Below are positions 1-64,000 of a stretch of DNA of 64,000 nucleotides, piece after piece. How positions within the stretch are numbered: position 1 is the first letter of the stretch; every line of letters begins with the position of its first letter. Below the pieces are notes generated by a model that was given only the letters and a program-made list of their open reading frames with translations, made no database searches and had not been told where the DNA came from. A program made the translations under genes and the position numbers. The stretch comes from a bacterium. Its GTDB lineage: Bacteria > UBA4055. Where the stretch lies: assembly GCA_029559475.1 (NCBI GenBank), contig JAKQBN010000021.1:10345-74344 (forward strand), given 5' to 3'.

Positions 1-4
1 CTTC

Positions 5-1171
5 CTATGAATGAAGTTTATCGACCATGTCAAGTTTTTCCCACGCAAAACCGTCCCTTCCGAAATGTCCGTAAGCTGCCGTTTTTTTGAACACCGGCTT
101 TCTCAGTTCAAGCTTTTTAATTATCCCTTTCGGTGTCAGATCGAAATGCTTTCTTATAAGTTTAACGATCTCTTCGCCTGATATCTTTCCTGTCCTGAAA
201 GTCTCGGCCATTATTGAAACGGGCTCGGCAATTCCGATCGCATAAGCTAACTGTATTTCCAGCTTCTGTGCGAATCCTGCAGCCACTAGATTCTTGGCTA
301 TGTATCTTGCCATGTATGCGGCCGATCTGTCTACTTTAGTGGAATCTTTACCGCTGAAAGCTCCACCTCCGTGTCTTGCGTATCCGCCGTAGGTATCAAC
401 AATGATCTTTCTGCCTGTGAGTCCCGTGTCTCCCATCGGCCCGCCGGTTACGAATCTGCCTGTCGGGTTGATATATATCTTATAATCGCCTTTAACAAGC
501 TTCTTCGGGATCACGGGTTTTATAACTTTTTCTATAACTTCCTTTTCAATTTCCGCGTGCTCTTTCTTGAGCTGAGCCGCTGTGGGTTTTTCTCCGCCGA
601 AAAGAGGATCATGCTGGGTCGAGATCACGACCGTATCGATCGAATCAGGTTTCCAGTCTTCATAATTTACTGTAACCTGAGACTTTCCGTCAGGCCTTAA
701 AAATCCGATCGAACCATCTTTTCTGCATTTTGACAGCTGTTTAGTAAGTTTATGCGCCATTACTATCGGAAGAGGCATGAACTCGGGAGTTTCATCGCAG
801 GCGAATCCGAACATCATTCCCTGATCACCGGCACCGTCCCTGTCTACGCCCATAGCGATATCCCCGCTCTGCTGATCTATCGTTGAGATCACGCCGCAGG
901 TATTATAATCGAATCCTTTATATGAATGGTCGTATCCGATTTCCTTTATCGTATTCCTGACAAGACCGGGTATATCCACGTATGTCTTTGTGGTCATTTC
1001 ACCGCCGACCACGACAAGACCTGTAGTTACAAATGTTTCTATTGCGACCCTGCTCGAAGGATCGTCTTTGAGTGCCGCATCGAGCACTGCATCCGAAATC
1101 TGATCAGCTATTTTATCGGGATGTCCTTCCGTTACCGATTCGCTTGAAAATAAAAAATTGCCGTATTTCAT
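5..1171 (-). CDS. metK: S-adenosylmethionine synthetase
   Basis: Makes S-adenosylmethionine from methionine and ATP in the cytoplasm. The 388-residue product has normal family length and looks complete; its stop lies at the window edge. Visible signatures are GHPDKIADQ near residues 16-24, [10 protein letters not shown] near 113-122 and the glycine-rich GGGAFSGKD loop in the C-terminal third, all hallmarks of MetK. It starts 24 bases after the outer-membrane protein gene at 1196-1834 and is probably cotranscribed with it. That spacing leaves no room for a SAM riboswitch directly upstream. SAM is also the cofactor of the lysine 2,3-aminomutase encoded further along. Identification is very secure. 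Confidence 0.97.
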
Positions 1172-1195
1172 CGTGTTAACCCTTTTAAAAAGTTA

Positions 1196-1834
1196 TTAAT
1201 TGAAGAAGAACCTTACGCCTAATCTTGAAAGTATTCCGCTCATGTCGTATTCTCTTTCTACCGTCATGCTGGTTCCGCCTATATCGTCCTCGTAATCATA
1301 GCTCGGTTTGGAATAATGATACGCAATTTCACCGAATACTTCGGATCTCTGGCCGAGATTATAGATAGCACCGCCGCCCAGCCTCCAGTTGAAATCGAAA
1401 GCAAGTTCAGACTCCTCACTTATGTCATCCTGATTATAAGTATTGTATGAAGCGTACAGCATCTCCGCTCCCAAAGCTCCTGTCGCGAACCATTTAATTT
1501 TATCGTTGAAAGGGAATTTTGCAGTTACGGCCACCATAAGCGGAAAATCATATATTGTAGTCTTGCTTAATTTTACAAGATCATCAGCCGAAAGACCCGG
1601 AATTTCCTCATATTCGCCTTTCGCATCTTTGTCTTCAAATTCCTTTTTAAACCAGTCAAGGCTTAGAGAAACATCCAGATTCGTATCGATATGAAGCCCG
1701 TATTCAACACCGAGATCGAATCCTCCGTCGCAGGCCTGAGGAAAGAACATTCCAGCTTTGATCGAACCGATCTTCTGCTGACCGTAAAGCGTAAAAGCCG
1801 CAAATACGGCAGCGATTAAAAAATACTTTTTCAT
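1196..1834 (-). CDS. small outer-membrane beta-barrel protein
   Basis: Hypothetical 212-residue exported protein. It begins with a clear signal peptide (Lys-Lys, then a hydrophobic stretch to about residue 18, cleavage likely near YG-QQ). The rest is rich in alternating aromatic and polar residues typical of barrel strands (for example the repeated 'FDLGVEYGLHI' and 'RLGGGAIYNLG' type strands), and it ends in the aromatic sequence RFFFN, close to a barrel C-terminal signal. It is about the size of an eight-stranded barrel. A strong ribosome site (AAGGAGG) precedes the ATG and a promoter lies at 1859-1886. Function is unknown; an outer-membrane-protein-beta-barrel (PF13505-like) assignment is an inference. 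Confidence 0.75.
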   Translation of the reverse strand: MKKYFLIAAVFAAFTLYGQQKIGSIKAGMFFPQACDGGFDLGVEYGLHIDTNLDVSLSLDWFKKEFEDKDAKGEYEEIPGLSADDLVKLSKTTIYDFPLMVAVTAKFPFNDKIKWFATGALGAEMLYASYNTYNQDDISEESELAFDFNWRLGGGAIYNLGQRSEVFGEIAYHYSKPSYDYEDDIGGTSMTVEREYDMSGILSRLGVRFFFN

Positions 1835-1858
1835 TGTAACCTCCTTATTACGATCGTA

Positions 1859-1886
1859 AATATAACAATTTTAAAGCGCAAGTCAA
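1859..1886 (-). promoter_or_regulatory. sigma-70-type promoter for 1196-1834 (and metK)
   Basis: Read on the minus strand, TTGACT (1886-1881), a 16-base spacer and TATATT (1864-1859) lie just upstream of the ATG at 1834. The match to -35/-10 consensus is good. Confidence 0.6.
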
Positions 1887-1907
1887 AGCATTTTGCCTTT
1901 GTTTGAA

Positions 1908-2261
1908 CTATTTGTTTGCATCAAAGTTCGCTTCAGCGGAAACATATTCGATATTTTTGATCGCTGAAGGCTTTTTTACCGTTACCCACCCTGATCTAAT
2001 AACGGGATAACTTTTTAAAAGATCAACGATTTTTTCCGCAAGTGTTTCAAGCAGGTAATACCTTTGCTCCTTCGCCGTTCTGATAATTTCCGCTACTATA
2101 GCCGAATAATCAGCAGCATACTCCAGTTTGTCCGTTCCGGCGGCTTTATCCGAATCATAGTCGAACTCGATGTCTACAAGGATCCTCTGATGACTGTTCC
2201 TTTCGTGATGCTGAGTACCTATAACTGCCTGTATTTCGATCCCTTTTACTGTAATTTTCAT
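1908..2261 (-). CDS. folB: dihydroneopterin aldolase family protein
   Basis: A 117-residue protein of the FolB/FolX fold, the usual size for the family. It cleaves or epimerises dihydroneopterin (or its triphosphate) in folate or tetrahydromonapterin synthesis. Family marks are the N-terminal 'VKGIEIQAVIGTQHHERN' strand-loop with Glu20, the 'LLETLAEKIVDLL' helix, and Lys-Lys-Pro in 'VTVKKPSAI' near residues 94-102, which carries the active-site lysine. It follows an SDR-type reductase and folE on the same strand, so it belongs to a pterin operon. Whether it acts as FolB (folate) or FolX (monapterin) cannot be decided from sequence, because folK and folP are not in the window. Confidence 0.88.
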   Translation of the reverse strand: MKITVKGIEIQAVIGTQHHERNSHQRILVDIEFDYDSDKAAGTDKLEYAADYSAIVAEIIRTAKEQRYYLLETLAEKIVDLLKSYPVIRSGWVTVKKPSAIKNIEYVSAEANFDANK

Positions 2262-2272
2262 AACTTTTCCGC

Positions 2273-2998
2273 TTATTTTAAACTTTCACCGCCATCAACG
2301 TAAATGATCTCGCCTGTGATGAAATCGTTTGAAATCAGGAATTTAACCGTGCTGATAATATTATCCGTACTCCCCTTCTTTCCTAACGGTATTTTCGATT
2401 CGAGCCTTCTGACATATTCCTCGTCCTCCGATTTCCCGGGCAGAATAAGGCCGGGACATATCCCATTTGAACGGATAGAAGGCGCGAATTCAAGCGCGGC
2501 GAACCTCGTTAATTCCAGTAGTGCCATTCTCGAAATTATATATGACGTGTATGTATTCTGATACTTTGAAGTTTTTGTATCCATAAAATTGATAATATTG
2601 CCTACTCTGCAGTATCTTGCGAATTCTTTTGAAAGAAAGAACGGCGCTCTGTAATTAACGGCCGTCATCTCGTCAAAATCTGAGGGCGTTGTCTCTCTGA
2701 TCTCTGATCTTTTAAAGACAGATGCCGAATTTACGAGCACGTTTAGATACGGATATTCTGAAAATGCGGCTTTAACGAGCTCTGTAATAAAATGCACGTC
2801 CTTGAGATCGCCTTTGAATATTGAGCAGCTTCTTCCGGCCGATCTGACCGCCTTTTGGGTGGCTATGGCTTCTTTTTCAGAAGTGTTGTACTGGATCGCA
2901 ATATCATAACCCGATTCCGCCAGAGATACAGCTATACCAGCTCCTATCCGCTTCGCTCCGCCGGTTATTAGCGCGGCTTTTTTTAACGAAGGATTCAT
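2273..2998 (-). CDS. SDR-family pteridine reductase-like protein
   Basis: A 241-residue short-chain dehydrogenase between folE and folB. The nucleotide-binding loop reads TGGAKRIG (residues 12-19), the Arg-containing form seen in FolM and PTR1 pteridine reductases that prefer NADPH, followed by 'GYDIAIQYNTS'. The NAG-type motif is 'VLVNSAS'. The catalytic YxxxK is altered: the sequence is Y153-I-I-S-R157, so the usual lysine is arginine (codon AGA at 2530-2528). By context it should reduce dihydropterin or dihydromonapterin, but the Lys-to-Arg change makes activity uncertain. It starts 4 bases after the folE stop and ends 11 bases before folB, so it sits in one operon. Confidence 0.8.
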   Translation of the reverse strand: MNPSLKKAALITGGAKRIGAGIAVSLAESGYDIAIQYNTSEKEAIATQKAVRSAGRSCSIFKGDLKDVHFITELVKAAFSEYPYLNVLVNSASVFKRSEIRETTPSDFDEMTAVNYRAPFFLSKEFARYCRVGNIINFMDTKTSKYQNTYTSYIISRMALLELTRFAALEFAPSIRSNGICPGLILPGKSEDEEYVRRLESKIPLGKKGSTDNIISTVKFLISNDFITGEIIYVDGGESLK

Positions 2999-3002
2999 TT
3001 CT

Positions 3003-3569
3003 TTATTTCCTTATCAGACTTAAAAATTCTGATCTGGTCGCGCTGTCCTCTATGAAGCTACCCAGCATGCATGAGGTCGTCATAACCGAATTCTGCTTTT
3101 CAACGCCCCGCATCATCATACACAGATGCTGAGCTTCTATCACAACGCCGACTCCTTCCGCCGAAGTATATTTCATCACCGTTTCCGCTATCTGGCGCAC
3201 AAGATTTTCCTGTATCTGCAGCCTTCTTGAATAAACATCTACTATCCTGGCGATCTTTGATAGGCCTAGAACTTTTCCGGATGGTATATACGCCACGTGG
3301 CATTTTCCGAAAAAGGGAAGCAGATGATGCTCGCAGAGAGAATAAAGTTCGATATTCTTTACGATCACCATATCGTCATTATCAGTCGAAAATACAGCGC
3401 CGTTGATAATTTTATCAATGTCCTCTTGATATCCTTTGGTCAAAAATGCGAATGCTTTCGCGGCTCTGTAGGGTGTCTTAACAAGACCTTCTCTTTTGCT
3501 GTCTTCACCCAGCTCTGATATAATCTTATCAAAAAGACCGTTCAGTTTTTTAATTTTTCCTTCTTCCAT
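3003..3569 (-). CDS. folE: GTP cyclohydrolase I
   Basis: Converts GTP to 7,8-dihydroneopterin triphosphate, the first step of folate and other pterin pathways. The zinc and catalytic signatures are intact: '[18 protein letters not shown]' in the middle, '[19 protein letters not shown]', and '[12 protein letters not shown]', which supplies the second zinc cysteine. The ATG at 3569 is chosen because GGAGG lies 8 bases upstream; an in-frame TTG at 3584 overlaps that ribosome site and would add five residues. The product is then 188 residues, the normal FolE length. It is first gene of the folE-SDR-folB unit with its own promoter at 3594-3622. Confidence 0.95.
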
Positions 3570-3593
3570 ATTCAGTACCTCCAAATTGCGTTA

Positions 3594-3622
3594 AATATAA
3601 CATATTTATCCGTTAAAGCCAA
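3594..3622 (-). promoter_or_regulatory. promoter of the folE operon
   Basis: Minus-strand TTGGCT (3622-3617), 17-base spacer, TATATT (3599-3594), placed about 25 bases before the chosen folE start. The divergent hprK gene begins at 3711; no clear promoter for it was recognised. Confidence 0.55.
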
Positions 3623-3710
3623 AATTATTATTTTATTTGTATTATTATGTTGTTTTAAGGATCGATCGTGTTTAAATTTCAGTTGAATACTTCAGAGGAG
3701 TATTAGTATT

Positions 3711-4685
3711 ATGAAAAAAAGCCTGACGGTAAATATTTTCTTTAAGGAAGTTCAGAACGAGCTGAAGCTTAAACCTATGACAGACATATCGTTTTCCGAG
3801 TCCCGCATGATAGAGCGCCCCGGATTAAACAAACCGGGACTTGCCCTGACCGGGTATTTCAAGGATTTCAGCTGGGCGTGCCTTCAGCTTCTGTCAGAAA
3901 CCGAGATCAGCTTTATAAACGACCAGTTTAGCGATAAGAACACCAAAGACATTAAAAAGCTGTGCGATTTTCCCGTACCCGCCTTCATCATAATCAGCAG
4001 AAAGAAAATAGACCAGAAATTTTTAGATCTGTGCTCTGAAAAAAAGATCCCCGTTTTCAGGAGTACTAAAACTTTCAATGAACTTTTTGAAACGGTAAAC
4101 AATTATCTCGACGATTATTTTGCGCCGTCTACACAGATACACGGCACACTTGTCGATGTTTATGGTACTGGGCTTCTTATAATGGGAAGAAGCAGCATCG
4201 GAAAAAGCGAGATAGCTCTCGATCTGGTGGAAAGGGGACACAGACTTGTAGCCGATGATGTTGTAACACTTCAGAAAAAAGATGACAACGTTCTGATGGG
4301 GAAAAGCGGCGGGGGATATACTCCTTTTATGGAAATAAGGGGTCTGGGCATACTGAACGTCAAAGAGATATTTGGAACAAGAGCGATAAGGATGCAGAAA
4401 AGAGTCGAGCTTGTGATCCAGCTTGAAGACTGGAAAAAGGAAGTGGAATACGAAAGGCTCGGTATCGAGGACGATTCTATCAAGATCCTTGATGTAGATC
4501 TGCCCAGAATAAAACTTCCGATATTTCCCGGAAAGAACATAACCGTGATCGCGGAAACTATTGCTCTTAACCTTCATCTCAAGGTTTACGGTTACAACGC
4601 TGGGAAAGAATTTAATAAACTGCTTCTCAAAAAAATGAAGAATCAGCAAAGGCTTACGCAGTATTTAAAGAAAGATTATGAATAA
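3711..4685 (+). CDS. hprK: HPr kinase/phosphorylase
   Basis: A 324-residue bifunctional kinase/phosphorylase that modifies a serine on HPr. The N-terminal half is the mixed alpha/beta domain. The catalytic half contains HGTLVDVYG (His144), the P-loop GRSSIGKSE (159-167), 'DDVV' and the signature 'EIRGLGILNVKEIFG', all typical of HprK. It overlaps the next gene, an EIIA-Man-like protein, by 8 bases. In Gram-negative bacteria this pairing belongs to regulatory PTS systems lacking sugar permeases. No HPr or EI gene is in the window. GAGGAG lies ten bases before the ATG, slightly far. Confidence 0.92.
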   Translation: MKKSLTVNIFFKEVQNELKLKPMTDISFSESRMIERPGLNKPGLALTGYFKDFSWACLQLLSETEISFINDQFSDKNTKDIKKLCDFPVPAFIIISRKKIDQKFLDLCSEKKIPVFRSTKTFNELFETVNNYLDDYFAPSTQIHGTLVDVYGTGLLIMGRSSIGKSEIALDLVERGHRLVADDVVTLQKKDDNVLMGKSGGGYTPFMEIRGLGILNVKEIFGTRAIRMQKRVELVIQLEDWKKEVEYERLGIEDDSIKILDVDLPRIKLPIFPGKNITVIAETIALNLHLKVYGYNAGKEFNKLLLKKMKNQQRLTQYLKKDYE

Positions 4686-5061
4686 CAAGATGCTCATAGT
4701 TACGCACGGTCTCCTCGGATCGGCACTGATCGATGTAGCAGGAAAAATAATCGGCGACTTTGAAACAGGCTGCCTAACAGCCATATCGAACGAGAATCTG
4801 TCAACCACAGAACTGGCCGGCAGAATACGTTCGGCTACCGAATCAGATCCGGATTCATTTTACATTCTAGCGACAGACTTTCCGGGCGGCAGCTGTTTTA
4901 TAGCATCGAGAAAAGTAGCATCGGCCAGCGGAAGGATAATGTCAGTGTCCGGCCTGAACATTTCTATGATCTTATCATTTCTTACGAAAAGAGAACTTTA
5001 TCCGGGAATGCAGCTCGTCGAAATAATTAAAACGGATGGTAACAGGGCGATCTTATCATGA
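4678..5061 (+). CDS. PTS EIIA-Man-type phosphocarrier
   Basis: A 127-residue EIIA domain of the mannose/fructose class. The phospho-accepting histidine is His10 in 'MLIVTHGLLGSALID', and 'DFPGGSCFIASRKVA' matches the conserved 'D.FGGSP' region of the fold. It is a stand-alone domain with no IIB, IIC or IID partner nearby. It overlaps hprK upstream by 8 bases and the DUF3108 gene downstream by an ATGA junction, so expression is likely coupled. Its probable role is signalling rather than sugar uptake; that is inferred from context. Confidence 0.88.
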   Translation: MNNKMLIVTHGLLGSALIDVAGKIIGDFETGCLTAISNENLSTTELAGRIRSATESDPDSFYILATDFPGGSCFIASRKVASASGRIMSVSGLNISMILSFLTKRELYPGMQLVEIIKTDGNRAILS

Positions 5062-5834
5062 AAATGCTTATCAACTCATTACTTATCTTTATTACAGCGG
5101 CCGTTATACCGCAGCAGTCTGTTCCTGAAAGCGCTTCAAAAAAGATCGAGTATCCTTTTAAAAATGCTGAACATCTTCATTTCGAGGTCAACTACGGGAT
5201 AATGCTCGCAGGATATGCGACAATAGAAGTCCTTGAAGATATTAATTTCAAAGGAAGGGACTGCTTTATCTTCAAAACTACCGCGAAATCAAGACGGGCT
5301 TTCGACTGGATCTTTAAGGTCAGGGACTGGACCATGTCATACTTCGATAAAGAAAGAGTCCATTCACTCAAGTTTGAAAAACAGTTAAGAGAAGGAAGTT
5401 ATGAAGTTGATATAGATATCGATTACGATCAGACTGAACACAAGGCTTATTATTTCCGAGAGAGAAAAGGCAAAAAAAATAAAAGCGCAGTTATAAACAT
5501 ACCTGAAAATGTAATGGACCCTCTTTCAGCTCTATTTTATGTCAGAACGAAAGATCTGAAGATCGGTGATGAGATAATAATACCGGCTACGGACAATAAA
5601 AAAGTTTATGATATAAAAGTCATCGTTCATAAAATAGAGACCGTTGAAGTACCTGCAGGAAAATTTAAATGTTTCGTTGTCGAGCCCGTGATGGCTGACG
5701 GCGGAATTTTTAAAAAAGACGGAAAAGTGATGGTATGGCTGACTGCAGACAAAAAGAAAATGCCGGTTAAAATGGAAACAAAAATTTATATAGGTTCTAT
5801 CGTAGCTGAACTTGACTGGTTCGTTTCAAGGTGA
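5058..5834 (+). CDS. DUF3108 exported protein
   Basis: A 258-residue protein with an N-terminal signal peptide (hydrophobic residues 3-17) followed by one DUF3108 domain. The domain is recognised from 'LHFEVNYGIMLAGYATIEV' in the first strand, 'WIFKVRDWTMSYFD', and the late 'VEVPAGKFKCFVVEP' segment. DUF3108 proteins are predicted periplasmic or outer-membrane-associated beta-rich proteins of unknown function. It begins inside the stop of the preceding gene (ATGA) and is followed 8 bases later by lpxK, so a cell-envelope role is plausible but unproven. Confidence 0.8.
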   Translation: MKMLINSLLIFITAAVIPQQSVPESASKKIEYPFKNAEHLHFEVNYGIMLAGYATIEVLEDINFKGRDCFIFKTTAKSRRAFDWIFKVRDWTMSYFDKERVHSLKFEKQLREGSYEVDIDIDYDQTEHKAYYFRERKGKKNKSAVINIPENVMDPLSALFYVRTKDLKIGDEIIIPATDNKKVYDIKVIVHKIETVEVPAGKFKCFVVEPVMADGGIFKKDGKVMVWLTADKKKMPVKMETKIYIGSIVAELDWFVSR

Positions 5835-5842
5835 GTTTATAG

Positions 5843-6886
5843 ATGCTGTTCACGGAAAATAAATACATCGGGATAATCCTGGTCATCCTGTTTTTACCTT
5901 TTACGATCATATACTGGATGGTCGTGACTGTTAGGCATTTTTTTTATGATATTGGAATCTTAAAACCATATACGGCAGATATCTTTACGGTTTCTGTCGG
6001 GAACATCACTGCAGGCGGTACGGGTAAAACGCCGACGGTGATAGCGATAGTTAATGCATTGAAAAATAACGGTTTTAAACCATTTGTAGTAACTCGCGGT
6101 TACGGAAGAAAAAGCTCCGGCAGACTGATGATCGACGAAAAATCCACTGCTTCAGAATCCGGCGACGAGCCTATTACCATATTCAGAAAAACAGGCGTAC
6201 CTGTTGTTTGCGATAAAGACAGGTTGTCAGCCGTAAACAGTTTCGGAAATGGCTTTAACATCGCTGTTCTGGATGACGCTTTTCAGCATAGAAAAATTAG
6301 AAAGAACCTTGACATTGTCCTGATCGACGAGAGCAGATTTTTGGGATGCGGGCTGCTTCTGCCGTCCGGAATCTTACGGGACAACGTATCAAGATTATAC
6401 AAATGCGATCTGATCGTACTCTCAAAAGTAAATGATATCCGCTCCGTTTCTGTGAAAGAAAAGATAACCCGTCTTAAAAAATACGGTAAAAATATTCTTG
6501 TTTCGAAAATGGAACCGTCAAAAATCTCAAACGGAACAAAAGAAGCTACGTTCGATTCTATAAAAGATAAAAAAATATCACTTTTCTGCGGAATAGCAGA
6601 CGCCCGGTCTTTTTTAGATCTGTTCAGACAGAATCAGGTGATCAGTAAAATAACATTCAGTGATCACTATTTTTACACAGTCAGCGATTTTGAAGCTCTT
6701 AGGAAACTGAAAAAAGATTCGGACATGATCATAACCACGTATAAGGATTTTGTTAAACTCCCGCCGGAGTTAGTACGTGAAACAGGTATTTATTATCTGG
6801 ACATAGATCTGAGTTTTTACGATTCAGAGCTGAACAGTTTAGATATTGCCGGTTTTATAAGAGGTTTTTTTGAAAGAGCAGAATAA
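5843..6886 (+). CDS. lpxK: tetraacyldisaccharide 4'-kinase
   Basis: Phosphorylates the 4' position of the lipid A disaccharide precursor at the inner membrane. The 347-residue protein has an N-terminal membrane helix (about 10-30), the LpxK P-loop in 'GNITAGGTGKTP' (about 53-64), 'VVTRGYGRKSSG', and 'LDDAFQHRKIRKNLDIVLID', a slight variant (Ala for Gly) of the conserved DDGFQHR segment. Its presence shows the host makes lipid A. It is the fourth gene of a plus-strand operon and overlaps the next gene by 17 bases. Confidence 0.94.
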   Translation: MLFTENKYIGIILVILFLPFTIIYWMVVTVRHFFYDIGILKPYTADIFTVSVGNITAGGTGKTPTVIAIVNALKNNGFKPFVVTRGYGRKSSGRLMIDEKSTASESGDEPITIFRKTGVPVVCDKDRLSAVNSFGNGFNIAVLDDAFQHRKIRKNLDIVLIDESRFLGCGLLLPSGILRDNVSRLYKCDLIVLSKVNDIRSVSVKEKITRLKKYGKNILVSKMEPSKISNGTKEATFDSIKDKKISLFCGIADARSFLDLFRQNQVISKITFSDHYFYTVSDFEALRKLKKDSDMIITTYKDFVKLPPELVRETGIYYLDIDLSFYDSELNSLDIAGFIRGFFERAE

Positions 6887-8120
6887 TAAATATCTGACCG
6901 ATCTGATCGATAAATGTACGAACTGCGGCAACTGCAGGATCATCTGTCCTGCCTATAAATACACGGGTGAGGAGATCTATTCCACCAGGGGAAGGATCAA
7001 TCTGATCAAAGGTCTTGCGAACGAAGAGCTTCATCCTTCTTCCGAGATGAAAAACCTCCTGTCCGTTTGTCTTAACTGCAGACAGTGCCTGAGATACTGT
7101 CCGGCAGAAGTAGAATACTTCAGCATTATCAGATACGCGAAGAACAGGATCAGAAACAGAAACTGGATGTTTGACATCATTACTTTTTTCACTGAAGGGC
7201 TTTTCTCGCATAAGCACGCTACATCAGAGATGTTCTTTTCAGCGACCGGGCTTTTCAGAAAATTGATATATAAAAATAACAAGCTTAATTTTATAGGCAG
7301 GTTCATGGGCAGATCCGCAAAATTACGCCCTGTAACAGACATCCCCTCTATTGCTAGAAGAAACTTTTTTGAAATGGGTATCCGTCATAAGCTAAATAAC
7401 GGCAGAGACATTAGGACAGCTCTGTTCACAGGCTGCGGCGGCAAATATTTATATCCCGAAGCTGCCGACAGATTCGTGATGATCCTGAGGTCTAACGGTA
7501 TTGAAACTCTTATCCCTAAAGAACAGGTCTGCTGCGGAAATCCCCTTTCGTATAAAGGACTTTTAAAAAAATCTGAAAATGTTCTTAAAAAAAATGCTGA
7601 AGTCTATAATCAGCTCATTGGATTGAACTGCATAGTCAGTTTATGTTCTGATGCCGTGATCGCTTTTAAAGAAAGATCCGATTCGGGTAAAGAACCAAAA
7701 TTCCGTTTTCCTGTATTGAACTGGCTCGATTTTCTTTTGCAGAATAAAATTCAGGTGATCCCCGAATATGAGAATTCAATAATTTTCCATTCATGCCCCA
7801 AATGCGGCGATTTTAAGGTTTATGAAAATTTCATAAAAAATATCTATTCGGATTATACAAAAATACCTGAATTTACTCATGATTACTGCGGGAGCACGGA
7901 GCTTCTTGACAGGTCGAATCCGGGACTTAGAGATCAGATAACAAGAGATTTCTGCGAAATGAACGGCATCAAAGGTTACTCTTACATAGCATGCTCTTCA
8001 TTTGAATGCGTTGACCATCTTAACGCGTATTTTCTAAGAAATCAATTGAGTGTAAAAGCTATCCATTTTGTTCAGGCTTTGAGACCTGCCCCCGTTAACG
8101 ATACTAGTGCGGGAACATAG
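6870..8120 (+). CDS. two-cluster Fe-S protein with CCG domains (GlcF/LutA-like)
   Basis: A 416-residue ferredoxin-like redox protein. Residues 16-26 and 67-77 each form C-x2-C-x2-C-x3-CP for two [4Fe-4S] clusters. The remainder has two cysteine-rich domains of the heterodisulfide-reductase/glycolate-oxidase type: 'FTGCGGKYLYPEA', 'CCGNPLSYKG', 'FHSCPKCGDF' and 'DYCGSTELLD'. The usual partner would be an FAD subunit; none is adjacent, though a flavoprotein with its own cysteine clusters lies at 57942. The start is TTG, supported by AGAGG just upstream, and overlaps lpxK. Its 3' end overlaps the convergent decarboxylase beta gene by 17 bases. Substrate is unknown. Confidence 0.8.
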   Translation: MKEQNNKYLTDLIDKCTNCGNCRIICPAYKYTGEEIYSTRGRINLIKGLANEELHPSSEMKNLLSVCLNCRQCLRYCPAEVEYFSIIRYAKNRIRNRNWMFDIITFFTEGLFSHKHATSEMFFSATGLFRKLIYKNNKLNFIGRFMGRSAKLRPVTDIPSIARRNFFEMGIRHKLNNGRDIRTALFTGCGGKYLYPEAADRFVMILRSNGIETLIPKEQVCCGNPLSYKGLLKKSENVLKKNAEVYNQLIGLNCIVSLCSDAVIAFKERSDSGKEPKFRFPVLNWLDFLLQNKIQVIPEYENSIIFHSCPKCGDFKVYENFIKNIYSDYTKIPEFTHDYCGSTELLDRSNPGLRDQITRDFCEMNGIKGYSYIACSSFECVDHLNAYFLRNQLSVKAIHFVQALRPAPVNDTSAGT

Positions 8121-9252
8121 CTATAAAAACACCCGCTGCAATTGCCGATCCTATAACACCGGCCACATTCGGACCCATTGCGTGAGCAAGAATAAAGTTC
8201 GACTTGTCTATTTCCTGAGCGTAATTATGGACTACCCGTGCTGAATCTGGTACTGCGGAAACGCCTGCCGCTCCTATAAGCGGATTTATCTTTTCCTTTA
8301 AAAACAGGTTCATGAATTTGGCGAACAGTAACCCTCCCATTGTAGCAAGACAGAATGATGCCAGTCCGAGGAAGAATATGAGAAGTGATTCTTTTGTAAC
8401 GAAAGTCGATGCCTGTGTGCTAGCGCCTACGGAAAAAGAAAGAATGATAGTCGCGGTATCCAGAACAGCATTACCGGCGGTTTTAGCAAGTCTTTCTGTA
8501 ACGCAGCTTTCTTTTAAAAGATTACCGAGCATCAGCATTCCGACTAGGGTGATCGATCCGGGCGCGATCAGAGCAGCCACCATAAAAGTGATTATCGGAA
8601 ATAATATCTTTTCTCTTTTAGATACTTTTCTCGGTGTTTTCATCCTGATCAGAGCTTCTTTTTTTGTAATAAGAAGCTTCATGAAAGGCGGCTGAATTAC
8701 TGGAACAAGAGCCATATAAGAATATGCCGCGATGGCGATCGGACCGAGAAGTTTCGGCGCGAGTATGGATGAAAGAAATATTGAGGTAGGGCCGTCCGCA
8801 CCGCCGATAATGCCGATAGAAGCCGATTCATAATAGTTGAAACCCAGAGTAAGTGCTACAATAAAAGTCAGAAAAATGCCTATTTGTGCGGCAGCTCCGA
8901 GAAGAAGGTATTTCGGGTTCGAAATTAGAGCGGAGAAATCGGTCAGCGCTCCTATTCCGAGAAAGATCAGAGGCGGGAATATCCCCGAAGTTACTCCCCA
9001 GTAGAACAGGCTGAAAACGCTGTTCTGCGGATTGCCTGTCGCCAAACTGTCGTAAACGCCGACCGGAAGACCTGCCATATACGGCATGTTACCTACGATA
9101 ACGCCGAAACCTATGGGAAGAAGAAGAAGCGGCTCGTAATTTTTGGCGATAGCCAGATAAATAGCCAGCGCACCCACTATAATCATTATCACATTATCAA
9201 AACTGAGAGAAGCGAAACCAGTGTTTTCAAGGAGCTGTATTAAGGTATTCAT
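8104..9252 (-). CDS. Na+-translocating decarboxylase beta subunit
   Basis: A 382-residue polytopic membrane protein of the OadB/MmdB/GcdB family, which couples decarboxylation of carboxybiotin to export of Na+. The conserved 'GIIGGADGPTSIFLSSILAP' segment, which carries the sodium-site aspartate, is present, as is 'ALTLGFNYYESASIG'. Roughly ten hydrophobic helices are visible. It is last in the order alpha, OadG-like, biotin carrier, beta. No clear ribosome site precedes the ATG, so translation may be coupled to the upstream gene. Confidence 0.93.
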   Translation of the reverse strand: MNTLIQLLENTGFASLSFDNVIMIIVGALAIYLAIAKNYEPLLLLPIGFGVIVGNMPYMAGLPVGVYDSLATGNPQNSVFSLFYWGVTSGIFPPLIFLGIGALTDFSALISNPKYLLLGAAAQIGIFLTFIVALTLGFNYYESASIGIIGGADGPTSIFLSSILAPKLLGPIAIAAYSYMALVPVIQPPFMKLLITKKEALIRMKTPRKVSKREKILFPIITFMVAALIAPGSITLVGMLMLGNLLKESCVTERLAKTAGNAVLDTATIILSFSVGASTQASTFVTKESLLIFFLGLASFCLATMGGLLFAKFMNLFLKEKINPLIGAAGVSAVPDSARVVHNYAQEIDKSNFILAHAMGPNVAGVIGSAIAAGVFIAMFPH

Positions 9253-9269
9253 TTTTTTTTCTTATAGTT

Positions 9270-9713
9270 TTATTCAATAACGGCCAGTATATCACCTTCG
9301 GAAATATTGTCGCCGTTCTTTACGTTTATCATTTTTATCTTTCCGTCTCTAGTGGCGTTGATATCGTTTTCCATTTTCATCGCTTCCATAATCATGATCT
9401 TTTGACCGGATTTTACAGTATCACCGGTTTTCACCAGAACATTGAGTATCAGACCGGGAAGCGGCGCGAGAACTTCATGACTGCCTGAACCTGATCCGGA
9501 CGAGACCTGTACGCTTTGGGACTGTGAAGGAGCCGCAGCAGCTGCAGAAACACCTGATTTCTGAACAGTCTCGATCTTTAATTCTTCACCCAGATCTTTA
9601 AGTCCGACATTATATTTTCTCCCATCAACGGATATCACTGCTTTATGAGCATTGAATTCCTCTATACCTACAGTATATTCTTTGCCGCTGATATCGAGCT
9701 TTAATTCCTTCAT
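9270..9713 (-). CDS. biotin carboxyl carrier subunit
   Basis: A 147-residue biotin carrier. The C-terminal biotinyl domain has the EAMKMEND motif, with the biotinylated lysine at residue 113, preceded by a flexible Ala/Ser/Gly/Gln-rich linker (about 56-78) and an N-terminal beta-rich segment. It shuttles carboxyl groups from the carboxyltransferase (10383-11933) to the membrane beta subunit. AAGGAT lies upstream of the ATG. Equivalent to the gamma subunit of methylmalonyl-CoA or glutaconyl-CoA decarboxylase. Confidence 0.93.
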   Translation of the reverse strand: MKELKLDISGKEYTVGIEEFNAHKAVISVDGRKYNVGLKDLGEELKIETVQKSGVSAAAAAPSQSQSVQVSSGSGSGSHEVLAPLPGLILNVLVKTGDTVKSGQKIMIMEAMKMENDINATRDGKIKMINVKNGDNISEGDILAVIE

Positions 9714-9731
9714 TTTACTATCCTTTAAATT

Positions 9732-10352
9732 TTATCTTAAACCAAGTTTATTGACCGATCTCCAGACGCTTTTATCATTCTGTTTGAACGTCAGACGCGA
9801 CATCGAATTAGTAAGGTAAAGTTTTTTATATAGCTCAACTGCTGTAGCTATAGCAACAATGTGATCTTCAGGTATTTCTTCTTCTGCTATCTTGATTTCA
9901 GAGTCGATTTTTACCGGCTCAAAAGCCGGAGCAGATTTTTTTACGGTTTTGTCTTTAAAAAAGAAATTGAATATATGAATTACGATAAGTATCATGATCA
10001 GGCCTACAAATACCACGAGCATACCGCTCAGTGTGATCGTCCATCCGTTCAAACCTGACGAAAACTCCTTGCTGATATTATCTATTCCGTACTCTCTTTC
10101 TTTCTTTTCAACTTTCCCTCTTCTTACTTCTTCAAGAGTTTTCAAAAATAGCTTCGGGTTTGTGAGGTTGCTGTTCTGGATTGTTTTGAAGACGGCTATC
10201 TTGAATTCTTCGTCCGTATAATTGTTGAATATTATACTGTCGCTCACAGACTGATCCTGAACCTGTTCTGATCCTGTTATGCTCTGATCTTCCTGAGAGA
10301 ACAGGCCGGCCGACATAACCGCGAAAATTATAATGTATATAAATCTTGCCAT
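9732..10352 (-). CDS. OadG-like membrane subunit of the decarboxylase
   Basis: Small membrane subunit that anchors the complex. The start at 10352 is preferred: AAGGA lies 6 bases upstream and the product then opens with a good signal peptide (MARFIYIIIFAVMSAGLFSQ). An ATG at 10382 directly abuts the stop of the upstream gene and has no ribosome site. A periplasmic segment of about 85 residues is followed by one strong membrane helix ('GMLVVFVGLIMILIVIHIF') and a charged cytoplasmic tail. The extended periplasmic part and cleavable signal are unusual, since classical OadG/MmdD proteins are around 90-120 residues. Confidence 0.8.
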   Translation of the reverse strand: MARFIYIIIFAVMSAGLFSQEDQSITGSEQVQDQSVSDSIIFNNYTDEEFKIAVFKTIQNSNLTNPKLFLKTLEEVRRGKVEKKEREYGIDNISKEFSSGLNGWTITLSGMLVVFVGLIMILIVIHIFNFFFKDKTVKKSAPAFEPVKIDSEIKIAEEEIPEDHIVAIATAVELYKKLYLTNSMSRLTFKQNDKSVWRSVNKLGLR

Positions 10353-10382
10353 ACTGATCCTTTGATTTACCAGCGTTTTCAT

Positions 10383-11933
10383 TTACAGAGGTATATTTCC
10401 GTGTTTCTTTGGCGGATTCGTTTCCCTTTTATTTTTGAGCATTTCGAGAGCTTTTATTATTTTAAATCTAGTGACTTCAGGTTCGATCACGCCGTCGATA
10501 AATCCCTTGTCGGTGGCTACATACGGATTTGCGAATCTTTCTTTATATTCTTCTACTTTCTGTTTTAGGACAGCTTCGGGATCCGCAGCTTCGGAGATCT
10601 CTTTGGCGAACACGATCTTGCTTGCGCCTTCTGCTCCCATTACGGCTATTTCAGCTGAAGGCCATGCATATATAATGTCGCCTCTAAGCTGTTTTGAGTT
10701 CATTACACAGTATGCGCCGCCGTAGGCTTTTCTTGTGATAACGGTTATCTTCGGTACCGTAGCTTCGCCATAAGCATAAAGGAGTTTAGCGCCGTGATCT
10801 ATTACCCCTGCGAATTCCTGTGCGGTACCGGGTAAAAATCCGGGAACGTCTTCAAAAGTTATAATAGGGATGTTGAAAGCATCGCAGAACCTTACGAACC
10901 TTGCGCCTTTTACTGATGAATTGCTGTCGAGAACTCCGGCCATTACTTTAGGCTGATTGGCGACTATTCCGACGCTTTTGCCGTTGAGCCTTGAGAATCC
11001 GACAAGAATGTTCTGCGCCCAGTCTTTCTGAACTTCAAAGAAAACCCCGTTATCGACGACTTTCTGTATGATGTCCTTCATGTCGTAAGGCTTGTTCGGA
11101 TTGTCTGGAATTATCGTGTTAAGATCCCTGCAGAGTCTTGACGGATCGTCCGAGCAGGCTTCTGTAGGTGATTCTTCAGTATTATTCTGCGGAATGTAGC
11201 TGACAAGCGTTCTTATCCCTTCGAAAAGTTCCTGCTCGTTATCGCAAGTAAAATGGGTAACGCCGCTTTTCTTTCCGTGAACGTCAGCTCCTCCGAGTTC
11301 TTCATCTGTAACTTTTTCATGGGTTACTTCCTCGACCACTTTCGGTCCGGTAAGGAACATATAAGATGTTTTTCTGGCCATGAATATAAAATCCGTTAGA
11401 GCAGGAGAATAAACAGCGCCTCCTGCACATGGCCCGACGATCGCGCTTATCTGAGGTATAACTCCTGAATATAAAATGTTTTTGATAAATATGTGGGTAT
11501 AGCCTGCAAGAGCATCGACTCCTTCCTGTATCCTTGCTCCTCCCGAATCGTTGATGCCGATAACGGGTGCGCCGACTTTTGCTGCCATTTCCATTATTTT
11601 GGCGACTTTTTCACCTACTGTCTTCGATAATGTTCCGCCGATCACAGTAAAATCGAACGAGTAAACGAAAACAAGCCTTCCGTGGATCGTTCCGTAGCCG
11701 GTTATCATTCCGTCGCCGTAGAATTTCTTTTTCTCCATTCCGAACTCTGTACAGGAATGTGTACGCAATTTGTCGATCTCTTCGAAACTGTCCTTGTCGA
11801 GAAGAATGTTGACCCTTTCTCTCGCTGTCAGTTTGCCTTTTGCGTGCTGTTTTTCTATGGCTTTGATACCGCCGCCGAGTTCAGCCTGTTCGTTTTTTGT
11901 CTTCAGATCAAGTAAATCTCTTTCATTGCTCAT
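10383..11933 (-). CDS. mmdA: acyl-CoA carboxyltransferase / decarboxylase alpha subunit
   Basis: A 516-residue carboxyltransferase of the PccB/MmdA type with two crotonase-like halves. Visible motifs include 'GKLTARERVNILLD', 'GINDSGGARIQEG', 'IVGPCAGGAVYSPALTDFI', 'FEDVPGFLPGTAQE' and 'ITRKAYGGAYCVM'. Next to the biotin carrier, OadG-like and beta subunits it should be the alpha subunit of a Na+-pumping methylmalonyl-CoA decarboxylase; glutaconyl-CoA decarboxylase alpha is normally longer. No biotin carboxylase is in the cluster, which fits a decarboxylase. GGAG precedes the ATG and a promoter lies at 11970-11998. Confidence 0.88.
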   Translation of the reverse strand: MSNERDLLDLKTKNEQAELGGGIKAIEKQHAKGKLTARERVNILLDKDSFEEIDKLRTHSCTEFGMEKKKFYGDGMITGYGTIHGRLVFVYSFDFTVIGGTLSKTVGEKVAKIMEMAAKVGAPVIGINDSGGARIQEGVDALAGYTHIFIKNILYSGVIPQISAIVGPCAGGAVYSPALTDFIFMARKTSYMFLTGPKVVEEVTHEKVTDEELGGADVHGKKSGVTHFTCDNEQELFEGIRTLVSYIPQNNTEESPTEACSDDPSRLCRDLNTIIPDNPNKPYDMKDIIQKVVDNGVFFEVQKDWAQNILVGFSRLNGKSVGIVANQPKVMAGVLDSNSSVKGARFVRFCDAFNIPIITFEDVPGFLPGTAQEFAGVIDHGAKLLYAYGEATVPKITVITRKAYGGAYCVMNSKQLRGDIIYAWPSAEIAVMGAEGASKIVFAKEISEAADPEAVLKQKVEEYKERFANPYVATDKGFIDGVIEPEVTRFKIIKALEMLKNKRETNPPKKHGNIPL

Positions 11934-11969
11934 ATGATTAACTCCATGCTTTTCATTACAAGAGACGCA

Positions 11970-11998
11970 AATATATTTACGATATTTTGTTTTAACAA
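11970..11998 (-). promoter_or_regulatory. promoter of the Na+ decarboxylase operon
   Basis: Minus-strand TTGTTA (11998-11993), 17-base spacer, TATATT (11975-11970), upstream of the ATG at 11933. Confidence 0.55.
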
Positions 11999-12088
11999 GA
12001 TTTTTTTTATCTAATTTTAATTAAAAAAATCATTACGTTGTTGTTTTTTTCCCTTTCTTAGCTTAAATTCAGAAAAAAATGAAACGGT

Positions 12089-14041
12089 ATGTATTTCGAG
12101 AACGTTCAATACCTTTATCTTCTTCCGCTGACAGCACTTCCTCTGATCATCTATCTGATATTCAGAAAAAAACCTAAAAAAATGATATTCAGCTCGCTCT
12201 TTCTGCTTAAAGACATAACTCAGAAAGCTAACAGAAGAACCCGGTTGAAGGACATTCTACTGCTTATCCTGCGAACGCTTCTTCTGCTTGCGCTCATAAT
12301 GATCTTCGCATCGCCTTTTGTTGGGGACAGAACCGGTTTTGACATTTCAAAAAGAACTGTCGCGGCAGTTTTTTTCGACACGAGCTCATCGATGGCGGAT
12401 GTTTTTGACGGGGAAACAAAAGCGGAGAATTCTAGAAATCTGCTTATCAGAACCATAATCGGTCTTCCTGAAAATTCGACCGTCCATATCCTGACATCGG
12501 ATCCGGAAGAAAGATTCAAAGGAAATACAGAAGATGCCGTCAGATATCTTAACTCCGTTGAGATATACGGAAAGAACAGGAATATGTCGGATATAACCGC
12601 TTTTGCAGATTCGCTTTTTGTAAGTGAGAACGGAAATAATCAGATACTCCTTGCGGTTACCGACGGATATCTTCCTTTTTCAGAAACCTCTGAAAGTAAG
12701 ACCGGATATTTAAAAAAAGCTGTAATCTATGAAAATTCAGAAAGCGTTGAAGATATTTCAATTGATTCCGTTCAGATCTCAGAAAGAAAATTCATTTTTT
12801 TGAATTTATCCTCAAAAAAAACAGGAACTGCAGTGCTTGACCTGTTCCAAGACGGAAAGAAAATATATTCCCGTGAGATGGTTTTTGAAAATGCCGGTCC
12901 GGTTAAAATCAGGATCGAACTCAGCGAAACTCTCAATTCCGGTGCCAATCTGTCGGCTGTGATAAGGGACGAAAAAGGCAATAAGCTTAATGACACCTAT
13001 AATTTCGTTATTCCGCCCATGACAAAAAAGAAAATGCTGATCTTAAGTGATGAAAATAGTTTTGAAGTATTAAGAAGCGTCAAAGCTCTTCTCAGAACAG
13101 GCGAGGATTCATTATTTATTCCCGATATAAAAGATCCTAAATTATTAAACTCGGTTAAATTCAGTGATTACAGCATGATCTTTTTTTTGGAGATGTCTTT
13201 CATAAATCCTTTTACTGTATCAGGTCTGAAAAATTATATTTCGAACGGAGGATCGGCTTACTTCGTTGCGTCTGACAAGCTGAACCTCAACGATTATAAT
13301 ACGGGGCTTATACCGTCCCTCGAATTTCCGGAGATTAAGGGGTATGAAAAAAAGGAGGATTCTTTCGCGGGTATAAATCTTTCAAATACAGCTCATCCGG
13401 TATTCAGCAATGTATTTACCGATGGTTTTTCAAGAGTCGGAAGCGTCGAGATATATCAGTATTATAAGCTGTCCCGCAAAGCCGGATGGGAGAATATCAT
13501 TATTTCCGGGAATGACCCTGTTCTGATAGAAAAAAAACTTGGCCGGGGACGAATTTTCTTCCTGGCCTGCGGTCTCGATAAAAGCAGTTCCAACATAATG
13601 TCGAACGGAATATCGGTACCTCTGCTGCTTAATTCATTTATATATCTTGCCGGGTCGGAAATTGACAGATCGGATTCAAAGACAGTCGGAGATCAGATCA
13701 TTTCAGATGACTTTTTTTATGCTGTGGAACAGGCTAAAGCACTTGACAGGAACAAAGACGAGCTGATAAAAAGATTCATATTAAAAAAACCGGGATTTTA
13801 TAAGATCTACAGCGGGGACGGTGCCTATGAAAAGACGGCATCTGTGAATTATGAGAGGGAAGATTATACTGACAACAGTCAGCTCTTAAAGGACAGATTC
13901 TCAACAATAGTACTTTCCGACCGCACATCTGATGATCCTGTTCTAATCTCATTTGAAAACAAAGATCTGAAGATCTTCTTTCTGATCTCGCTAGCTTTGA
14001 TTGTTTGTGCGGAGATATTGATAGTGAGGTTTATGAAATGA
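12089..14041 (+). CDS. BatA-domain / von Willebrand A membrane protein
   Basis: A 650-residue inner-membrane protein. Residues 1-75 are the BatA (aerotolerance regulator N-terminal) double-helix region with helices near 5-25 and 56-75. A vWA domain follows whose MIDAS motif is D97-T-S-S-S-M. A large extracytoplasmic part includes a ThuA/glutamine-amidotransferase-like stretch ('NYISNGGSAYFVASDKLN', 'GRGRIFFLACGLD'). A final helix lies at about 630-648. This is the architecture of BatA-linked proteins in Bacteroidota and Planctomycetota. Its stop overlaps the start of an ABC ATPase, so the three genes are translationally coupled; that pairing is unusual. The ribosome site is weak. Confidence 0.8.
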   Translation: MYFENVQYLYLLPLTALPLIIYLIFRKKPKKMIFSSLFLLKDITQKANRRTRLKDILLLILRTLLLLALIMIFASPFVGDRTGFDISKRTVAAVFFDTSSSMADVFDGETKAENSRNLLIRTIIGLPENSTVHILTSDPEERFKGNTEDAVRYLNSVEIYGKNRNMSDITAFADSLFVSENGNNQILLAVTDGYLPFSETSESKTGYLKKAVIYENSESVEDISIDSVQISERKFIFLNLSSKKTGTAVLDLFQDGKKIYSREMVFENAGPVKIRIELSETLNSGANLSAVIRDEKGNKLNDTYNFVIPPMTKKKMLILSDENSFEVLRSVKALLRTGEDSLFIPDIKDPKLLNSVKFSDYSMIFFLEMSFINPFTVSGLKNYISNGGSAYFVASDKLNLNDYNTGLIPSLEFPEIKGYEKKEDSFAGINLSNTAHPVFSNVFTDGFSRVGSVEIYQYYKLSRKAGWENIIISGNDPVLIEKKLGRGRIFFLACGLDKSSSNIMSNGISVPLLLNSFIYLAGSEIDRSDSKTVGDQIISDDFFYAVEQAKALDRNKDELIKRFILKKPGFYKIYSGDGAYEKTASVNYEREDYTDNSQLLKDRFSTIVLSDRTSDDPVLISFENKDLKIFFLISLALIVCAEILIVRFMK

Positions 14042-14796
14042 TAGTCGCAAAAAATCTGTCCATAGCTATTGACGGTCAGAAAATAATTGACTCGGTAAGC
14101 TTTTCGGTTAAAAAAGGGGAATACATATCTGTTATTGGACCCAACGGCGCCGGAAAAAGCACGCTTCTTAAATCGTTATGCCGGATAACCGGTGCAACAA
14201 CGGGTGATATCTCAATATTCGGGAAAAACATCTCCTGGTACTCACAGAAAGACCTAGCTAAAAAAATAACTTATATCGGTCAGCTTGAGCCGAACGAATT
14301 TACAGTTGATGAATTCATTCTTTTCAGCAGATATCCATATTTTTCGGCATTTACAGGTATAAGCAGAGAAGACAGGGAGATAGCTAAGGAGAGCATGAAG
14401 GTCACAATGACTTTACAGTTCGCTAAAAGAAAAATAAATGAGCTGAGCTCAGGGGAAAGACAGAGGGTAGCTATCGCTTCGGCTCTTGCCCAGGATACTG
14501 AGATAATTCTTTTTGACGAACCGGTCACTCATCTCGATCCATATTTCGACGATCAGATAAGCTCGCTCATCTTCGATATCCACAAAAAACGAGAAATTTC
14601 GGTTATTATTGTGACTCACAATCTGAATGACGCCCTAAAATATTCCGACAGAATAATAGCGCTAAAGAACGGGCATATCGAATTTGTTAAAAACTCGAAT
14701 GAGGTTGATTCGGATGATATCAGCAGCCTGTTCGGCATAAAATTCACGACATTAAACAATCCCGGTGACGGAAAACCTGTGCTGGTAAGACTATGA
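14038..14796 (+). CDS. ABC transporter ATPase, iron-siderophore/B12 type
   Basis: ATP-binding subunit of a FecE/BtuD-type importer. Walker A is GPNGAGKST (34-42), the signature is LSSGERQRV, and Walker B is EIILFDEPVTHLD. The ATG at 14038 forms an ATGA junction with the vWA gene stop; an upstream in-frame start at 14005 would extend deep into that gene and is rejected. The permease start overlaps its stop by 4 bases. Likely cargo is an iron chelate or cobalamin. Lysine 5,6-aminomutase needs cobalamin, but nothing in the sequence decides between substrates. Confidence 0.9.
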   Translation: MIVAKNLSIAIDGQKIIDSVSFSVKKGEYISVIGPNGAGKSTLLKSLCRITGATTGDISIFGKNISWYSQKDLAKKITYIGQLEPNEFTVDEFILFSRYPYFSAFTGISREDREIAKESMKVTMTLQFAKRKINELSSGERQRVAIASALAQDTEIILFDEPVTHLDPYFDDQISSLIFDIHKKREISVIIVTHNLNDALKYSDRIIALKNGHIEFVKNSNEVDSDDISSLFGIKFTTLNNPGDGKPVLVRL

Positions 14797-15758
14797 GATC
14801 AAAAAGAAAGAATTTTATGATACTTAGTGCAGTTCTGGCGGTTTCGTTCGTTCTGAATATCGCGTTAGGTTCTGACATAGCTTCGGTTTTCAGCGTTTTT
14901 TCATCGGACATTTTCGAAGACATCATTTTTAAAATCAGGCTGCCGAGAGCTCTTATGGCGGTGCTTGCGGGCGGAACTTTTGCTTTGTGCGGAGCTGTTT
15001 TTCAGTCGCTGTTCAGAAACCCGATAGCTTCTCCATTCACTCTCGGAACGGCAAGCGGAGCTTCATTCGGAGTTACAGTACTTATTTCATTTATTCCGCT
15101 CACGGGTTTTCTCGGAATGTCTTTAATATCATTATCCGCATTCATTGGGTCACTATTGTCAGTAGCTATCGTTTATGCCGCTTCATTGAGATCCGGAAAA
15201 TTCAATCCGAACTCTATGATCCTGACCGGGGTCGTTATAAATTTCTTCTTCTCCGGCCTGATACTTTTCATTCAGTACCTGACCGATCAGGCAAATGCGG
15301 TAAGGATTACGCTCTGGACAATGGGCGGACTTGATATTGTAGGAATGAACTCAGTCCTTTTCGCATTTTTAGTATTTGCTGCCGGATTTCTGATAATATA
15401 CAGGTTCAGAGACGATCTTAACCTTCTTTTTATAGGTGAGGAGATCTCTGTTTCCAGAGGCGTGAATATTAAAAGATCGAGAAAATACCTTTTCGTCGTT
15501 TCGTCTTTAATGATAAGCACGATAGTATCTTTTACAGGGCCGATAGGCTTCATAGGAATTATCGCGCCGCATATAGCATCAAATTACTTCGGAAGGAACT
15601 ACAGAATACTGCTGCCTGCTTCGCTTATGACAGGATCCGTTATTCTTCTTGTCTGCGATCTGATATCAAGAACAGTTCTGTGGCCGGTCGAAATTCCGGT
15701 CGGTATAATTACCGCTCTGATCGGAGCTGCATTTTTCGTGCGGATAATCTCGAAATGA
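14793..15758 (+). CDS. FecCD/BtuC-family ABC permease
   Basis: A 321-residue polytopic permease with about nine or ten helices. Family segments are 'RLPRALMAVLAGGTFALCG', 'FQSLFRNPIASPFTLGTASG', 'GFIGIIAPHI' and 'EIPVGIITALIGAAFFV'. It pairs with the ATPase before it. No periplasmic binding protein or TonB receptor gene lies next to the pair, so the system is incomplete here or uses components encoded elsewhere. Confidence 0.92.
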   Translation: MRSKRKNFMILSAVLAVSFVLNIALGSDIASVFSVFSSDIFEDIIFKIRLPRALMAVLAGGTFALCGAVFQSLFRNPIASPFTLGTASGASFGVTVLISFIPLTGFLGMSLISLSAFIGSLLSVAIVYAASLRSGKFNPNSMILTGVVINFFFSGLILFIQYLTDQANAVRITLWTMGGLDIVGMNSVLFAFLVFAAGFLIIYRFRDDLNLLFIGEEISVSRGVNIKRSRKYLFVVSSLMISTIVSFTGPIGFIGIIAPHIASNYFGRNYRILLPASLMTGSVILLVCDLISRTVLWPVEIPVGIITALIGAAFFVRIISK

Positions 15759-15763
15759 TTTAT

Positions 15764-15792
15764 TTGACATAAGGATATCTTTTATTTATTAT
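15764..15792 (+). promoter_or_regulatory. promoter of the repeat lipoprotein gene
   Basis: TTGACA (15764-15769), 17-base spacer, TATTAT (15787-15792), about 40 bases before the ATG at 15834. Confidence 0.65.
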
Positions 15793-15833
15793 ACACTGTG
15801 TATGAATCTGTTTAATTTCTTGGGGGAGTTGTT

Positions 15834-16937
15834 ATGAAAAAAAATATCATTTCGTTCATTGCGCTGGTTTTGGCGTTGATTGCAATCATATCCTGCTCAA
15901 AAAATGAAGAACAGGTCAAGCCGGCAGAAACATCTGTTCCAGAACCTGTTATGATTGTCATCGACACGATGAAAGTCGATTCTCTTATAGCCGACACATG
16001 CGAGATCGACACTTTTATTTTCAGCGAATCAATGTTAGATTCTTTTAGCATTGATACATCTAATGTACTGCCTTCTGTACCGGCCGAATCCTTCACAACC
16101 GACCTTAGCTCTCTAGGTCTCAGGGGAAGCGTTAGATCAGTTTCCGAGATATCCTACAAAGCGGAGGATAAATTCGGTGAAATACACAAGGGATTAAAAA
16201 CAGGAAAAAGCACCATAATAATTTTTGAACCTACGGGAATGATCAGAGAGGAGCAGAATTTCGGCAGCGACGGAAAAATTCTTAGCTCAAAGAGGAATAT
16301 TTACGACAACAGCGGAAATAAAATCGAAAATATTTTTGATGCCGAAGGAAAACTTGACAACTCGAAGAAGATCAGCTATGATAATAAGGGATGCATCATT
16401 GAAGAGACTGTATATAATTCTTTGGGAATACTTGAAAGTAAGTACAAATATAAATACTCGGGCGGAAAACTGACTGAAGCGTGCGAATACAATTCAGACG
16501 GCAGTGTTTCAAGGGTCGAACTATACGCTTATGACGAGAACGGAAATAAAACCGAAGAGAATTTTTACAATTCGGAAAGCGAACTGACAGACAGTCACAA
16601 GTTCGTTTATGAAAAAGATCCCGCAGGAAATCTTACTGTGAAAGATTATTATAAAATTGACGGAGTCGAGAATATTTCATGGGAAAAATTCGATGTTAAC
16701 GTGAAAAGAACTGAACAGGGTTCAGGGATTAAAGATGATCCTAAAGCCGTTATAACACAGTTTAAATACGATGAAGCGGGAAATATTATTGAAGAAACCT
16801 GCAATAATCCCGAACAGATTATAAAATACACTTATGAATACGACAAGACAGGCAACTGGATTAAAAGGGTTAGTTTTGAAAAGAAAGTAGGTATACCTCA
16901 GGTCCTTACAGAAAGAACTATCCTTTATTTTGAATAA
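15834..16937 (+). CDS. lipoprotein with YD/MORN-like repeats
   Basis: A 367-residue predicted lipoprotein. The signal peptide ends in the lipobox IISC, giving Cys21. After a Thr/Asp/Ser-rich linker (about 25-85) there are repeated units of about 22-25 residues containing 'YD.xGNKIE..FDxEGKL', 'YNSDGSVSR...YDENGNKTEENFYN' and similar, which resemble RHS/YD or MORN beta-hairpin repeats. Such repeats usually form an extended beta structure at the surface. It has its own promoter and good ribosome site (GGGGGAG). No function is assigned. Confidence 0.75.
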   Translation: MKKNIISFIALVLALIAIISCSKNEEQVKPAETSVPEPVMIVIDTMKVDSLIADTCEIDTFIFSESMLDSFSIDTSNVLPSVPAESFTTDLSSLGLRGSVRSVSEISYKAEDKFGEIHKGLKTGKSTIIIFEPTGMIREEQNFGSDGKILSSKRNIYDNSGNKIENIFDAEGKLDNSKKISYDNKGCIIEETVYNSLGILESKYKYKYSGGKLTEACEYNSDGSVSRVELYAYDENGNKTEENFYNSESELTDSHKFVYEKDPAGNLTVKDYYKIDGVENISWEKFDVNVKRTEQGSGIKDDPKAVITQFKYDEAGNIIEETCNNPEQIIKYTYEYDKTGNWIKRVSFEKKVGIPQVLTERTILYFE

Positions 16938-16962
16938 ACTTTTCTAAAGATTGTGCTTTTTT

Positions 16963-16990
16963 TTGACAGTTTATTTTTGTATTATATTAA
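16963..16990 (+). promoter_or_regulatory. promoter of the small zinc-ribbon gene
   Basis: TTGACA (16963-16968) followed after 16 bases by TATTAA (16985-16990), in an AT-rich stretch. Spacing of the -10 is uncertain by a few bases. Confidence 0.5.
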
Positions 16991-17046
16991 TATGACCGGA
17001 TATTTTAATAAATATCTAACGCCAAAATCAAAGAAGGAGTCTTATC

Positions 17047-17268
17047 ATGATGAAAGACAAGGTAAGGATCAAGTGCGCCTCGTGCGGCGCGGACATCGGA
17101 GAGCTTCATAAATCTCCCGAAAAAAAGTACATGGGCTGCGGAAGCTGCGGTAAAAGAACTCTTGTAACGATAAACAAGGACGGATCGGTCATTACCAAAA
17201 TATACGAAGAAAAGCATTTGGAACATCACAGCACAGAGAACGCTGTAAAAAGCTCTTTAAAAAAATAG
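17047..17268 (+). CDS. small zinc-ribbon protein
   Basis: A 73-residue protein with two Cys pairs, CASC (10-13) and CGSC (31-34), as expected for a compact zinc ribbon, followed by a basic tail with several His and Lys residues. AAGGAG lies 7 bases upstream of the ATG, it has its own promoter, and a strong terminator follows, so it appears to be a monocistronic gene. The fold call is an inference; the function is unknown, possibly nucleic-acid or ribosome-related given the neighbouring lepA. Confidence 0.7.
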   Translation: MMKDKVRIKCASCGADIGELHKSPEKKYMGCGSCGKRTLVTINKDGSVITKIYEEKHLEHHSTENAVKSSLKK

Positions 17269-17290
17269 CATCAGTTATTAATTATTCGGC

Positions 17291-17318
17291 AAAAAGGGCT
17301 GCGGACGCAGCCCTTTTT
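17291..17318 (+). terminator. rho-independent terminator
   Basis: AAAAAGGGCTGC, loop GGAC, GCAGCCCTTTTT: a GC-rich 7-bp core flanked by A and T runs, directly after the zinc-ribbon gene. The symmetry means it could work in both directions. Confidence 0.9.
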
Positions 17319-17323
17319 GTTTG

Positions 17324-17352
17324 TTGACATTAACGATTAAAAAATATATATT
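17324..17352 (+). promoter_or_regulatory. promoter of lepA-lepB
   Basis: TTGACA (17324-17329), exactly 17 bases, TATATT (17347-17352), 29 bases before the lepA ATG and immediately after the terminator. Confidence 0.7.
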
Positions 17353-17381
17353 TCGCGCGGAAATTATAAAAAAGAGACAAG

Positions 17382-19178
17382 ATGAAAGACCATATACGAA
17401 ATTTCTGCATAATAGCGCACATTGATCACGGCAAATCAACTCTTGCCGACAGGCTTCTAGAACAGACGGGAACTCTAACCAGCCGCGAAATGAGAAACCA
17501 GACCCTCGACAACATGGATCTCGAGCAGGAGCGCGGTATTACGATCAAGTCACACGCCGTAACGATGAATTATACAGCAAAAGACGGCAGAACATACATT
17601 CTTAACCTTATTGATACTCCCGGGCACGTTGACTTTACTTATGAGGTTTCAAGAAGCATCGCGGCATGCGAAGGAGCGATCCTGGTAGTTGACGCTTCTC
17701 AGGGAGTTGAAGCTCAGACGCTTTCCAATCTTTATCTTGCGATGGGGCATGATCTCGAGATCATTCCGGTCATAAACAAGATAGATCTTCCTGCAGCCCA
17801 GCCTGAACACGTGGCTAAGCAGGTCAAAGATCTTATCGGATGCGTAGATTCTGAAATAGTTTACACTTCCGCAAAAACAGGAGTAGGAATAGACGATCTC
17901 TTGGAAAAGATCATTGCCGTTATCCCACCGCCCAAAGGAAAAGACGAACAGCCCCTACAGGCTCTGATCTTCGACTCAATGTATGATCAGTTCAGGGGCG
18001 CAGTCGCATATATCAAGCTCGTAAACGGCACAATCAGGCAGGGCGATAAAATTAAAATGTTCAATCAGGACATGCCTTTCGAGGTCGAAGAGATCGGCAT
18101 CTTAAAGCTGGACAGGTTCAAACGCAACCAACTGTCGGCAGGCGAGGTCGGATATCTTATCACAGGAACAAAGAATGCCAGGGACATTAAGGTCGGCGAT
18201 ACTGTTACATACGCAAAGAACGGGGCGGAGCTTCCCCTTCCCGGGTATCAGGATATTAAACCTATGGTCTATTCAGGCGTGTTCCCTGTCAGTACTGAAG
18301 ATTACGACGATCTGAAAGATTCGCTCGAGAAATTGAAGCTCAACGACTCGTCTCTTGTATATACTCCTGAAAGTTCTACAGCGCTGGGATTCGGATTCAG
18401 GGTCGGCTATCTCGGGCTTCTTCACATGGAGATAATCCACGAAAGACTAGAGCGCGAATACGATATGTCAGTAATAAATACATTCCCTAACGTTACATAT
18501 AATGTTTATCTGACATCAGGCGAAATGGAAGTCGTGAACAATCCTAAAGACTTCGACATGAGTAAAAACATTCAGAGAGTCGAAGAACCTTTCATCAAAG
18601 CTCAGATAATTACTCTGACCGAGCATATCGGGCCGATCATGAAGCTTTCTCTGGAAAGGAGAGGCATTTACATAGGCACGGATTACATCGATGAGACCAG
18701 AGTAGTTCTAAAATATAATTTTCCGCTTTCTGAAGTGATATTTGATTTCTTTGATAAGCTGAAATCAATTTCCAGAGGCTACGCATCTTTCGATTACGAG
18801 ATCGCCGGATATCAGCCGACAGAAATGGTACGACTTGATATTCTATTGAACGGTGAGAAAGTCGATGCCCTTGCCGCAATAATACATAAAGATAAAGCAT
18901 ATCACTACGGCGAGAACATCTGCCGAAAACTGAAAGACATCATTCCCCGCCAGATGTTCGACTGCGCTATACAGGCCGCTATCGGTTCGAGGATAATTTC
19001 AAGATCAACAGTTAAGGCTTTAAGAAAAGACGTACTCGCAAAATGCTACGGAGGAGATATCTCAAGGAAAAGAAAGCTTCTCGAAAAACAGAAGAAAGGC
19101 AAGAAGAAAATGAAGCAGATAGGATCGGTCGAACTGCCCCAGGAAGCATTTTTAGCTCTTTTAAAGGTGGATGAATAA
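17382..19178 (+). CDS. lepA: translation elongation factor 4
   Basis: A 598-residue ribosome-associated GTPase, full family length. G motifs are AHIDHGKST (12-20), DTPGH and NKID, with the switch region '[10 protein letters not shown]'. The LepA-specific C-terminal domain ends in the basic tail '[20 protein letters not shown]', diagnostic of EF4 rather than EF-G. It overlaps the signal peptidase gene by 8 bases, the classical lepA-lepB arrangement. Confidence 0.97.
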
Positions 19179-19800
19179 GTCAAAATACATAATATTTATC
19201 TTTATCCTGCTTGCTATTCTCATAAGCAAGGCTGTAGTTTTCGATTTTTACAAAGTAACATCAGCATCAATGTCAGAAACCCTGCTTCCGGGAGATTTCA
19301 TACTGATAAACAGGCTCGTATTCGGAACACATACGCCGAACAGAATAAATGTCCCCTTCATTAATTACAGTTTTTCAATACCATCTGCAAAAATTCCTCC
19401 CCTCAGGCATATCAGGCAGGGTGATATTGTGGTCATACGCAAAAACAATCATCCCGAATGCGAGAACGATCTTGTGAAAAGAGTAGCCGCTGTCGAAGGT
19501 CAGTCGATAACTATGATCGATGATAACATTTTTGTGGACGGAATTCTCGCTTATGACCCTGAATATGCTCAGAACGACACTACAGAAATAGAGATCAAAG
19601 ACGGCTCTTTCTACGATACATTTGTAGTGCCTGAAGAAAAACTATTCGTGCTTGGAGATAATTATCTGACAAGCTATGATTCGAGAGATTTCGGATATGT
19701 TGACACTAATGAGATCATCGGCAAAGCCGTTATAGTTTACGCATCAAAGGATATTGACGGCAGTTTCAGATGGAAAAGATTTTTTAAGTATCTGGAATAA
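19171..19800 (+). CDS. lepB: signal peptidase I
   Basis: Membrane protease that removes signal peptides from exported proteins. The 209-residue protein has one N-terminal membrane anchor (about 7-25). The catalytic serine lies in '[14 protein letters not shown]' (the family normally has a Pro where this has Glu), the catalytic lysine in '[12 protein letters not shown]', and box E is '[17 protein letters not shown]'. Overlap with lepA implies co-expression. It ends 2 bases from the convergent DUF4384 gene, so no separate terminator fits between them. Confidence 0.95.
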
Positions 19801-19802
19801 TA

Positions 19803-20651
19803 TTATTTTCTTGTCTTTATCTCTAAAACCTGCTCATCAAATTCAGCAGCTTTTGAGCTTTTTCCTTCTTTTTTTGTGATCTTGATCCCTCTGGTTTTCA
19901 CGCCTGTGTCTTCAGGTTTTTCTCCGACAGTATATACAGAACCCGCATTCTCGACCTTCACATCTCCAAGCTCGCCTGTGCTTGCATAAACTATTATTTT
20001 CTCTGAACCGAAGGGCGGGCTGACGGTCAGATCGTACTGATCTTTTCCCGACGGAAGCGAATAGACCGTTCCACCTTCGAAGTAGTTGTCTTTTCTGAAC
20101 GGATTAGGCAGTATTTGAACCTGAGTACCGTCGTTCTGAACATATACCACCCTTGCAAAGAAAGGCTTGTTGCCTTTCATGAATAAACTTATCTTTTCGC
20201 CTTCTTTATAGTCCGTTTTATCCTTATCTGTCCATAATCTGACGGCAAGTGGAGCTGTCGGAGATTCTGCCATTTCAGCTTTTTTCGGGCTGTCTTTGAT
20301 CTCTTTCGGTGTTACTTCGACCTTTAAAGTGATCTTATAGCTTTCGCCCATTGTATCGTCCTTTATCCACTCACCCTTAAGTTCTTCCAGAACTTTAACT
20401 ACAGCTTGCGAAAACGCATCTACAAGATCTTTTTCCATCACATAATCTCTTATCGTAGTCTCAGAGGATATGAATGTGCTCGCGTTCTCGCTTGCATTTC
20501 GAAGTGCGTTAGCCTTAGCTTCGCTCATGGTATCTTTTCTTGTCTTGTCGTCGCCCATGCTAGCTGTTCCGGTTGCCTCTATAACCACAGACTGAACGGC
20601 GAACAAGCCTGTAACTAAGATCAAAAGTGTTGTAAGAAAATAGTTTTTCAT
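19803..20651 (-). CDS. exported DUF4384 protein
   Basis: A 282-residue secreted or periplasmic protein with a signal peptide (about 1-20). Residues 25-115 ('ATGTASMGDDKTRKDTMSEA...') resemble the LPP20/FlgT-N domain that often precedes DUF4384. The DUF4384 domain follows: 'VRLWTDKDKTDYKEGEKI', 'PFFARVVYVQNDGTQVQILP', then 'NYFEGGTVYSLP'. It is otherwise of unknown function; related proteins occur near kinases and caspase-like proteins, and a caspase-like gene lies two genes away. Confidence 0.8.
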   Translation of the reverse strand: MKNYFLTTLLILVTGLFAVQSVVIEATGTASMGDDKTRKDTMSEAKANALRNASENASTFISSETTIRDYVMEKDLVDAFSQAVVKVLEELKGEWIKDDTMGESYKITLKVEVTPKEIKDSPKKAEMAESPTAPLAVRLWTDKDKTDYKEGEKISLFMKGNKPFFARVVYVQNDGTQVQILPNPFRKDNYFEGGTVYSLPSGKDQYDLTVSPPFGSEKIIVYASTGELGDVKVENAGSVYTVGEKPEDTGVKTRGIKITKKEGKSSKAAEFDEQVLEIKTRK

Positions 20652-20740
20652 TTTTTCACTCCGTTTAAATTACGTCAATTTAATAAGACATTAAGTTATG
20701 TGCAAATATTTTCAATTATTCCACTTCTCTCTATAAATTT

Positions 20741-21931
20741 TCAGATCATGCATGAAGGTACAACACTGATACCTTTATATTTCATTTTCTGCTTACCTCC
20801 GTAAATAAGTAAAGCATCTTTTGCGTCTCCTCCGGATAAATTTATAAAATAATGCAGTCCGTCAAGAAAACTGCTGCTGAATGTTTCTCCGGATTTTATT
20901 TCGACTGGGATAAGCTTCTGACCATCTTCGATTATCATATCCACTTCGTGCCCTGTTGAATCCCTCCAGAAATAAAGAGATGGAAGTTCTTTTCTGTTGT
21001 ATGCAGATTTGATGAACTCTGATATACAGTAGCTTTCAAAAATGCTTCCTCTGTATGGAGATAACCTTATATCTTCAGGTTTTTTAATCCCGAGAAGGTA
21101 ACATAAAAGTCCTGAATCGTAAAAATACAGTTTTGGGCTTTTAATAATTCTTTTTGAATAATTCTTATGATATGGGTTCAGCCTGAAAGTTATAAAACTT
21201 GTTTCAAGAATAGAAAGCCACCTCTGAGCCGTCATATTGCTTATGCCGCAATCTGCAGCGAGTGAGGATAAATTCAAAAGCTGACCGACCCTTCCCGCAC
21301 ACAATTTAACAAAATCAGTGAACAGGTTAATATCTCCAACATTTATAATTGACCTTACATCCCTCTGGACATATAACTGAAAATAATCACTCAGCCATTC
21401 CTGCGGCTCAAGGCCTTTATCGTGTATTCTCGGGTAGAATCCTGTATATATTGACTGATAAATATCAAATTTATCATTGAGTGATCTGCTTTCTATATCA
21501 TTCGCATCTAATACTAACGGTTTGCCCCCTTCAAGTTCTCTCTTTGTAAAAGGCATCAGGTAGAAAATGCTCGCTCTGCCTGCCAATGACTGCGATATAC
21601 TTTCCAGCAGGAGAAAATTCTGAGAACCGGACAGTATGAACATCCCATTTTTTTTCTCTTGATCGACTATACCCTGAATGTATGAAAATAGATCGGGAAC
21701 TCTCTGGGCTTCGTCAATTATCACGCCATTTCTGTATTGAGACAAAAATCCTCTCGGGTCGTCATACGCGTATTTTCTGCTGTCGGGATCTTCAAGGCTA
21801 ATATAATCGAAATCGGGGAAAACATATTTCAGCAGCGTAGTCTTGCCTGACTGCCGCGGACCCGTCAAAGTAATTACGGGATACTTCTTTACTGCATCTC
21901 TAAGTTTCTGTTCTAAAGCTCTTTTTATCAT
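20741..21931 (-). CDS. AAA ATPase with DUF4143 domain
   Basis: A 396-residue ATPase. Walker A is GPRQSGKTT (about 24-32), Walker B is GVIIDEAQ, and the sensor segment is ILSGSQNF. The C-terminal DUF4143 region carries a PD-(D/E)xK-like core, 'EVDMIIEDG...PVEIKSGETF', preceded by a winged-helix-like segment. Such proteins are common and often duplicated in anaerobe genomes; their biological role is not established. A second member of the family lies at 23776, and the two share layout but are clearly diverged. Confidence 0.88.
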   Translation of the reverse strand: MIKRALEQKLRDAVKKYPVITLTGPRQSGKTTLLKYVFPDFDYISLEDPDSRKYAYDDPRGFLSQYRNGVIIDEAQRVPDLFSYIQGIVDQEKKNGMFILSGSQNFLLLESISQSLAGRASIFYLMPFTKRELEGGKPLVLDANDIESRSLNDKFDIYQSIYTGFYPRIHDKGLEPQEWLSDYFQLYVQRDVRSIINVGDINLFTDFVKLCAGRVGQLLNLSSLAADCGISNMTAQRWLSILETSFITFRLNPYHKNYSKRIIKSPKLYFYDSGLLCYLLGIKKPEDIRLSPYRGSIFESYCISEFIKSAYNRKELPSLYFWRDSTGHEVDMIIEDGQKLIPVEIKSGETFSSSFLDGLHYFINLSGGDAKDALLIYGGKQKMKYKGISVVPSCMI

Positions 21932-22093
21932 TTCTTCACTTTGTTTTTGCAGATTTAACTTTTATTGTTAAATTTACAAAACTATGATCAATTAGTCAAG
22001 GCATTTCTCATTTCCCTGTCACCCGAGCCGTATTTTCAGGATTCCAGCTCGTTTTCTTTTTGCACAATGCTGTATAGGATTAACCGAATGTAA

Positions 22094-23566
22094 CTATGGA
22101 ACACTAACTACACGAAATCCGTAGGTATAACCTATGAAATTGGGGTTGTTATTTCCTCTAAATGTAATGCGGCAGTACGCAGGATAGTGATTCCAACTAC
22201 CGCTACGTAAAACGCGCGAAGCACCCGAACTAGGTCCTGTAGGATTATTGCTTGGACTGTTGTTGTAATAGTCACTGTAAAACCAGTCAGAACACCACTC
22301 CCAAACATTGCCTGTCATGTCGAAAATACCAAGCTCGTTGGGTTGTTTGCCTCCGACAGCTTTGGTCGAACCACCAGAATTTAAACTGTACCAGGCTACA
22401 TCGTTTAAATTATCAGAACCGCTATATGTATAATTCCTGCTTTTATTCCCACCTCTTGCTGCAAACTCCCATTCAGCTTCGGTCGGCAACCTGTATTCTA
22501 CTCCTTCTTTTTGGCTCAACTTTTTGCAGTATTCTACTGCATCGCTCCACGAAACTTGTTCCACCGGCAAATTCTCACCTTTAAAATTACTCGGATTTTT
22601 ACCCATTACTGCCTGATATTGAGCTTGAGTAACTTCGGTTTTTCCTATATAAAAATCCCCTACGGTTACGCTATGTATGGGTTTTTCGTCGTTATTCTCG
22701 TTACTGCCCATCTGAAATGTGCCACCCTGCACAAAGATCATGTTGCCGCTATCCCTTTCTATTTCAGACTCAAGATATTGAGGAGTTATTTTCTGAGGCT
22801 TCGTGTTTATCGTCATCGGAGCAGCTGAAACTAATGCTCCTGAAAAGCTTACCGTTGTCTCAAGGCTGGAAGTTTCCCATGGTACCTGAGTACCGCCCGA
22901 AATCTGTTTAACATTACGGCGCACTTCCTTAAACGCTTCTTCAACCGGAAGTCCTTCATTTTTTATAGCTTTCAGCAGTTCCTGAGTATATAACCCGTTT
23001 CGCCCTGTGCCGTCTGAAGCTGTCTTCCCCGGGCTTGTGGAATATGCGATCAATGTCCCGCCCGGAGACTTTCCAACTACAGCAAGACCTTTGCTGACAG
23101 AGCGGGAAGATGAAGCAAAAGGGTTATCGCGGCAGGCATCGAGAATAATTATATTCGTATTGTTGGAATATGCTTCGCACTTTGACAATAGTCGGTCAAT
23201 ATCCATACAATCAAATTCAATGTCAGTTTCGTCATTGATCGTTTTCCCTGTCGGAACGAGATAGTTTTTTCCGTTCAGCTGAATACCGTGGCCGGAATAA
23301 TAAAACACAAAAAGCCCCTGATTAGACATTTTTCCGGTAAAGTCATTAACAGCGCTTACCATTCCTTTTACGTCATTCACATTATTCTTTAATGTAACCT
23401 GAAATCCAAGTGATTTGAGTGTGTTGGCCATATCCTGTGAATCATTAAGGGAATTTCTCAACGGCGATACGGCATAATCCTTATTGCCAATGACGAGAGC
23501 GTATTTCCCGGAGGCAAAGACTAACCCCGTTAAGATTAGAAGTAAAAATATTAGTTTTGGTTTCAT
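22094..23566 (-). CDS. caspase-like protease fused to an FGE-fold domain
   Basis: A 490-residue exported protein with a signal peptide (about 1-19). Residues 20-235 form a peptidase C14 (caspase) domain with the catalytic dyad His93 in 'YYSGHGIQL' and Cys145 in 'IILDACRDNPF'. Residues about 270-490 form a formylglycine-generating-enzyme/sulfatase-modifying fold ('FVQGGTFQMGS', 'LPTEAEWEFAARGG', 'GNVWEWCSDW', 'YGFRVV'). The FGE-type active-site pair is not kept: 'RSGSWNHYPAYC' has only the second cysteine, so formylglycine synthesis is unlikely. The protein may act as a periplasmic or surface effector, with the second domain serving in ligand binding. A promoter and a palindrome lie upstream. 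Confidence 0.88.
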   Translation of the reverse strand: MKPKLIFLLLILTGLVFASGKYALVIGNKDYAVSPLRNSLNDSQDMANTLKSLGFQVTLKNNVNDVKGMVSAVNDFTGKMSNQGLFVFYYSGHGIQLNGKNYLVPTGKTINDETDIEFDCMDIDRLLSKCEAYSNNTNIIILDACRDNPFASSSRSVSKGLAVVGKSPGGTLIAYSTSPGKTASDGTGRNGLYTQELLKAIKNEGLPVEEAFKEVRRNVKQISGGTQVPWETSSLETTVSFSGALVSAAPMTINTKPQKITPQYLESEIERDSGNMIFVQGGTFQMGSNENNDEKPIHSVTVGDFYIGKTEVTQAQYQAVMGKNPSNFKGENLPVEQVSWSDAVEYCKKLSQKEGVEYRLPTEAEWEFAARGGNKSRNYTYSGSDNLNDVAWYSLNSGGSTKAVGGKQPNELGIFDMTGNVWEWCSDWFYSDYYNNSPSNNPTGPSSGASRVLRSGSWNHYPAYCRITFRGNNNPNFIGYTYGFRVVSVP

Positions 23567-23602
23567 TTGCCAATCTCCGGTACTTACATCATAATTCTGT
23601 TC

Positions 23603-23631
23603 AATATACTAAATTTTTCTTTCAATGTAAA
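23603..23631 (-). promoter_or_regulatory. promoter of the caspase/FGE gene
   Basis: Minus-strand TTTACA (23631-23626), 17-base spacer, TATATT (23608-23603), about 37 bases before the ATG at 23566. Confidence 0.55.
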
Positions 23632-23645
23632 CATTCCAATAAAAT

Positions 23646-23659
23646 AATCCGCGCGGATT
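23646..23659. promoter_or_regulatory. 14-bp palindrome, possible operator
   Basis: AATCCGCGCGGATT is a perfect inverted repeat 15 bases upstream of the -35 of the caspase/FGE gene, in the intergenic region shared with the divergent DUF4143 ATPase gene. It has no T-run, so it is more like a protein-binding site than a terminator. Confidence 0.4.
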
Positions 23660-23775
23660 TTACTGACTTCAAACATTTATTCCGGCTATTTTGCAGCGTC
23701 GTCGCGAATTAACCGATGTTTTTTCTTGCAATTACGATTAAAATATGTTATATTTATAAAAAAATGGAGCTGGTA

Positions 23776-24999
23776 ATGTACACAAAAAGAACTCTAGAAA
23801 ATTATATTGATAAGGCTACAAATCAGTTTCCCGCTTTGCTTTTAATTGGCGCTAGGCAGGTTGGCAAAACTACTTTACTGAAACATTTGAGCACTGATAA
23901 ACGGACTTACATAACATTAGATGATCCCGATATTTTAAATCTGGCAAAGAACGATCCTGCCTTATTTTTTAAAAGATTCCCGCCCCCTTTACTAATTGAT
24001 GAAATTCAATACGCACCCGAATTACTGCCTTATATTAAAATCCTGATTGACAGTAACAGGCAATCAGGAACTTTCTGGCTGACCGGATCTCAACAGTTTC
24101 ATCTTATGAAAGGCGTTTCAGAGTCATTGGCAGGAAGAGTAGGGATAATCAATCTGTTAGGATTATCAAAGCACGAAATCATGAATAAAAAACAGAATTA
24201 CAATTCTTTTTTACCTACTCTTGATGAAATTGGGAAAAGAGACATAATCAACAAAAAGATAAGCCTGAAAGAATTATATCAACTCATCTGGAGAGGTTCT
24301 TATCCCGCTTTATACAATTCCGGTAATATTGATAAAGAATTATTTTACAGTTCTTATATTCAGACATACATACAAAGGGATGTAAGAGACCTTGCCAAAG
24401 TCGGAGATGAAACTGCATTCTTGAGATTTATTAAAGCTACAGCCGCCAGAACAGGAGGTTTATTAAATATGTCCGATCTTGCCAGAGACGCAGATATTGC
24501 TCCTAATACTGCAAAATCATGGCTGTCAATCCTTAAAACAAGCGGAATTATTTACCTTCTCGAGCCTTATTATACAAATGTTTCAAAACGGCTTGTAAAA
24601 TCTCCCAAATTATATTTTCTGGACACAGGACTTTGTAGCTACCTTACAGGCTGGTCGAGTCCTGAAACACTTGAATTGGGAGCAATGAGCGGGGCAATGC
24701 TTGAAACTTGGATCTTAATTGAAATATTAAAAAGTTATTGGCATAATGGAAAAAATGGCAGTTTTTACTATTACAGAGATAAGGATTCAAATGAAATAGA
24801 CCTGCTGATTGAAATTGACGGTACAATTTATCCCATTGAGTTCAAGAAAACAGCTTCTCCAAGAAAAGAACACATTAAACATTTTCATCTCCTACAGAAA
24901 CTAAATATGCCTATCGGATCAGGCGGGGTAATATGCCTGTGCGACAACTATCTTCCTTTAGAAGAAAATATCTGGTCTATACCGGTGAGTTTAATATAA
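23776..24999 (+). CDS. AAA ATPase with DUF4143 domain
   Basis: A 407-residue relative of the ATPase at 20741. Walker A is GARQVGKTT, Walker B is LLIDEIQ, the sensor is LTGSQQFH, and the C-terminal nuclease-like core is 'NEIDLLIEIDG...PIEFKK'. The ATG at 23776 is chosen because GGAG ends 6 bases before it; other in-frame starts at 23764 and 23716 have no ribosome site. The coding sequence appears more AT-rich than the neighbouring metabolic genes, which hints at a separate origin. It converges on the end of the lysine operon. Confidence 0.87.
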   Translation: MYTKRTLENYIDKATNQFPALLLIGARQVGKTTLLKHLSTDKRTYITLDDPDILNLAKNDPALFFKRFPPPLLIDEIQYAPELLPYIKILIDSNRQSGTFWLTGSQQFHLMKGVSESLAGRVGIINLLGLSKHEIMNKKQNYNSFLPTLDEIGKRDIINKKISLKELYQLIWRGSYPALYNSGNIDKELFYSSYIQTYIQRDVRDLAKVGDETAFLRFIKATAARTGGLLNMSDLARDADIAPNTAKSWLSILKTSGIIYLLEPYYTNVSKRLVKSPKLYFLDTGLCSYLTGWSSPETLELGAMSGAMLETWILIEILKSYWHNGKNGSFYYYRDKDSNEIDLLIEIDGTIYPIEFKKTASPRKEHIKHFHLLQKLNMPIGSGGVICLCDNYLPLEENIWSIPVSLI

Positions 25000-25029
25000 A
25001 CTTACCGTAATGCAAATTATAACAATCCC

Positions 25030-25815
25030 CTACTTCTTCATCTTCTTCGCGATCTCGGTGACGGCGAATGAAGCTACATCATCGGCGTACTTGCCCGGTC
25101 CGAATCCCGCGTCATACCCCAGTTCCTTAGCAAGCTCGTGAGAAATTCTCGGTCCGCCTGCGACAAGGATGACTTTTTCCCTGAGTCCTTCAGCTTCGAG
25201 AAGCTCGACAAGCTCTGTCAGGTTTTGTATATGAACATTCTTCTGAGTTACGGTTTGAGATACAAGCAGGACATCAGCCTTGAGTTCTTTCGCTTTAGCG
25301 ATAAAATCCTCATTGGCTACCTGGCTTCCGAGATTATAGGCTTCGATCATTTCATATCTTTCAAGCCCGTAATGTCCCGCATAGCCTTTCATGTTCATGA
25401 TGGCGTCGATCCCTACTGTATGAGCGTCGGTTCCTGTGCTTGCGCCTATAATGACTATCTTTCTACCTATATTTTCTTTTATAAAATCATTCGTCTGATG
25501 CATATCCATTACTTCCGTCTCAACTACATGAACTTTAATGTTAGTCACATCGACAGAATGAACCGTATTGCCGTAAACGACAAAGAATGTAAATTCCTTA
25601 TCGAGCGCTTTAGCATACGCTACATTAGGCTCTTCGAATCCCATTTTTTTGGCAAGCTGTTTGGCCGCTTCTTCGGCTTTGGGATCATTGGGCAGGGGAA
25701 GCGTGAATGACAACTGGACTTTTCCGTCGTTCATTGTGTCGCCGTAAGGTTTTATCTTTGTCAGATCCAGAGTCTTATCGAATTCCTTTTTATCCATTGA
25801 ATATAACCCGCTCAT
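25030..25815 (-). CDS. kamE: lysine 5,6-aminomutase beta subunit
   Basis: The cobalamin-binding subunit of the PLP- and adenosylcobalamin-dependent mutase that converts beta-lysine to 3,5-diaminohexanoate. The 261-residue protein has the B12 lower-ligand motif D130-A-H132-T-V-G, inside 'GASTGTDAHTVGIDAIMNM', and the Rossmann-like ending 'GGPRISHELAKELGYDAGFG'. It starts in an ATGA overlap with kamD, behind GGGAGG. It is the last gene of the lysine operon. Confidence 0.95.
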   Translation of the reverse strand: MSGLYSMDKKEFDKTLDLTKIKPYGDTMNDGKVQLSFTLPLPNDPKAEEAAKQLAKKMGFEEPNVAYAKALDKEFTFFVVYGNTVHSVDVTNIKVHVVETEVMDMHQTNDFIKENIGRKIVIIGASTGTDAHTVGIDAIMNMKGYAGHYGLERYEMIEAYNLGSQVANEDFIAKAKELKADVLLVSQTVTQKNVHIQNLTELVELLEAEGLREKVILVAGGPRISHELAKELGYDAGFGPGKYADDVASFAVTEIAKKMKK

Positions 25816-27368
25816 TTTGTACCTCCCAGCATAAGTTCTTCAAACGGATTGAAGTAATTTTTATCCTTTTCGACAAGGCCGTCAAGCCCTTTTCCGCCGT
25901 TGACGGGCCGTTTTACTCCCGCGAATTTTCCCATTTCGAGGGTTTTGAACAACCCGAGATGTTCGATCTCTTCAAGCATTCTGTCGGCTTCTCTTAATAC
26001 TTCATCAGCTCTTTTTTCAATTATCCCGCCTTTTTTAAAACTGATCTCCTCGCCTAAGTCTTCCATGTTGTTAAATATGTAGGCGGCATTTTCGATCGCG
26101 AGATATCTGTCGGACATGAACGGCGTGTGGATAGCTTCTGTGAGCATACCGAGAAGATGTATTTTCTGGCCTGTCATTATAGTGACCATATTGAACAGCG
26201 CGTCCTGCACGTGACCGCGGAAAATGTTCCCCGTCATGAATTTTGTCGGCGGCATATATTTTAAAGGAGCTTTCGGGAATATCTCTCTCGCCATCTGCGC
26301 CTGTGCAAGCTCGTATAAAAATCCGTTCTTCATTGTCGGTTCCATCTCGAAAGCATGTCCTAAGCCCATCTGTTCTTCCTTCAGTCCTGCTATTACGGCG
26401 AACTGTTCGTTGATGAACTGCGATGCCAGTACGGTATGCGCAGATTCATAGGCGTCGTCTGTGGTCAGATAATTGTCTTCGCCCGTGTTGATGATGACTC
26501 CGGCGAATCCGTTGATCATTCTTGAAAAATACTGATCGACCATGGTTCTCTGCATGTTTATGTCTCTGAATAAAATCCCGTAAAGCGCGTCGTTGAGCAT
26601 GACATCGAGCCTTTCCAAAGCGCCCATTGCAGCTATCTCCGGCATGCAGAGCCCTGAACAGTAGTTGCATAGCCTTATATATCTTCCTAGTTCAGCTCCT
26701 GCGTCGTCGAGCGCTTTTCTCATCAGCCTGAAATTTTCCTGAGTTGCGTAAGTTCCGCCGAATCCTTCGGTCGTTGCCCCGAAAGGCACATAGTCAAGTA
26801 AGCTCTGGCCTGTCGTTCTGATCACGGCGATCACATCCGCGCCCTGCTTTGCTGCTGCTACCGCCTGAGTGATATCCTCATAAATGTTTCCTGTCGCTAC
26901 TATCACATACAGATAAGGTCCCTTTTTATCGCCGTATTTTTCAAGATATTTATCTCTCTGTTCGCGGTTCGATTTGATCCTTTCGACAGTCTTTTTGGCT
27001 ATAGTGGAAATAGTGTTCTTTATTTCGAACATGTTTCCCATTGGAAGCGCAACGAGATCAAGCCCGCCTTTGGCGACCATCTCTGCGATCTCCTGAGCTG
27101 TCATCTTCTTTTGAAGAATAGCATTACCCAGATATACTGCCGCGCCTGTCGTAAGTCCGCCTTTATCTTTGATATGATCGACAATGATATTCGGGTACGG
27201 AATACCCATTTCATCCGCGCCGTCAACGCCTAAGAGCCTCAATATCGCCCTTTCGACCGTAACGCTTGTATGTTTCTCAATAAAACCGTGCGTAGTTTCG
27301 GCGATCCTTTTTGCGGTCTGCCGCGCGTGTTCCGCCGTTTTAAAATCAAGATTTAATTTACTTTCCAC
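25812..27368 (-). CDS. kamD: lysine 5,6-aminomutase alpha subunit
   Basis: The 518-residue catalytic subunit that holds PLP and, with KamE, performs the radical 5,6-amino shift. Characteristic stretches include 'KSNREQRDKYLEKYGDKKGP', 'PFGATTEGFGGTYATQENF' and 'NYCSGLCMPEIAAMGALERL'. The start is GTG at 27368, with GGAGG six bases upstream and lying within the end of kamC, so translation is coupled. Length and context fit KamD fully. Confidence 0.95.
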   Translation of the reverse strand: MESKLNLDFKTAEHARQTAKRIAETTHGFIEKHTSVTVERAILRLLGVDGADEMGIPYPNIIVDHIKDKGGLTTGAAVYLGNAILQKKMTAQEIAEMVAKGGLDLVALPMGNMFEIKNTISTIAKKTVERIKSNREQRDKYLEKYGDKKGPYLYVIVATGNIYEDITQAVAAAKQGADVIAVIRTTGQSLLDYVPFGATTEGFGGTYATQENFRLMRKALDDAGAELGRYIRLCNYCSGLCMPEIAAMGALERLDVMLNDALYGILFRDINMQRTMVDQYFSRMINGFAGVIINTGEDNYLTTDDAYESAHTVLASQFINEQFAVIAGLKEEQMGLGHAFEMEPTMKNGFLYELAQAQMAREIFPKAPLKYMPPTKFMTGNIFRGHVQDALFNMVTIMTGQKIHLLGMLTEAIHTPFMSDRYLAIENAAYIFNNMEDLGEEISFKKGGIIEKRADEVLREADRMLEEIEHLGLFKTLEMGKFAGVKRPVNGGKGLDGLVEKDKNYFNPFEELMLGGTK

Positions 27369-28827
27369 TTTTATCCTCCAGAATTCTTTGTGCTCTATTT
27401 AAAATTTTTTCTTCAAATCCGAGCATCCGGGCAACTCTTACCGCCTCTTTGGAAACTTCGCTTTTCCAGCTTGTTCTTTCGAGCCTGTAATCCATATGTT
27501 TCTGTATCGCGCCGAATGTTTTTGTGCTTATCTGATCCGATATTTCAGATATATCGGCTCTGCTTAAGCCTATTACCTGATAGTGCGTCATTCTTTCATC
27601 CAAAACACCGTCGAAATGCGTCGTCATTAATGATATAGTCTGAAAGCCGGTGAGATATTCAAAGAACGATCTTACCAGCGCTCTGCCTTCATGCGGATTT
27701 GTGCCTTTCGCGAATTCATCAAGCGCGAAAAATCCGTTGTGATCCTTCATCAGTTCTAAAATCTCTTTGACGATCACGATCTCAGCGCCGAATGTGCTGA
27801 GGCCGCCCGATACTGACTGCATATCGTCTGAGAGAAAGAATACGAAGTCTAGGTGCGGTATTTCAGCTTTTTTTGCGAATACATAGAATCCGCATAATCC
27901 GAGATAAACATTGAGCGTTATCGTTGCCAAACTGACGCTTTTACCGCCCATATTCGCGCCTGTGATGACATTCGTACCATTTGACAGCTCGATCGAAACG
28001 GGAACGAATTCATGCTTGTTCTGGATCAGTCTGTCCCTGACTTCGGGATTGATCGCGTCAAAAATGCTTATGACAGATCCTGAAGTGATCTCCGGCATTA
28101 CGCACGAATTTTCATGAGCAAGCATAGCTTTTGCCATTACAAAATCTATCTGCCCTACTACCTCGGCTGAATCCTTCAGCTTCTCGTGGCTGATACGCAG
28201 TTTTTCGGTCAGGGTTTTCTTTATTTTGTCTTCTTCTTTCTGTTCTTTTATGACCGTCTGAAATCTTTTGTCTCGGAGAGCCGATATTTTCCCTTCGGCT
28301 GTTTCCTTGAGAAGTTCAGTTTCAAGCTTCAGTTTCTCATGCCTGATCTCTTTTAGTTTCTCTGAATATGTATCGTATATCTTGAAAGAACCCAAGATTA
28401 TTCCGTCAGGATTTAACAGCTTTAATTCAGCTGTCATCTCCGGTATCTGCATCCGTCCGATCTTGATTTTATGTTTTTTTATTGCTGTTCTTAATTTTTC
28501 GCATGATATTATAAATGATTTGATCTCAAATAATTCGACTTCATCCAACACATCGTCTGTAGTATGAAGCTTCCTGATAGTATTTTTTATGTCTCTGAAT
28601 GTATGTAAAGCGTGTAATATTTCGTTCTTAAAATTCCTATCCTTTTTGAGGATATCAATGAATGTTCCGACATTCTCAAGTTCTTCCAGCAGCCTTGCAT
28701 GAGCTGATTTAGGGTAAATACCCGTTTTTTTCTTCAGAGCTGTTCCGTACGGGCTTAGCGTGTTCAGCTTTGAGAGGACATAATTAAAGCCGATTCTTTC
28801 GAGATCTTCGTTACGCATTAGCTTCAT
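27358..28827 (-). CDS. kamC: MutS-like ATPase, aminomutase reactivase subunit
   Basis: A 489-residue ATPase with the MutS domain V core: Walker A GANMGGKSV (290-298), 'DFVFFLSDDMQSVSGGLSTFGAE' region and Walker B 'FFALDEFAKGTNPHEGRAL'. It lacks the mismatch-binding domains of true MutS; residues 150-220 look like a coiled coil. In lysine-fermentation clusters such genes are named kamC, and KamB/KamC are considered a reactivase for the B12-dependent 5,6-aminomutase. GGAGGAG precedes the ATG, which overlaps kamB by 17 bases. The family assignment is firm; the reactivase role rests on family knowledge. Confidence 0.88.
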   Translation of the reverse strand: MKLMRNEDLERIGFNYVLSKLNTLSPYGTALKKKTGIYPKSAHARLLEELENVGTFIDILKKDRNFKNEILHALHTFRDIKNTIRKLHTTDDVLDEVELFEIKSFIISCEKLRTAIKKHKIKIGRMQIPEMTAELKLLNPDGIILGSFKIYDTYSEKLKEIRHEKLKLETELLKETAEGKISALRDKRFQTVIKEQKEEDKIKKTLTEKLRISHEKLKDSAEVVGQIDFVMAKAMLAHENSCVMPEITSGSVISIFDAINPEVRDRLIQNKHEFVPVSIELSNGTNVITGANMGGKSVSLATITLNVYLGLCGFYVFAKKAEIPHLDFVFFLSDDMQSVSGGLSTFGAEIVIVKEILELMKDHNGFFALDEFAKGTNPHEGRALVRSFFEYLTGFQTISLMTTHFDGVLDERMTHYQVIGLSRADISEISDQISTKTFGAIQKHMDYRLERTSWKSEVSKEAVRVARMLGFEEKILNRAQRILEDKSGK

Positions 28828-29866
28828 ACTGATCTCCTCCTACTACATCAATGACCGATGTCTTTGTTTTTTTTCCGAGAGCTTTGACGAATTCACTTTT
28901 ATTGAAGCTGTGTCCCTGCGGCGAGTGCGGATTGGCTGTAATGAATGGCACTGATATAGTATTTACCGCTCTTATACCGATCCCGAGTTTTTTTAGAAGC
29001 CCCATCAGATCGGGCTTGATGAACAGCTTAGTTCCGTCATGAACTATGATCTGAACTTTCTTTATATCGGTTTTGCTTCTGTCTATATTTTTTATCAGGC
29101 TTTCCACACTGCTGTCGAGAACCGCTCCGTTTATAAATATTCTGTTTGCGGCGTCTGAAATACTCCTGCCTGCATCAGCGAAGGAATTCGTGCAGCTTTT
29201 ATAAACCTTTTTTCCTTCTGTGTTGAATACAACTATCTTGGTTTCGCTGTCCGTCTTTTTTACAGCTTTGAGAATTATCTTGTCCTGAAGCTGTTCTAAC
29301 TTTAGTTTATTGAGTAGGTTTCCGGTAATCTCTATAACAGCTGTCATGTCAGGCGATACAGAAGCTCCCGCGCTTATGATAACGCAGTCCGATACCATAG
29401 GTACGGCATGGCTTTTTCTCGACAATGCGCCGTCAACAAGTATTTTAGTTGCTCCGTATCTTTTCATTTTATCTATCACTATTCTGCTCTGCATGGCCGT
29501 CGAAGGGCCGGATATCTCAATATATCCCGCACTGTGAGCCTTAATTATAATTACTTCGCCGATGGGTGTGTTGATGTCGGTCACATCTAATATTTCCTTA
29601 GTCACATCGCAGGATCTTAGAAGATTTCTCGCAGTAGCGAAAATTGTGCCTTTGGGAACGAATATTCTCGGCTTAGGAGTGTTCGTTACCTGATCGGTCT
29701 CTTCGCCGTCAATTCCAATTGATGTAAGTCCGAAAGTGACTTCGCTTTGAAAAACGCTGATCACTTTATTCAGAGCGGTAGTCTTGCCGGAATTCTTGTC
29801 AATTCCGGCAAATGAGACTACTTTATACTCTTTTAGAAACCTTTTTATGAAGGTTTCAGCGTTCAC
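28811..29866 (-). CDS. kamB: aminomutase reactivase subunit KamB
   Basis: Partner of KamC in presumed ATP-dependent reactivation of lysine 5,6-aminomutase. A P-loop, [10 protein letters not shown], lies at residues 21-30. The start is placed at GTG 29866: GGAG lies 8 bases upstream and the overlap with kamA is then only 11 bases. The first ATG in frame (30016) would overlap kamA by 161 bases and give an N-terminus of unconvincing composition. The product is then 351 residues. The later sequence ('[18 protein letters not shown]', 'PNPHS'-type regions) matches the family only by general impression, so context carries much of the call. Confidence 0.83.
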
Positions 29867-31124
29867 GCCATTTGCTCCGCTTAACTCTTTCAGGCTGTTC
29901 GCCTTCAAGCGAAATATGCTCGCTCGATAATCCGGCAACGCCTTCAAGCTTGACTTTCTTTTTTCCAGTGCAGACATCGCATCTGCAGCCCGGAGTATAG
30001 CTTCCCGGTTCTTCATAGCTTGTAACTACACCTTCAAAATTCCTGAGTACGATTTTTTTATAACCCTGAGATATCATATAGTCAGGCATAACGGGAATCT
30101 TTCCGCCGCCGCCAGGCGCATCCACAACATAAGTGGGCACGCAGAAACCTGATGTATGTCCTCTGAGTCCTTCTATTATCTGTATTCCGACCGAGACCGG
30201 AGTCCTGAAATGCGAAAGTCCGAGTGAAAGGTCGCACTGATAAATATAGTACGGTCTTACTCTCATTTTTACCAGTCCGTGAACCAGGTCGCGCATCACA
30301 TGAACGCAGTCATTTATCCCTCTTAAGAGGACTGACTGGTTACCTAAAGGAACACCTGCGTCAGCAAGCATATTGCAGGCTCTTTTTGAGTCTTCAGTGA
30401 TCTCGTCGGGATGGTTAAAATGCGTATTGATCCAGACCGGATGATATTTTTTTATCATGCTGCAGAACTCGGGTGTTATCCTCTGAGGCATAACAACAGG
30501 CGTTCTCGTTCCGATCCTGATGATCTCTACATGCGGTATCGCCCTCAGCTTTTTAAGTATCTTCTCTATCTTGTCGTCAGAGAATAGAAGCGGATCTCCT
30601 CCTGATAAAAGAACATCTCTTACCTGCGGAGTATTTTTGATGTATTCTATAGCGTTGTCTATCTGTGCGGAAGGCAGCGGCATATCGTTCTGACCCGCGA
30701 ACCTTCTTCTTGTACAGTGTCTGCAGTACATCGAGCACTGGTCAGTAATTAAAAGGAGCACCCTGTCAGGATATCTGTGGGTAAGTCCCGGAACCGGTGA
30801 ATCGCCGTCTTCATGTAAAGGATCGACCAGATCAGCGGGTGATCTGTAAAGCTCATTTACAATCGGCACAGCCTGTTTTCTTACCGGACAATCCGGATTG
30901 TTCTTGTCTATCAGAGAGAGATAGTACGGCGTTATAGCCATTCTTAAGGTCTCAAGGCATTTATTTATCCCGTCCTCTTCTTCTTTAGTAAGCTTAACGA
31001 CTTTCTTCAGCTCATCCACGTTCTGTATCCTGTTGCGCAATTGCCATGTCCAGTCGTTCCACTGTTCATCTGTCGCATCCTTCCAATATGATCTTCCTAT
31101 CCTTTTCTTATTCGCATCAGCCAT
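29856..31124 (-). CDS. kamA: L-lysine 2,3-aminomutase
   Basis: Radical SAM and PLP enzyme that converts L-alpha-lysine to L-beta-lysine, the first step of lysine fermentation. The [4Fe-4S] motif is C130-x3-C134-x2-C137 within '[17 protein letters not shown]'. The PLP lysine lies in '[15 protein letters not shown]', and a C-terminal CRCDVC supplies zinc ligands, as in clostridial enzymes. The 422-residue length fits. GGAG precedes the ATG. The gene heads the kamABCDE part of the operon. Confidence 0.97.
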
Positions 31125-31157
31125 TTTAATTCTCCTTTTTAGGCATAAGCCGATGAT

Positions 31158-32219
31158 TTATGCGTACATTTCTTCAAAAAGCTTCTTGATAGCCTTGCTT
31201 TCTCTTAATATCTGGATAGATATTTCAGCGTGTCCTTTGGAATATCCGTTGCCGATTATCATATTGACATCTTTTCCGATACCCTCAGCTCCGAGCGCTG
31301 CTTTTGTAAAGCTGGTAGCCATTGAGAAGAAATAAACTGTTCCGCCGTCTTTTGCAGCTAGAATTGACGACATTTCAGTATTTTCGATATTTACGCAGTT
31401 GATAACGATATCTGCAAGCTGGCCGTCTGTATGTTTCATGACTATGTTATATATTTCAAGAGCATCGGTCGCGTTTCCTGTAACGAAAACATCTCCGTAA
31501 CCGAGTTTTCTTGCTCTTTCAGTAGATTTGTCGCTTCCGCCTATGCAGATAACTTTTCCTGTAACTCCCGCTCTTTTCTGTGCTTCATACAGACATAGAA
31601 GGCCTGATTTTCCGCCGCCGCCGATAACCACAACTGTATCGCCCGGTTTTACAAGCTTGGCGGTCTGAGCCGGAGCTCCTGCCACGTCGAGAACTGACAG
31701 AGCTAAAGTTTCTGACAGGTCTTTAGGAAGTTTTGCGTATATTCCGCTTTCAAAAAGAATTGCCTGACCTTTAATGTCAACCTGATCGATGTCCGGTCTT
31801 ACTGCGAGGATCTCTTTTATTACGAGCGGAGTGAGAGAAAGCGATACTAAAGTCGCGATCTTGTCGCCGGGTTTAAGGTCGTGCGGATATTTCGGTCCTA
31901 CTTCCTTAACTGTTCCGATCAGCATTCCGCCTGAACCTGTTACGGGATTTTTATGTTTTCCGGCTTTTGCTACGATGCCTTTCATAATCTTTTTGATCTC
32001 TTCGACATTGCCTTTAGCCTGTTTTTCGATCTGCGTGAAACTTGCAGAGTCAACATTCAATGTTTTTACATCGATAAGCACTTCATTGTCATAGATCTCC
32101 ATTGTGTTGTCGATCTTGTCTGCGGGCTGAGGAAGAACACCTTTGGGTGATATAACTCTGTGTGTTCCGTACTTGCATCCTTTTTTAAAGGTCCCTTTCT
32201 TTACTGCTTTTTTTTCCAT
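31158..32219 (-). CDS. kdd: L-erythro-3,5-diaminohexanoate dehydrogenase
   Basis: A 353-residue NAD(P)-dependent enzyme that oxidatively deaminates 3,5-diaminohexanoate to 5-amino-3-oxohexanoate. It shows a medium-chain-dehydrogenase-like Rossmann region ('DTVVVIGGGGKSGLLCLYEA', 'VICIGGSDKSTERARKLG') and the Kdd-like ending 'FSMATSFTKAALGAEGIGKD'. It lies between kamA and the CoA-transferase genes in a known kdd context. Confidence 0.94.
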   Translation of the reverse strand: MEKKAVKKGTFKKGCKYGTHRVISPKGVLPQPADKIDNTMEIYDNEVLIDVKTLNVDSASFTQIEKQAKGNVEEIKKIMKGIVAKAGKHKNPVTGSGGMLIGTVKEVGPKYPHDLKPGDKIATLVSLSLTPLVIKEILAVRPDIDQVDIKGQAILFESGIYAKLPKDLSETLALSVLDVAGAPAQTAKLVKPGDTVVVIGGGGKSGLLCLYEAQKRAGVTGKVICIGGSDKSTERARKLGYGDVFVTGNATDALEIYNIVMKHTDGQLADIVINCVNIENTEMSSILAAKDGGTVYFFSMATSFTKAALGAEGIGKDVNMIIGNGYSKGHAEISIQILRESKAIKKLFEEMYA

Positions 32220-32244
32220 TTTTTTCTCCGTTTTATTTGAATTG

Positions 32245-32910
32245 TTATATTCCCATCGTTTTCAAGTCTTTGTGAATGATCAGATCTGCATCCGTAAGTG
32301 ATATGACTTCGTTGACGGTCGTGTCTTTATTTATCTCTTTTAAGACAAGTCCTTCGGGAGTAACTTCCATCACCGCAAGCTCGGTCACTATCAGATTTAC
32401 TTCATGTTTCGCAGTAAGCGGAAGTGTACATTTCTTGAGTATCTTTGACCGGCCTTTTTCTGTATGAAGTGAAGCTACAATAACCTTCTTTGCGCCGGTA
32501 ACGAGATCCATCGCTCCGCCCATTCCGGGAACTTTTTTACCGGGTATAACCCAGTTGGCTATATTTCCTTCCTGATCAACTTCAAGCGTGCCGAGGACTG
32601 TTATATCCACATGCCCGCCTCTGATGAGCGCGAACGACATCGAACTGTCGAAAAAAGCTCCGCCGGGAAGTACTGTCACAGGCTGACCGCCCGCGTTTGT
32701 GATATCCATGTTCTCTTTGCCTTTTTCAGGTACGGGACCCATCATCACCATCCCGTTCTCTGACTGGAATGTTACAGTTATATTTTCAGGAACATAATTA
32801 GCCACCATCGTAGGAAGACCTATGCCGAGATTGACCAGCTGTCCGTCCCTAAGCTCTTTCGCTATTCTTTTAGCTATGATCGTTTTTGCAAGTTCTATAT
32901 CAGTGATCAT
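32245..32910 (-). CDS. atoA: acetoacetate CoA-transferase beta subunit
   Basis: The 221-residue beta subunit of a family I CoA-transferase. The catalytic glutamate is Glu51 in '[12 protein letters not shown]', and '[16 protein letters not shown]' is typical. Together with the alpha subunit (4-base overlap) it moves CoA onto acetoacetate released by Kce, using acetyl-CoA or another acyl-CoA as donor. In classical fermenters the donor is butyryl-CoA; here no butyrate-forming gene is in the operon. Confidence 0.93.
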
Positions 32911-33563
32911 TTCTTTTCCTCCTTAACGATATACCTTACCAGAACACCCAGTGTCATTACATCCTCGGGTTTTATCTGTCCCCGTTCGACAAGTTCTTCA
33001 GTCTCTACGATAACAGTGTCTGCTGCAAGCGCCATCAGAGGATTGAAATTTCTTGTTGTTCCCTTGTAATATATATTTCCGTCGGTATCGGTAATACTCC
33101 CTCTCAGCATGGCAAAATCAGCTCTCATAGGCATTTCAAGCAGGTATTCTTTTCCGTCAATAGTCATTTTCTGCTTTCCGGTCTCAACTGAAGTGCCTAC
33201 TCCGGTCGGCGTCAGAAATCCTCCGATCCCTGAGCCTTCAGCTCTTATCTGCTCCGCCAACGTTCCCTGCGGAACAAGCAGTACTTCAAGCGTTCCTTCG
33301 TTCATCTGTTTTCCGGCTTCGGGATTAAGTCCTATGTGCGAAGTAATAAGCTTCTTAACCTGTTTGTTCACAATGAGCTTTCCTATGCCTCTGTCGGGAA
33401 AACCTGCGTCATTACAGATCAGGGTAAGATCCTTGACATTCATCTCAAGGAGCAGATCAACAAGCCCCTGGGGAGTTCCGCAGGCCATGAATCCGCCGAA
33501 CATGATGCTGATTCCATCCTTTAAAAGATGTCTTAATTCGTTTTTATCTACAACTTTTTTCAT
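32907..33563 (-). CDS. atoD: acetoacetate CoA-transferase alpha subunit
   Basis: The 218-residue alpha subunit. The CoA-binding glycine loop is '[17 protein letters not shown]' and the ending includes '[24 protein letters not shown]', a family landmark. It precedes atoA with a stop/start overlap and follows kce by 12 bases. Identification is firm; the acyl specificity is inferred from the lysine-operon context. Confidence 0.93.
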
Positions 33564-33575
33564 GATTATGATCCT

Positions 33576-34394
33576 CTATTTTAATCCGAGAATTATTCTG
33601 GCTTCCGCTGGAGTTGCTATCTCCCTGCCGAGTTCTTTCGCCAGTCTGACCACTTTAGCTACGAGCTCGCCGTTAGACTGAGCTACAACGCCCTTTGAAA
33701 GATAAATGTTATCTTCAAAACCGACTCTTACATGCCCGCCCATAACGATCGACATGGCGGCGCAGTTGAATTCGTGTCTGCCGATACCTGATGCCGTGAA
33801 TGTGCTTCCCGGAGGAATGCTTCCTGCAAGATAAACGATATCTCTCGCTTCAGCTGAAATGGCACATGATGTGCCCATAACGAAGTTAAAGTGCATTGGC
33901 GATTTTATATGACCTTCTTTGTTCAGCCTTACCGCAGTATCTATCATTCCCTTATCGAATACCTCGATCTCGGGCTTTATATTTGATTCGATCATTCTTT
34001 TTGAGAATACTTTGATCGTGTTCTCAGTGTTCGTGAAGATTTCATCACCGCCGAAATTTACGGTTCCGCAGTCAAGCGTGGCCATTTCCGGTTTCAGCTG
34101 TAAAGGCTGCATTCTTTCTTCGTCCGTCATTCCGACAGCTCCGCCTGTTGAAGGCTGAATTATAACATCCGGACATTCTTTTCTGATGGCGTCGATGCAT
34201 TCTTTGAATCTGGCAGCATCCTGGGTAGGAGTGCCGTCATCGTACCTGACGTGAAGGTGAATGACCGCAGCGCCCGCATCAACGGCCGATTTGGCTTCCC
34301 TTACGATCTCATGAACAGTGTAGGGAACGCTGGGATTACGCTCTTTCGTAACTTCCGCGCCGCATATCGCCGCAGTAATAATTAATTTTTCCAT
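33576..34394 (-). CDS. kce: 3-keto-5-aminohexanoate cleavage enzyme
   Basis: A 272-residue beta-keto acid cleavage (BKACE) enzyme. It condenses 5-amino-3-oxohexanoate with acetyl-CoA and cleaves it to 3-aminobutyryl-CoA and acetoacetate. Visible marks are 'ITAAICGAEVTKERNP', the zinc-binding HLHVR (His-x-His), 'PSTGGAVGMTDEERM' and 'GHVRVGFEDNIYLSKG', with the late glutamate/aspartate of the family. It is preceded by the aminotransferase gene and followed by atoD, which fits substrate flow. Confidence 0.95.
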   Translation of the reverse strand: MEKLIITAAICGAEVTKERNPSVPYTVHEIVREAKSAVDAGAAVIHLHVRYDDGTPTQDAARFKECIDAIRKECPDVIIQPSTGGAVGMTDEERMQPLQLKPEMATLDCGTVNFGGDEIFTNTENTIKVFSKRMIESNIKPEIEVFDKGMIDTAVRLNKEGHIKSPMHFNFVMGTSCAISAEARDIVYLAGSIPPGSTFTASGIGRHEFNCAAMSIVMGGHVRVGFEDNIYLSKGVVAQSNGELVAKVVRLAKELGREIATPAEARIILGLK

Positions 34395-34411
34395 ATTGCG
34401 ACTCCCGGTGT

Positions 34412-35665
34412 CTAGTAATTTTTATGCTTTACATAATCAAGCGATTCTGCGACCATGTCAACGGTATGTTTCAGATCTGCTTCAGTATGCCTGTGGCAGA
34501 TATATCCGTGATGGAAAGGCTGCATGAATACGCCCCTTCTTATGAGCTGAGAAAAGAAATCAGTTCTTCTAGCTTTATATTTTTTATACACATCTTTTTC
34601 AAAAGTTATGAACTGCATAACCGGGATTCCGGATAATTCGGCTCCGATATCGGCAGCATCGCATACTTTCTTCAGATCAGCGTTGAACTTCTCGCCTTTC
34701 TTCCAGAGTTTTCCGAGAACATCGTCCCTTTCCATGATCTCAAGGGTCTTTAATGCCGCGGCCATCGGAATCGTGTTCGGGAAGAATGTTGAAGATACGA
34801 ATACTTCTTTCTTTATCTTTGACATGAATTCTGTTTTACCTACGACTGCGCTTAATGCGTAACCGTTCGCAAGTGCTTTTCCGAATGTGCTTAGATCTGG
34901 AGTGACTCCGTAGAGCTTCTGCGCTCCGCCTAATGAAAGTCTGAAACCGGTTCTGATCTCGTCGAATATTAGAACAGTGCCGTATTTGTCTGCCAAAGCT
35001 CTTACGCCTTCAAGGAATCCTTTTTTAGGAGACTGAAGCTGTTCGCCAAGAGGGTGCCCGAAAGGAGTTACGATAATAGCAGCCGTGTCGTTTCCATGCT
35101 CTTTCATCAGAGCTTCAAGCTCATCTAAGTCGTTATAATGAAATTCGAGTGTGTCCTCATAAAGTTTTTTCGGAACGCCGCCTTTTACTTCCACGCACCA
35201 GTCATCCCAGCCGTGATATCCGCATCTGATCACTTTTGTTCTGTTGGTATATCCTCTTGCAACTCTAACCGCTAAAGTAGTAGCGTCCGATCCTGTTTTT
35301 ACAAAAACCGTCATTTCGGCGCACGGAATTAGTTCTCTTAATTTTTTTGCGAGTACATTCTGAAGAGGCTGAGTAAGTGAAAAGCAGTTGCCGTATTCTC
35401 TGATCTGCTTGATCGCAGCTTCATCAACTTCTTCTTCCCTGTAACCTAAAATGATCGGTCCGTAAGCGCATAGATAGTCTATATATTCGTTCCCGTCTAT
35501 ATCCTGAACCCTGCATCCTTTTCCTTTTTCAAAGTAAATAGGATACTCGCCTTCCACGAAATTGTAAGGTCTTCTGATACCGAGAACTCCGCCCGGTGTA
35601 AAGCCCTGGGCCATTTCAAATTCGGCCATGCTTTTTGTTAAATTCAGATGAGGTGCTTCTTTCAT
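34412..35665 (-). CDS. kat: acyl-CoA beta-transaminase (Kat-like), class III aminotransferase
   Basis: A 417-residue PLP enzyme of the glutamate-1-semialdehyde aminomutase type. The PLP lysine is K263 in 'LSTFGKALANGYA', with Asp235 in 'LIFDEIRTGFR'. It sits between the thiolase and kce, where classical operons have kal (3-aminobutyryl-CoA ammonia-lyase), and no kal is in the window. Family knowledge includes an aminotransferase of this class from an uncultured Cloacimonadota-type lysine fermenter that acts on 3-aminobutyryl-CoA, giving acetoacetyl-CoA and glutamate. I therefore propose the same reaction. Aminomutase or amino-acid transaminase activity cannot be excluded by reading alone. Confidence 0.8.
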   Translation of the reverse strand: MKEAPHLNLTKSMAEFEMAQGFTPGGVLGIRRPYNFVEGEYPIYFEKGKGCRVQDIDGNEYIDYLCAYGPIILGYREEEVDEAAIKQIREYGNCFSLTQPLQNVLAKKLRELIPCAEMTVFVKTGSDATTLAVRVARGYTNRTKVIRCGYHGWDDWCVEVKGGVPKKLYEDTLEFHYNDLDELEALMKEHGNDTAAIIVTPFGHPLGEQLQSPKKGFLEGVRALADKYGTVLIFDEIRTGFRLSLGGAQKLYGVTPDLSTFGKALANGYALSAVVGKTEFMSKIKKEVFVSSTFFPNTIPMAAALKTLEIMERDDVLGKLWKKGEKFNADLKKVCDAADIGAELSGIPVMQFITFEKDVYKKYKARRTDFFSQLIRRGVFMQPFHHGYICHRHTEADLKHTVDMVAESLDYVKHKNY

Positions 35666-35691
35666 AGCTGTACTCCGTGATATTTTAAATT

Positions 35692-36876
35692 TTATAATTC
35701 AGTGTTTTCAACAAGCATGGCTATACCCATTCCGGCGCCTATGCAGAGCGATGCTATTCCGTATCTTTTTTTCTGTTTTTTCAGTTCGTGAAGCAGCGTG
35801 ACAAGTATCCTTGCTCCTGACGCGCCGATAGGATGTCCTATAGCGATCGCACCGCCGTTCACATTTATCTTTTCAGCCGGAATACCAAGCTCTTTAGTAA
35901 CTGCCGCGGCCTGAGATGCAAACGCTTCGTTAAGCTCGAATAGATCAATGTCTTCGATCTTCATATTCTGATCTTTTAAAAGTTTTCTGACGGCAAATAA
36001 AGGTCCCATTCCCATGATGTCAGGTCTTAATCCGACAAGCGCAAATCCCTTGATATACGCAAAAGGTTTTACTCCGAGCTCTTTTGCTTTGTCTTCAGAC
36101 ATTACTATCATGGCTGCAGCACCGTCATTGATCCCTGATGCATTGCCTGCGGTTACAGAACCGTCCGGTTTGAAGGCCGGCCTTAGCTGACCCAGTTTTT
36201 CAACGGTGGTCGCTTCTCTGATATATTCGTCGTTGGCAAAAACGATCTCTTCCTTTTTTACTTTGATCGTGATCGGAATGATCTCTTCATCGAACTTGCC
36301 TTCAACTCTTGCTTTACCGGCTTTCTGCTGGCTTTTTGCTGAAAGTTCATCCTGTTCTGCTCTTGATATATTAAATTCTTTAGCTACATTTTCTGCTGTG
36401 ATCCCCATGTGATAGTTATTGATAGGGCAGGTCAGTCCGTCATATACCATCGCGTCAATGACTTCTCCATTGCCCATTCTGTATCCCGTTCTTGCGCCTT
36501 TCAGGTAATACGGCGCATTGGACATACTTTCCATACCACCGGCCAGAGCTACTTCGCACTGTCCTGAAATGATTGAACTGAAAGCAAGACCTACAGCGTG
36601 CAGACCTGATCCGCAAACCGTATTTACCGTAGAAGCTGGTACTTCGACAGGTATTCCGGCTTTTATAGCAGCCTGTCTCGCGGGATTCTGACCGTTACCG
36701 GCCTGAAGAACGTTCCCGAGATAAACTTCCTGTATTTCAGACGCTTTAATGCCTGATCTTTCTATAACGCCTTTAACTATTCTTGCGCCTATTTCAACAG
36801 CGGGTAAAGAGGAAAGCGATCCGCCGAAAGAACCGACTCCTGATCTGTAAGGACTTACTATAACTATTTTTTTCAT
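35692..36876 (-). CDS. atoB: acetyl-CoA acetyltransferase (thiolase)
   Basis: Splits acetoacetyl-CoA to two acetyl-CoA. The 394-residue thiolase has the nucleophilic cysteine at residue 88 in '[13 protein letters not shown]', the His in '[17 protein letters not shown]' and the second Cys in 'SLCIGAGMG'. The ATG at 36876 is preferred: GGTGG lies just before it, whereas a GTG at 36888 in the same frame overlaps that site. It is first gene of the 11-gene lysine operon and the natural sink for acetoacetyl-CoA from Kat and AtoDA. Confidence 0.95.
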
Positions 36877-36914
36877 TTTTACCACCACTTTTTAGTTAAT
36901 TTAACGGGGTAATA

Positions 36915-36943
36915 TATATAATATATTTAATAATTTAAGTCAA
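36915..36943 (-). promoter_or_regulatory. promoter of the lysine operon
   Basis: Minus-strand TTGACT (36943-36938), 17-base spacer, TATATA (36920-36915), about 40 bases upstream of the thiolase ATG. The surrounding bases are almost pure A and T. Confidence 0.6.
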
Positions 36944-37005
36944 ATATATTTGTTATTCAAAATAATCGCCCGTTTTAACGCCTCCCGATTTTAAAAATCA
37001 CTTTT

Positions 37006-37021
37006 TGTGACCCGTGTCACT
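37006..37021. promoter_or_regulatory. CRP/FNR-family binding site
   Basis: TGTGACCCGTGTCACT matches the CRP consensus TGTGA-N6-TCACA in 9 of 10 fixed positions. It lies between the lysine operon (-35 at 36943) and the divergent PAS gene (ATG 37083), about 36 bases before a GATAAT -10 (37049-37054), the usual place for a class II activator that replaces a -35 element. Confidence 0.55.
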
Positions 37022-37040
37022 TTATTTCAGTAATATTTAT

Positions 37041-37057
37041 CGTATTTTGATAATACG
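37041..37057. promoter_or_regulatory. inverted repeat over the PAS-gene -10
   Basis: CGTATT-TTGAT-AATACG is a 6-bp inverted repeat around the presumed -10 GATAAT. A repressor or autoregulator could bind here. Confidence 0.35.
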
Positions 37058-37082
37058 TAAAAAAGCAAAGTTGAGGTAAGTT

Positions 37083-37796
37083 ATGAACTGGTCAGGCACA
37101 AGTAGTTTTATTATCAGTATCGCATTAGTATCAATAATTCTTAATGTAATTTTCGTATTAAAATTCCGCTTATTCAACCGGTTGAGTTACGACCGGGATG
37201 AAAAAAATAAGATACTTGTTGAGAGCGAAAAGAAGTATAAAACCCTGGTTGAATCTCTGATAGAAGGTATCGGGATCGTTGACGGGAACGAATGTTTTAC
37301 TTTCGCAAATAAGGCAGGCTGCGAGATCTTTGGATGCTGTGAATCAGGGCTTGTTGGAAAGAACCTTAAAGAGTTCACTTCTCCGAATCAGTTCGATTAT
37401 GTCCTAAATAAAACTATGATTCGAAAATCAGGCACAACAGATATATACGAGCTTGACATTGTCGGATGCGATAAAATTAAAAGAACCATACTTGTTAAAA
37501 GTTCACCGATCATTGATGAAGATGGTAATTACAAAGGGGCATTCGGGCTGTTCACCGATATTACCGAACACAAGAAAAATGAAGAGAAACGCGATATGAT
37601 AATCAGAGAATTAGAGACTAAAATAACGGGCAGCGAGAACCTCGCCAATGGAATTCTGCCAGTCTGCGCTTCATGCCACAAGATCCGGGATAAAGAAAAC
37701 AAATGGCATGAGATCGTCGATTATTTTGCTGTCAGAACAAAAATGAAATTCAGCCATTCTATATGTCCTGAGTGCAAAAAAGAACTTTACAGATAG
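37083..37796 (+). CDS. membrane PAS protein with C-terminal Cys4 domain
   Basis: A 237-residue sensor-like protein. One N-terminal membrane helix (about 8-29) is followed by a short coiled segment, a PAS fold (about 48-165, 'LVESLIEGIGIVDGNECFTFAN' start to 'FGLFTDITEHKKNEE' end) and a C-terminal CxxC...CPxC domain ('CASCHKIRDKENKWHEI' and 'HSICPECKKELY'). This Cys-rich tail is known at the ends of PAS-containing sensors in other bacteria, but no kinase, GGDEF or other output domain is present. GAGG lies 7 bases upstream of the ATG. Its 3' end abuts the convergent M6 protease gene. Confidence 0.8.
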   Translation: MNWSGTSSFIISIALVSIILNVIFVLKFRLFNRLSYDRDEKNKILVESEKKYKTLVESLIEGIGIVDGNECFTFANKAGCEIFGCCESGLVGKNLKEFTSPNQFDYVLNKTMIRKSGTTDIYELDIVGCDKIKRTILVKSSPIIDEDGNYKGAFGLFTDITEHKKNEEKRDMIIRELETKITGSENLANGILPVCASCHKIRDKENKWHEIVDYFAVRTKMKFSHSICPECKKELYR

Positions 37797-37797
37797 T

Positions 37798-40353
37798 TTA
37801 CTTAAGGATAATCATTTTCTTGCTTTGGACAGTTGTGCCGTCAACACTTAGCTTGTAGAAATAGATTCCGCTTGTCAGATCGTTTCCCATTAATTTTGCT
37901 TCGTGAACACCTTTATTCTGCTTCATATCCACTAAACTCGAAACTTCCCTGCCTGCGATGTCAAAAACCGTCAGCTTTACCTGAGCGTCATTTGAAAGTG
38001 AATATTTTATTGTAGTCTCAGGATTGAATGGGTTCGGGTAGTTCTGATAAAGTTCGGTTTCTGAAGGAGTTACATTGTCCTCTATTGAAGTCGGATGTTT
38101 TGAAAGCATTACAGCCATATCCAACGCTCCTGTAACGCCTCTTGCCACAACCCCTGTCCATGGCCGGCCGGTCTCGATGATGTAATAATTGTCCGGAATT
38201 CCGTTCATATCGTATTTGATATACTGATAGTACCCGATATTCATTACAAGCGCTATCTGGCCTGAAATTTTATCGTATGAAGTGACAGTTTTTTCGAACC
38301 TTCCCTCCATGGGTGAAATGTGAGTACCGAGATCGGCCAGAAGTTCAGATGTTATCTGTCCATCCTGAAAGCGGTAAATGGCGCAGTCAAATTCGCCGGG
38401 CACATCGTTAAAACCGTAAGGATCCTGCTCCAGGTTGACCGATATTTTATTGGCATAGAACTCCGTAGTCCCAAGGTCATAGACCGCAGCGATTCTCAGT
38501 TCAATTGTACCTCTGTTGAAAATATTATAATACGGTTCATCAGAATAGTAGTAGAACCAGTTCGGCACATCCTGATCGTAGATCTTTACATTGATTTCAT
38601 CTGAAGAAGTCAGACCTCCGCTGTATGCGGTCGCTTTAATTTTATACTGTCCGAGGTCGGTCAGACCGAAATTCTTGTCATAAGTATAAGGGGCTGTGTC
38701 GTCGGAAAATGCAAGCTCGCCGTTTACATAAAATTCGACTTTGTCAAGGTCACCGCTCAACGCTGATGCATCGGCACCGAAACTTACGCTGCCGTACGGT
38801 ACATAATCCCCGTTCTTAAATTGTGAAAATTTGCATAGCGGAGGATACTGTGTTCCTGAAAGATCAACATAAAAGCTGATCGTTTCTCCGCTTGAACTTA
38901 TATTGTAGATATTTAAGCCTGATTCATTACCGCTGCTGTTGTAAGCCGCCGGATCTGTAAAGTCGTTTATTTCTGTTCGTTCGACATCTGCTGAAAGAAA
39001 GGCATTGCAGGTATTGCCGTTTGTAGTCAAAGAACCGCCTTCCCTGAAAACGAACAGTTCGTCGGGAGGCCCGTCTGCGTTGCCCTGATACTGATATAGC
39101 TCATTTACTTTATAAACGACCAGACCGCTCCCCGGAATATATTTTTCAAATGTGTTGTCTATCCTTTTTCGGTATTCAATGACATAAGAGTCATTGCTGC
39201 CTGAGTCAGGCTTTATCATATAGCAGTTATTGGTTGAAGATGTTAAAGGATTAAGCGTATATTGTCCGCTTGTTGATATTTGAGGTATAGATGAGATCCA
39301 GTTCCCGTAATATCTTTTCATGTAAGCGGACATATGCCCGAAGCCGGATTCCATGATATCCCAGGGTCCTGCAGGCGTCATACCGTCAAAATTATAATGA
39401 TAAAGATCGGGAGCACCGACGGCGTGGAACATTTCGTGTGATAAAGTTCTTACAGTGTTCTGGTTCTCAGGCTGTAATGTGTAAGTCCAGACATATTTAT
39501 CGTTGATCATAACATTATAGCTGTAAAGTGCCCATTTGTGCGCCCACAACAACTCGGCCCATGCAGTATGAGGTCCTCTGATAATAAAGCAGATATTATC
39601 AACATAGTCGTCACGATCGACATCCAGATTGATGCTGGTGGGTATCTGACTCGCTACGGATTCTATCGCATCCTTTAATAGTTCATGCTCTCTCTCCGCC
39701 TGATCAGTATATCCGTCCGGATTAAGAATTGCATCGTAAGGCATATAGTAAGACCTCGGATGGGGAGCGGTATAAGATAGTGAAACACTGTCGGCGCAGA
39801 CAGGGTAATGAGTTGTGCTTATAGTAAATTTGTTGTAGCTTGTTTCAAGAAAATAATTTTTAAGCGATTCGATACCTGTTCCCGTACCATTGAACCTCTG
39901 ATCGAAAACGGATCTCGGCTGTTCGAACTCATCCTGATCTGAGAACTTTATATAGATCGTTATATTATTCATTGAGCCTACCGAAGGCGCTTTTATTCCC
40001 TTATCTGCTTTCCCGTTAAATTTTTCTACCCTCCGCCTGTATTCTTCTGCCGAAATATTGATATTCTTATCAAGTGAGTTTATATTTTTAGGCTCTACTT
40101 TGCCTGCTTTAAATGATGTCGGCACAAATTTGCCGTTCTCCATATCTGCATAATAGAAATACCGGTCAGCTCCCTGGATAATTTTATATCCTTCGGCATT
40201 ATGAAGGTAGTTATAAAATTCATCTCCTGAAGAAAAAATATTGAGTTTTGTGCCGTCAGGCTGGTAAACCGTAGTTTCAAGATCCTTAAAATACGCCCCG
40301 AATAAAGAAACTGATATAAGAACAACTGTACATATTAACGATCGTATATTCAC
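37798..40353 (-). CDS. M6-family metalloprotease with type IX sorting domain
   Basis: An 851-residue secreted protease. A signal peptide (1-20) and propeptide-like region precede a catalytic M6 (immune-inhibitor-A) domain with the zinc motif HEMFHAVGAPDLYH around residue 310. A beta-rich middle with an Ig-like segment and a C-terminal type A sorting domain (YQNYPNPFNPETTIKYSL, ending in SKKMIILK) follow. The start is GTG at 40353 with GGAGG six bases before it. It is the last of four consecutive sorting-domain genes. Confidence 0.92.
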   Translation of the reverse strand: MNIRSLICTVVLISVSLFGAYFKDLETTVYQPDGTKLNIFSSGDEFYNYLHNAEGYKIIQGADRYFYYADMENGKFVPTSFKAGKVEPKNINSLDKNINISAEEYRRRVEKFNGKADKGIKAPSVGSMNNITIYIKFSDQDEFEQPRSVFDQRFNGTGTGIESLKNYFLETSYNKFTISTTHYPVCADSVSLSYTAPHPRSYYMPYDAILNPDGYTDQAEREHELLKDAIESVASQIPTSINLDVDRDDYVDNICFIIRGPHTAWAELLWAHKWALYSYNVMINDKYVWTYTLQPENQNTVRTLSHEMFHAVGAPDLYHYNFDGMTPAGPWDIMESGFGHMSAYMKRYYGNWISSIPQISTSGQYTLNPLTSSTNNCYMIKPDSGSNDSYVIEYRKRIDNTFEKYIPGSGLVVYKVNELYQYQGNADGPPDELFVFREGGSLTTNGNTCNAFLSADVERTEINDFTDPAAYNSSGNESGLNIYNISSSGETISFYVDLSGTQYPPLCKFSQFKNGDYVPYGSVSFGADASALSGDLDKVEFYVNGELAFSDDTAPYTYDKNFGLTDLGQYKIKATAYSGGLTSSDEINVKIYDQDVPNWFYYYSDEPYYNIFNRGTIELRIAAVYDLGTTEFYANKISVNLEQDPYGFNDVPGEFDCAIYRFQDGQITSELLADLGTHISPMEGRFEKTVTSYDKISGQIALVMNIGYYQYIKYDMNGIPDNYYIIETGRPWTGVVARGVTGALDMAVMLSKHPTSIEDNVTPSETELYQNYPNPFNPETTIKYSLSNDAQVKLTVFDIAGREVSSLVDMKQNKGVHEAKLMGNDLTSGIYFYKLSVDGTTVQSKKMIILK

Positions 40354-40369
40354 TATAACCTCCGGTTTT

Positions 40370-43300
40370 TTACTTTAACAGCATCATCTTTCTGCTTTGG
40401 ACGGTTTTGCCGTCAACGCTTAGCCTGTAGAAATATAATCCGCTCGTCAGATTTCCGCCATTGAATTTATACTCATGATTTCCCGCCTGCTTAGTTTCAG
40501 CCAACCCAGCGACTTCCCTTCCTGCGATATCAAAAATCGTCAGCTTTACATGAGCGTCTTTTGAAAGAGAATACCTGATTGTAGTCTCCGGATTGAACGG
40601 GTTCGGGTAGTTCTGGTAAAGTTCGGTATTTTCAGGGTGAGTTTCATCTTCGATACCGTAATCAAATGAGCCGAATACAGTTCTGAAATGCCAGTTATCT
40701 AAAGGCAGATTTGCCCAGTCCCAACCGGTTCCGTTCCAAGTGCCAGTGTAAGACCTGCCGTAAGCTGTCTGACCAGAAACATCTGTAGATTCCATTGTAG
40801 TGTAAACTGAACCATAAGGTGAAGAAAAACCTACAAAAAAATCTTTCTGAAATGTCAAAGAATATGATCTTAGGTCGATTCTGGTCATTGCTGTAGGATT
40901 TGATGCCGTAGCTTCCGGAGTAATATCAATTGGAGAAATTAATTCTATTCCGGGAAATCCTTCAATACTACTCCAAATATGAACTTGCATATTATCAGAC
41001 AGATGGCTATGATCAGCATAATTTCTTATTAATAAAAACTCCAGTTTTGCAATTGCCCATTGATAATACGGATCCACAGTAACTCTTTGCGCCAGAGCTC
41101 CATTATCAACTACTTCTTCATAATAATCAACTATTCCGGAATCATAAATTCTATGCTCGCCGGCAATGTAAGAAAAAGCACCTTCCTGATTCACAAGATG
41201 ATCTTCTGATGCGTCTTTTGCATAAATAGTATAATCGATCTGGCTGCCTGATTCGTAAAATGGAATAATGAATTCCCAAAAACTGCCGGATGTGTTTTCT
41301 GCAGTCACTGAATATAAGATACCTTCGTCAACAGTATATTCCACCCAGACTGAATCAATTCCGTTCAAGTCATATACTTCAGCATAACTATTATAGACAA
41401 TTAAAGGGCCTTCATAAAATTCCGGTCCGTGATGTACAATGTATGGAGGATCATTTAGTTTATTGTACACGCTGAACTCAATATCATCAATATTCATGCC
41501 GTTTACTCCATAACCGCTGTCACTGGAGAAAATCCATCGGAATTTTATCTGATCATACCCTATATACATGCCAAGACTTATATTTTCCTCATGCCAGCCT
41601 ACTTCTTCTCCCGTCCATGTTTTATGTCTGTTCCATGTAGCCCCGTTATCAGAACTGACTTCGAAATACATATAATCAAATTCCTGCTCGATGCTATATT
41701 TGCACCAGAATTTTATGTTCGCGCTGGTATATCCCGCTGATAAATCCATTGAGTATGCCCATGTTGCCGATGATTGATTGTTAGCAGAATATACGGAATC
41801 GGGGCTTTCAGTTAATGAATGAGAAGCCGAAGTGTACGCGCCTGTTTCAAGCCCCCAGTCACCTGTTAATACCCAATTGCCTGTCCCTGATTCAAAATCA
41901 TCGGACATTACTATTTGCCCGTCAAACCATTTTACCGTAAAATCCGCTGTAGTTGCGCCGTTACCGGCAGTATCGGTTATGGTAATATTCGCTTTCCCGT
42001 TTAGAACCTGCTCTGTCTCTGCCGGAATAATGCCTGTATAAATATATTTATGAATTTTTTCTGGCGTCATAACAAATTCATATTGTGTTGTCCAGTTATC
42101 TTTACTGTAATGACCGATACAGGAGGCAATATCTGATTCATCAAAAAATGTTATTTTAAGGTTTATAGGACAATTTATAAATGTTTCATTTCCTGTAATA
42201 ATAGGCGGAGGAGGCGGTACTGTATCTTTAACGAATTTTATTTCAAAATCAGTTGTAGTATTTATTAATCCTCCTATATCGGTCAGATCAAAATATATTG
42301 TTCCCGTAGCCTCAACGGACATTGAAGGAACCGAACCTGTCCATGTTTCCATACCTTTGGCTTTGCTGAACACAACATCCCCCGTATTGCCGCCGATGTT
42401 ATAATGTCCGGTGATGCTTGCGATGCCGGAAATGTCAGACGCAACCATCGTTAAGTCCATCGGATTGTTTACGTAAGCTCCGATGACAGGTAGCAGTGCG
42501 GGGTTTCCAGCTAAAGATACCGGGTCGGGTGCTGAATAATCATAAATAACTTCTACGTTGTCAATATGCCAGTCATCTGCAAAATTTCCCTGATAATGGA
42601 ATCCGATGTAAATCTCCTGACCTTTATAATCTGAAAGATTAATTACATTATGCTCCCATACGCTGCAGTCAATGTTTAACGGATCTTCAGCCGGGTAGCC
42701 TGTATACAATTCAGTCCAGTTGACTTTATCGGTTGATACTGATACACTGTGATAAACGTTGTATGAAATATAATTCACCTGCTGCATGAATGATAATATT
42801 GAAAAACTTTCAGCCGGAATAGTGATTTTTGGAGTAATCAGCCAGTCATCCTGTTCATCTTCGACACAATCATGAAAAGCCTGACCGCCGTCCCAAATTG
42901 AATTCATATCATGTACGTTACTATTTGGTATCCCAAGCATAAAACCACCACCTTCGACTGCAGGATAGTTATTCACTATAGTCCAGTTTAAAGGAGGAAA
43001 ATCAGTTTTACCAAAATAGTTTATATCGAATTTCTCAGAAAGAAGAGGATTGTCGCGTGACCATGTTACATCATAATTATCGGATACGATGCTATTGGCA
43101 GCTTCATCTGTTATATTAAACCTAGTCATAGCTAAAGTTCCGTCAGACTGCCCTGGAATAGTTCCTGAACAATAATATGTGCCCTTTGTTGCAGTCATCG
43201 GATATGTATTCCATGTAGCACCGTTATCAAGAGAATATTCCCCTTCAGCAGCGGCTATCGGACTGACACCTTGTAGTTTTACTGTAATCTCAGCGTCATA

Positions 43301-43921
43301 ATTCTGAAAATTCTCAAGTCCCTTAACTCCTCTCACAACTAGTGGAAGAGGAGGTGCGTCATATGGAGTCAAATAAAAATCTATTGCCCACTCGTAGCTT
43401 TCACCTTCGACAACGAACGGAGTCCATTCTCCAAATTCGTCTTTGTAATAACTGCGTTTTATATTTGTTACATCAGATGATACGAGTCTCGGTTTCCCTT
43501 CTCCCAAAGGTGTAACTGAAATCCAGAAATCGTCTTTCATTACAAGCGGAGTATTAGGAAACTGCATATTGTAATAGTCAAATGACGATGTATCAGGTGT
43601 CTCCATTTCCCAGAGCAGCGTGGTACCATCTTTATCATAAACTCTGTACTTGTAAAGATAACCTACGTCATAAAGATAAGAATCAATGGCTATTAGATTG
43701 ATCGGGTATTCTAATCCGAAATCATTTACATTCACAAACACACCCATTTCAGGATAATTCCAGATGTACTCATAACTGTGGCAATAACTATAGCCCAGTG
43801 TGTCCCATCTTTCATTATGTTTCATTTTTAAATCGTTTACTTTTTCTTTACTAGAATACCAGTCAGACGCAAAAGCGCTTACAGAAAGAAGAATTATAAT
43901 CACTGAAATAAACTTTTTCAT
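40370..43921 (-). CDS. large secreted protein with choice-of-anchor-J domains and type IX sorting domain
   Basis: A 1183-residue exported protein. After the signal peptide there is an N-terminal domain beginning 'DWYSSKEKVNDL', then two adhesin-like jelly-roll modules: one at about 290-460 ('LSEKFDIN...WLITPKITIP', 'GFHYQGNFADDWHIDNVEVIY') and one at about 680-830 ('DDFESGTGNWVLTGDWGLE'). Ig-like modules lie between them and the sorting domain is at the end. It is a paralogue of the next gene upstream (43931-47485), with matching order and motifs. Probably a surface or secreted adhesin or carbohydrate-binding protein; no catalytic motif was seen. Confidence 0.85.
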   Translation of the reverse strand: MKKFISVIIILLSVSAFASDWYSSKEKVNDLKMKHNERWDTLGYSYCHSYEYIWNYPEMGVFVNVNDFGLEYPINLIAIDSYLYDVGYLYKYRVYDKDGTTLLWEMETPDTSSFDYYNMQFPNTPLVMKDDFWISVTPLGEGKPRLVSSDVTNIKRSYYKDEFGEWTPFVVEGESYEWAIDFYLTPYDAPPLPLVVRGVKGLENFQNYDAEITVKLQGVSPIAAAEGEYSLDNGATWNTYPMTATKGTYYCSGTIPGQSDGTLAMTRFNITDEAANSIVSDNYDVTWSRDNPLLSEKFDINYFGKTDFPPLNWTIVNNYPAVEGGGFMLGIPNSNVHDMNSIWDGGQAFHDCVEDEQDDWLITPKITIPAESFSILSFMQQVNYISYNVYHSVSVSTDKVNWTELYTGYPAEDPLNIDCSVWEHNVINLSDYKGQEIYIGFHYQGNFADDWHIDNVEVIYDYSAPDPVSLAGNPALLPVIGAYVNNPMDLTMVASDISGIASITGHYNIGGNTGDVVFSKAKGMETWTGSVPSMSVEATGTIYFDLTDIGGLINTTTDFEIKFVKDTVPPPPPIITGNETFINCPINLKITFFDESDIASCIGHYSKDNWTTQYEFVMTPEKIHKYIYTGIIPAETEQVLNGKANITITDTAGNGATTADFTVKWFDGQIVMSDDFESGTGNWVLTGDWGLETGAYTSASHSLTESPDSVYSANNQSSATWAYSMDLSAGYTSANIKFWCKYSIEQEFDYMYFEVSSDNGATWNRHKTWTGEEVGWHEENISLGMYIGYDQIKFRWIFSSDSGYGVNGMNIDDIEFSVYNKLNDPPYIVHHGPEFYEGPLIVYNSYAEVYDLNGIDSVWVEYTVDEGILYSVTAENTSGSFWEFIIPFYESGSQIDYTIYAKDASEDHLVNQEGAFSYIAGEHRIYDSGIVDYYEEVVDNGALAQRVTVDPYYQWAIAKLEFLLIRNYADHSHLSDNMQVHIWSSIEGFPGIELISPIDITPEATASNPTAMTRIDLRSYSLTFQKDFFVGFSSPYGSVYTTMESTDVSGQTAYGRSYTGTWNGTGWDWANLPLDNWHFRTVFGSFDYGIEDETHPENTELYQNYPNPFNPETTIRYSLSKDAHVKLTIFDIAGREVAGLAETKQAGNHEYKFNGGNLTSGLYFYRLSVDGKTVQSRKMMLLK

Positions 43922-43930
43922 AAGATCTCC

Positions 43931-46900
43931 CTACTTTAACATCATCATTTTTTTACTTTGAACTAGCTTTCCGTTGACACTTAATCTGTAGAAATAAATT
44001 CCTGAATTCAGTCCGTCTCCGTTGAAATTCACCGAATGATTTCCAGCCGTTTTCATTTCGTTTACAAGCCTATTCACAAGCTCACCCTTAGTATTGAAAA
44101 CCGACAACGTGACCTGCCCTTCGCTCTTTAGCGAATATTTTATAGTCGTCTCCGGATTGAACGGGTTCGGATAGTTCTGGTGAAGTTCTGTATTTTCAGG
44201 AAGAGTCTCATCTTCGATCCCGTCCAAAGGATACGTGATTGCTCTGATCTGATAATTAAATTCAGGTTCCAGTGACCAGGTCCACTCCGTACCATTCCAT
44301 ATTCCCGAAGATGATCTTTCGTAAGCAGTAGTACCTGCTTCGATAGGTGATTCTATTAGGGAATAAACTTTCCCGTAAGGCGAAGATATCCCTACCCATA
44401 TATCACCCGATGCCCAGAAACCTAAATCTCGTAGATCACATATTGTAAATGCTGAATTATCTGACAGTGTTGCTGCAGGCGTAACATCAAAAGGAGGAAT
44501 CAGTTCGGGACCGGGAGAGCCATAATTATCAGACCACACATGAACCTGCATATCATCGGATAAATGGCCTGCATCGGCATAATTTCTTATCAGAATACTC
44601 AGTAAATAAGCATAAATATATGGATCTTCATTCATTGTAATTTTTACAGCCATCGCATTATTGTTCTCAAGCAACTTGTAATAACTTGCAATTCCGGAAT
44701 CATATGCCTTATAAATTCCCTGAATATAAGAATATGTTTTGGTATAGCTTTCAAGATGGTCTTCCGATGCGTCACTCGCTTTGATCACATAATCTATCCG
44801 TGAACCTGCCGGATACTGAGGGATCGTGAATTCCCATATATTCTCAGATGTGTAAACCGGAAGCAAGGTTTCCAGCTGCAGACTGTCGACAGTATATTCC
44901 ACCCAGACAGAATCAATACCGTCCATGTCATATACAGTAGCCGTGCTTGTGTACTCATTTAGCGTACCTTCATAGAACTCAGGCCCATCATGAATTATAA
45001 CAGGGTGATCATTCGGATTATAATATACGCTTACAGTAACGTCATCAATATTCATACCGTTTACTTCGTAACCGCTGTCACTTACAAAAAACCATCTGAA
45101 TTTAACCTGATTACTTCCGGTATACATGCTAAGATCAATTGTTTCTTCGTGCCAGTCGACACCCTCTCCCGTCCATGTCTTATGCCTGTTCCAAGTCGAT
45201 CCGTTATCGTCGCTGACTTCAAAATACATATAATCAAATTCTTGTTCAATATCGTATTTGCACCAAAATCTTATGTTAGCACTACTGCTTCCGTAAGGAT
45301 AATGACCGGATAGATCAATAGAGTTTGCAACAGTTGCAGATGACGAATTATTCGCTGTATAAACAGAATCCGGACTTTCAGTTAATGAATGCGATGCCGA
45401 TGTGTACGCGCTTGTTTCAAGCCCCCAGTCGCCAGTTAAGATCCAGTTGTATGTCCCTGATTCAAAGTTATCATACAGTGTGATCGCACCGTCGAACCAT
45501 TTGACGGTGTATTCAGAAGAAATAGTACTGTTTCCTGCGGTATCCGTAATAGTAAATTTTACTATACCGTTAAGTACCTGTTCAGTTTCGGCAGGTATAG
45601 TTCCTAAATAAGTATATTCGTGAATTTTAGACGGGATCAGATCAAAATCGTATTGTGTAATCCAGTTGTCTTTGCTGTAATGACCTTTAACCTGAGCAAT
45701 CGCGGACTCGTCTTTGAAAGAAAGTTCAAGATTCATAGGAAGATCAATGAAAGCCTGTCTCCCGCTGCAGTAATTGATTATAGGTCCGTCGGTATCATTA
45801 ACGAATTCTATGCTGTAGTTCGAAGTAGTTGCTGTAAGCCCGCCTATATCGGTCAGATCGAAATAAATGGTCCCGGTAACTGCCGCAGCCATAGAAGGGA
45901 TAGTCCCAGTCCATGTTTCATCGCCTTTTGATCTTGTAAAAATGACGTCTCCCGTCTCAGCTCCGAAAGCATAGTGTCCAATTACGCTTGCAACTCCTGA
46001 AACATCGGAAACAGCCAGAATAAGTTCCATCGGATTGTTTACGTAGGCTCCGACAACAGGTAAAAGTGCCGGATTTGCGCTTATTGATACAACTTCAGGA
46101 GCCGAACTGTCGTAAATTACCTCTACGTCGTCGATATGCCATTCAGAAGCAAAATACCCTTTATAATTAAAACCTATGTAAATATCCTGACCTTTATAGG
46201 CTGACAGATTGAGAACAGTAGTCTCTAGAATGCTGAGGTCCCCTGTCGGATCTGAAGGATCTGCGGTAGGTGCACCGGTATAAATTTCAGTCCAGTTGAC
46301 AAGGTCTGTAGTAACAGATACTCCGTGATATACCATGTAAGACATCCAGCTCACTCTCTGAGTAAATGAAAGAACCGTTAAATTATCGGAAGGAACCGAG
46401 ATTTTAGGAGAGATCAACCAGTCATCCTGATCGCCGTCTATATAATTGTGGAAAGCCTGTTTACCGTCCCAGATCAATAAACTGTCAAAAACAGTTTCAT
46501 AAAAAATTCCGTGAATGAATCCGCCGTCCGTTACTTCAGGATATGCGTTCTCGAGTGCCCATCCTGCAGGCGGGAATGTTTCGCCTTCGAATTTTTCGGA
46601 GATCAGTGGAATGTCCTGAGACCATAATATCGGATATTCTACAGATGTAGAGCTGTTTGCCAAAGTATCTTCTGCGTAAATCCTTACTAATCCGGTTGTT
46701 CCGTGCGGTTGCCCGGGAATAATACCGGTATAATTGTAATTAGTCTTAGAAACCGGTTCCATTAAAAAATCAAACCAGCCGGCTCCAATATTGTATTGTC
46801 CTGTAACCACATTCATAGCTGATTGCTCTTGTATCGTAGATGATATTATCATTGGAACATTTTTAAATGCTGTAGTGCCTGTTAACTCTCTTACTATCGG

Positions 46901-47485
46901 TGGAAATATATCAGTTCCTGCATAAGGACTTAATGAAAAGTCAATTACCCATTCGTAATTGTCGGCATTATCAGTAAATGGCGTCCAGTTTCCGACTTCA
47001 TCTTTGTAAAAACTGTGTCCGCTCATTGTAGTATAAGATGAAACCAGACGCGGATTGTTGCCCTCTAGAGGAACAACAACTATCCAAAAATCATCTCTCA
47101 TTACCATCGGAGTATCGAATATGTGGATGTTGTAAAAATCTACCCTAGCTGTATCAGGTTCTTCCAATTCCCACAGAAGCGTAGTTCCATCCTTGTCATA
47201 GATTTTGTAGCTGTAAGCATAACCCGGATCATACAAATAAGAGTTTATAGCGTGTAAATTTATCGGGTATTCAAGACCGAAATCATTTACATTTAAGAAA
47301 GTAGCTCTTTCGGCATTTATTGAGAAAACATGAACTGGACCCGAGACGTATGAATACCACAGTGTATCCTTTGAATCTCTAAGAGTTTTACCAGCATCGT
47401 TCAGCATTTCTTTGTTCGAGTACCAGTCAACAGCAAATGAATTCACGGTTAATATTACCAGCAGAAATGTAAAAATCTTTTTCAT
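43931..47485 (-). CDS. paralogous large secreted protein with type IX sorting domain
   Basis: A 1184-residue protein with the same modular plan as 40370-43921: N-terminal 'DWYSNKEMLNDAG', two jelly-roll modules ('WLISPKISVP', 'DNFESGTYNWILTGDWGLET'), Ig-like linkers and the sorting domain. Stretches such as 'YTSASHSLTESPDSVY' are identical in both, pointing to tandem duplication. The C-terminal sorting domain differs between the two ('FNTKGELVNRLVNEMKTAGN' here), suggesting domain exchange with the third gene. ATG 47485 is chosen because GGAG lies 6 bases before it; the in-frame TTG at 47497 does not have one. Confidence 0.85.
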   Translation of the reverse strand: MKKIFTFLLVILTVNSFAVDWYSNKEMLNDAGKTLRDSKDTLWYSYVSGPVHVFSINAERATFLNVNDFGLEYPINLHAINSYLYDPGYAYSYKIYDKDGTTLLWELEEPDTARVDFYNIHIFDTPMVMRDDFWIVVVPLEGNNPRLVSSYTTMSGHSFYKDEVGNWTPFTDNADNYEWVIDFSLSPYAGTDIFPPIVRELTGTTAFKNVPMIISSTIQEQSAMNVVTGQYNIGAGWFDFLMEPVSKTNYNYTGIIPGQPHGTTGLVRIYAEDTLANSSTSVEYPILWSQDIPLISEKFEGETFPPAGWALENAYPEVTDGGFIHGIFYETVFDSLLIWDGKQAFHNYIDGDQDDWLISPKISVPSDNLTVLSFTQRVSWMSYMVYHGVSVTTDLVNWTEIYTGAPTADPSDPTGDLSILETTVLNLSAYKGQDIYIGFNYKGYFASEWHIDDVEVIYDSSAPEVVSISANPALLPVVGAYVNNPMELILAVSDVSGVASVIGHYAFGAETGDVIFTRSKGDETWTGTIPSMAAAVTGTIYFDLTDIGGLTATTSNYSIEFVNDTDGPIINYCSGRQAFIDLPMNLELSFKDESAIAQVKGHYSKDNWITQYDFDLIPSKIHEYTYLGTIPAETEQVLNGIVKFTITDTAGNSTISSEYTVKWFDGAITLYDNFESGTYNWILTGDWGLETSAYTSASHSLTESPDSVYTANNSSSATVANSIDLSGHYPYGSSSANIRFWCKYDIEQEFDYMYFEVSDDNGSTWNRHKTWTGEGVDWHEETIDLSMYTGSNQVKFRWFFVSDSGYEVNGMNIDDVTVSVYYNPNDHPVIIHDGPEFYEGTLNEYTSTATVYDMDGIDSVWVEYTVDSLQLETLLPVYTSENIWEFTIPQYPAGSRIDYVIKASDASEDHLESYTKTYSYIQGIYKAYDSGIASYYKLLENNNAMAVKITMNEDPYIYAYLLSILIRNYADAGHLSDDMQVHVWSDNYGSPGPELIPPFDVTPAATLSDNSAFTICDLRDLGFWASGDIWVGISSPYGKVYSLIESPIEAGTTAYERSSSGIWNGTEWTWSLEPEFNYQIRAITYPLDGIEDETLPENTELHQNYPNPFNPETTIKYSLKSEGQVTLSVFNTKGELVNRLVNEMKTAGNHSVNFNGDGLNSGIYFYRLSVNGKLVQSKKMMMLK

Positions 47486-47500
47486 TTTACTCTCCAACTT

Positions 47501-48985
47501 TTACTTTAACATCAGCATTCGTTTAGAATTAACGCATTTCCTGTCCACACTGAGCTTATAAAAATAAATCCCTGAATTCAACCCTTCACCGTTAAAATTT
47601 ACCGTATGATTTCCAGCCGTTTTCTTTTCGTTGACAAGGTTACGGACAAGCTCGCCCTTCGTGTTGAAAACCGACAGCGTGACCATCCCTTCGCATTTTA
47701 GTGAATAGCTGATCTCAGTTGACGGATTGAATGGGTTAGGGTAGTTTTGGTATAGCTCGGTTGAGGAAGGAATGGCGGAATCTTCTATACCTGTAGGTAT
47801 ATCAACTTTTTGTATAATTATATTGTTATCGTTTACACCGGCTGATATAAATCCATTTTCAATAGGTCTGATGACTCCGGTATTGATGAAGGTATGCGTC
47901 CAAATTTCCTGCAACTCTGTTCCCGTGTATATTATTTTTGTAATATCAGTACTGTTTACAATTTGGAAGACATATTCATTTTCTCCTACCCGATAGATCC
48001 ATTCAATTTTATTTTCATAGGGACCTGAAATACATTCAGTTTCGCCGTTTGTATCAAGCTTTATCAGAAAATTTTCATTTTCATCAGTAAAATTATTATT
48101 ATTTAAGTCCTTCCAGACACTGTATATGCAGCCTCCGTCCGACGTTGCTGAAATTCTTCTAATTTCATTCTCAGTATGGGTTGCTGGATGATAGTATCCA
48201 TAGTAATATTTCTGCCAGAGAATATTCTGATTCTCATCGAATTTTGTTATGTAATTGTATTCATCTTTGAGATACATTCCGCTAATCGAACCTGCAATTA
48301 ATACATCACCATTTGCTGACTCGTCAAAATCATTGATATAAAAGTAATAGATGAATCTCTCAATATTGTCTACAAAAAGTGTATCCGGAAAATCGATATC
48401 TTTTTTTTCTACGATAACCTGATTATTTGTATTTAGTAGCATGTCGTATCCGTAACTGCATTTAAAACAACTGTCGTAGTAATACAATTTCGATATTGTT
48501 TTATGGTAAAAAGAGTTTTTCATCTCCCTAAAGTAGTAATAAACAGACGGAAATGGATCATCATACTCTACCGTATCACATTCATTATTTTTAAAATACA
48601 TCTGCCATGCATCGCACAATTGACTGTCTGCATCACCTGAAACATGATTACCGATCAATGTTAGACTTGAATCTGCGTATCCGACTCCTATTGTACCGTC
48701 ATTAAATAACATTCCGAGATTTTCAGAAGTAAGCATATTTCCATTCTGATCCAATTTTATAAGTTTTGTATCAGGAACGGATATGAGTGAATCTGAGCCT
48801 GCAAGCCATACACTATGGTTCGGCCCATTCGTGTAACACGCAACCATTATATCTCCGGTAGGAGCGATATCCACTCCTACCGGTCCTTCATCGGCAGTTT
48901 CAAATGGTATAGCTCTTTCCCACATTATAGTTTGGGCATTAAGGATACTGATTAAAATGATCGCAAAAGAAAATACTCTCCTCAT
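47501..48985 (-). CDS. secreted beta-propeller-like protein with type IX sorting domain
   Basis: A 494-residue exported protein. A signal peptide is followed by repeated 'KLDQNGNML', 'KFDENQNILW' and 'KLDTNGETE' units, typical of PQQ/beta-propeller-like secreted proteins, and the sorting domain (YQNYPNPFNPSTEISYSL...SKRMLMLK). Its sorting domain is closest in wording to that of 43931-47485. The ATG at 48985 has GAGG upstream; the ATG at 48997 does not. It is first gene of the secreted-protein run. Confidence 0.82.
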   Translation of the reverse strand: MRRVFSFAIILISILNAQTIMWERAIPFETADEGPVGVDIAPTGDIMVACYTNGPNHSVWLAGSDSLISVPDTKLIKLDQNGNMLTSENLGMLFNDGTIGVGYADSSLTLIGNHVSGDADSQLCDAWQMYFKNNECDTVEYDDPFPSVYYYFREMKNSFYHKTISKLYYYDSCFKCSYGYDMLLNTNNQVIVEKKDIDFPDTLFVDNIERFIYYFYINDFDESANGDVLIAGSISGMYLKDEYNYITKFDENQNILWQKYYYGYYHPATHTENEIRRISATSDGGCIYSVWKDLNNNNFTDENENFLIKLDTNGETECISGPYENKIEWIYRVGENEYVFQIVNSTDITKIIYTGTELQEIWTHTFINTGVIRPIENGFISAGVNDNNIIIQKVDIPTGIEDSAIPSSTELYQNYPNPFNPSTEISYSLKCEGMVTLSVFNTKGELVRNLVNEKKTAGNHTVNFNGEGLNSGIYFYKLSVDRKCVNSKRMLMLK

Positions 48986-49092
48986 ATCGCACCTCATACT
49001 GGTTATTCTTAATCAAAACTATAAATAATATACCAAAATTTGCTGTTAAAGCAACAGAATTTAAAATAATATTTATTATGATTTGTAAGATA

Positions 49093-49881
49093 TTATAGCT
49101 TTATAAGATACTCTTCATACTCGGAATAAATTTCAAATCCGACAGCTTTGTATGCTCTGACAGCAGGAGCGTTTGATGCTTTGACATTTAGACCGAGAAC
49201 ATCAACGGTTTTGAGCAGGTCTTTGCACAGGGTTGAAGTGAGGATCTTGCATATAGATCTGCCTCTGTGCGTGATCGCAGTTGAAATACTGCCTACAGCT
49301 GCGACTTTGTATTGAGGCGAATAGACATGAATTCCCGCGATCCCGACTAGCACACTTTTATCAAAACAGCCGTAGAACTTTCCTGTTTCAAGCATTCTAG
49401 GATCAAACCAGTTATCGGGGTAGTTTATTTCATAAAATGTCGTGATCTCAGACAGATCAGTTTTTGTTACGATCCTGACCTGAAATCCCGGATTATTTAT
49501 TTCATTTGGAGCTTTTTTAAGAACCATTCTGTAATGGAGTCCGTATTCTTTACAGATCTTATCCTTGCCTATCACATCGATCAGGCCCGGTGAAAAGTGA
49601 GCATTGAACTCCTTAGGCAGCAGAGGTTTTATGCCTTCGATAAGCGCTATTGTTTCATCCCTGTCCGTATCTGTGAAGCTGATTATAGTCGGCGGGTTCA
49701 TGCCTATGTAATTCAGTATGAGCGCGGATATTGAACCGTCAGCTATCTTTGCATACCATATCGTGTGCGGAAAATAAAAATCGTCAAGATCACCTATAGA
49801 ATACACATGAAGGGCGGGATTTCTGTTCAGGTATGAAAAAATCTCAGCCTTGTCATGTAGCGTGATTATTTTTGAAGCCAT
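49093..49881 (-). CDS. GNAT-family acetyltransferase
   Basis: A 262-residue N-acetyltransferase. The C-terminal half holds the acetyl-CoA fold: 'AAVGSISTAITHRGRSICKILTSTLC' (the pyrophosphate-binding segment is a variant, H-R-G-R-S-I) and 'LGLNVKASNAPAVRAYKAVGFEIYSEYEEY', the usual ending. The N-terminal half is a GNAT-like domain as in two-domain family members. It starts two bases after the MFS gene. Substrate is unknown. Confidence 0.82.
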   Translation of the reverse strand: MASKIITLHDKAEIFSYLNRNPALHVYSIGDLDDFYFPHTIWYAKIADGSISALILNYIGMNPPTIISFTDTDRDETIALIEGIKPLLPKEFNAHFSPGLIDVIGKDKICKEYGLHYRMVLKKAPNEINNPGFQVRIVTKTDLSEITTFYEINYPDNWFDPRMLETGKFYGCFDKSVLVGIAGIHVYSPQYKVAAVGSISTAITHRGRSICKILTSTLCKDLLKTVDVLGLNVKASNAPAVRAYKAVGFEIYSEYEEYLIKL

Positions 49882-49883
49882 TT

Positions 49884-51053
49884 CTAATCGCTCCTTGCCC
49901 TGTACTTAAGCGTGAAGATGATCATGAGAACCGCGGCTGTTAAGGCCATTGCCCCGCCGAAATAGAATGGCGCGTTTGAATTTACATTGTCGTATAAATA
50001 GCCTGCGATAACGCTGGCCGGAAGAAGTGTGATGCCTATAATAGCGTGATATATGCCGAATCCTGTTCCTTTCATATCCTTTGATACTATATCGGATAAA
50101 AGCGATTTCTGGCTTCCATCTGCAAAAGCACTGTATAGTCCGTAAAGGACGAAAAGAGCTATGAAAATACTAGCGTTGTTAAACCTGCCGAAAAGAAAAT
50201 ATACAGCGGAATAGATCAGATATCCGGTAATGATCATCACTGTGCGGCCTTTTTTATCGGACAGCTTTCCGATAGGTATGGCAAAAATCACTGATACGGT
50301 ATTGAAGATCATGTAAATAAAAGGCACATAAGCTTTTTCGATCCCTGTATCTGCTGTTTTTACGAGAAGCAGCGCATCGGTTGAGTTACCGAGCGAGAAT
50401 ACAAAAATTATAGCAAGGTAGAACCAGAATTTTGCCGGAAGTTCTCTGACAGAAACTTTTCTTCTCTCATCAGAGCCGTTGTGAGCTTCTCTGATCATGA
50501 ATATGATTATCAGCACTCCGATCACGGCCGGGATCGCCGACAGCACGAATACCGTAGCATAATTACCGGGTAGAAAATACAGAACGGCGAAAGCTCCCAG
50601 AGGTCCTAATATCGCGCCCGAGTTATCCATAGCCTTATGGAATCCGAAATTCCTGCCGGTCTTTTCCTTTCCTACAGAACCGCTGATAAGGCTGTCCCTT
50701 GGCGCTGTCCTCACTCCTTTTCCGATCCGTTCGATAAATCTCAGCCAGAGAATGTGTACCGGCCTTCCGGCGAGGGCGTAAACGGGAGTAATAATAGCCG
50801 TAAGCCCGTAGCCGAATATCATGAACGGTTTATTTTTGCCTATCTTATCGCTCCACAGCCCCGATAAAGCCTTTAAAAGAGATGCTGTGCTTTCGGCAAT
50901 CCCCTCTATAAGCGCGATCTTTGTCTTTGTAGCGCCGATCGACATCAAGAACATCGGCATCACGCTGTAAACCATCTTGGTGGATGTATCAGTAAAAAAA
51001 CTGGTAAGACCTGTGTAGAACACGTTCTTTTCCAGCCCGAAATATTTTTTCAT
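49884..51053 (-). CDS. MFS transporter
   Basis: A 389-residue, 12-helix major facilitator. The loop 2-3 motif is 'LSGLWSDKIGKNKPFMIFGY' and the loop 8-9 region is 'GKLSDKKGRTVMIITGY', matching the family's DxxGR-type repeats. The sequence 'RFIERIGKGVRTAPRDSLI' is shared with a subgroup of uncharacterised drug/sugar efflux proteins. Substrate unknown. It lies between a peptidase and a GNAT gene with tight spacing, possibly one unit. Confidence 0.9.
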   Translation of the reverse strand: MKKYFGLEKNVFYTGLTSFFTDTSTKMVYSVMPMFLMSIGATKTKIALIEGIAESTASLLKALSGLWSDKIGKNKPFMIFGYGLTAIITPVYALAGRPVHILWLRFIERIGKGVRTAPRDSLISGSVGKEKTGRNFGFHKAMDNSGAILGPLGAFAVLYFLPGNYATVFVLSAIPAVIGVLIIIFMIREAHNGSDERRKVSVRELPAKFWFYLAIIFVFSLGNSTDALLLVKTADTGIEKAYVPFIYMIFNTVSVIFAIPIGKLSDKKGRTVMIITGYLIYSAVYFLFGRFNNASIFIALFVLYGLYSAFADGSQKSLLSDIVSKDMKGTGFGIYHAIIGITLLPASVIAGYLYDNVNSNAPFYFGGAMALTAAVLMIIFTLKYRARSD

Positions 51054-51063
51054 AAAATTTTCT

Positions 51064-52101
51064 CTATTTTGAAAGTATGTATCTTATCGTTAGTTCTGTC
51101 GTAGCATCCAGTGAATCCCTGTGAACTCTCTCGTATGAATGCGAAGCATCTACTCCCGGTCCGAAAAGCGCATGTTTTGCGTCTATACCTGTTCTTAAAG
51201 CTGCCGCGGCATCACTTCCGTACATCGGATATATATCTACTTTATAAGGTATTTTGTTCTTTTCTGCAATACCGACGATCTTTTTTCTCAGTTCATAATC
51301 GAAAGGTCCAGATGAATCCTTTGCGCATATAGATACTGTAAATTCATCAGAAGTCTGTCCGTATCCCAAAGCTCCCATATCGACAGCTACTATCTCGAAG
51401 CAGTTCTGAGGAAGTTTCGAAACTGTCCCGTTTCCGACTTCTTCAGCTACCGAAATATAGAACCATGTTTCGTATTCCGGTACTTCTTTAGACCTGTTAA
51501 AATAATCTATAGCGCTTAATAAAGCCGCCACACCCGCCTTGTCGTCAAGATGCCTTGATTTAATAAAACCGGATTTGGTAACTTCCACTCTCGGATCGAA
51601 ATAGCAGTAATCTCCCACGCTTATTCCGAGCTTTTTTACATCATCGGCTGACTTAACCTTTTCATCAAGCCTGATGCTGATATTGTCGAAATTCCTTTCC
51701 TCCTTAGAAAGTGTCGCGTTCACATGCGCTGAAGGATTGTTGTGAACAACGGTACCCCTGTACCTTTTTCCTGCGGCAGTCTCGATAGTAACATATTCGC
51801 CTTCGATGCTGTAGGGATATACTCCTCCGACAGGCACTATGAACACTCTACCGTCGCCTCCTGTTTTCTTGACCATTGCGCCTAAAGTGTCGACGTGAGC
51901 TGTCATAAGCCTTACTTTACTATTATCCTTTCCTTTCAGTTTGACAATAAGACCGCCTTTATTTGTCTTTTCAGCTTTGACCTTGAATTCTTTGAGCTTC
52001 TTTTCCATAAGAGCGACTATCTTTCCGCAGTTTCCCGAAATCCCCTCTGTGTTCAAAAGTTCCGGAAGAACTTTCCATGCATAATCTTTTGCTTTCTTCA
52101 T
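51064..52101 (-). CDS. M42-family aminopeptidase
   Basis: A 345-residue zinc or cobalt peptidase of the glutamyl-aminopeptidase/cellulase type. Metal ligands appear in 'MTAHVDTLGAM' (His), 'SRHLDDKAGVAA' (Asp), 'AEEVGNG' (Glu-Glu) and a C-terminal His in 'GVDASHSYERVHRDSL'. The apical domain lies between. It would release amino acids from peptides, which suits an amino-acid fermenter. GGAG lies upstream of the ATG. Confidence 0.9.
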   Translation of the reverse strand: MKKAKDYAWKVLPELLNTEGISGNCGKIVALMEKKLKEFKVKAEKTNKGGLIVKLKGKDNSKVRLMTAHVDTLGAMVKKTGGDGRVFIVPVGGVYPYSIEGEYVTIETAAGKRYRGTVVHNNPSAHVNATLSKEERNFDNISIRLDEKVKSADDVKKLGISVGDYCYFDPRVEVTKSGFIKSRHLDDKAGVAALLSAIDYFNRSKEVPEYETWFYISVAEEVGNGTVSKLPQNCFEIVAVDMGALGYGQTSDEFTVSICAKDSSGPFDYELRKKIVGIAEKNKIPYKVDIYPMYGSDAAAALRTGIDAKHALFGPGVDASHSYERVHRDSLDATTELTIRYILSK

Positions 52102-52126
52102 TGATATATCTCCGTATTAATAAATT

Positions 52127-53482
52127 TTATCCGATTACTTTAACGCATAAAGCAGCAAGAAATCCTATTAAAGTCGAAAGTCCGGCTATCGTGCTTCCGC
52201 CGTGCTCATATGCCTCGGGAAGCATTGTGTTGGCTATCATCGTAAGCATAGCACCGGCAGCCATTCCTTCTATCCCCGAGATAAAGTAACGGAGATATCC
52301 TTCGGGGTTGCATGGAAAAACGACTGCGCTGATAAGTGCGCCGACCCCTGTCATTATGCATAATGACATCCACATCCAGAATATTTTCTTAAATCCCGAT
52401 CCCTGCCTCTGCATCGTAACTGCGCTCGACATTGCCTCGGGAAGATTGGCTAGAAAAACACCAGCGATAAAAGCCAAACTCATCGCTTTATTCTCTGAAG
52501 CGGCGGCAACAGTAAGCATTCCTATAACCAATGATTCCGGGATGCCGTCCAATGCTATTCCAAGCCATATTGCAAGAGCAGCGCCCCCGTGCTCTTTGAC
52601 TTCGTCTTCAAGATCTTTTTTTGTAACAGGCAGTGAAAGTCTGTTAAGATTTTTCTGCGCTTTTATCTGCCATTTTAGCGATTCCGCTTTAAATGATTCG
52701 TCCTTTTCAGACATATCCTGCAACCTTTCGGTGATTATCTCCGCGCTTGCGTCCTGAAGAGCGAGAGAATATTTGAGCATATTCTGATAATCGCTTTTTT
52801 CCAGAACGTAAACCTGAACGCTGCTGCTGGTGGCTCTTACGTCCGCAGTTCTTGTGCAGTCGGATATGAGAGCTATTTCGCCAAAAGTATCTCCCGCACC
52901 CATTTTCGCGACTACTGTAGGTCCGTTTCCGGTGTCTCTGATCACGTCGACATTCCCTTCGATGATGAAAAAAAGTTCCTGCCCGTCGTTCCCCTGAGTG
53001 ATTATAAGATCGCCCTTCTTATACGACCTCGTTTTTATTACCTGCATTAATTGCGATATTTCTTCCGGAGGCATAAGATGAAGGAATTTGATGGTGCTCA
53101 GACTTTTTATCATCTTTTTTGCGCTTTTATTCTTTTTTAACTGGATATGCCTCTTAAAGAGCGAAGCTTTACGCAAAAAGGCTCCTTTGCTGTTCAGTAT
53201 CCTGTTGAGCATTTCAAAGATCAGTCCGCCCATTATTGCTCCGCCCATAGTCGAAATGATAATAAGATTATCGTGTCCTTCATGCGATAAATGGAGTGAA
53301 TGGGCGAACAGCTCTATGGTTAGAGCGAATAATAAAGCTCCTCCTCCGAAAGCCATCAGGGAAGAAGTTACTTTCTGCGTAGGTTTAGCCCATAACCCTA
53401 TAACTGCACCGACTGGAAGTGAGACCGCGCTTACCAGACCCCAGATTCCCGCCATCATGGCTATGTATGCCGCTGTACTCAT
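52127..53482 (-). CDS. ZIP-type permease with inserted cyclic-nucleotide-binding domain
   Basis: A 451-residue protein with helices near 8-30, 40-62 and 75-96, a cytoplasmic cNMP domain at about 128-250, a charged linker to about 300, and five C-terminal helices to the end. The cNMP domain's phosphate cassette is FGEIALISDCTRTADVRA. In the ZIP part, TM4 reads 'ALDGIPESLVIG' and TM5 'FLANLPEAMSS', so the usual HNxPEG and HxxPEG histidines are replaced. Metal transport is therefore doubtful. The insertion sits in the TM3-TM4 loop where ZIP proteins normally carry a variable His-rich loop. GGAG precedes the ATG. Confidence 0.8.
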   Translation of the reverse strand: MSTAAYIAMMAGIWGLVSAVSLPVGAVIGLWAKPTQKVTSSLMAFGGGALLFALTIELFAHSLHLSHEGHDNLIIISTMGGAIMGGLIFEMLNRILNSKGAFLRKASLFKRHIQLKKNKSAKKMIKSLSTIKFLHLMPPEEISQLMQVIKTRSYKKGDLIITQGNDGQELFFIIEGNVDVIRDTGNGPTVVAKMGAGDTFGEIALISDCTRTADVRATSSSVQVYVLEKSDYQNMLKYSLALQDASAEIITERLQDMSEKDESFKAESLKWQIKAQKNLNRLSLPVTKKDLEDEVKEHGGAALAIWLGIALDGIPESLVIGMLTVAAASENKAMSLAFIAGVFLANLPEAMSSAVTMQRQGSGFKKIFWMWMSLCIMTGVGALISAVVFPCNPEGYLRYFISGIEGMAAGAMLTMIANTMLPEAYEHGGSTIAGLSTLIGFLAALCVKVIG

Positions 53483-53493
53483 GATATCTCCTT

Positions 53494-53838
53494 TTAATGT
53501 CCCAGCCTTACTACTTCAACTGTCTCACCCTGTTTCAGCGCAGGACAGCCTTTAGCTATTGTAATAGCTTCCGCGTCGCTTTTTGCATGAATAATATAAA
53601 AACCCGACAGCTGATTATCCGTTCCCGTAAAAGGATCTTGTGTCATCTTTATACTTTTTCCGTCTTTCGCCAAAAGTACAGATGTCTCATAACAACCCGC
53701 CCCGTCCGCAAGGATCTTTTTCTCCTGCAGCTCTTTTGAGAACTGCAGATGCTGCGCTATCATCTTTTTCTTATCATCTGGAGTCATGGCAAGAAACTCA
53801 GCCTGATCCCCCCGCATTATGAACAGATATCTCTGCAT
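53494..53838 (-). CDS. YCII-family protein
   Basis: A 114-residue dimeric alpha/beta barrel of the YCII/YciI-related family ('MTPDDKKKMIAQHLQFSKEL', 'DPFTGTDNQLSGFYIIHAKS', 'DAEAITIAKGCPALKQGETVEV'). This subgroup is common in Bacteroidota and often annotated as a PhnB or sigma-factor-associated protein; no function is known. ATG 53838 is used since GGAGG lies 5 bases before it and the upstream GTG at 53844 overlaps that site. Confidence 0.8.
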   Translation of the reverse strand: MQRYLFIMRGDQAEFLAMTPDDKKKMIAQHLQFSKELQEKKILADGAGCYETSVLLAKDGKSIKMTQDPFTGTDNQLSGFYIIHAKSDAEAITIAKGCPALKQGETVEVVRLGH

Positions 53839-53938
53839 AGTCACCTCCGGAATTCAATAAATATATTTAACGTAATTTTGAGTTAAAATCAACTTAATAT
53901 TAATCGGAAAAAAGTTATATCTGCAATATTACTCGTAT

Positions 53939-55030
53939 TTAATTTTTAATATATTTCTTTATTATCTCGATATTACTTTGAAGTTTCTCGACGGCTGCAG
54001 AAGGATTGGTTTCGCTTTCATAGAATCCGTATATGTCTCTTTTGCAGTTCACGCAGTAATTTTTTCCGATTTTATTTTTTGCTCCACACTGACAAACCCA
54101 GATATCGATCTCTTTTGAGGAAAGCATTTTCTTTTTTTTGGTCAATTCGCCCGTCACAAAATTTTTCGACTCAATACTTTCTATAAGAGCCTGATACCTT
54201 TTGATATCGGAATATTCGAAATATTTTTTATCAATGACCGTCAGCTGAAGCGCTTTTCTCCTGATCCTGTCATCTTGCGAGTTCAGATATAATAAAATTC
54301 TTTTCTGATCAAAAATATGCAGTTCGTCCATAAGCCGGATGATAGTATTATCGTATTTTTCATCAGCCTGTTCCATCAAAAACCTGTACAGCAGGTCGAT
54401 CTGTTTATCTTCCTGGATCGAGTTGAAATAGTGAAGCAGGAGGTAGAATATCCTTATCCTTTTATCTCCTTCCGCCGCATAAAATTCCTTCTCAGACTGT
54501 TTTAACACCTCTAAACCTATTTCAAACATGCTGTTCTCCGTTATGAATTTCCAGATGTCTTCATTAAGTTTAAGTTCGTTATTCTTTATCTGACGGGATA
54601 TTTCCTCCCTTCTTCTAAGCTCATCCATTCTTTCGGTGCTGATAACCTCATTTATATTCTCGTCGGATTTGTCGAGAACGTTCCTTTTGTCCTCGGTCAA
54701 TACCGCAGTTCCTGAAGCCGTGATCATGAACATCTTCCTACCCTTGCCAGATATTTCAAGAGTGTCTATTTTCATACCGAGAATACAGTTCCCGCCGGCC
54801 TCGAACGCTTTTGTTTTTAATTTTTCTACTGCCTCTTCGTAAATGAGAGAGACCTCTTTTTGGAAAGTCCGTGAATGAACCCCGATAACGTCATTCAAAG
54901 ATGCAGCCATTTCTCCAAAATACTCCGTATCCGCCACAAAATGCGCAGATACAGGCTTTATGTATCTGATGATCTTCAAACCTTCGTGTGAAGAGGTGGT
55001 AATCACCAGAATGTTTTCTTTTCCGGACAT
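53939..55030 (-). CDS. YbjQ-domain protein with helical middle and zinc ribbon
   Basis: A 363-residue cytoplasmic protein. Residues 1-110 match the YbjQ/UPF0145 heavy-metal-binding fold ('VITTSSHEGLKIIRYIKPVS', 'AFEAGGNCILGMKID', 'ASGTAVLT'). The middle (about 120-315) is helical and charged, with no recognised family. The tail 'WVCQCGAKNKIGKNYCVNC' is a CxCG...CxxC zinc ribbon. YbjQ proteins normally stand alone at about 105 residues, so this is a notable fusion. It has a good ribosome site (GGAGG) and promoter (55073-55101) and is divergent from pyrB. Function unknown. Confidence 0.75.
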   Translation of the reverse strand: MSGKENILVITTSSHEGLKIIRYIKPVSAHFVADTEYFGEMAASLNDVIGVHSRTFQKEVSLIYEEAVEKLKTKAFEAGGNCILGMKIDTLEISGKGRKMFMITASGTAVLTEDKRNVLDKSDENINEVISTERMDELRRREEISRQIKNNELKLNEDIWKFITENSMFEIGLEVLKQSEKEFYAAEGDKRIRIFYLLLHYFNSIQEDKQIDLLYRFLMEQADEKYDNTIIRLMDELHIFDQKRILLYLNSQDDRIRRKALQLTVIDKKYFEYSDIKRYQALIESIESKNFVTGELTKKKKMLSSKEIDIWVCQCGAKNKIGKNYCVNCKRDIYGFYESETNPSAAVEKLQSNIEIIKKYIKN

Positions 55031-55072
55031 TTTTCCTCCTTCTGCAGAACGGGCAGTATGTTTTATAATTTT

Positions 55073-55101
55073 AAAATAGCGAATTTTCGGCTGAAAATCA
55101 A
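55073..55101 (-). promoter_or_regulatory. promoter of the YbjQ-domain gene
   Basis: Minus-strand TTGATT (55101-55096), 17-base spacer, TATTTT (55078-55073), about 43 bases before the ATG at 55030. Confidence 0.5.
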
Positions 55102-55139
55102 ATCAAATAAAAAATATTTTAATTCACCTCATTTATCTG

Positions 55140-55168
55140 TTGCGATCTACTCGGAATTTTCTTATATT
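55140..55168 (+). promoter_or_regulatory. promoter of pyrBI
   Basis: TTGCGA (55140-55145), exactly 17 bases, TATATT (55163-55168). A start of transcription near 55175 would give a leader of about 158 bases before pyrB. Confidence 0.6.
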
Positions 55169-55184
55169 TTGACTCCGGTATGTA

Positions 55185-55298
55185 ATGATAAAAACAACTG
55201 CCGGAAAAGGAATGCACTACATCGAACGAATCAAAAGATTCTCCAAAAATAAAGATAGCTTAGAAAAGAAGACACAGGTCTTCTTTTTTTTTGCATAA
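55185..55298 (+). CDS. putative pyrBI leader peptide
   Basis: A 37-codon reading frame begins 10-15 bases after the presumed transcription start, runs through the terminator hairpin and stops at TAA 55296-55298, 34 bases before pyrB. An internal ATG at 55212 has GGA six bases upstream and would give 28 residues; I regard it as the more likely start. The peptide is basic and ends in Phe-Phe-Phe-Phe-Ala from the T-run. The layout resembles the pyrBI leader of enteric bacteria, but the region before the hairpin is A-rich, not U-rich, so UTP sensing by pausing is not evident. Confidence 0.4.
   Translation: MIKTTAGKGMHYIERIKRFSKNKDSLEKKTQVFFFFA
55264..55292 (+). terminator. pyrBI attenuator-type terminator
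   Basis: AAAAGAAGAC, loop ACAG, GTCTTC, then nine T (55284-55292). Both flanking genes are divergent, so this terminator can only act on a transcript from the pyrB promoter. A 5-bp hairpin, GAATC-AAAA-GATTC (55228-55241), lies 23 bases upstream and could be a pause or competing structure. Confidence 0.65.
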
Positions 55299-55332
55299 AA
55301 ATTTAAAAACATAATAAATCTTTGGAGGGCCA

Positions 55333-56247
55333 ATGCCCAAATTTAAAGGAAAATCGATCGTGTCTTTAAAAGACATGGAAAAGAAAGAGATCCTTCATCT
55401 GATGAAAAAAGCTGAAGAGATCAAAAGCGGAAAGCTTACTCAGGTACTGAAAGGTAAAGTAATCGCATCACTGTTCTTTGAGCCGTCAACCCGTACGAGG
55501 TTGTCTTTCGAATCCGCAGTACTCGGACAGGGCGGAAGCGTGTTCGGATTCGCAGATCCTGGAGCATCATCTGCAAAAAAAGGTGAAACTCTCTCTGACA
55601 CCATAAAAAATGTGATGGGATACTGCGACGCTATTGTGATGAGACATTTTATAGAGGGAGCGGCGAGAAGGGCATCAGAGATATCTTCTGTTCCTGTAGT
55701 GAACGGCGGAGACGGAGCGAACCAGCATCCGACCCAGACTTTCTTGGATCTTTTTACAATGCTTGAGAAAAAAGGAAGCCTTGACGGAAAGGTTATAGGT
55801 ATGATGGGCGACCTTAAATACGGAAGAACGATCCACTCTCTCGCAATGGCCTTAACCCACTTCGATGTTAAACTGCATTTCATCTCGCCGAAAGAACTGA
55901 ACATCCCTGATCATTATTACGATTATCTGAAGGCAAAAAAGATCGAATATGTTCATTCAAGTCTGGAATCGTGCGGTAAAGAGCTCGATTTCTTATACTG
56001 CACCAGAATACAGAAAGAAAGGTTCTATGACCCTATGGAATACGAAAAAGTCGCAGGTACCTACAAAATAGATAAGAACTCTCTTGAATATCTGAAGCAT
56101 GATACCTACATTATGCATCCGCTGCCTAGAGTTGACGAAATAGCCGTTGATGTGGATGACGATCCGAGAGCCGTTTATTTTGAGCAGGCGCACAACGGTG
56201 TTCCTGTAAGAGCTGCCCTTCTCGGTCTTGTAACAGGTACAATATAA
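55333..56247 (+). CDS. pyrB: aspartate carbamoyltransferase, catalytic chain
   Basis: Transfers the carbamoyl group from carbamoyl phosphate to aspartate, the second step of pyrimidine synthesis. The 304-residue product has the phosphate-binding STRTR (52-56) in 'FEPSTRTRLSFE', the HPTQ loop near 131-134 ('NQHPTQTFLDLF') and 'DLKYGRTIHSLA'. GGAGGG precedes the ATG. It is followed by pyrI at 20 bases, so the holoenzyme is the E. coli type with regulatory chains. Confidence 0.96.
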   Translation: MPKFKGKSIVSLKDMEKKEILHLMKKAEEIKSGKLTQVLKGKVIASLFFEPSTRTRLSFESAVLGQGGSVFGFADPGASSAKKGETLSDTIKNVMGYCDAIVMRHFIEGAARRASEISSVPVVNGGDGANQHPTQTFLDLFTMLEKKGSLDGKVIGMMGDLKYGRTIHSLAMALTHFDVKLHFISPKELNIPDHYYDYLKAKKIEYVHSSLESCGKELDFLYCTRIQKERFYDPMEYEKVAGTYKIDKNSLEYLKHDTYIMHPLPRVDEIAVDVDDDPRAVYFEQAHNGVPVRAALLGLVTGTI

Positions 56248-56266
56248 ATCATAAATGGAGATAAAA

Positions 56267-56728
56267 ATGCCGGACAATAAACAGTACAAAGTATTTAAGA
56301 TCGAGCAGGGAACAGTGATCGATCATATACCTTCGCCGAGAGGACTCGCGGTTTTCAGACTGCTTTCAAAAAATAATAATTCCCTTATTTCGATCGGGCT
56401 TAATTTCGATTCGAAAAGGGTCGGAAAAAAAGATCTTATAAAATTTGAAGGAAAGATCATCAGCAAGAAGGAGACGGATAAAATTGCTCTGATAGCCCCC
56501 GAAGCCACGATCAACATAATAAAGGATTTTAAGGTTATAGAGAAAAGGCAGATCGATATCCCTTCCGACATACACGGAATAATCAAGTGTCTAAATCCGA
56601 ACTGCATAACGAACATCGAAAAAATTGCTACCAAATTTAAAGTGGTTGAAAAAAAGCCTGTAAAAGTTATGTGTCATTATTGCGAAAGGACAGCTGAAGT
56701 CAAGCCGGACATGATAGACAAGGAATAA
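56267..56728 (+). CDS. pyrI: aspartate carbamoyltransferase, regulatory chain
   Basis: The 153-residue chain binds nucleotide effectors and couples them to PyrB. The N-terminal allosteric domain reads 'KVFKIEQGTVIDHIPSPRGL' and the zinc domain has CLNPNC and CHYC pairs. The ATG at 56267 has GGAG six bases upstream; an in-frame ATG at 56255 lacks a site. Together with pyrB and the leader it forms one unit. Downstream there is a 36-base AT-rich gap before the convergent reductase gene, with no clear terminator. Confidence 0.95.
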   Translation: MPDNKQYKVFKIEQGTVIDHIPSPRGLAVFRLLSKNNNSLISIGLNFDSKRVGKKDLIKFEGKIISKKETDKIALIAPEATINIIKDFKVIEKRQIDIPSDIHGIIKCLNPNCITNIEKIATKFKVVEKKPVKVMCHYCERTAEVKPDMIDKE

Positions 56729-56764
56729 CATTAACAAGATAAAAGTGATAATTATTATAATATT

Positions 56765-57952
56765 TTAGAATAACCTGAATTTATCATATATTTTTCCCCA
56801 ACCGCATTTTATAGCGTAATCTATGCATCTTTCGAAAATCTCATAACTCATTCTCGGGCAAATTATATTTCTGCCTCTCAGTATAGGATCTGCCCGGAAT
56901 GTCAAAAATTTTCGTTTGTCTGCTATGTATGGTAAATACATCCGGATGTAGCTTTCGAATAGATCTTCTAGACCTGTCCTGTCTGAAATTTGTTCGCCAA
57001 ATGTTACACTGAGACCTTCTATGTTAAAATACTTTGAAGTATAACATATCAGCTCCTCTATATTGCCCGGGGAACCGCTGACCAGATGATATATACCTTC
57101 ACGGTCACGCTCTTGAATAAGTGTTATCATTGCCTCAGCAAAGAAATCCACCGGTATCAGATTAAGGCTGCCTCCGTATATACTTCTGAACCTTATCGGC
57201 ATTACAAGAGTTCCGTTATCTTTGAGACTTACTCCCAGCGCTGCGGCTCTCGTTCCGTTTTTCTCCTTTATATCTTTGAGCATGATCTCTTTTATGTAAG
57301 AAAGGGCTTTTACCGGATAGTAGAACGCGTTGAATTTCCTGCTTCTTCCCGTGCCTGATTCACCGTAAACTATCGACGGCCTGTAAATTGTCAGCCTCAT
57401 GCCTTTATCTCTGCAGAATGAGTCTGCAAGTTTCTCCGCCCTGTTCTTGGTCTCTTCGTAAACATTTGTAAACCCGGATGGAATGTTTATCTCTTCAGCG
57501 CATTCCCCCTCTGCCGAACCCGCACTGTATGCTGTGCTCAGATAATGAAAATGTGCAGCTTTTGAGTCATTGGCGTAATTAAGAACGTTGTTTAAAAAGC
57601 CGATGTTGACGGTCTCTATATGTTTTCTGTTTCTTTCTGAAAAATCCGTCTCGGAAGCGCAGTGTATAACTTCCGTAATATCTCTTGCTATTATTTCACG
57701 CTCAGATGGAGAAAGTCCCAGGCCTTCTTTATCAATATATCCTTCATAAACTTTAAGTCCGGGAAGTTTTGAACTGTTCATTTTGAACCATTCGATTATA
57801 TTCTCAATCCTTTCCTGCGCACTTTTGCCGTTCCGCGGCCTGCATATAAGTGTGACTTCATACCCTTTCTTCAAAAGTTCGGTAAACAGATAGCTTCCAA
57901 GAAAACCTGTGCCTCCCGTTATTAAGAACTTTCTTTCCCGATCAGTCGACAT
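56765..57952 (-). CDS. NAD(P)-binding thioester-reductase-like SDR
   Basis: A 395-residue extended short-chain dehydrogenase of the male-sterility/thioester-reductase type (NAD_binding_4). The nucleotide loop is 'ITGGTGFLGSYLFTELL' (11-27), then 'LICRPRNGKSAQERI', 'HCASETDFSER', 'YLSTAYSAG' and the catalytic 'YEETKNRAEKLA' with the YxxxK motif. Such enzymes reduce fatty acyl or peptidyl thioesters. It overlaps the coding region of the flavoprotein gene upstream by 11 bases, so they likely act together. No carrier-protein or fatty-acid genes are adjacent; the substrate is unknown. Confidence 0.8.
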   Translation of the reverse strand: MSTDRERKFLITGGTGFLGSYLFTELLKKGYEVTLICRPRNGKSAQERIENIIEWFKMNSSKLPGLKVYEGYIDKEGLGLSPSEREIIARDITEVIHCASETDFSERNRKHIETVNIGFLNNVLNYANDSKAAHFHYLSTAYSAGSAEGECAEEINIPSGFTNVYEETKNRAEKLADSFCRDKGMRLTIYRPSIVYGESGTGRSRKFNAFYYPVKALSYIKEIMLKDIKEKNGTRAAALGVSLKDNGTLVMPIRFRSIYGGSLNLIPVDFFAEAMITLIQERDREGIYHLVSGSPGNIEELICYTSKYFNIEGLSVTFGEQISDRTGLEDLFESYIRMYLPYIADKRKFLTFRADPILRGRNIICPRMSYEIFERCIDYAIKCGWGKIYDKFRLF

Positions 57953-59783
57953 AGAGAATATGCTCCTTTCTGCATAAACCCTGATATAGGGTGTACCTGA
58001 TCCACTTGACTTCCGGATGAACCGCAGAATACCCTCCGATGAAAGCCGCTATCTCGCCTAGAGCTTTTCCTGCTTTAATTTTTTCATCTTGATCGGTATG
58101 GTCAGGATAATAATCGTATTCAAAAACGGCCCGTTTTCCGCAGTCCAGAGGCGTAACGAACCCGTAGTCGTGCTTTAACGAGTTTCTTTCTCCTATTTGA
58201 GCGAATCCTGAATTCAGTTCGGAAATAATCCCGGGATCGGCAGGTGTATAGACTATTATGGCCAGAACATGCTTTTCCCTTCCCATTCTCGAGCTCAGGA
58301 TCCTGAATTCATTAAGCCTGACAAGATCGGTAAAGTCCGGATCGGAGTAAGCTTTCTCAAAGAAAGGCCTCATATCCTTTGGAAAACCCGAGGAGATGTT
58401 CTCTGGTGAAGGTTCAAGCGCGGCCTCGATCAGAGGTTTCAGACTTTCTTCCGACAAAAACTCATAGGGTTCCTTTTCCCCGCTCATCTCAGCTATAAGT
58501 TCCGACCATTTCGATTCGGCTAAAGAAGGTAGCCCTAAATAGATAGTGCGAAAAAGATCGTTGTCAATTATATATCTCCTCATTGATCTGACGGCTTCTA
58601 TATCGTATCTGTCCCCTATCAAAAGTACCGGATGATTTATTTTGAGGGTTTTGGTGAACACTGTTTTTATCTTGGACGCAATATCCGTGTTTGGAGCCGT
58701 GAAGACCGAAAGATACTCTCCGCCCAAAACTCCTATGGCCGAACCTATCCTTCTGAAGGAAAGTTCCCGCGCGAACGATACGGCTTCCTTCAGGTCTTCG
58801 AAAGGTATAAGGACTCCCGTCTCGTCTTCAGGCTTTCTGTGTAATCTGATCTGGGCGGACACGCATATCCCGGGCGCCGCGGAGTCTCTTTTTTCGTACG
58901 AGTAGAGATTGGGAGAACCCTGCTCATTGATACTAAAAATATTCCCGTCCTGACCTACGAACTCGGCTGTTACTATATTGTCCGCGCCGATGCCATATGA
59001 AGCCGAGAAAAGCGAGAATATCCCTGAGCACATTAAGTTGCCACACACCATTGCAGAAGGTTCTGCCGCGTTCACCCTGTATCCGCGAGACGCCGCTGCT
59101 TTCTGGAGCTCGAACGATGTTACTCCCGGCCCCACAGTAACTTTCCAGTTCCTCTCGTCGAAAACGATCTCTTTCATCCTGATAAGGTCAATCACGAGCC
59201 CGTCTGACATAACGAAACCCATCACGCTCGAACCGTTCCCGCGCACTTCGTAAGGCATCGAATGTTTTGCGCACAGTTTTATAATCTCAGAAACTTCTTT
59301 TGCGCTTCCGGGAACGGATGCGTATTTCGGCATCCTTGTCGGAGCCACGGGACAGGGATCATGCGAATAGGTCACAAGTATGGCCGGGTCGCATGTCGAA
59401 AATTTTTCGCATGTGATCTTTTTGAGCTCGAGTGTGAATTCATCCTCAACGGGCGGTTCCGGCATGCCGGACACCGAAAGGCGATCTTCGACAAGATCCT
59501 TCAGAGCTTTCATTACACTTACCGGCCGCAATTCCGTTATAAAATAACACTGCTTATCACATCTTCCGCACAAAGAACATGTATCAGCAGCTTCAACCGC
59601 GGCAGTAGTAACCGGAACGGTTCCATCAACAAGCGCTTTATACAGATCCATCCTTCCCTGCGGATAAAAAGTTACAAATCCTCTTTCGGGTCCTGATGCG
59701 CAGATTCCTGTCCCGATGTAATCTATCTTGCACATTGCGTAGTGCCTGCAGTTCAACGCGGTTTTGTATATTTGATCTTTCAT
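57942..59783 (-). CDS. Fe-S/FAD-binding oxidoreductase
   Basis: A 613-residue protein. The N-terminal 70 residues hold cysteines of a ferredoxin-like region ('CRHYAMCKIDYIGTGIC' and 'CSLCGRCDKQC'). From about 150 there is an FAD_binding_4 (vanillyl-alcohol-oxidase) fold: 'YASVPGSAKEVSEIIKLCAK', 'VRGNGSSVMGF', 'VTVGPGVTSFELQKAA'. The C-terminal part is an FAD-linked-oxidase-like domain. Order is reversed relative to GlcD-type proteins, whose clusters are normally C-terminal. ATG 59783 is chosen for AAGGA upstream; a TTG at 59804 overlaps the stop of fic. The donor substrate is unknown. Confidence 0.8.
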   Translation of the reverse strand: MKDQIYKTALNCRHYAMCKIDYIGTGICASGPERGFVTFYPQGRMDLYKALVDGTVPVTTAAVEAADTCSLCGRCDKQCYFITELRPVSVMKALKDLVEDRLSVSGMPEPPVEDEFTLELKKITCEKFSTCDPAILVTYSHDPCPVAPTRMPKYASVPGSAKEVSEIIKLCAKHSMPYEVRGNGSSVMGFVMSDGLVIDLIRMKEIVFDERNWKVTVGPGVTSFELQKAAASRGYRVNAAEPSAMVCGNLMCSGIFSLFSASYGIGADNIVTAEFVGQDGNIFSINEQGSPNLYSYEKRDSAAPGICVSAQIRLHRKPEDETGVLIPFEDLKEAVSFARELSFRRIGSAIGVLGGEYLSVFTAPNTDIASKIKTVFTKTLKINHPVLLIGDRYDIEAVRSMRRYIIDNDLFRTIYLGLPSLAESKWSELIAEMSGEKEPYEFLSEESLKPLIEAALEPSPENISSGFPKDMRPFFEKAYSDPDFTDLVRLNEFRILSSRMGREKHVLAIIVYTPADPGIISELNSGFAQIGERNSLKHDYGFVTPLDCGKRAVFEYDYYPDHTDQDEKIKAGKALGEIAAFIGGYSAVHPEVKWIRYTLYQGLCRKEHILYVD

Positions 59784-59800
59784 ATCTATTATCCTTTTAT

Positions 59801-60757
59801 TCAAGCAAATAAATAAACTGTCATATTCTTATCGCCTTTTTTCAATAGTAATCCCGATTCAGTGCCGGATTTCAGATCCCTGCTTGCAGTCGCCGTGGAA
59901 ATATCTTTAAACAGCCTTAAATAATCCTTTCTTGAGAATTCTTTCATACCGAATTTCTCTTTCGCTATGTCCAGCCTTTCTCCTGAATTCATAACTTTTA
60001 ATTCGTTCCATAAAATACGGTTAAGTTCCGAGTCTATTATTTTAAGCATGAATTCAATAAACATTGTCGATTTTCCGGTTTTATCGCAAGCCGAAAGGAT
60101 CTCATAATATTTTTGCTGTTTCTCTTTTATGATGCTTTCGACCGGCAGATATTCGAAAACAGGATACTTACTGCGTAGAATTACTGTCTGCCAGAACCTG
60201 CCCATGCGCCCGTTCCCGTCCATAAACGGATGAATAAACTCCGTTTCATAATGGAACACGCAGCTTTTAATAAGAACTGCATCCCTGTCGCTTTTCAGAT
60301 ACTTGAACAGATCATTCACCAGATAGCGAACTCTATCACCGGGAGGAGCCACATGCATAACTTCGCTGCCTTTTATCACTCCGACCGAACCGCTTCTGAA
60401 GTTACCCGGATCATTTATAAGACCTTTCATCAGTACATTATGAGCCTTCAAAAACGATGCTGAAGAAAAAGGATCAAATTCGCCTATCCTGTTATATAAT
60501 TCAATAGCATTTTTAACTTCAAGAATATCTTTTTTCGGGCCGGCTACCTTTTTATCGTCATAAATTGCGGTAACCTGATCGATAGTCAGAGCGTTTCCTT
60601 CTATCGCAAGAGAGGACTGAACTGTCTTTATGCGGTTTTCGCGCCTCAACTGCGGCGAAGGTTTGTCGAGATGGACAGCATTAACCTCTCCGAGCTTTTC
60701 AGATACCGAAGCGATCAGATTCAAAATGTCCGGCGTAATATCATAAGGCGGTTTCAT
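59801..60757 (-). CDS. Fic-family AMP-transferase
   Basis: A 318-residue Fic protein. The active-site motif HPFMDGNGRMGR is at 176-187, and the inhibitory helix motif S49-LAI-E53-G54 (form S/T-xxx-E-G/N) occurs near the N-terminus, so this is a class II, self-inhibited Fic. The family transfers AMP to target proteins. A winged-helix-like C-terminal region ('EFSRKDYLRLFKDISTATAS') follows. GGAG lies before the ATG, and direct repeats in the promoter (60779-60801) suggest regulation. It is followed by the flavoprotein gene, probably one transcript. Confidence 0.9.
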   Translation of the reverse strand: MKPPYDITPDILNLIASVSEKLGEVNAVHLDKPSPQLRRENRIKTVQSSLAIEGNALTIDQVTAIYDDKKVAGPKKDILEVKNAIELYNRIGEFDPFSSASFLKAHNVLMKGLINDPGNFRSGSVGVIKGSEVMHVAPPGDRVRYLVNDLFKYLKSDRDAVLIKSCVFHYETEFIHPFMDGNGRMGRFWQTVILRSKYPVFEYLPVESIIKEKQQKYYEILSACDKTGKSTMFIEFMLKIIDSELNRILWNELKVMNSGERLDIAKEKFGMKEFSRKDYLRLFKDISTATASRDLKSGTESGLLLKKGDKNMTVYLFA

Positions 60758-60778
60758 GTTTCTCCTGTTATGCTTATA

Positions 60779-60801
60779 ATAGTATCATTTGATAGTATCA
60801 T
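60779..60801. repeat. direct repeat in the fic upstream region
   Basis: ATAGTATCAT occurs twice, at 60779-60788 and 60792-60801, with a 13-base period, 22 bases before the fic start. Possible regulator site. Confidence 0.45.
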
Positions 60802-60840
60802 ATAGGTAATATAATAAATTCAGATGTTTAAAACAAGGAT

Positions 60841-61575
60841 TTAAATATTAAAAATATATTTCCCGCCGCTTACTTTAACATTCGGCGGATTATTTCCGTA
60901 CTCAGTGAACTTATCGTAACCTTCTTTCAAATTAACCCAGAAATCAAACCATTCTGAATCCTTATGCTTTTCCAGACTTTCATCGGTCATTCTGAACGGA
61001 AATATATGGACTCTGAAAAAACTCTGTCCGTTTTTGAAACCTCCGTCAGCAAGAACAAAGATCTCTTCGATAAAAGGATCGGTCATCGCATAACAGCCAA
61101 TTGAAACCGTACTTCCGTGAACCATGATCTCGCTGCCAGTTCGGTTTTTGCTTCTGTCGTAAGTGTTAGGATAGCCGATATTAAAAGAAAGATGAAATCT
61201 GCTTGAAGGATTCAGATTTTCAGGTTTCACGAAATAAAAACCTTCCGGAGCCTTACCGTCGCCCTGTTTCAGCTTTGGACCCAAACCTTCACTTCCGTAA
61301 GTATAAACCGAATAGGTCTTGAACAAAACGAACTCCCCGCCTTTCTTCACCCACATCTCAAGCTCTTTTTCCTCTTTGAAAATGCGGATATAAACAGGTG
61401 ATCCGAAACTCAGACCTTTATTGCCGAGTTCTTTCTCCAATGCAGGTTTCATCCTTTCAATAGCATATTTCGATCGTGCGCTGGTAGGTATAGTAGCGGC
61501 CTTCATGGATAAGACCAAAGAAATCAAGCTTATTATTATCATTATATAAATCCGTTTATTCATTAAGATTTTCAT
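60841..61575 (-). CDS. L,D-transpeptidase of the YafK type
   Basis: A 244-residue periplasmic enzyme with an N-terminal signal (about 5-26) and a YkuD catalytic domain. The motif is H153-G-S...S-I-G-C161-Y-A-M, closer to YafK/DpaA than to classical Ldt (SxGCxR). The E. coli relative removes Braun lipoprotein from peptidoglycan. Here it may cut or form peptidoglycan cross-links. It stands alone between fic and the mazEF pair, with AAGGTG eight bases before the ATG. Confidence 0.88.
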   Translation of the reverse strand: MKILMNKRIYIMIIISLISLVLSMKAATIPTSARSKYAIERMKPALEKELGNKGLSFGSPVYIRIFKEEKELEMWVKKGGEFVLFKTYSVYTYGSEGLGPKLKQGDGKAPEGFYFVKPENLNPSSRFHLSFNIGYPNTYDRSKNRTGSEIMVHGSTVSIGCYAMTDPFIEEIFVLADGGFKNGQSFFRVHIFPFRMTDESLEKHKDSEWFDFWVNLKEGYDKFTEYGNNPPNVKVSGGKYIFNI

Positions 61576-61641
61576 TCTTAGATCACCTTCTCAAACCATG
61601 AATAAATTTAACTATACGCCTCTGACGACCACTATCTTATT

Positions 61642-61977
61642 TTAAAATATAAGAACCTTTATCTTTTCCAATACTTCTTCGAGCTCAGAGTCGCTGACAT
61701 TAGAAATCAATTCAGCATTTCTTGATCCCCAGTCAAGACTTTTGATGTGATCGCTTAAAATAACTCCGCCTATATTCTTATTGCGGATCTTGACTTCAAA
61801 AGGGTAGCCTTTTTCTTTTGATGACAACGGACAGAATATTCCGAGACCTGTCTTTTCGTTGTATTCGGAAGGGGACAACACAATAGCCGGCCTTCTGCCT
61901 GACTGCTCATGCCCTGACTGAGGGGTAAAATCGAGCCAGACAAGATCGCCTTTCTGCGGAATGTATTGCTTCACCAT
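61642..61977 (-). CDS. mazF: MazF-type toxin endoribonuclease
   Basis: A 111-residue MazF/PemK toxin. The N-terminal 'QKGDLVWLDFTPQSGHEQSGRRPAIVLSP' and 'DHIKSLDWGSRNAELI' are characteristic of the ChpA/MazF subgroup that cleaves RNA. It overlaps the antitoxin gene by 7 bases. The sequence appears intact. Confidence 0.93.
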   Translation of the reverse strand: MVKQYIPQKGDLVWLDFTPQSGHEQSGRRPAIVLSPSEYNEKTGLGIFCPLSSKEKGYPFEVKIRNKNIGGVILSDHIKSLDWGSRNAELISNVSDSELEEVLEKIKVLIF

Positions 61978-62204
61978 GCTTCTTTGCCCTCCGCTTTACC
62001 GAAATCGGTCACTTCATGCTTATTCGATTCATCGATCTTATCAAGAAGGTCGGAGAGTTTATATCGTTTTGGAGATATTACTATGTTTCCGTTAAGCTGT
62101 TGAACTTCTACAGAAGTACCGTCTTTAATATCAAGATCATTAGCTATAATTTTCGGAATTATGAGTCCCAGACTGTTTCCCCATTTTTTTATTACCATCT
62201 GCAT
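61971..62204 (-). CDS. mazE: MazE-type (AbrB) antitoxin
   Basis: A 77-residue antitoxin with the swapped-hairpin AbrB fold ('MQMVIKKWGNSLGLIIPK' then 'DGTSVEVQQLNGNIVISP') and a charged, flexible C-terminus that neutralises MazF. The ATG at 62204 is chosen; a longer frame starting at TTG 62258 is rejected because that TTG is the -35 hexamer itself. AAGG lies before the chosen start. Confidence 0.9.
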   Translation of the reverse strand: MQMVIKKWGNSLGLIIPKIIANDLDIKDGTSVEVQQLNGNIVISPKRYKLSDLLDKIDESNKHEVTDFGKAEGKEAW

Positions 62205-62231
62205 AACCGCACCTTCGTTTATTTGTGATAA

Positions 62232-62258
62232 GTTATACATTATATAACTCTTTGTCAA
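62232..62258 (-). promoter_or_regulatory. promoter and operator of mazEF
   Basis: TTGACA (62258-62253 on the minus strand) overlaps the boundary of a 17-base inverted repeat, GTTATACATTATATAAC (62232-62248, arms GTTATA/TATAAC with a 5-base centre). A TATAAC -10 lies in one arm. This is the layout expected for autoregulation by the antitoxin. Confidence 0.5.
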
Positions 62259-62279
62259 GAAATTTTTCTATTAGAGTAT

Positions 62280-62753
62280 CTAAATCAGTAAAAGCCTCAA
62301 TTCATATTGCGTTTCATTTTTCTCAGAAATTTCGGGATTATATTTCTGCCAAATCTTCAATGAAAACAAATTGTTCTTGTCAATGTCCGATTCAAGAACT
62401 TTAATTCCCTTTGATTCCGCTAAACTTATAATAAGCTCAAAGGCTTTCTTTCCTATTCCTCTGTTCCTGAATTCACTCCCGACCCAGTAACCGACCCTTG
62501 CTTTATTTTTCGCATGATCGATATGACTCAGACTGATCATTCCGGCAAATTCATTTACGTATCTGATAGCGAACGATTCGGAATTATTTTTTTTATTCCA
62601 TTCAGAAATGAACAGTAATTCTTCATCTGCTGAAAACTCTGACTTACCAGGCATATTCAGCTCTGCTCTGAGTATGGCATCCGTCTGAAAAAGTCTGCAA
62701 AGCTCTTTCGCGGATTCATATGTGAAAGGCTCAATTGAGATCAATTTATTCAA
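62280..62753 (-). CDS. GNAT acetyltransferase, RimJ/RimL type
   Basis: A 157-residue acetyltransferase ('KARVGYWVGSEFRNRGIGKKAFELII' is the acetyl-CoA loop with R-x-x-G-I-G). It starts with a TTG inside the last codons of the second MazF gene, an 8-base overlap, and no ribosome site is visible, so it is likely translated by coupling. Being the third gene of a toxin-antitoxin operon it might be an accessory or a passenger; Bacteroidota-like GNATs are common next to such modules, but the role is not known. Confidence 0.82.
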   Translation of the reverse strand: MNKLISIEPFTYESAKELCRLFQTDAILRAELNMPGKSEFSADEELLFISEWNKKNNSESFAIRYVNEFAGMISLSHIDHAKNKARVGYWVGSEFRNRGIGKKAFELIISLAESKGIKVLESDIDKNNLFSLKIWQKYNPEISEKNETQYELRLLLI

Positions 62754-63096
62754 AATCTAATATTATTTTTATATTACTTTTTACTTCCGGTATCAGTTCC
62801 TGCGGAATGGTTCCGACTTTTCTTACAAGCCTTTTGTTATCGATCGCTCTTATCTGATCTATCATTATATCGCAATCCTGCAAGACATTTGCTTCGCCTT
62901 TTTTTAAATGAACCCTTAATATTTCTGATTTGCTCTCGATTTTCGTAGTTATCGGACAGATTACTGTTGACGGGTGTGGAATTTTATTTAAAAGGTCAGT
63001 CTGGATTATGACTACAGGCCTAGTTTTGCCCGGTTCTGTACCTATTTGAGGACTTAGATCCGCTATCCAGATCTCGTACTGGTTAATCATCTTCAT
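62746..63096 (-). CDS. second MazF/PemK-type toxin
   Basis: A 116-residue toxin of the PemK/MazF subgroup with 'YEIWIADLSPQIGTEPGKTRPVVIIQTD' and 'DQIRAIDNKRLVRKVG'. Not closely related to the mazF at 61642 beyond the fold. It overlaps its antitoxin gene by 14 bases. GAGG lies 7 bases before the ATG. Confidence 0.93.
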   Translation of the reverse strand: MKMINQYEIWIADLSPQIGTEPGKTRPVVIIQTDLLNKIPHPSTVICPITTKIESKSEILRVHLKKGEANVLQDCDIMIDQIRAIDNKRLVRKVGTIPQELIPEVKSNIKIILDFE

Positions 63097-63313
63097 TTAA
63101 GTCCTCGAACTCTTTAAGTACGCTAAGCGATTCTTTTTTTACCAGCTTTGATTCTCCTGCGAGCATTTTCTCGAGCAAAGCTCTTTTCTGCATTTTATTA
63201 TAGTTTTCAACAGCTTCGTTTATATATCTGTTTCTAGGCTTATTTAAGGTTTGGAGAATCTTGTCCGTTTCTGCTAGAATTAGATCGTCGATTTTAAGAG
63301 ATAAAGTTTTCAT
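63083..63313 (-). CDS. ribbon-helix-helix antitoxin
   Basis: A 76-residue antitoxin: an N-terminal ribbon ('MKTLSLKIDDLILAETDKIL') and helices ('KPRNRYINEAVENYNKMQKR') of a CopG/RHH-like DNA-binding domain, then an acidic C-terminus that would bind the toxin. It overlaps the toxin gene and has an operator palindrome just upstream. Confidence 0.85.
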   Translation of the reverse strand: MKTLSLKIDDLILAETDKILQTLNKPRNRYINEAVENYNKMQKRALLEKMLAGESKLVKKESLSVLKEFEDLNEDD

Positions 63314-63325
63314 AATAGTCTCCTT

Positions 63326-63367
63326 TTAGTATATACTAAATATATATACAGAAAGTATGTTTGTCAA
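63326..63367 (-). promoter_or_regulatory. promoter and operator of the second TA operon
   Basis: Minus-strand TTGACA (63367-63362), 17-base spacer, TATATT (63344-63339). The perfect 14-bp palindrome TTAGTATATACTAA (63326-63339) overlaps the first base of the -10 and runs downstream, ideally placed for repression by the antitoxin. Confidence 0.65.
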
Positions 63368-63386
63368 TTCTAAAGTTTCGGAAAAC

Positions 63387-63899
63387 CTATTCGATCCAAC
63401 CACCCTTTGATTTGTGAGAATATTCCCATTTACCATTTTTCTTGATATAAAATTCAGAACTTCCTTCGAATTTTGATGTAAATGCTAATGCTGCAATTGT
63501 TCTGTCTTTATTGAAACTTATAGATGTAACAACAGGATGCGTCACAAGAATATAATTATCTCCCCAATGCCCTCTGAATGAAGGAATATGCCTATTAAGA
63601 AGCATATTCCTGTAATAGTTAATCGTATCGTAATCATTGAATCCTGTAAATTTAAAAATATCAGGCTGGGATTCTAATCGTTTGATATCAATCTGACAAT
63701 AATTAATATAGCTATATAATACTCTTGAATATTTACCGTCAAGATAAAGTGTTTTACCTTCAAATATTTTATTGAATGGTTTAAAATTTGATATATTTAC
63801 AGTTTTGGTTCTTTTCAAATTCTCGGGATCAGAGCTTTCTGTAGCTGTTGTATCTACAAAAGAGGGTGTCAGAAATTTTGTGTAAATGGCATTTTCCAT
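63387..63899 (-). CDS. hypothetical protein, possibly 5'-truncated
   Basis: A 170-residue frame starting at the base right after a transposase stop codon, with no ribosome site and no better internal start. It resembles the C-terminal part of a Bacteroidota-type hypothetical ('HPSFRGHWGDN'-like region, 'LVTHPVVTSISFNKDRTIAALAF', 'FYIKKNGKWEYSHKS'). I infer that insertion of the mobile element may have removed its 5' end. Whether it is still expressed cannot be told. Confidence 0.5.
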   Translation of the reverse strand: MENAIYTKFLTPSFVDTTATESSDPENLKRTKTVNISNFKPFNKIFEGKTLYLDGKYSRVLYSYINYCQIDIKRLESQPDIFKFTGFNDYDTINYYRNMLLNRHIPSFRGHWGDNYILVTHPVVTSISFNKDRTIAALAFTSKFEGSSEFYIKKNGKWEYSHKSKGGWIE

Positions 63900-64000
63900 T
63901 CATTTTACATAGCCGCTTAACTTATCAGGAAACATAATGTTCAACTGAGCGAAAATCAAGCCCCAGTTTTTTATAGCCATCGACCACTTTCTCATCAACC
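63900..64000 (-). mobile_element. IS256-family transposase, C-terminal end (partial)
   Basis: Reading the minus strand, the last 32 codons give 'RKWSMAIKNWGLIFAQLNI' followed by a short tail and TGA at 63902-63900. The 'KKW-MPI-NWG' pattern is the C-terminal hallmark of IS256-type (mutator) transposases. The rest lies beyond the window. No terminal inverted repeat could be located at this end. Confidence 0.7.

Follow-up and report, generated by a model that had tools for sequence, protein, structure and literature searches.

A candidate protein-free, nucleotide-sensing transcription attenuator before pyrBI in Candidatus Delongbacteria

Introduction

The pyrBI operon serves the first committed step of pyrimidine synthesis, and in many bacteria pyr operons are controlled by PyrR attenuators. 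The two mechanisms that most closely resemble the leader described here are known chiefly from enteric bacteria, where they have been called 'repression without repressors'. At pyrC and pyrD, CTP shifts the transcription start to a C, and the longer RNA folds such that ribosomes cannot bind (PMC7818426, PMC4491880). At pyrBI, ribosomes suppress the terminator (PMC5021804, PMC4824070); they are reported to do so rarely where a terminator lies within 100 bp of the gene start (PMC4824070). In the open-access literature, which does not cover most of the primary papers, we found no report of start-site choice acting via a leader open reading frame (ORF) on a terminator.

The locus lies within a 64,000-nucleotide stretch of DNA (the window) from genome G000, a 2.28-Mb MAG of an uncultured bacterium in Candidatus Delongbacteria; a genome named Candidatus Delongbacteria encodes a PyrB 89% identical to that of the window. 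A sequence-only reading of the window had proposed a leader-ORF attenuator in front of pyrBI, and we examined this proposal in a set of 13 genomes of the phylum.

The pyrBI cassette and the absence of pyrR

Window-type pyrB genes are present in four of the 13 genomes, those of the window (G000), G002 (98% identity), G006 (89%), and G004 (80%), and scanning of viral_contigs for further pyrB copies found none. The leader comparison thus involves four copies, which are all those in the collections and include two close relatives (the window and G002). The genes flanking pyrBI differ across all four copies, so the leader stays with pyrBI. Most of the leader sequence also differs, with the layout being kept: all four share the order and spacing of a -10 box, CCGG at position 7, 33 to 42 nt from the predicted start to the leader ATG, and an ORF running through a terminator. 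Homology between the window and G002 is limited to positions 55156 to 56727, a block of 88% identity that begins shortly ahead of the -10 box and ends at the pyrI stop, whereas identity between the two genomes is only 73% at pyrE and pyrC; the promoter, leader, pyrB, and pyrI therefore appear to behave as a single cassette. The G002 copy is on a 3.3-kb contig (C304; L003/L010), and the same genome also carries pyrR-pyrB-pyrC; C304 may have been acquired recently by transfer, or it may be a stray contig.

The sequence-only reading described both neighboring genes as diverging from pyrBI. This is correct for the upstream gene (53939-55030, minus strand), but the downstream gene (56765-57952, minus strand) converges on pyrI. 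Neither neighbor can use a plus-strand terminator at 55264-55292, and the conclusion that it can serve pyrBI only still stands.

PyrR (NF003549) is found above cut-off in 10 of the 13 genomes and is missing in exactly G000, G004, and G006, all of which have pyrBI. In the inspected genomes with pyrR, the order is a conserved gene with a DWIDE/D ending, pyrR, a pyrB that is 36% identical to that of the window, and pyrC; in G000 and G006 the DWIDE/D-ending gene is followed directly by pyrC, and the pyrR-pyrB pair is absent (L044 and L042, compared with L095, L096, L097, and L099). The arrangement suggests that pyrBI with its leader stands in for the pyrR-pyrB pair. The MAGs are 92 to 95% complete, which leaves the absence of pyrR unproven for any single genome, with the G000 and G006 junctions supporting it. 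Because pyrR is absent from G000, PyrR cannot be the regulator of the window's leader. The loss of pyrR had escaped the sequence-only reading, and together with the cassette it provides a natural comparison of how one pathway is controlled with and without a regulatory protein.

Table 1. Positions of sequence features of the pyrBI leader and genes in the window
Feature	Position	Strand	Basis or conservation
-35 element TTGCGA	55140..55145	+	G002 and G006 retain TTGC at an identical 17-bp spacing; G004 does not
-10 element TATATT	55163..55168	+	Kept in 4/4 copies (TATATT/TACATT)
Predicted start region CCGGTA; 5' arm of 5' hairpin	55175..55180	+	CCGG at the same place in 4/4 copies and in E. coli pyrC and pyrD
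5' hairpin, 3' arm TGCCGG	55199..55204	+	Positions -13 to -8 relative to the leader AUG; touches its GGA; folds
Purine-rich GGAAAAGGA, candidate ribosome-binding site of leader ORF	55203..55211	+	Kept as GGAAAAGGA in G002 and GGAACGGGA in G006
Leader ORF, 28 aa, MHYIERIKRFSKNKDSLEKKTQVFFFFA, through terminator stem and T run	55212..55298	+	Relatives have counterparts of 30, 38, and 53 aa
Small hairpin GAATC-AAAA-GATTC, then pyrimidine cluster TTCTCC; RNA polymerase may pause here	55228..55244	+	Sequence, fold
Intrinsic terminator: stem 55264-55273/55278-55287, loop ACAG, nine T at 55284-55292	55264..55292	+	Sequence, fold, covariation
pyrB Shine-Dalgarno GGAGGG	55324..55329	+	Sequence
pyrB, aspartate carbamoyltransferase catalytic chain, 304 aa	55333..56247	+	TIGR00670, 362 bits (cut-off, 237)
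pyrI, aspartate carbamoyltransferase regulatory chain	56267..56728	+	TIGR00240, 164 bits (cut-off, 149); PF01948, PF02748

A conserved terminator precedes pyrB

The promoter TTGCGA-17-TATATT is present where the sequence-only reading had placed it (Table 1), and the predicted start at 55175 is 158 nt from pyrB, in agreement with the leader of about 158 bases described there. The strong hairpin with nine T residues, and pyrB 40 bases after it, was also correctly read; the hairpin (AAAAGAAGAC-ACAG-GTCTTCTTTT, 55264-55287) has a perfect stem of 10 pairs, or 11 if a G-U pair is counted. The sequence-only reading staked its attenuator on conservation of this hairpin in relatives, and sequence comparison shows the hairpin to be kept in all four copies, with covarying pairs. 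The stem is AAGAAGAC/GTCTTCTT in the window, G002, and G006, and GGGTAGAC/GTCTACCC in G004, such that in a short alignment of the four copies all 40 of the 40 cells are paired and three of the 10 pairs are changed on both sides, these changes being in G004; five of 500 shuffles do as well. In every copy the stem lies 46 to 53 nt before pyrB. The more distant pyrB relatives (L012-L034; 30 to 46% identity) yielded no terminator near pyrB, and only three weak hairpins, 230 to 306 nt upstream.

Besides the pyrBI hairpin, the 64-kb window contains only one other long perfect hairpin with a T run after it; a simple terminator scan of the window did not list the pyrBI hairpin. The window's leader as a whole folds better than its shuffles (z, -2.4; 6 of 200). 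Folds of the four leaders contain no visible antiterminator that competes with the terminator stem, and an Rfam scan of the whole window gave no match, including to the PyrR element. A pairing of the pyrB Shine-Dalgarno sequence with TTCTCCAAA, seen in the window's fold, was dropped as it is not kept in G002. Elsewhere in the window, the strongest hairpin-plus-T-run is at 17280-17325 (plus strand; -21.5 kcal/mol).

A leader ORF runs through the terminator

The short frame reported to read through the hairpin was confirmed as an in-frame ORF, which continues past the hairpin to a TAA stop at 55296-55298. There are two candidate leader ATGs, at 55185 and 55212, of which only 55212 is kept in relatives; the longer version starting at 55185 was dropped because the matching G002 frame stops early. 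The pyrB start is 121 nt downstream of the leader start codon in the window. By chance alone, 11 to 30% of shuffles of each leader also contain a frame through the stem, so the joint occurrence of such ORFs in four of four copies is suggestive but falls short of proof. Beyond the close pair, the peptides show no conservation, and since the peptide sequence is not kept, it would be translation of the leader, not the peptide, that matters. In G006 the leader ORF overlaps the pyrB start, and the G004 ORF stops immediately ahead of the pyrB ATG, arrangements in which leader translation would be coupled to pyrB.

The leader's ribosome-binding site is predicted to be weak, as AAGGA directly abuts the AUG and is poorly spaced. 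Moreover, the distance from ATG to stem is only 41 to 55 nt in three of the leaders, compared with 88 nt in G004. Given how rarely ribosomes suppress terminators early in a gene, these short distances imply that an RNA polymerase pause or slow polymerase is needed.

The sequence-only reading noted that the region preceding the stem is rich in A, and this is the case (49% A in the window, 51 to 56% in G006 and G002); at 17 to 20% T, the window, G002, and G006 lack a U-rich pause region, which G004 does possess. In the window, the pyrimidine cluster TTCTCC (55239-55244) is about 20 nt before the stem and is preceded by the small hairpin (Table 1); this hairpin is kept in G002 with one wobble pair, and both hairpin and cluster are absent from this place in G006. 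G004 has a bigger hairpin and a U-rich stretch at this place, resembling the enteric layout. A contribution from polymerase pausing when pyrimidine nucleotides run low is therefore possible; it would be strong in G004 and weak in the other three.

A CCGG pair at the predicted start and the leader AUG

The predicted start region of the window reads ACTCCGGTA. There is no T run at which reiterative transcription could occur, and this mechanism was rejected, there being no homopolymer at the start. Instead, in all four copies and in both E. coli controls there are C residues at positions 7 and 8, and G residues at positions 9 and 10, after the -10 box. All four copies also have a partner for this CCGG (TCGG in G004), whose end lies 8 or 9 nt upstream of the leader AUG. 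The resemblance to E. coli and Salmonella pyrC and pyrD, which likewise have CCGG at positions 7 to 10 and a partner just before the start codon, is evident on comparing TATCCT-TTGTGT-CCGGC...GCCGGAG (E. coli pyrC) and CATAAT-ACGCCC-CCGGT...ACCGGG (pyrD) with TATATT-TTGACT-CCGGTA...TGCCGGA (window); the E. coli sequences are those of MG1655, with -10 boxes assigned by reading the sequence. Loss of the first CC costs 4.2, 2.7, 2.4, and 5.3 kcal/mol in the window, G002, G006, and G004, respectively, which is similar to the 2.9 and 5.1 kcal/mol in E. coli pyrC and pyrD. The enteric pyrBI transcript, in contrast, presumably has no 5'-terminal CCGG, as we take its start site to be downstream of its first CCGG.

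Several comparisons bear on the significance of this pair. Both arms are identical in the window and G002, while the loop has changed; in G006 the hairpin consists of CCGG:CCGG only, around a large loop. Taken one leader at a time, the hairpin is modestly better than shuffles (fractions, 0.02, 0.11, 0.16, and 0.02). A comparable CCGG pair precedes the ATG at only three of 716 other ORF starts in the DNA regions examined. The pattern TATANT-N6-CCGG-N(12-30)-CCGG has 29 matches in the 13 genomes; with two exceptions, in the window and G002 leaders of pyrBI, all of them fall inside long open frames. A shorter 5'-element pattern has 12 matches in G000, and the sites inspected in G000, G004, and G006 are nearly all inside open frames; a reversed-pattern control was not used, since CCGG and GGCC are not composition matched. 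A crude accessibility calculation failed to tell starts at C7 from those at G9 in G006; its separation of the two was also poor in the E. coli controls, and we draw nothing from it. Similar leaders were not seen at pyrC and pyrE of G000 and G006, or at pyrR of the inspected relatives, where other genes are closely upstream.

Having noted that the A-rich region did not obviously suit UTP-dependent pausing, the sequence-only reading suggested that another signal, or leader translation itself, might be read. It missed the CCGG pair at the predicted start and leader AUG, which offers a possible candidate for such a signal in CTP/GTP at initiation.

A proposed composite mechanism and its alternatives

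It is very likely that an attenuator of some kind precedes pyrBI, as the sequence-only reading proposed, and its termination would probably be controlled by leader translation; whether start-site choice in turn gates that translation is an even call. In the scheme we propose, the pyrBI leader attenuates transcription by sensing nucleotides without a regulatory protein, through two coupled parts. When CTP is plentiful, transcription would start at C7 or C8, and the CCGG-beginning RNA would pair with the CCGG/TCGG that overlaps the leader's ribosome-binding region; the untranslated leader ORF would then allow the terminator to form, and transcription would end before pyrB. When CTP is scarce, transcription would start at G9, and the GG-beginning RNA would pair poorly; a ribosome could load and, if close behind the polymerase, would cover the stem such that pyrBI is transcribed. 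Slow elongation at low pyrimidine nucleotide levels would help the ribosome to keep close. The direction of the response is inferred along with the start positions, and the composite as a whole, in which the choice of start controls leader translation and this in turn determines termination, has about the same chance of being right as of being wrong. Against it stand mainly the weak ribosome site of the leader and the short distance from its ATG to the stem. The more specific version, in which a CTP-dependent start choice acts beyond elongation pausing alone and the composite arose in a phylum remote from enterics, on a cassette replacing a lost pyrR-pyrB pair, we hold tentatively and with somewhat less than even confidence.

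The composite differs from each of its known counterparts. At pyrC and pyrD the hairpin blocks the enzyme gene itself, whereas here it would act on a leader ORF before a terminator, with transcriptional read-through as the output. As in E. coli and Salmonella pyrBI, with its leader gene pyrL, a leader ORF runs through an intrinsic terminator directly before pyrBI, and G004 further resembles pyrL in its ATG-stem distance (88 nt, compared with 89 nt in E. coli), its hairpin and U-rich stretch, and a stop codon beside the pyrB start; the leaders of the window, G002, and G006 are unlike pyrL in being shorter and A-rich, and a T run at the start for UTP-dependent stuttering is lacking. Control of pyr genes through a leader terminator is also a feature of Bacillus-type PyrR attenuation, and pyrR is present in most genomes of this phylum, but the window's genome has no pyrR and the window no Rfam PyrR element.

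The main rival to the composite is a plain enteric-type attenuator, in which UTP- or CTP-sensitive pausing lets the leader ribosome block the terminator, and CCGG is a discriminator or a 5' stabilizing hairpin with no switching role. G004 has the full layout for this, and the window and G002 at least have the small hairpin and a pyrimidine cluster at a suitable distance from the stem. However, three of the four leaders are A-rich at this place, G006 has neither hairpin nor cluster, and the fixed CCGG at position 7 with its partner at the leader AUG is left unexplained; we consider this reading unlikely, while taking it seriously. It is improbable that the hairpin is an unregulated, leaky terminator that merely lowers expression, or that ends a small RNA or short gene: the poor conservation of the peptides and the chance occurrence of frames through the stem would fit such a role, but not the compensated stem in an otherwise barely alignable leader, its constant distance from pyrB behind the same promoter layout, or the persistence of the leader with pyrBI amid different flanking genes. 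The conserved CCGG...CCGG could alternatively be a binding site at which PyrR, or another RNA- or DNA-binding protein, controls termination or initiation. This we judge quite improbable, in view of the missing pyrR in three of the four pyrBI genomes, the lack of Rfam matches in the window, and folds in which nothing competes with the terminator stem.

If the composite is correct, these mechanisms may arise, or travel, independently, since the same start-region signature occurs together with a leader-ORF attenuator in a candidate phylum. The two could also be combined, with the chemistry of initiation controlling termination.

Carbamoyl phosphate supply and a neighboring gene

A search for the large subunit of carbamoyl-phosphate synthase (carB) found none at an E value of 1e-20 in any of the 13 phylum genomes, and the same search was positive in 14 of 14 controls. 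For the small subunit (carA), nothing scored over the cut-off in the 13 genomes, with partial matches to the glutamine-amidotransferase half only. Carbamate kinase matches are present in 12 of the 13, and in this phylum the carbamoyl phosphate used by aspartate carbamoyltransferase for pyrimidines may come from this enzyme. Elsewhere in the window, a minus-strand gene at 52127-53482 encodes a ZIP-type metal transporter (PF02535) that carries a cyclic-nucleotide-binding domain (PF00027) midway along its length, an unusual fusion.
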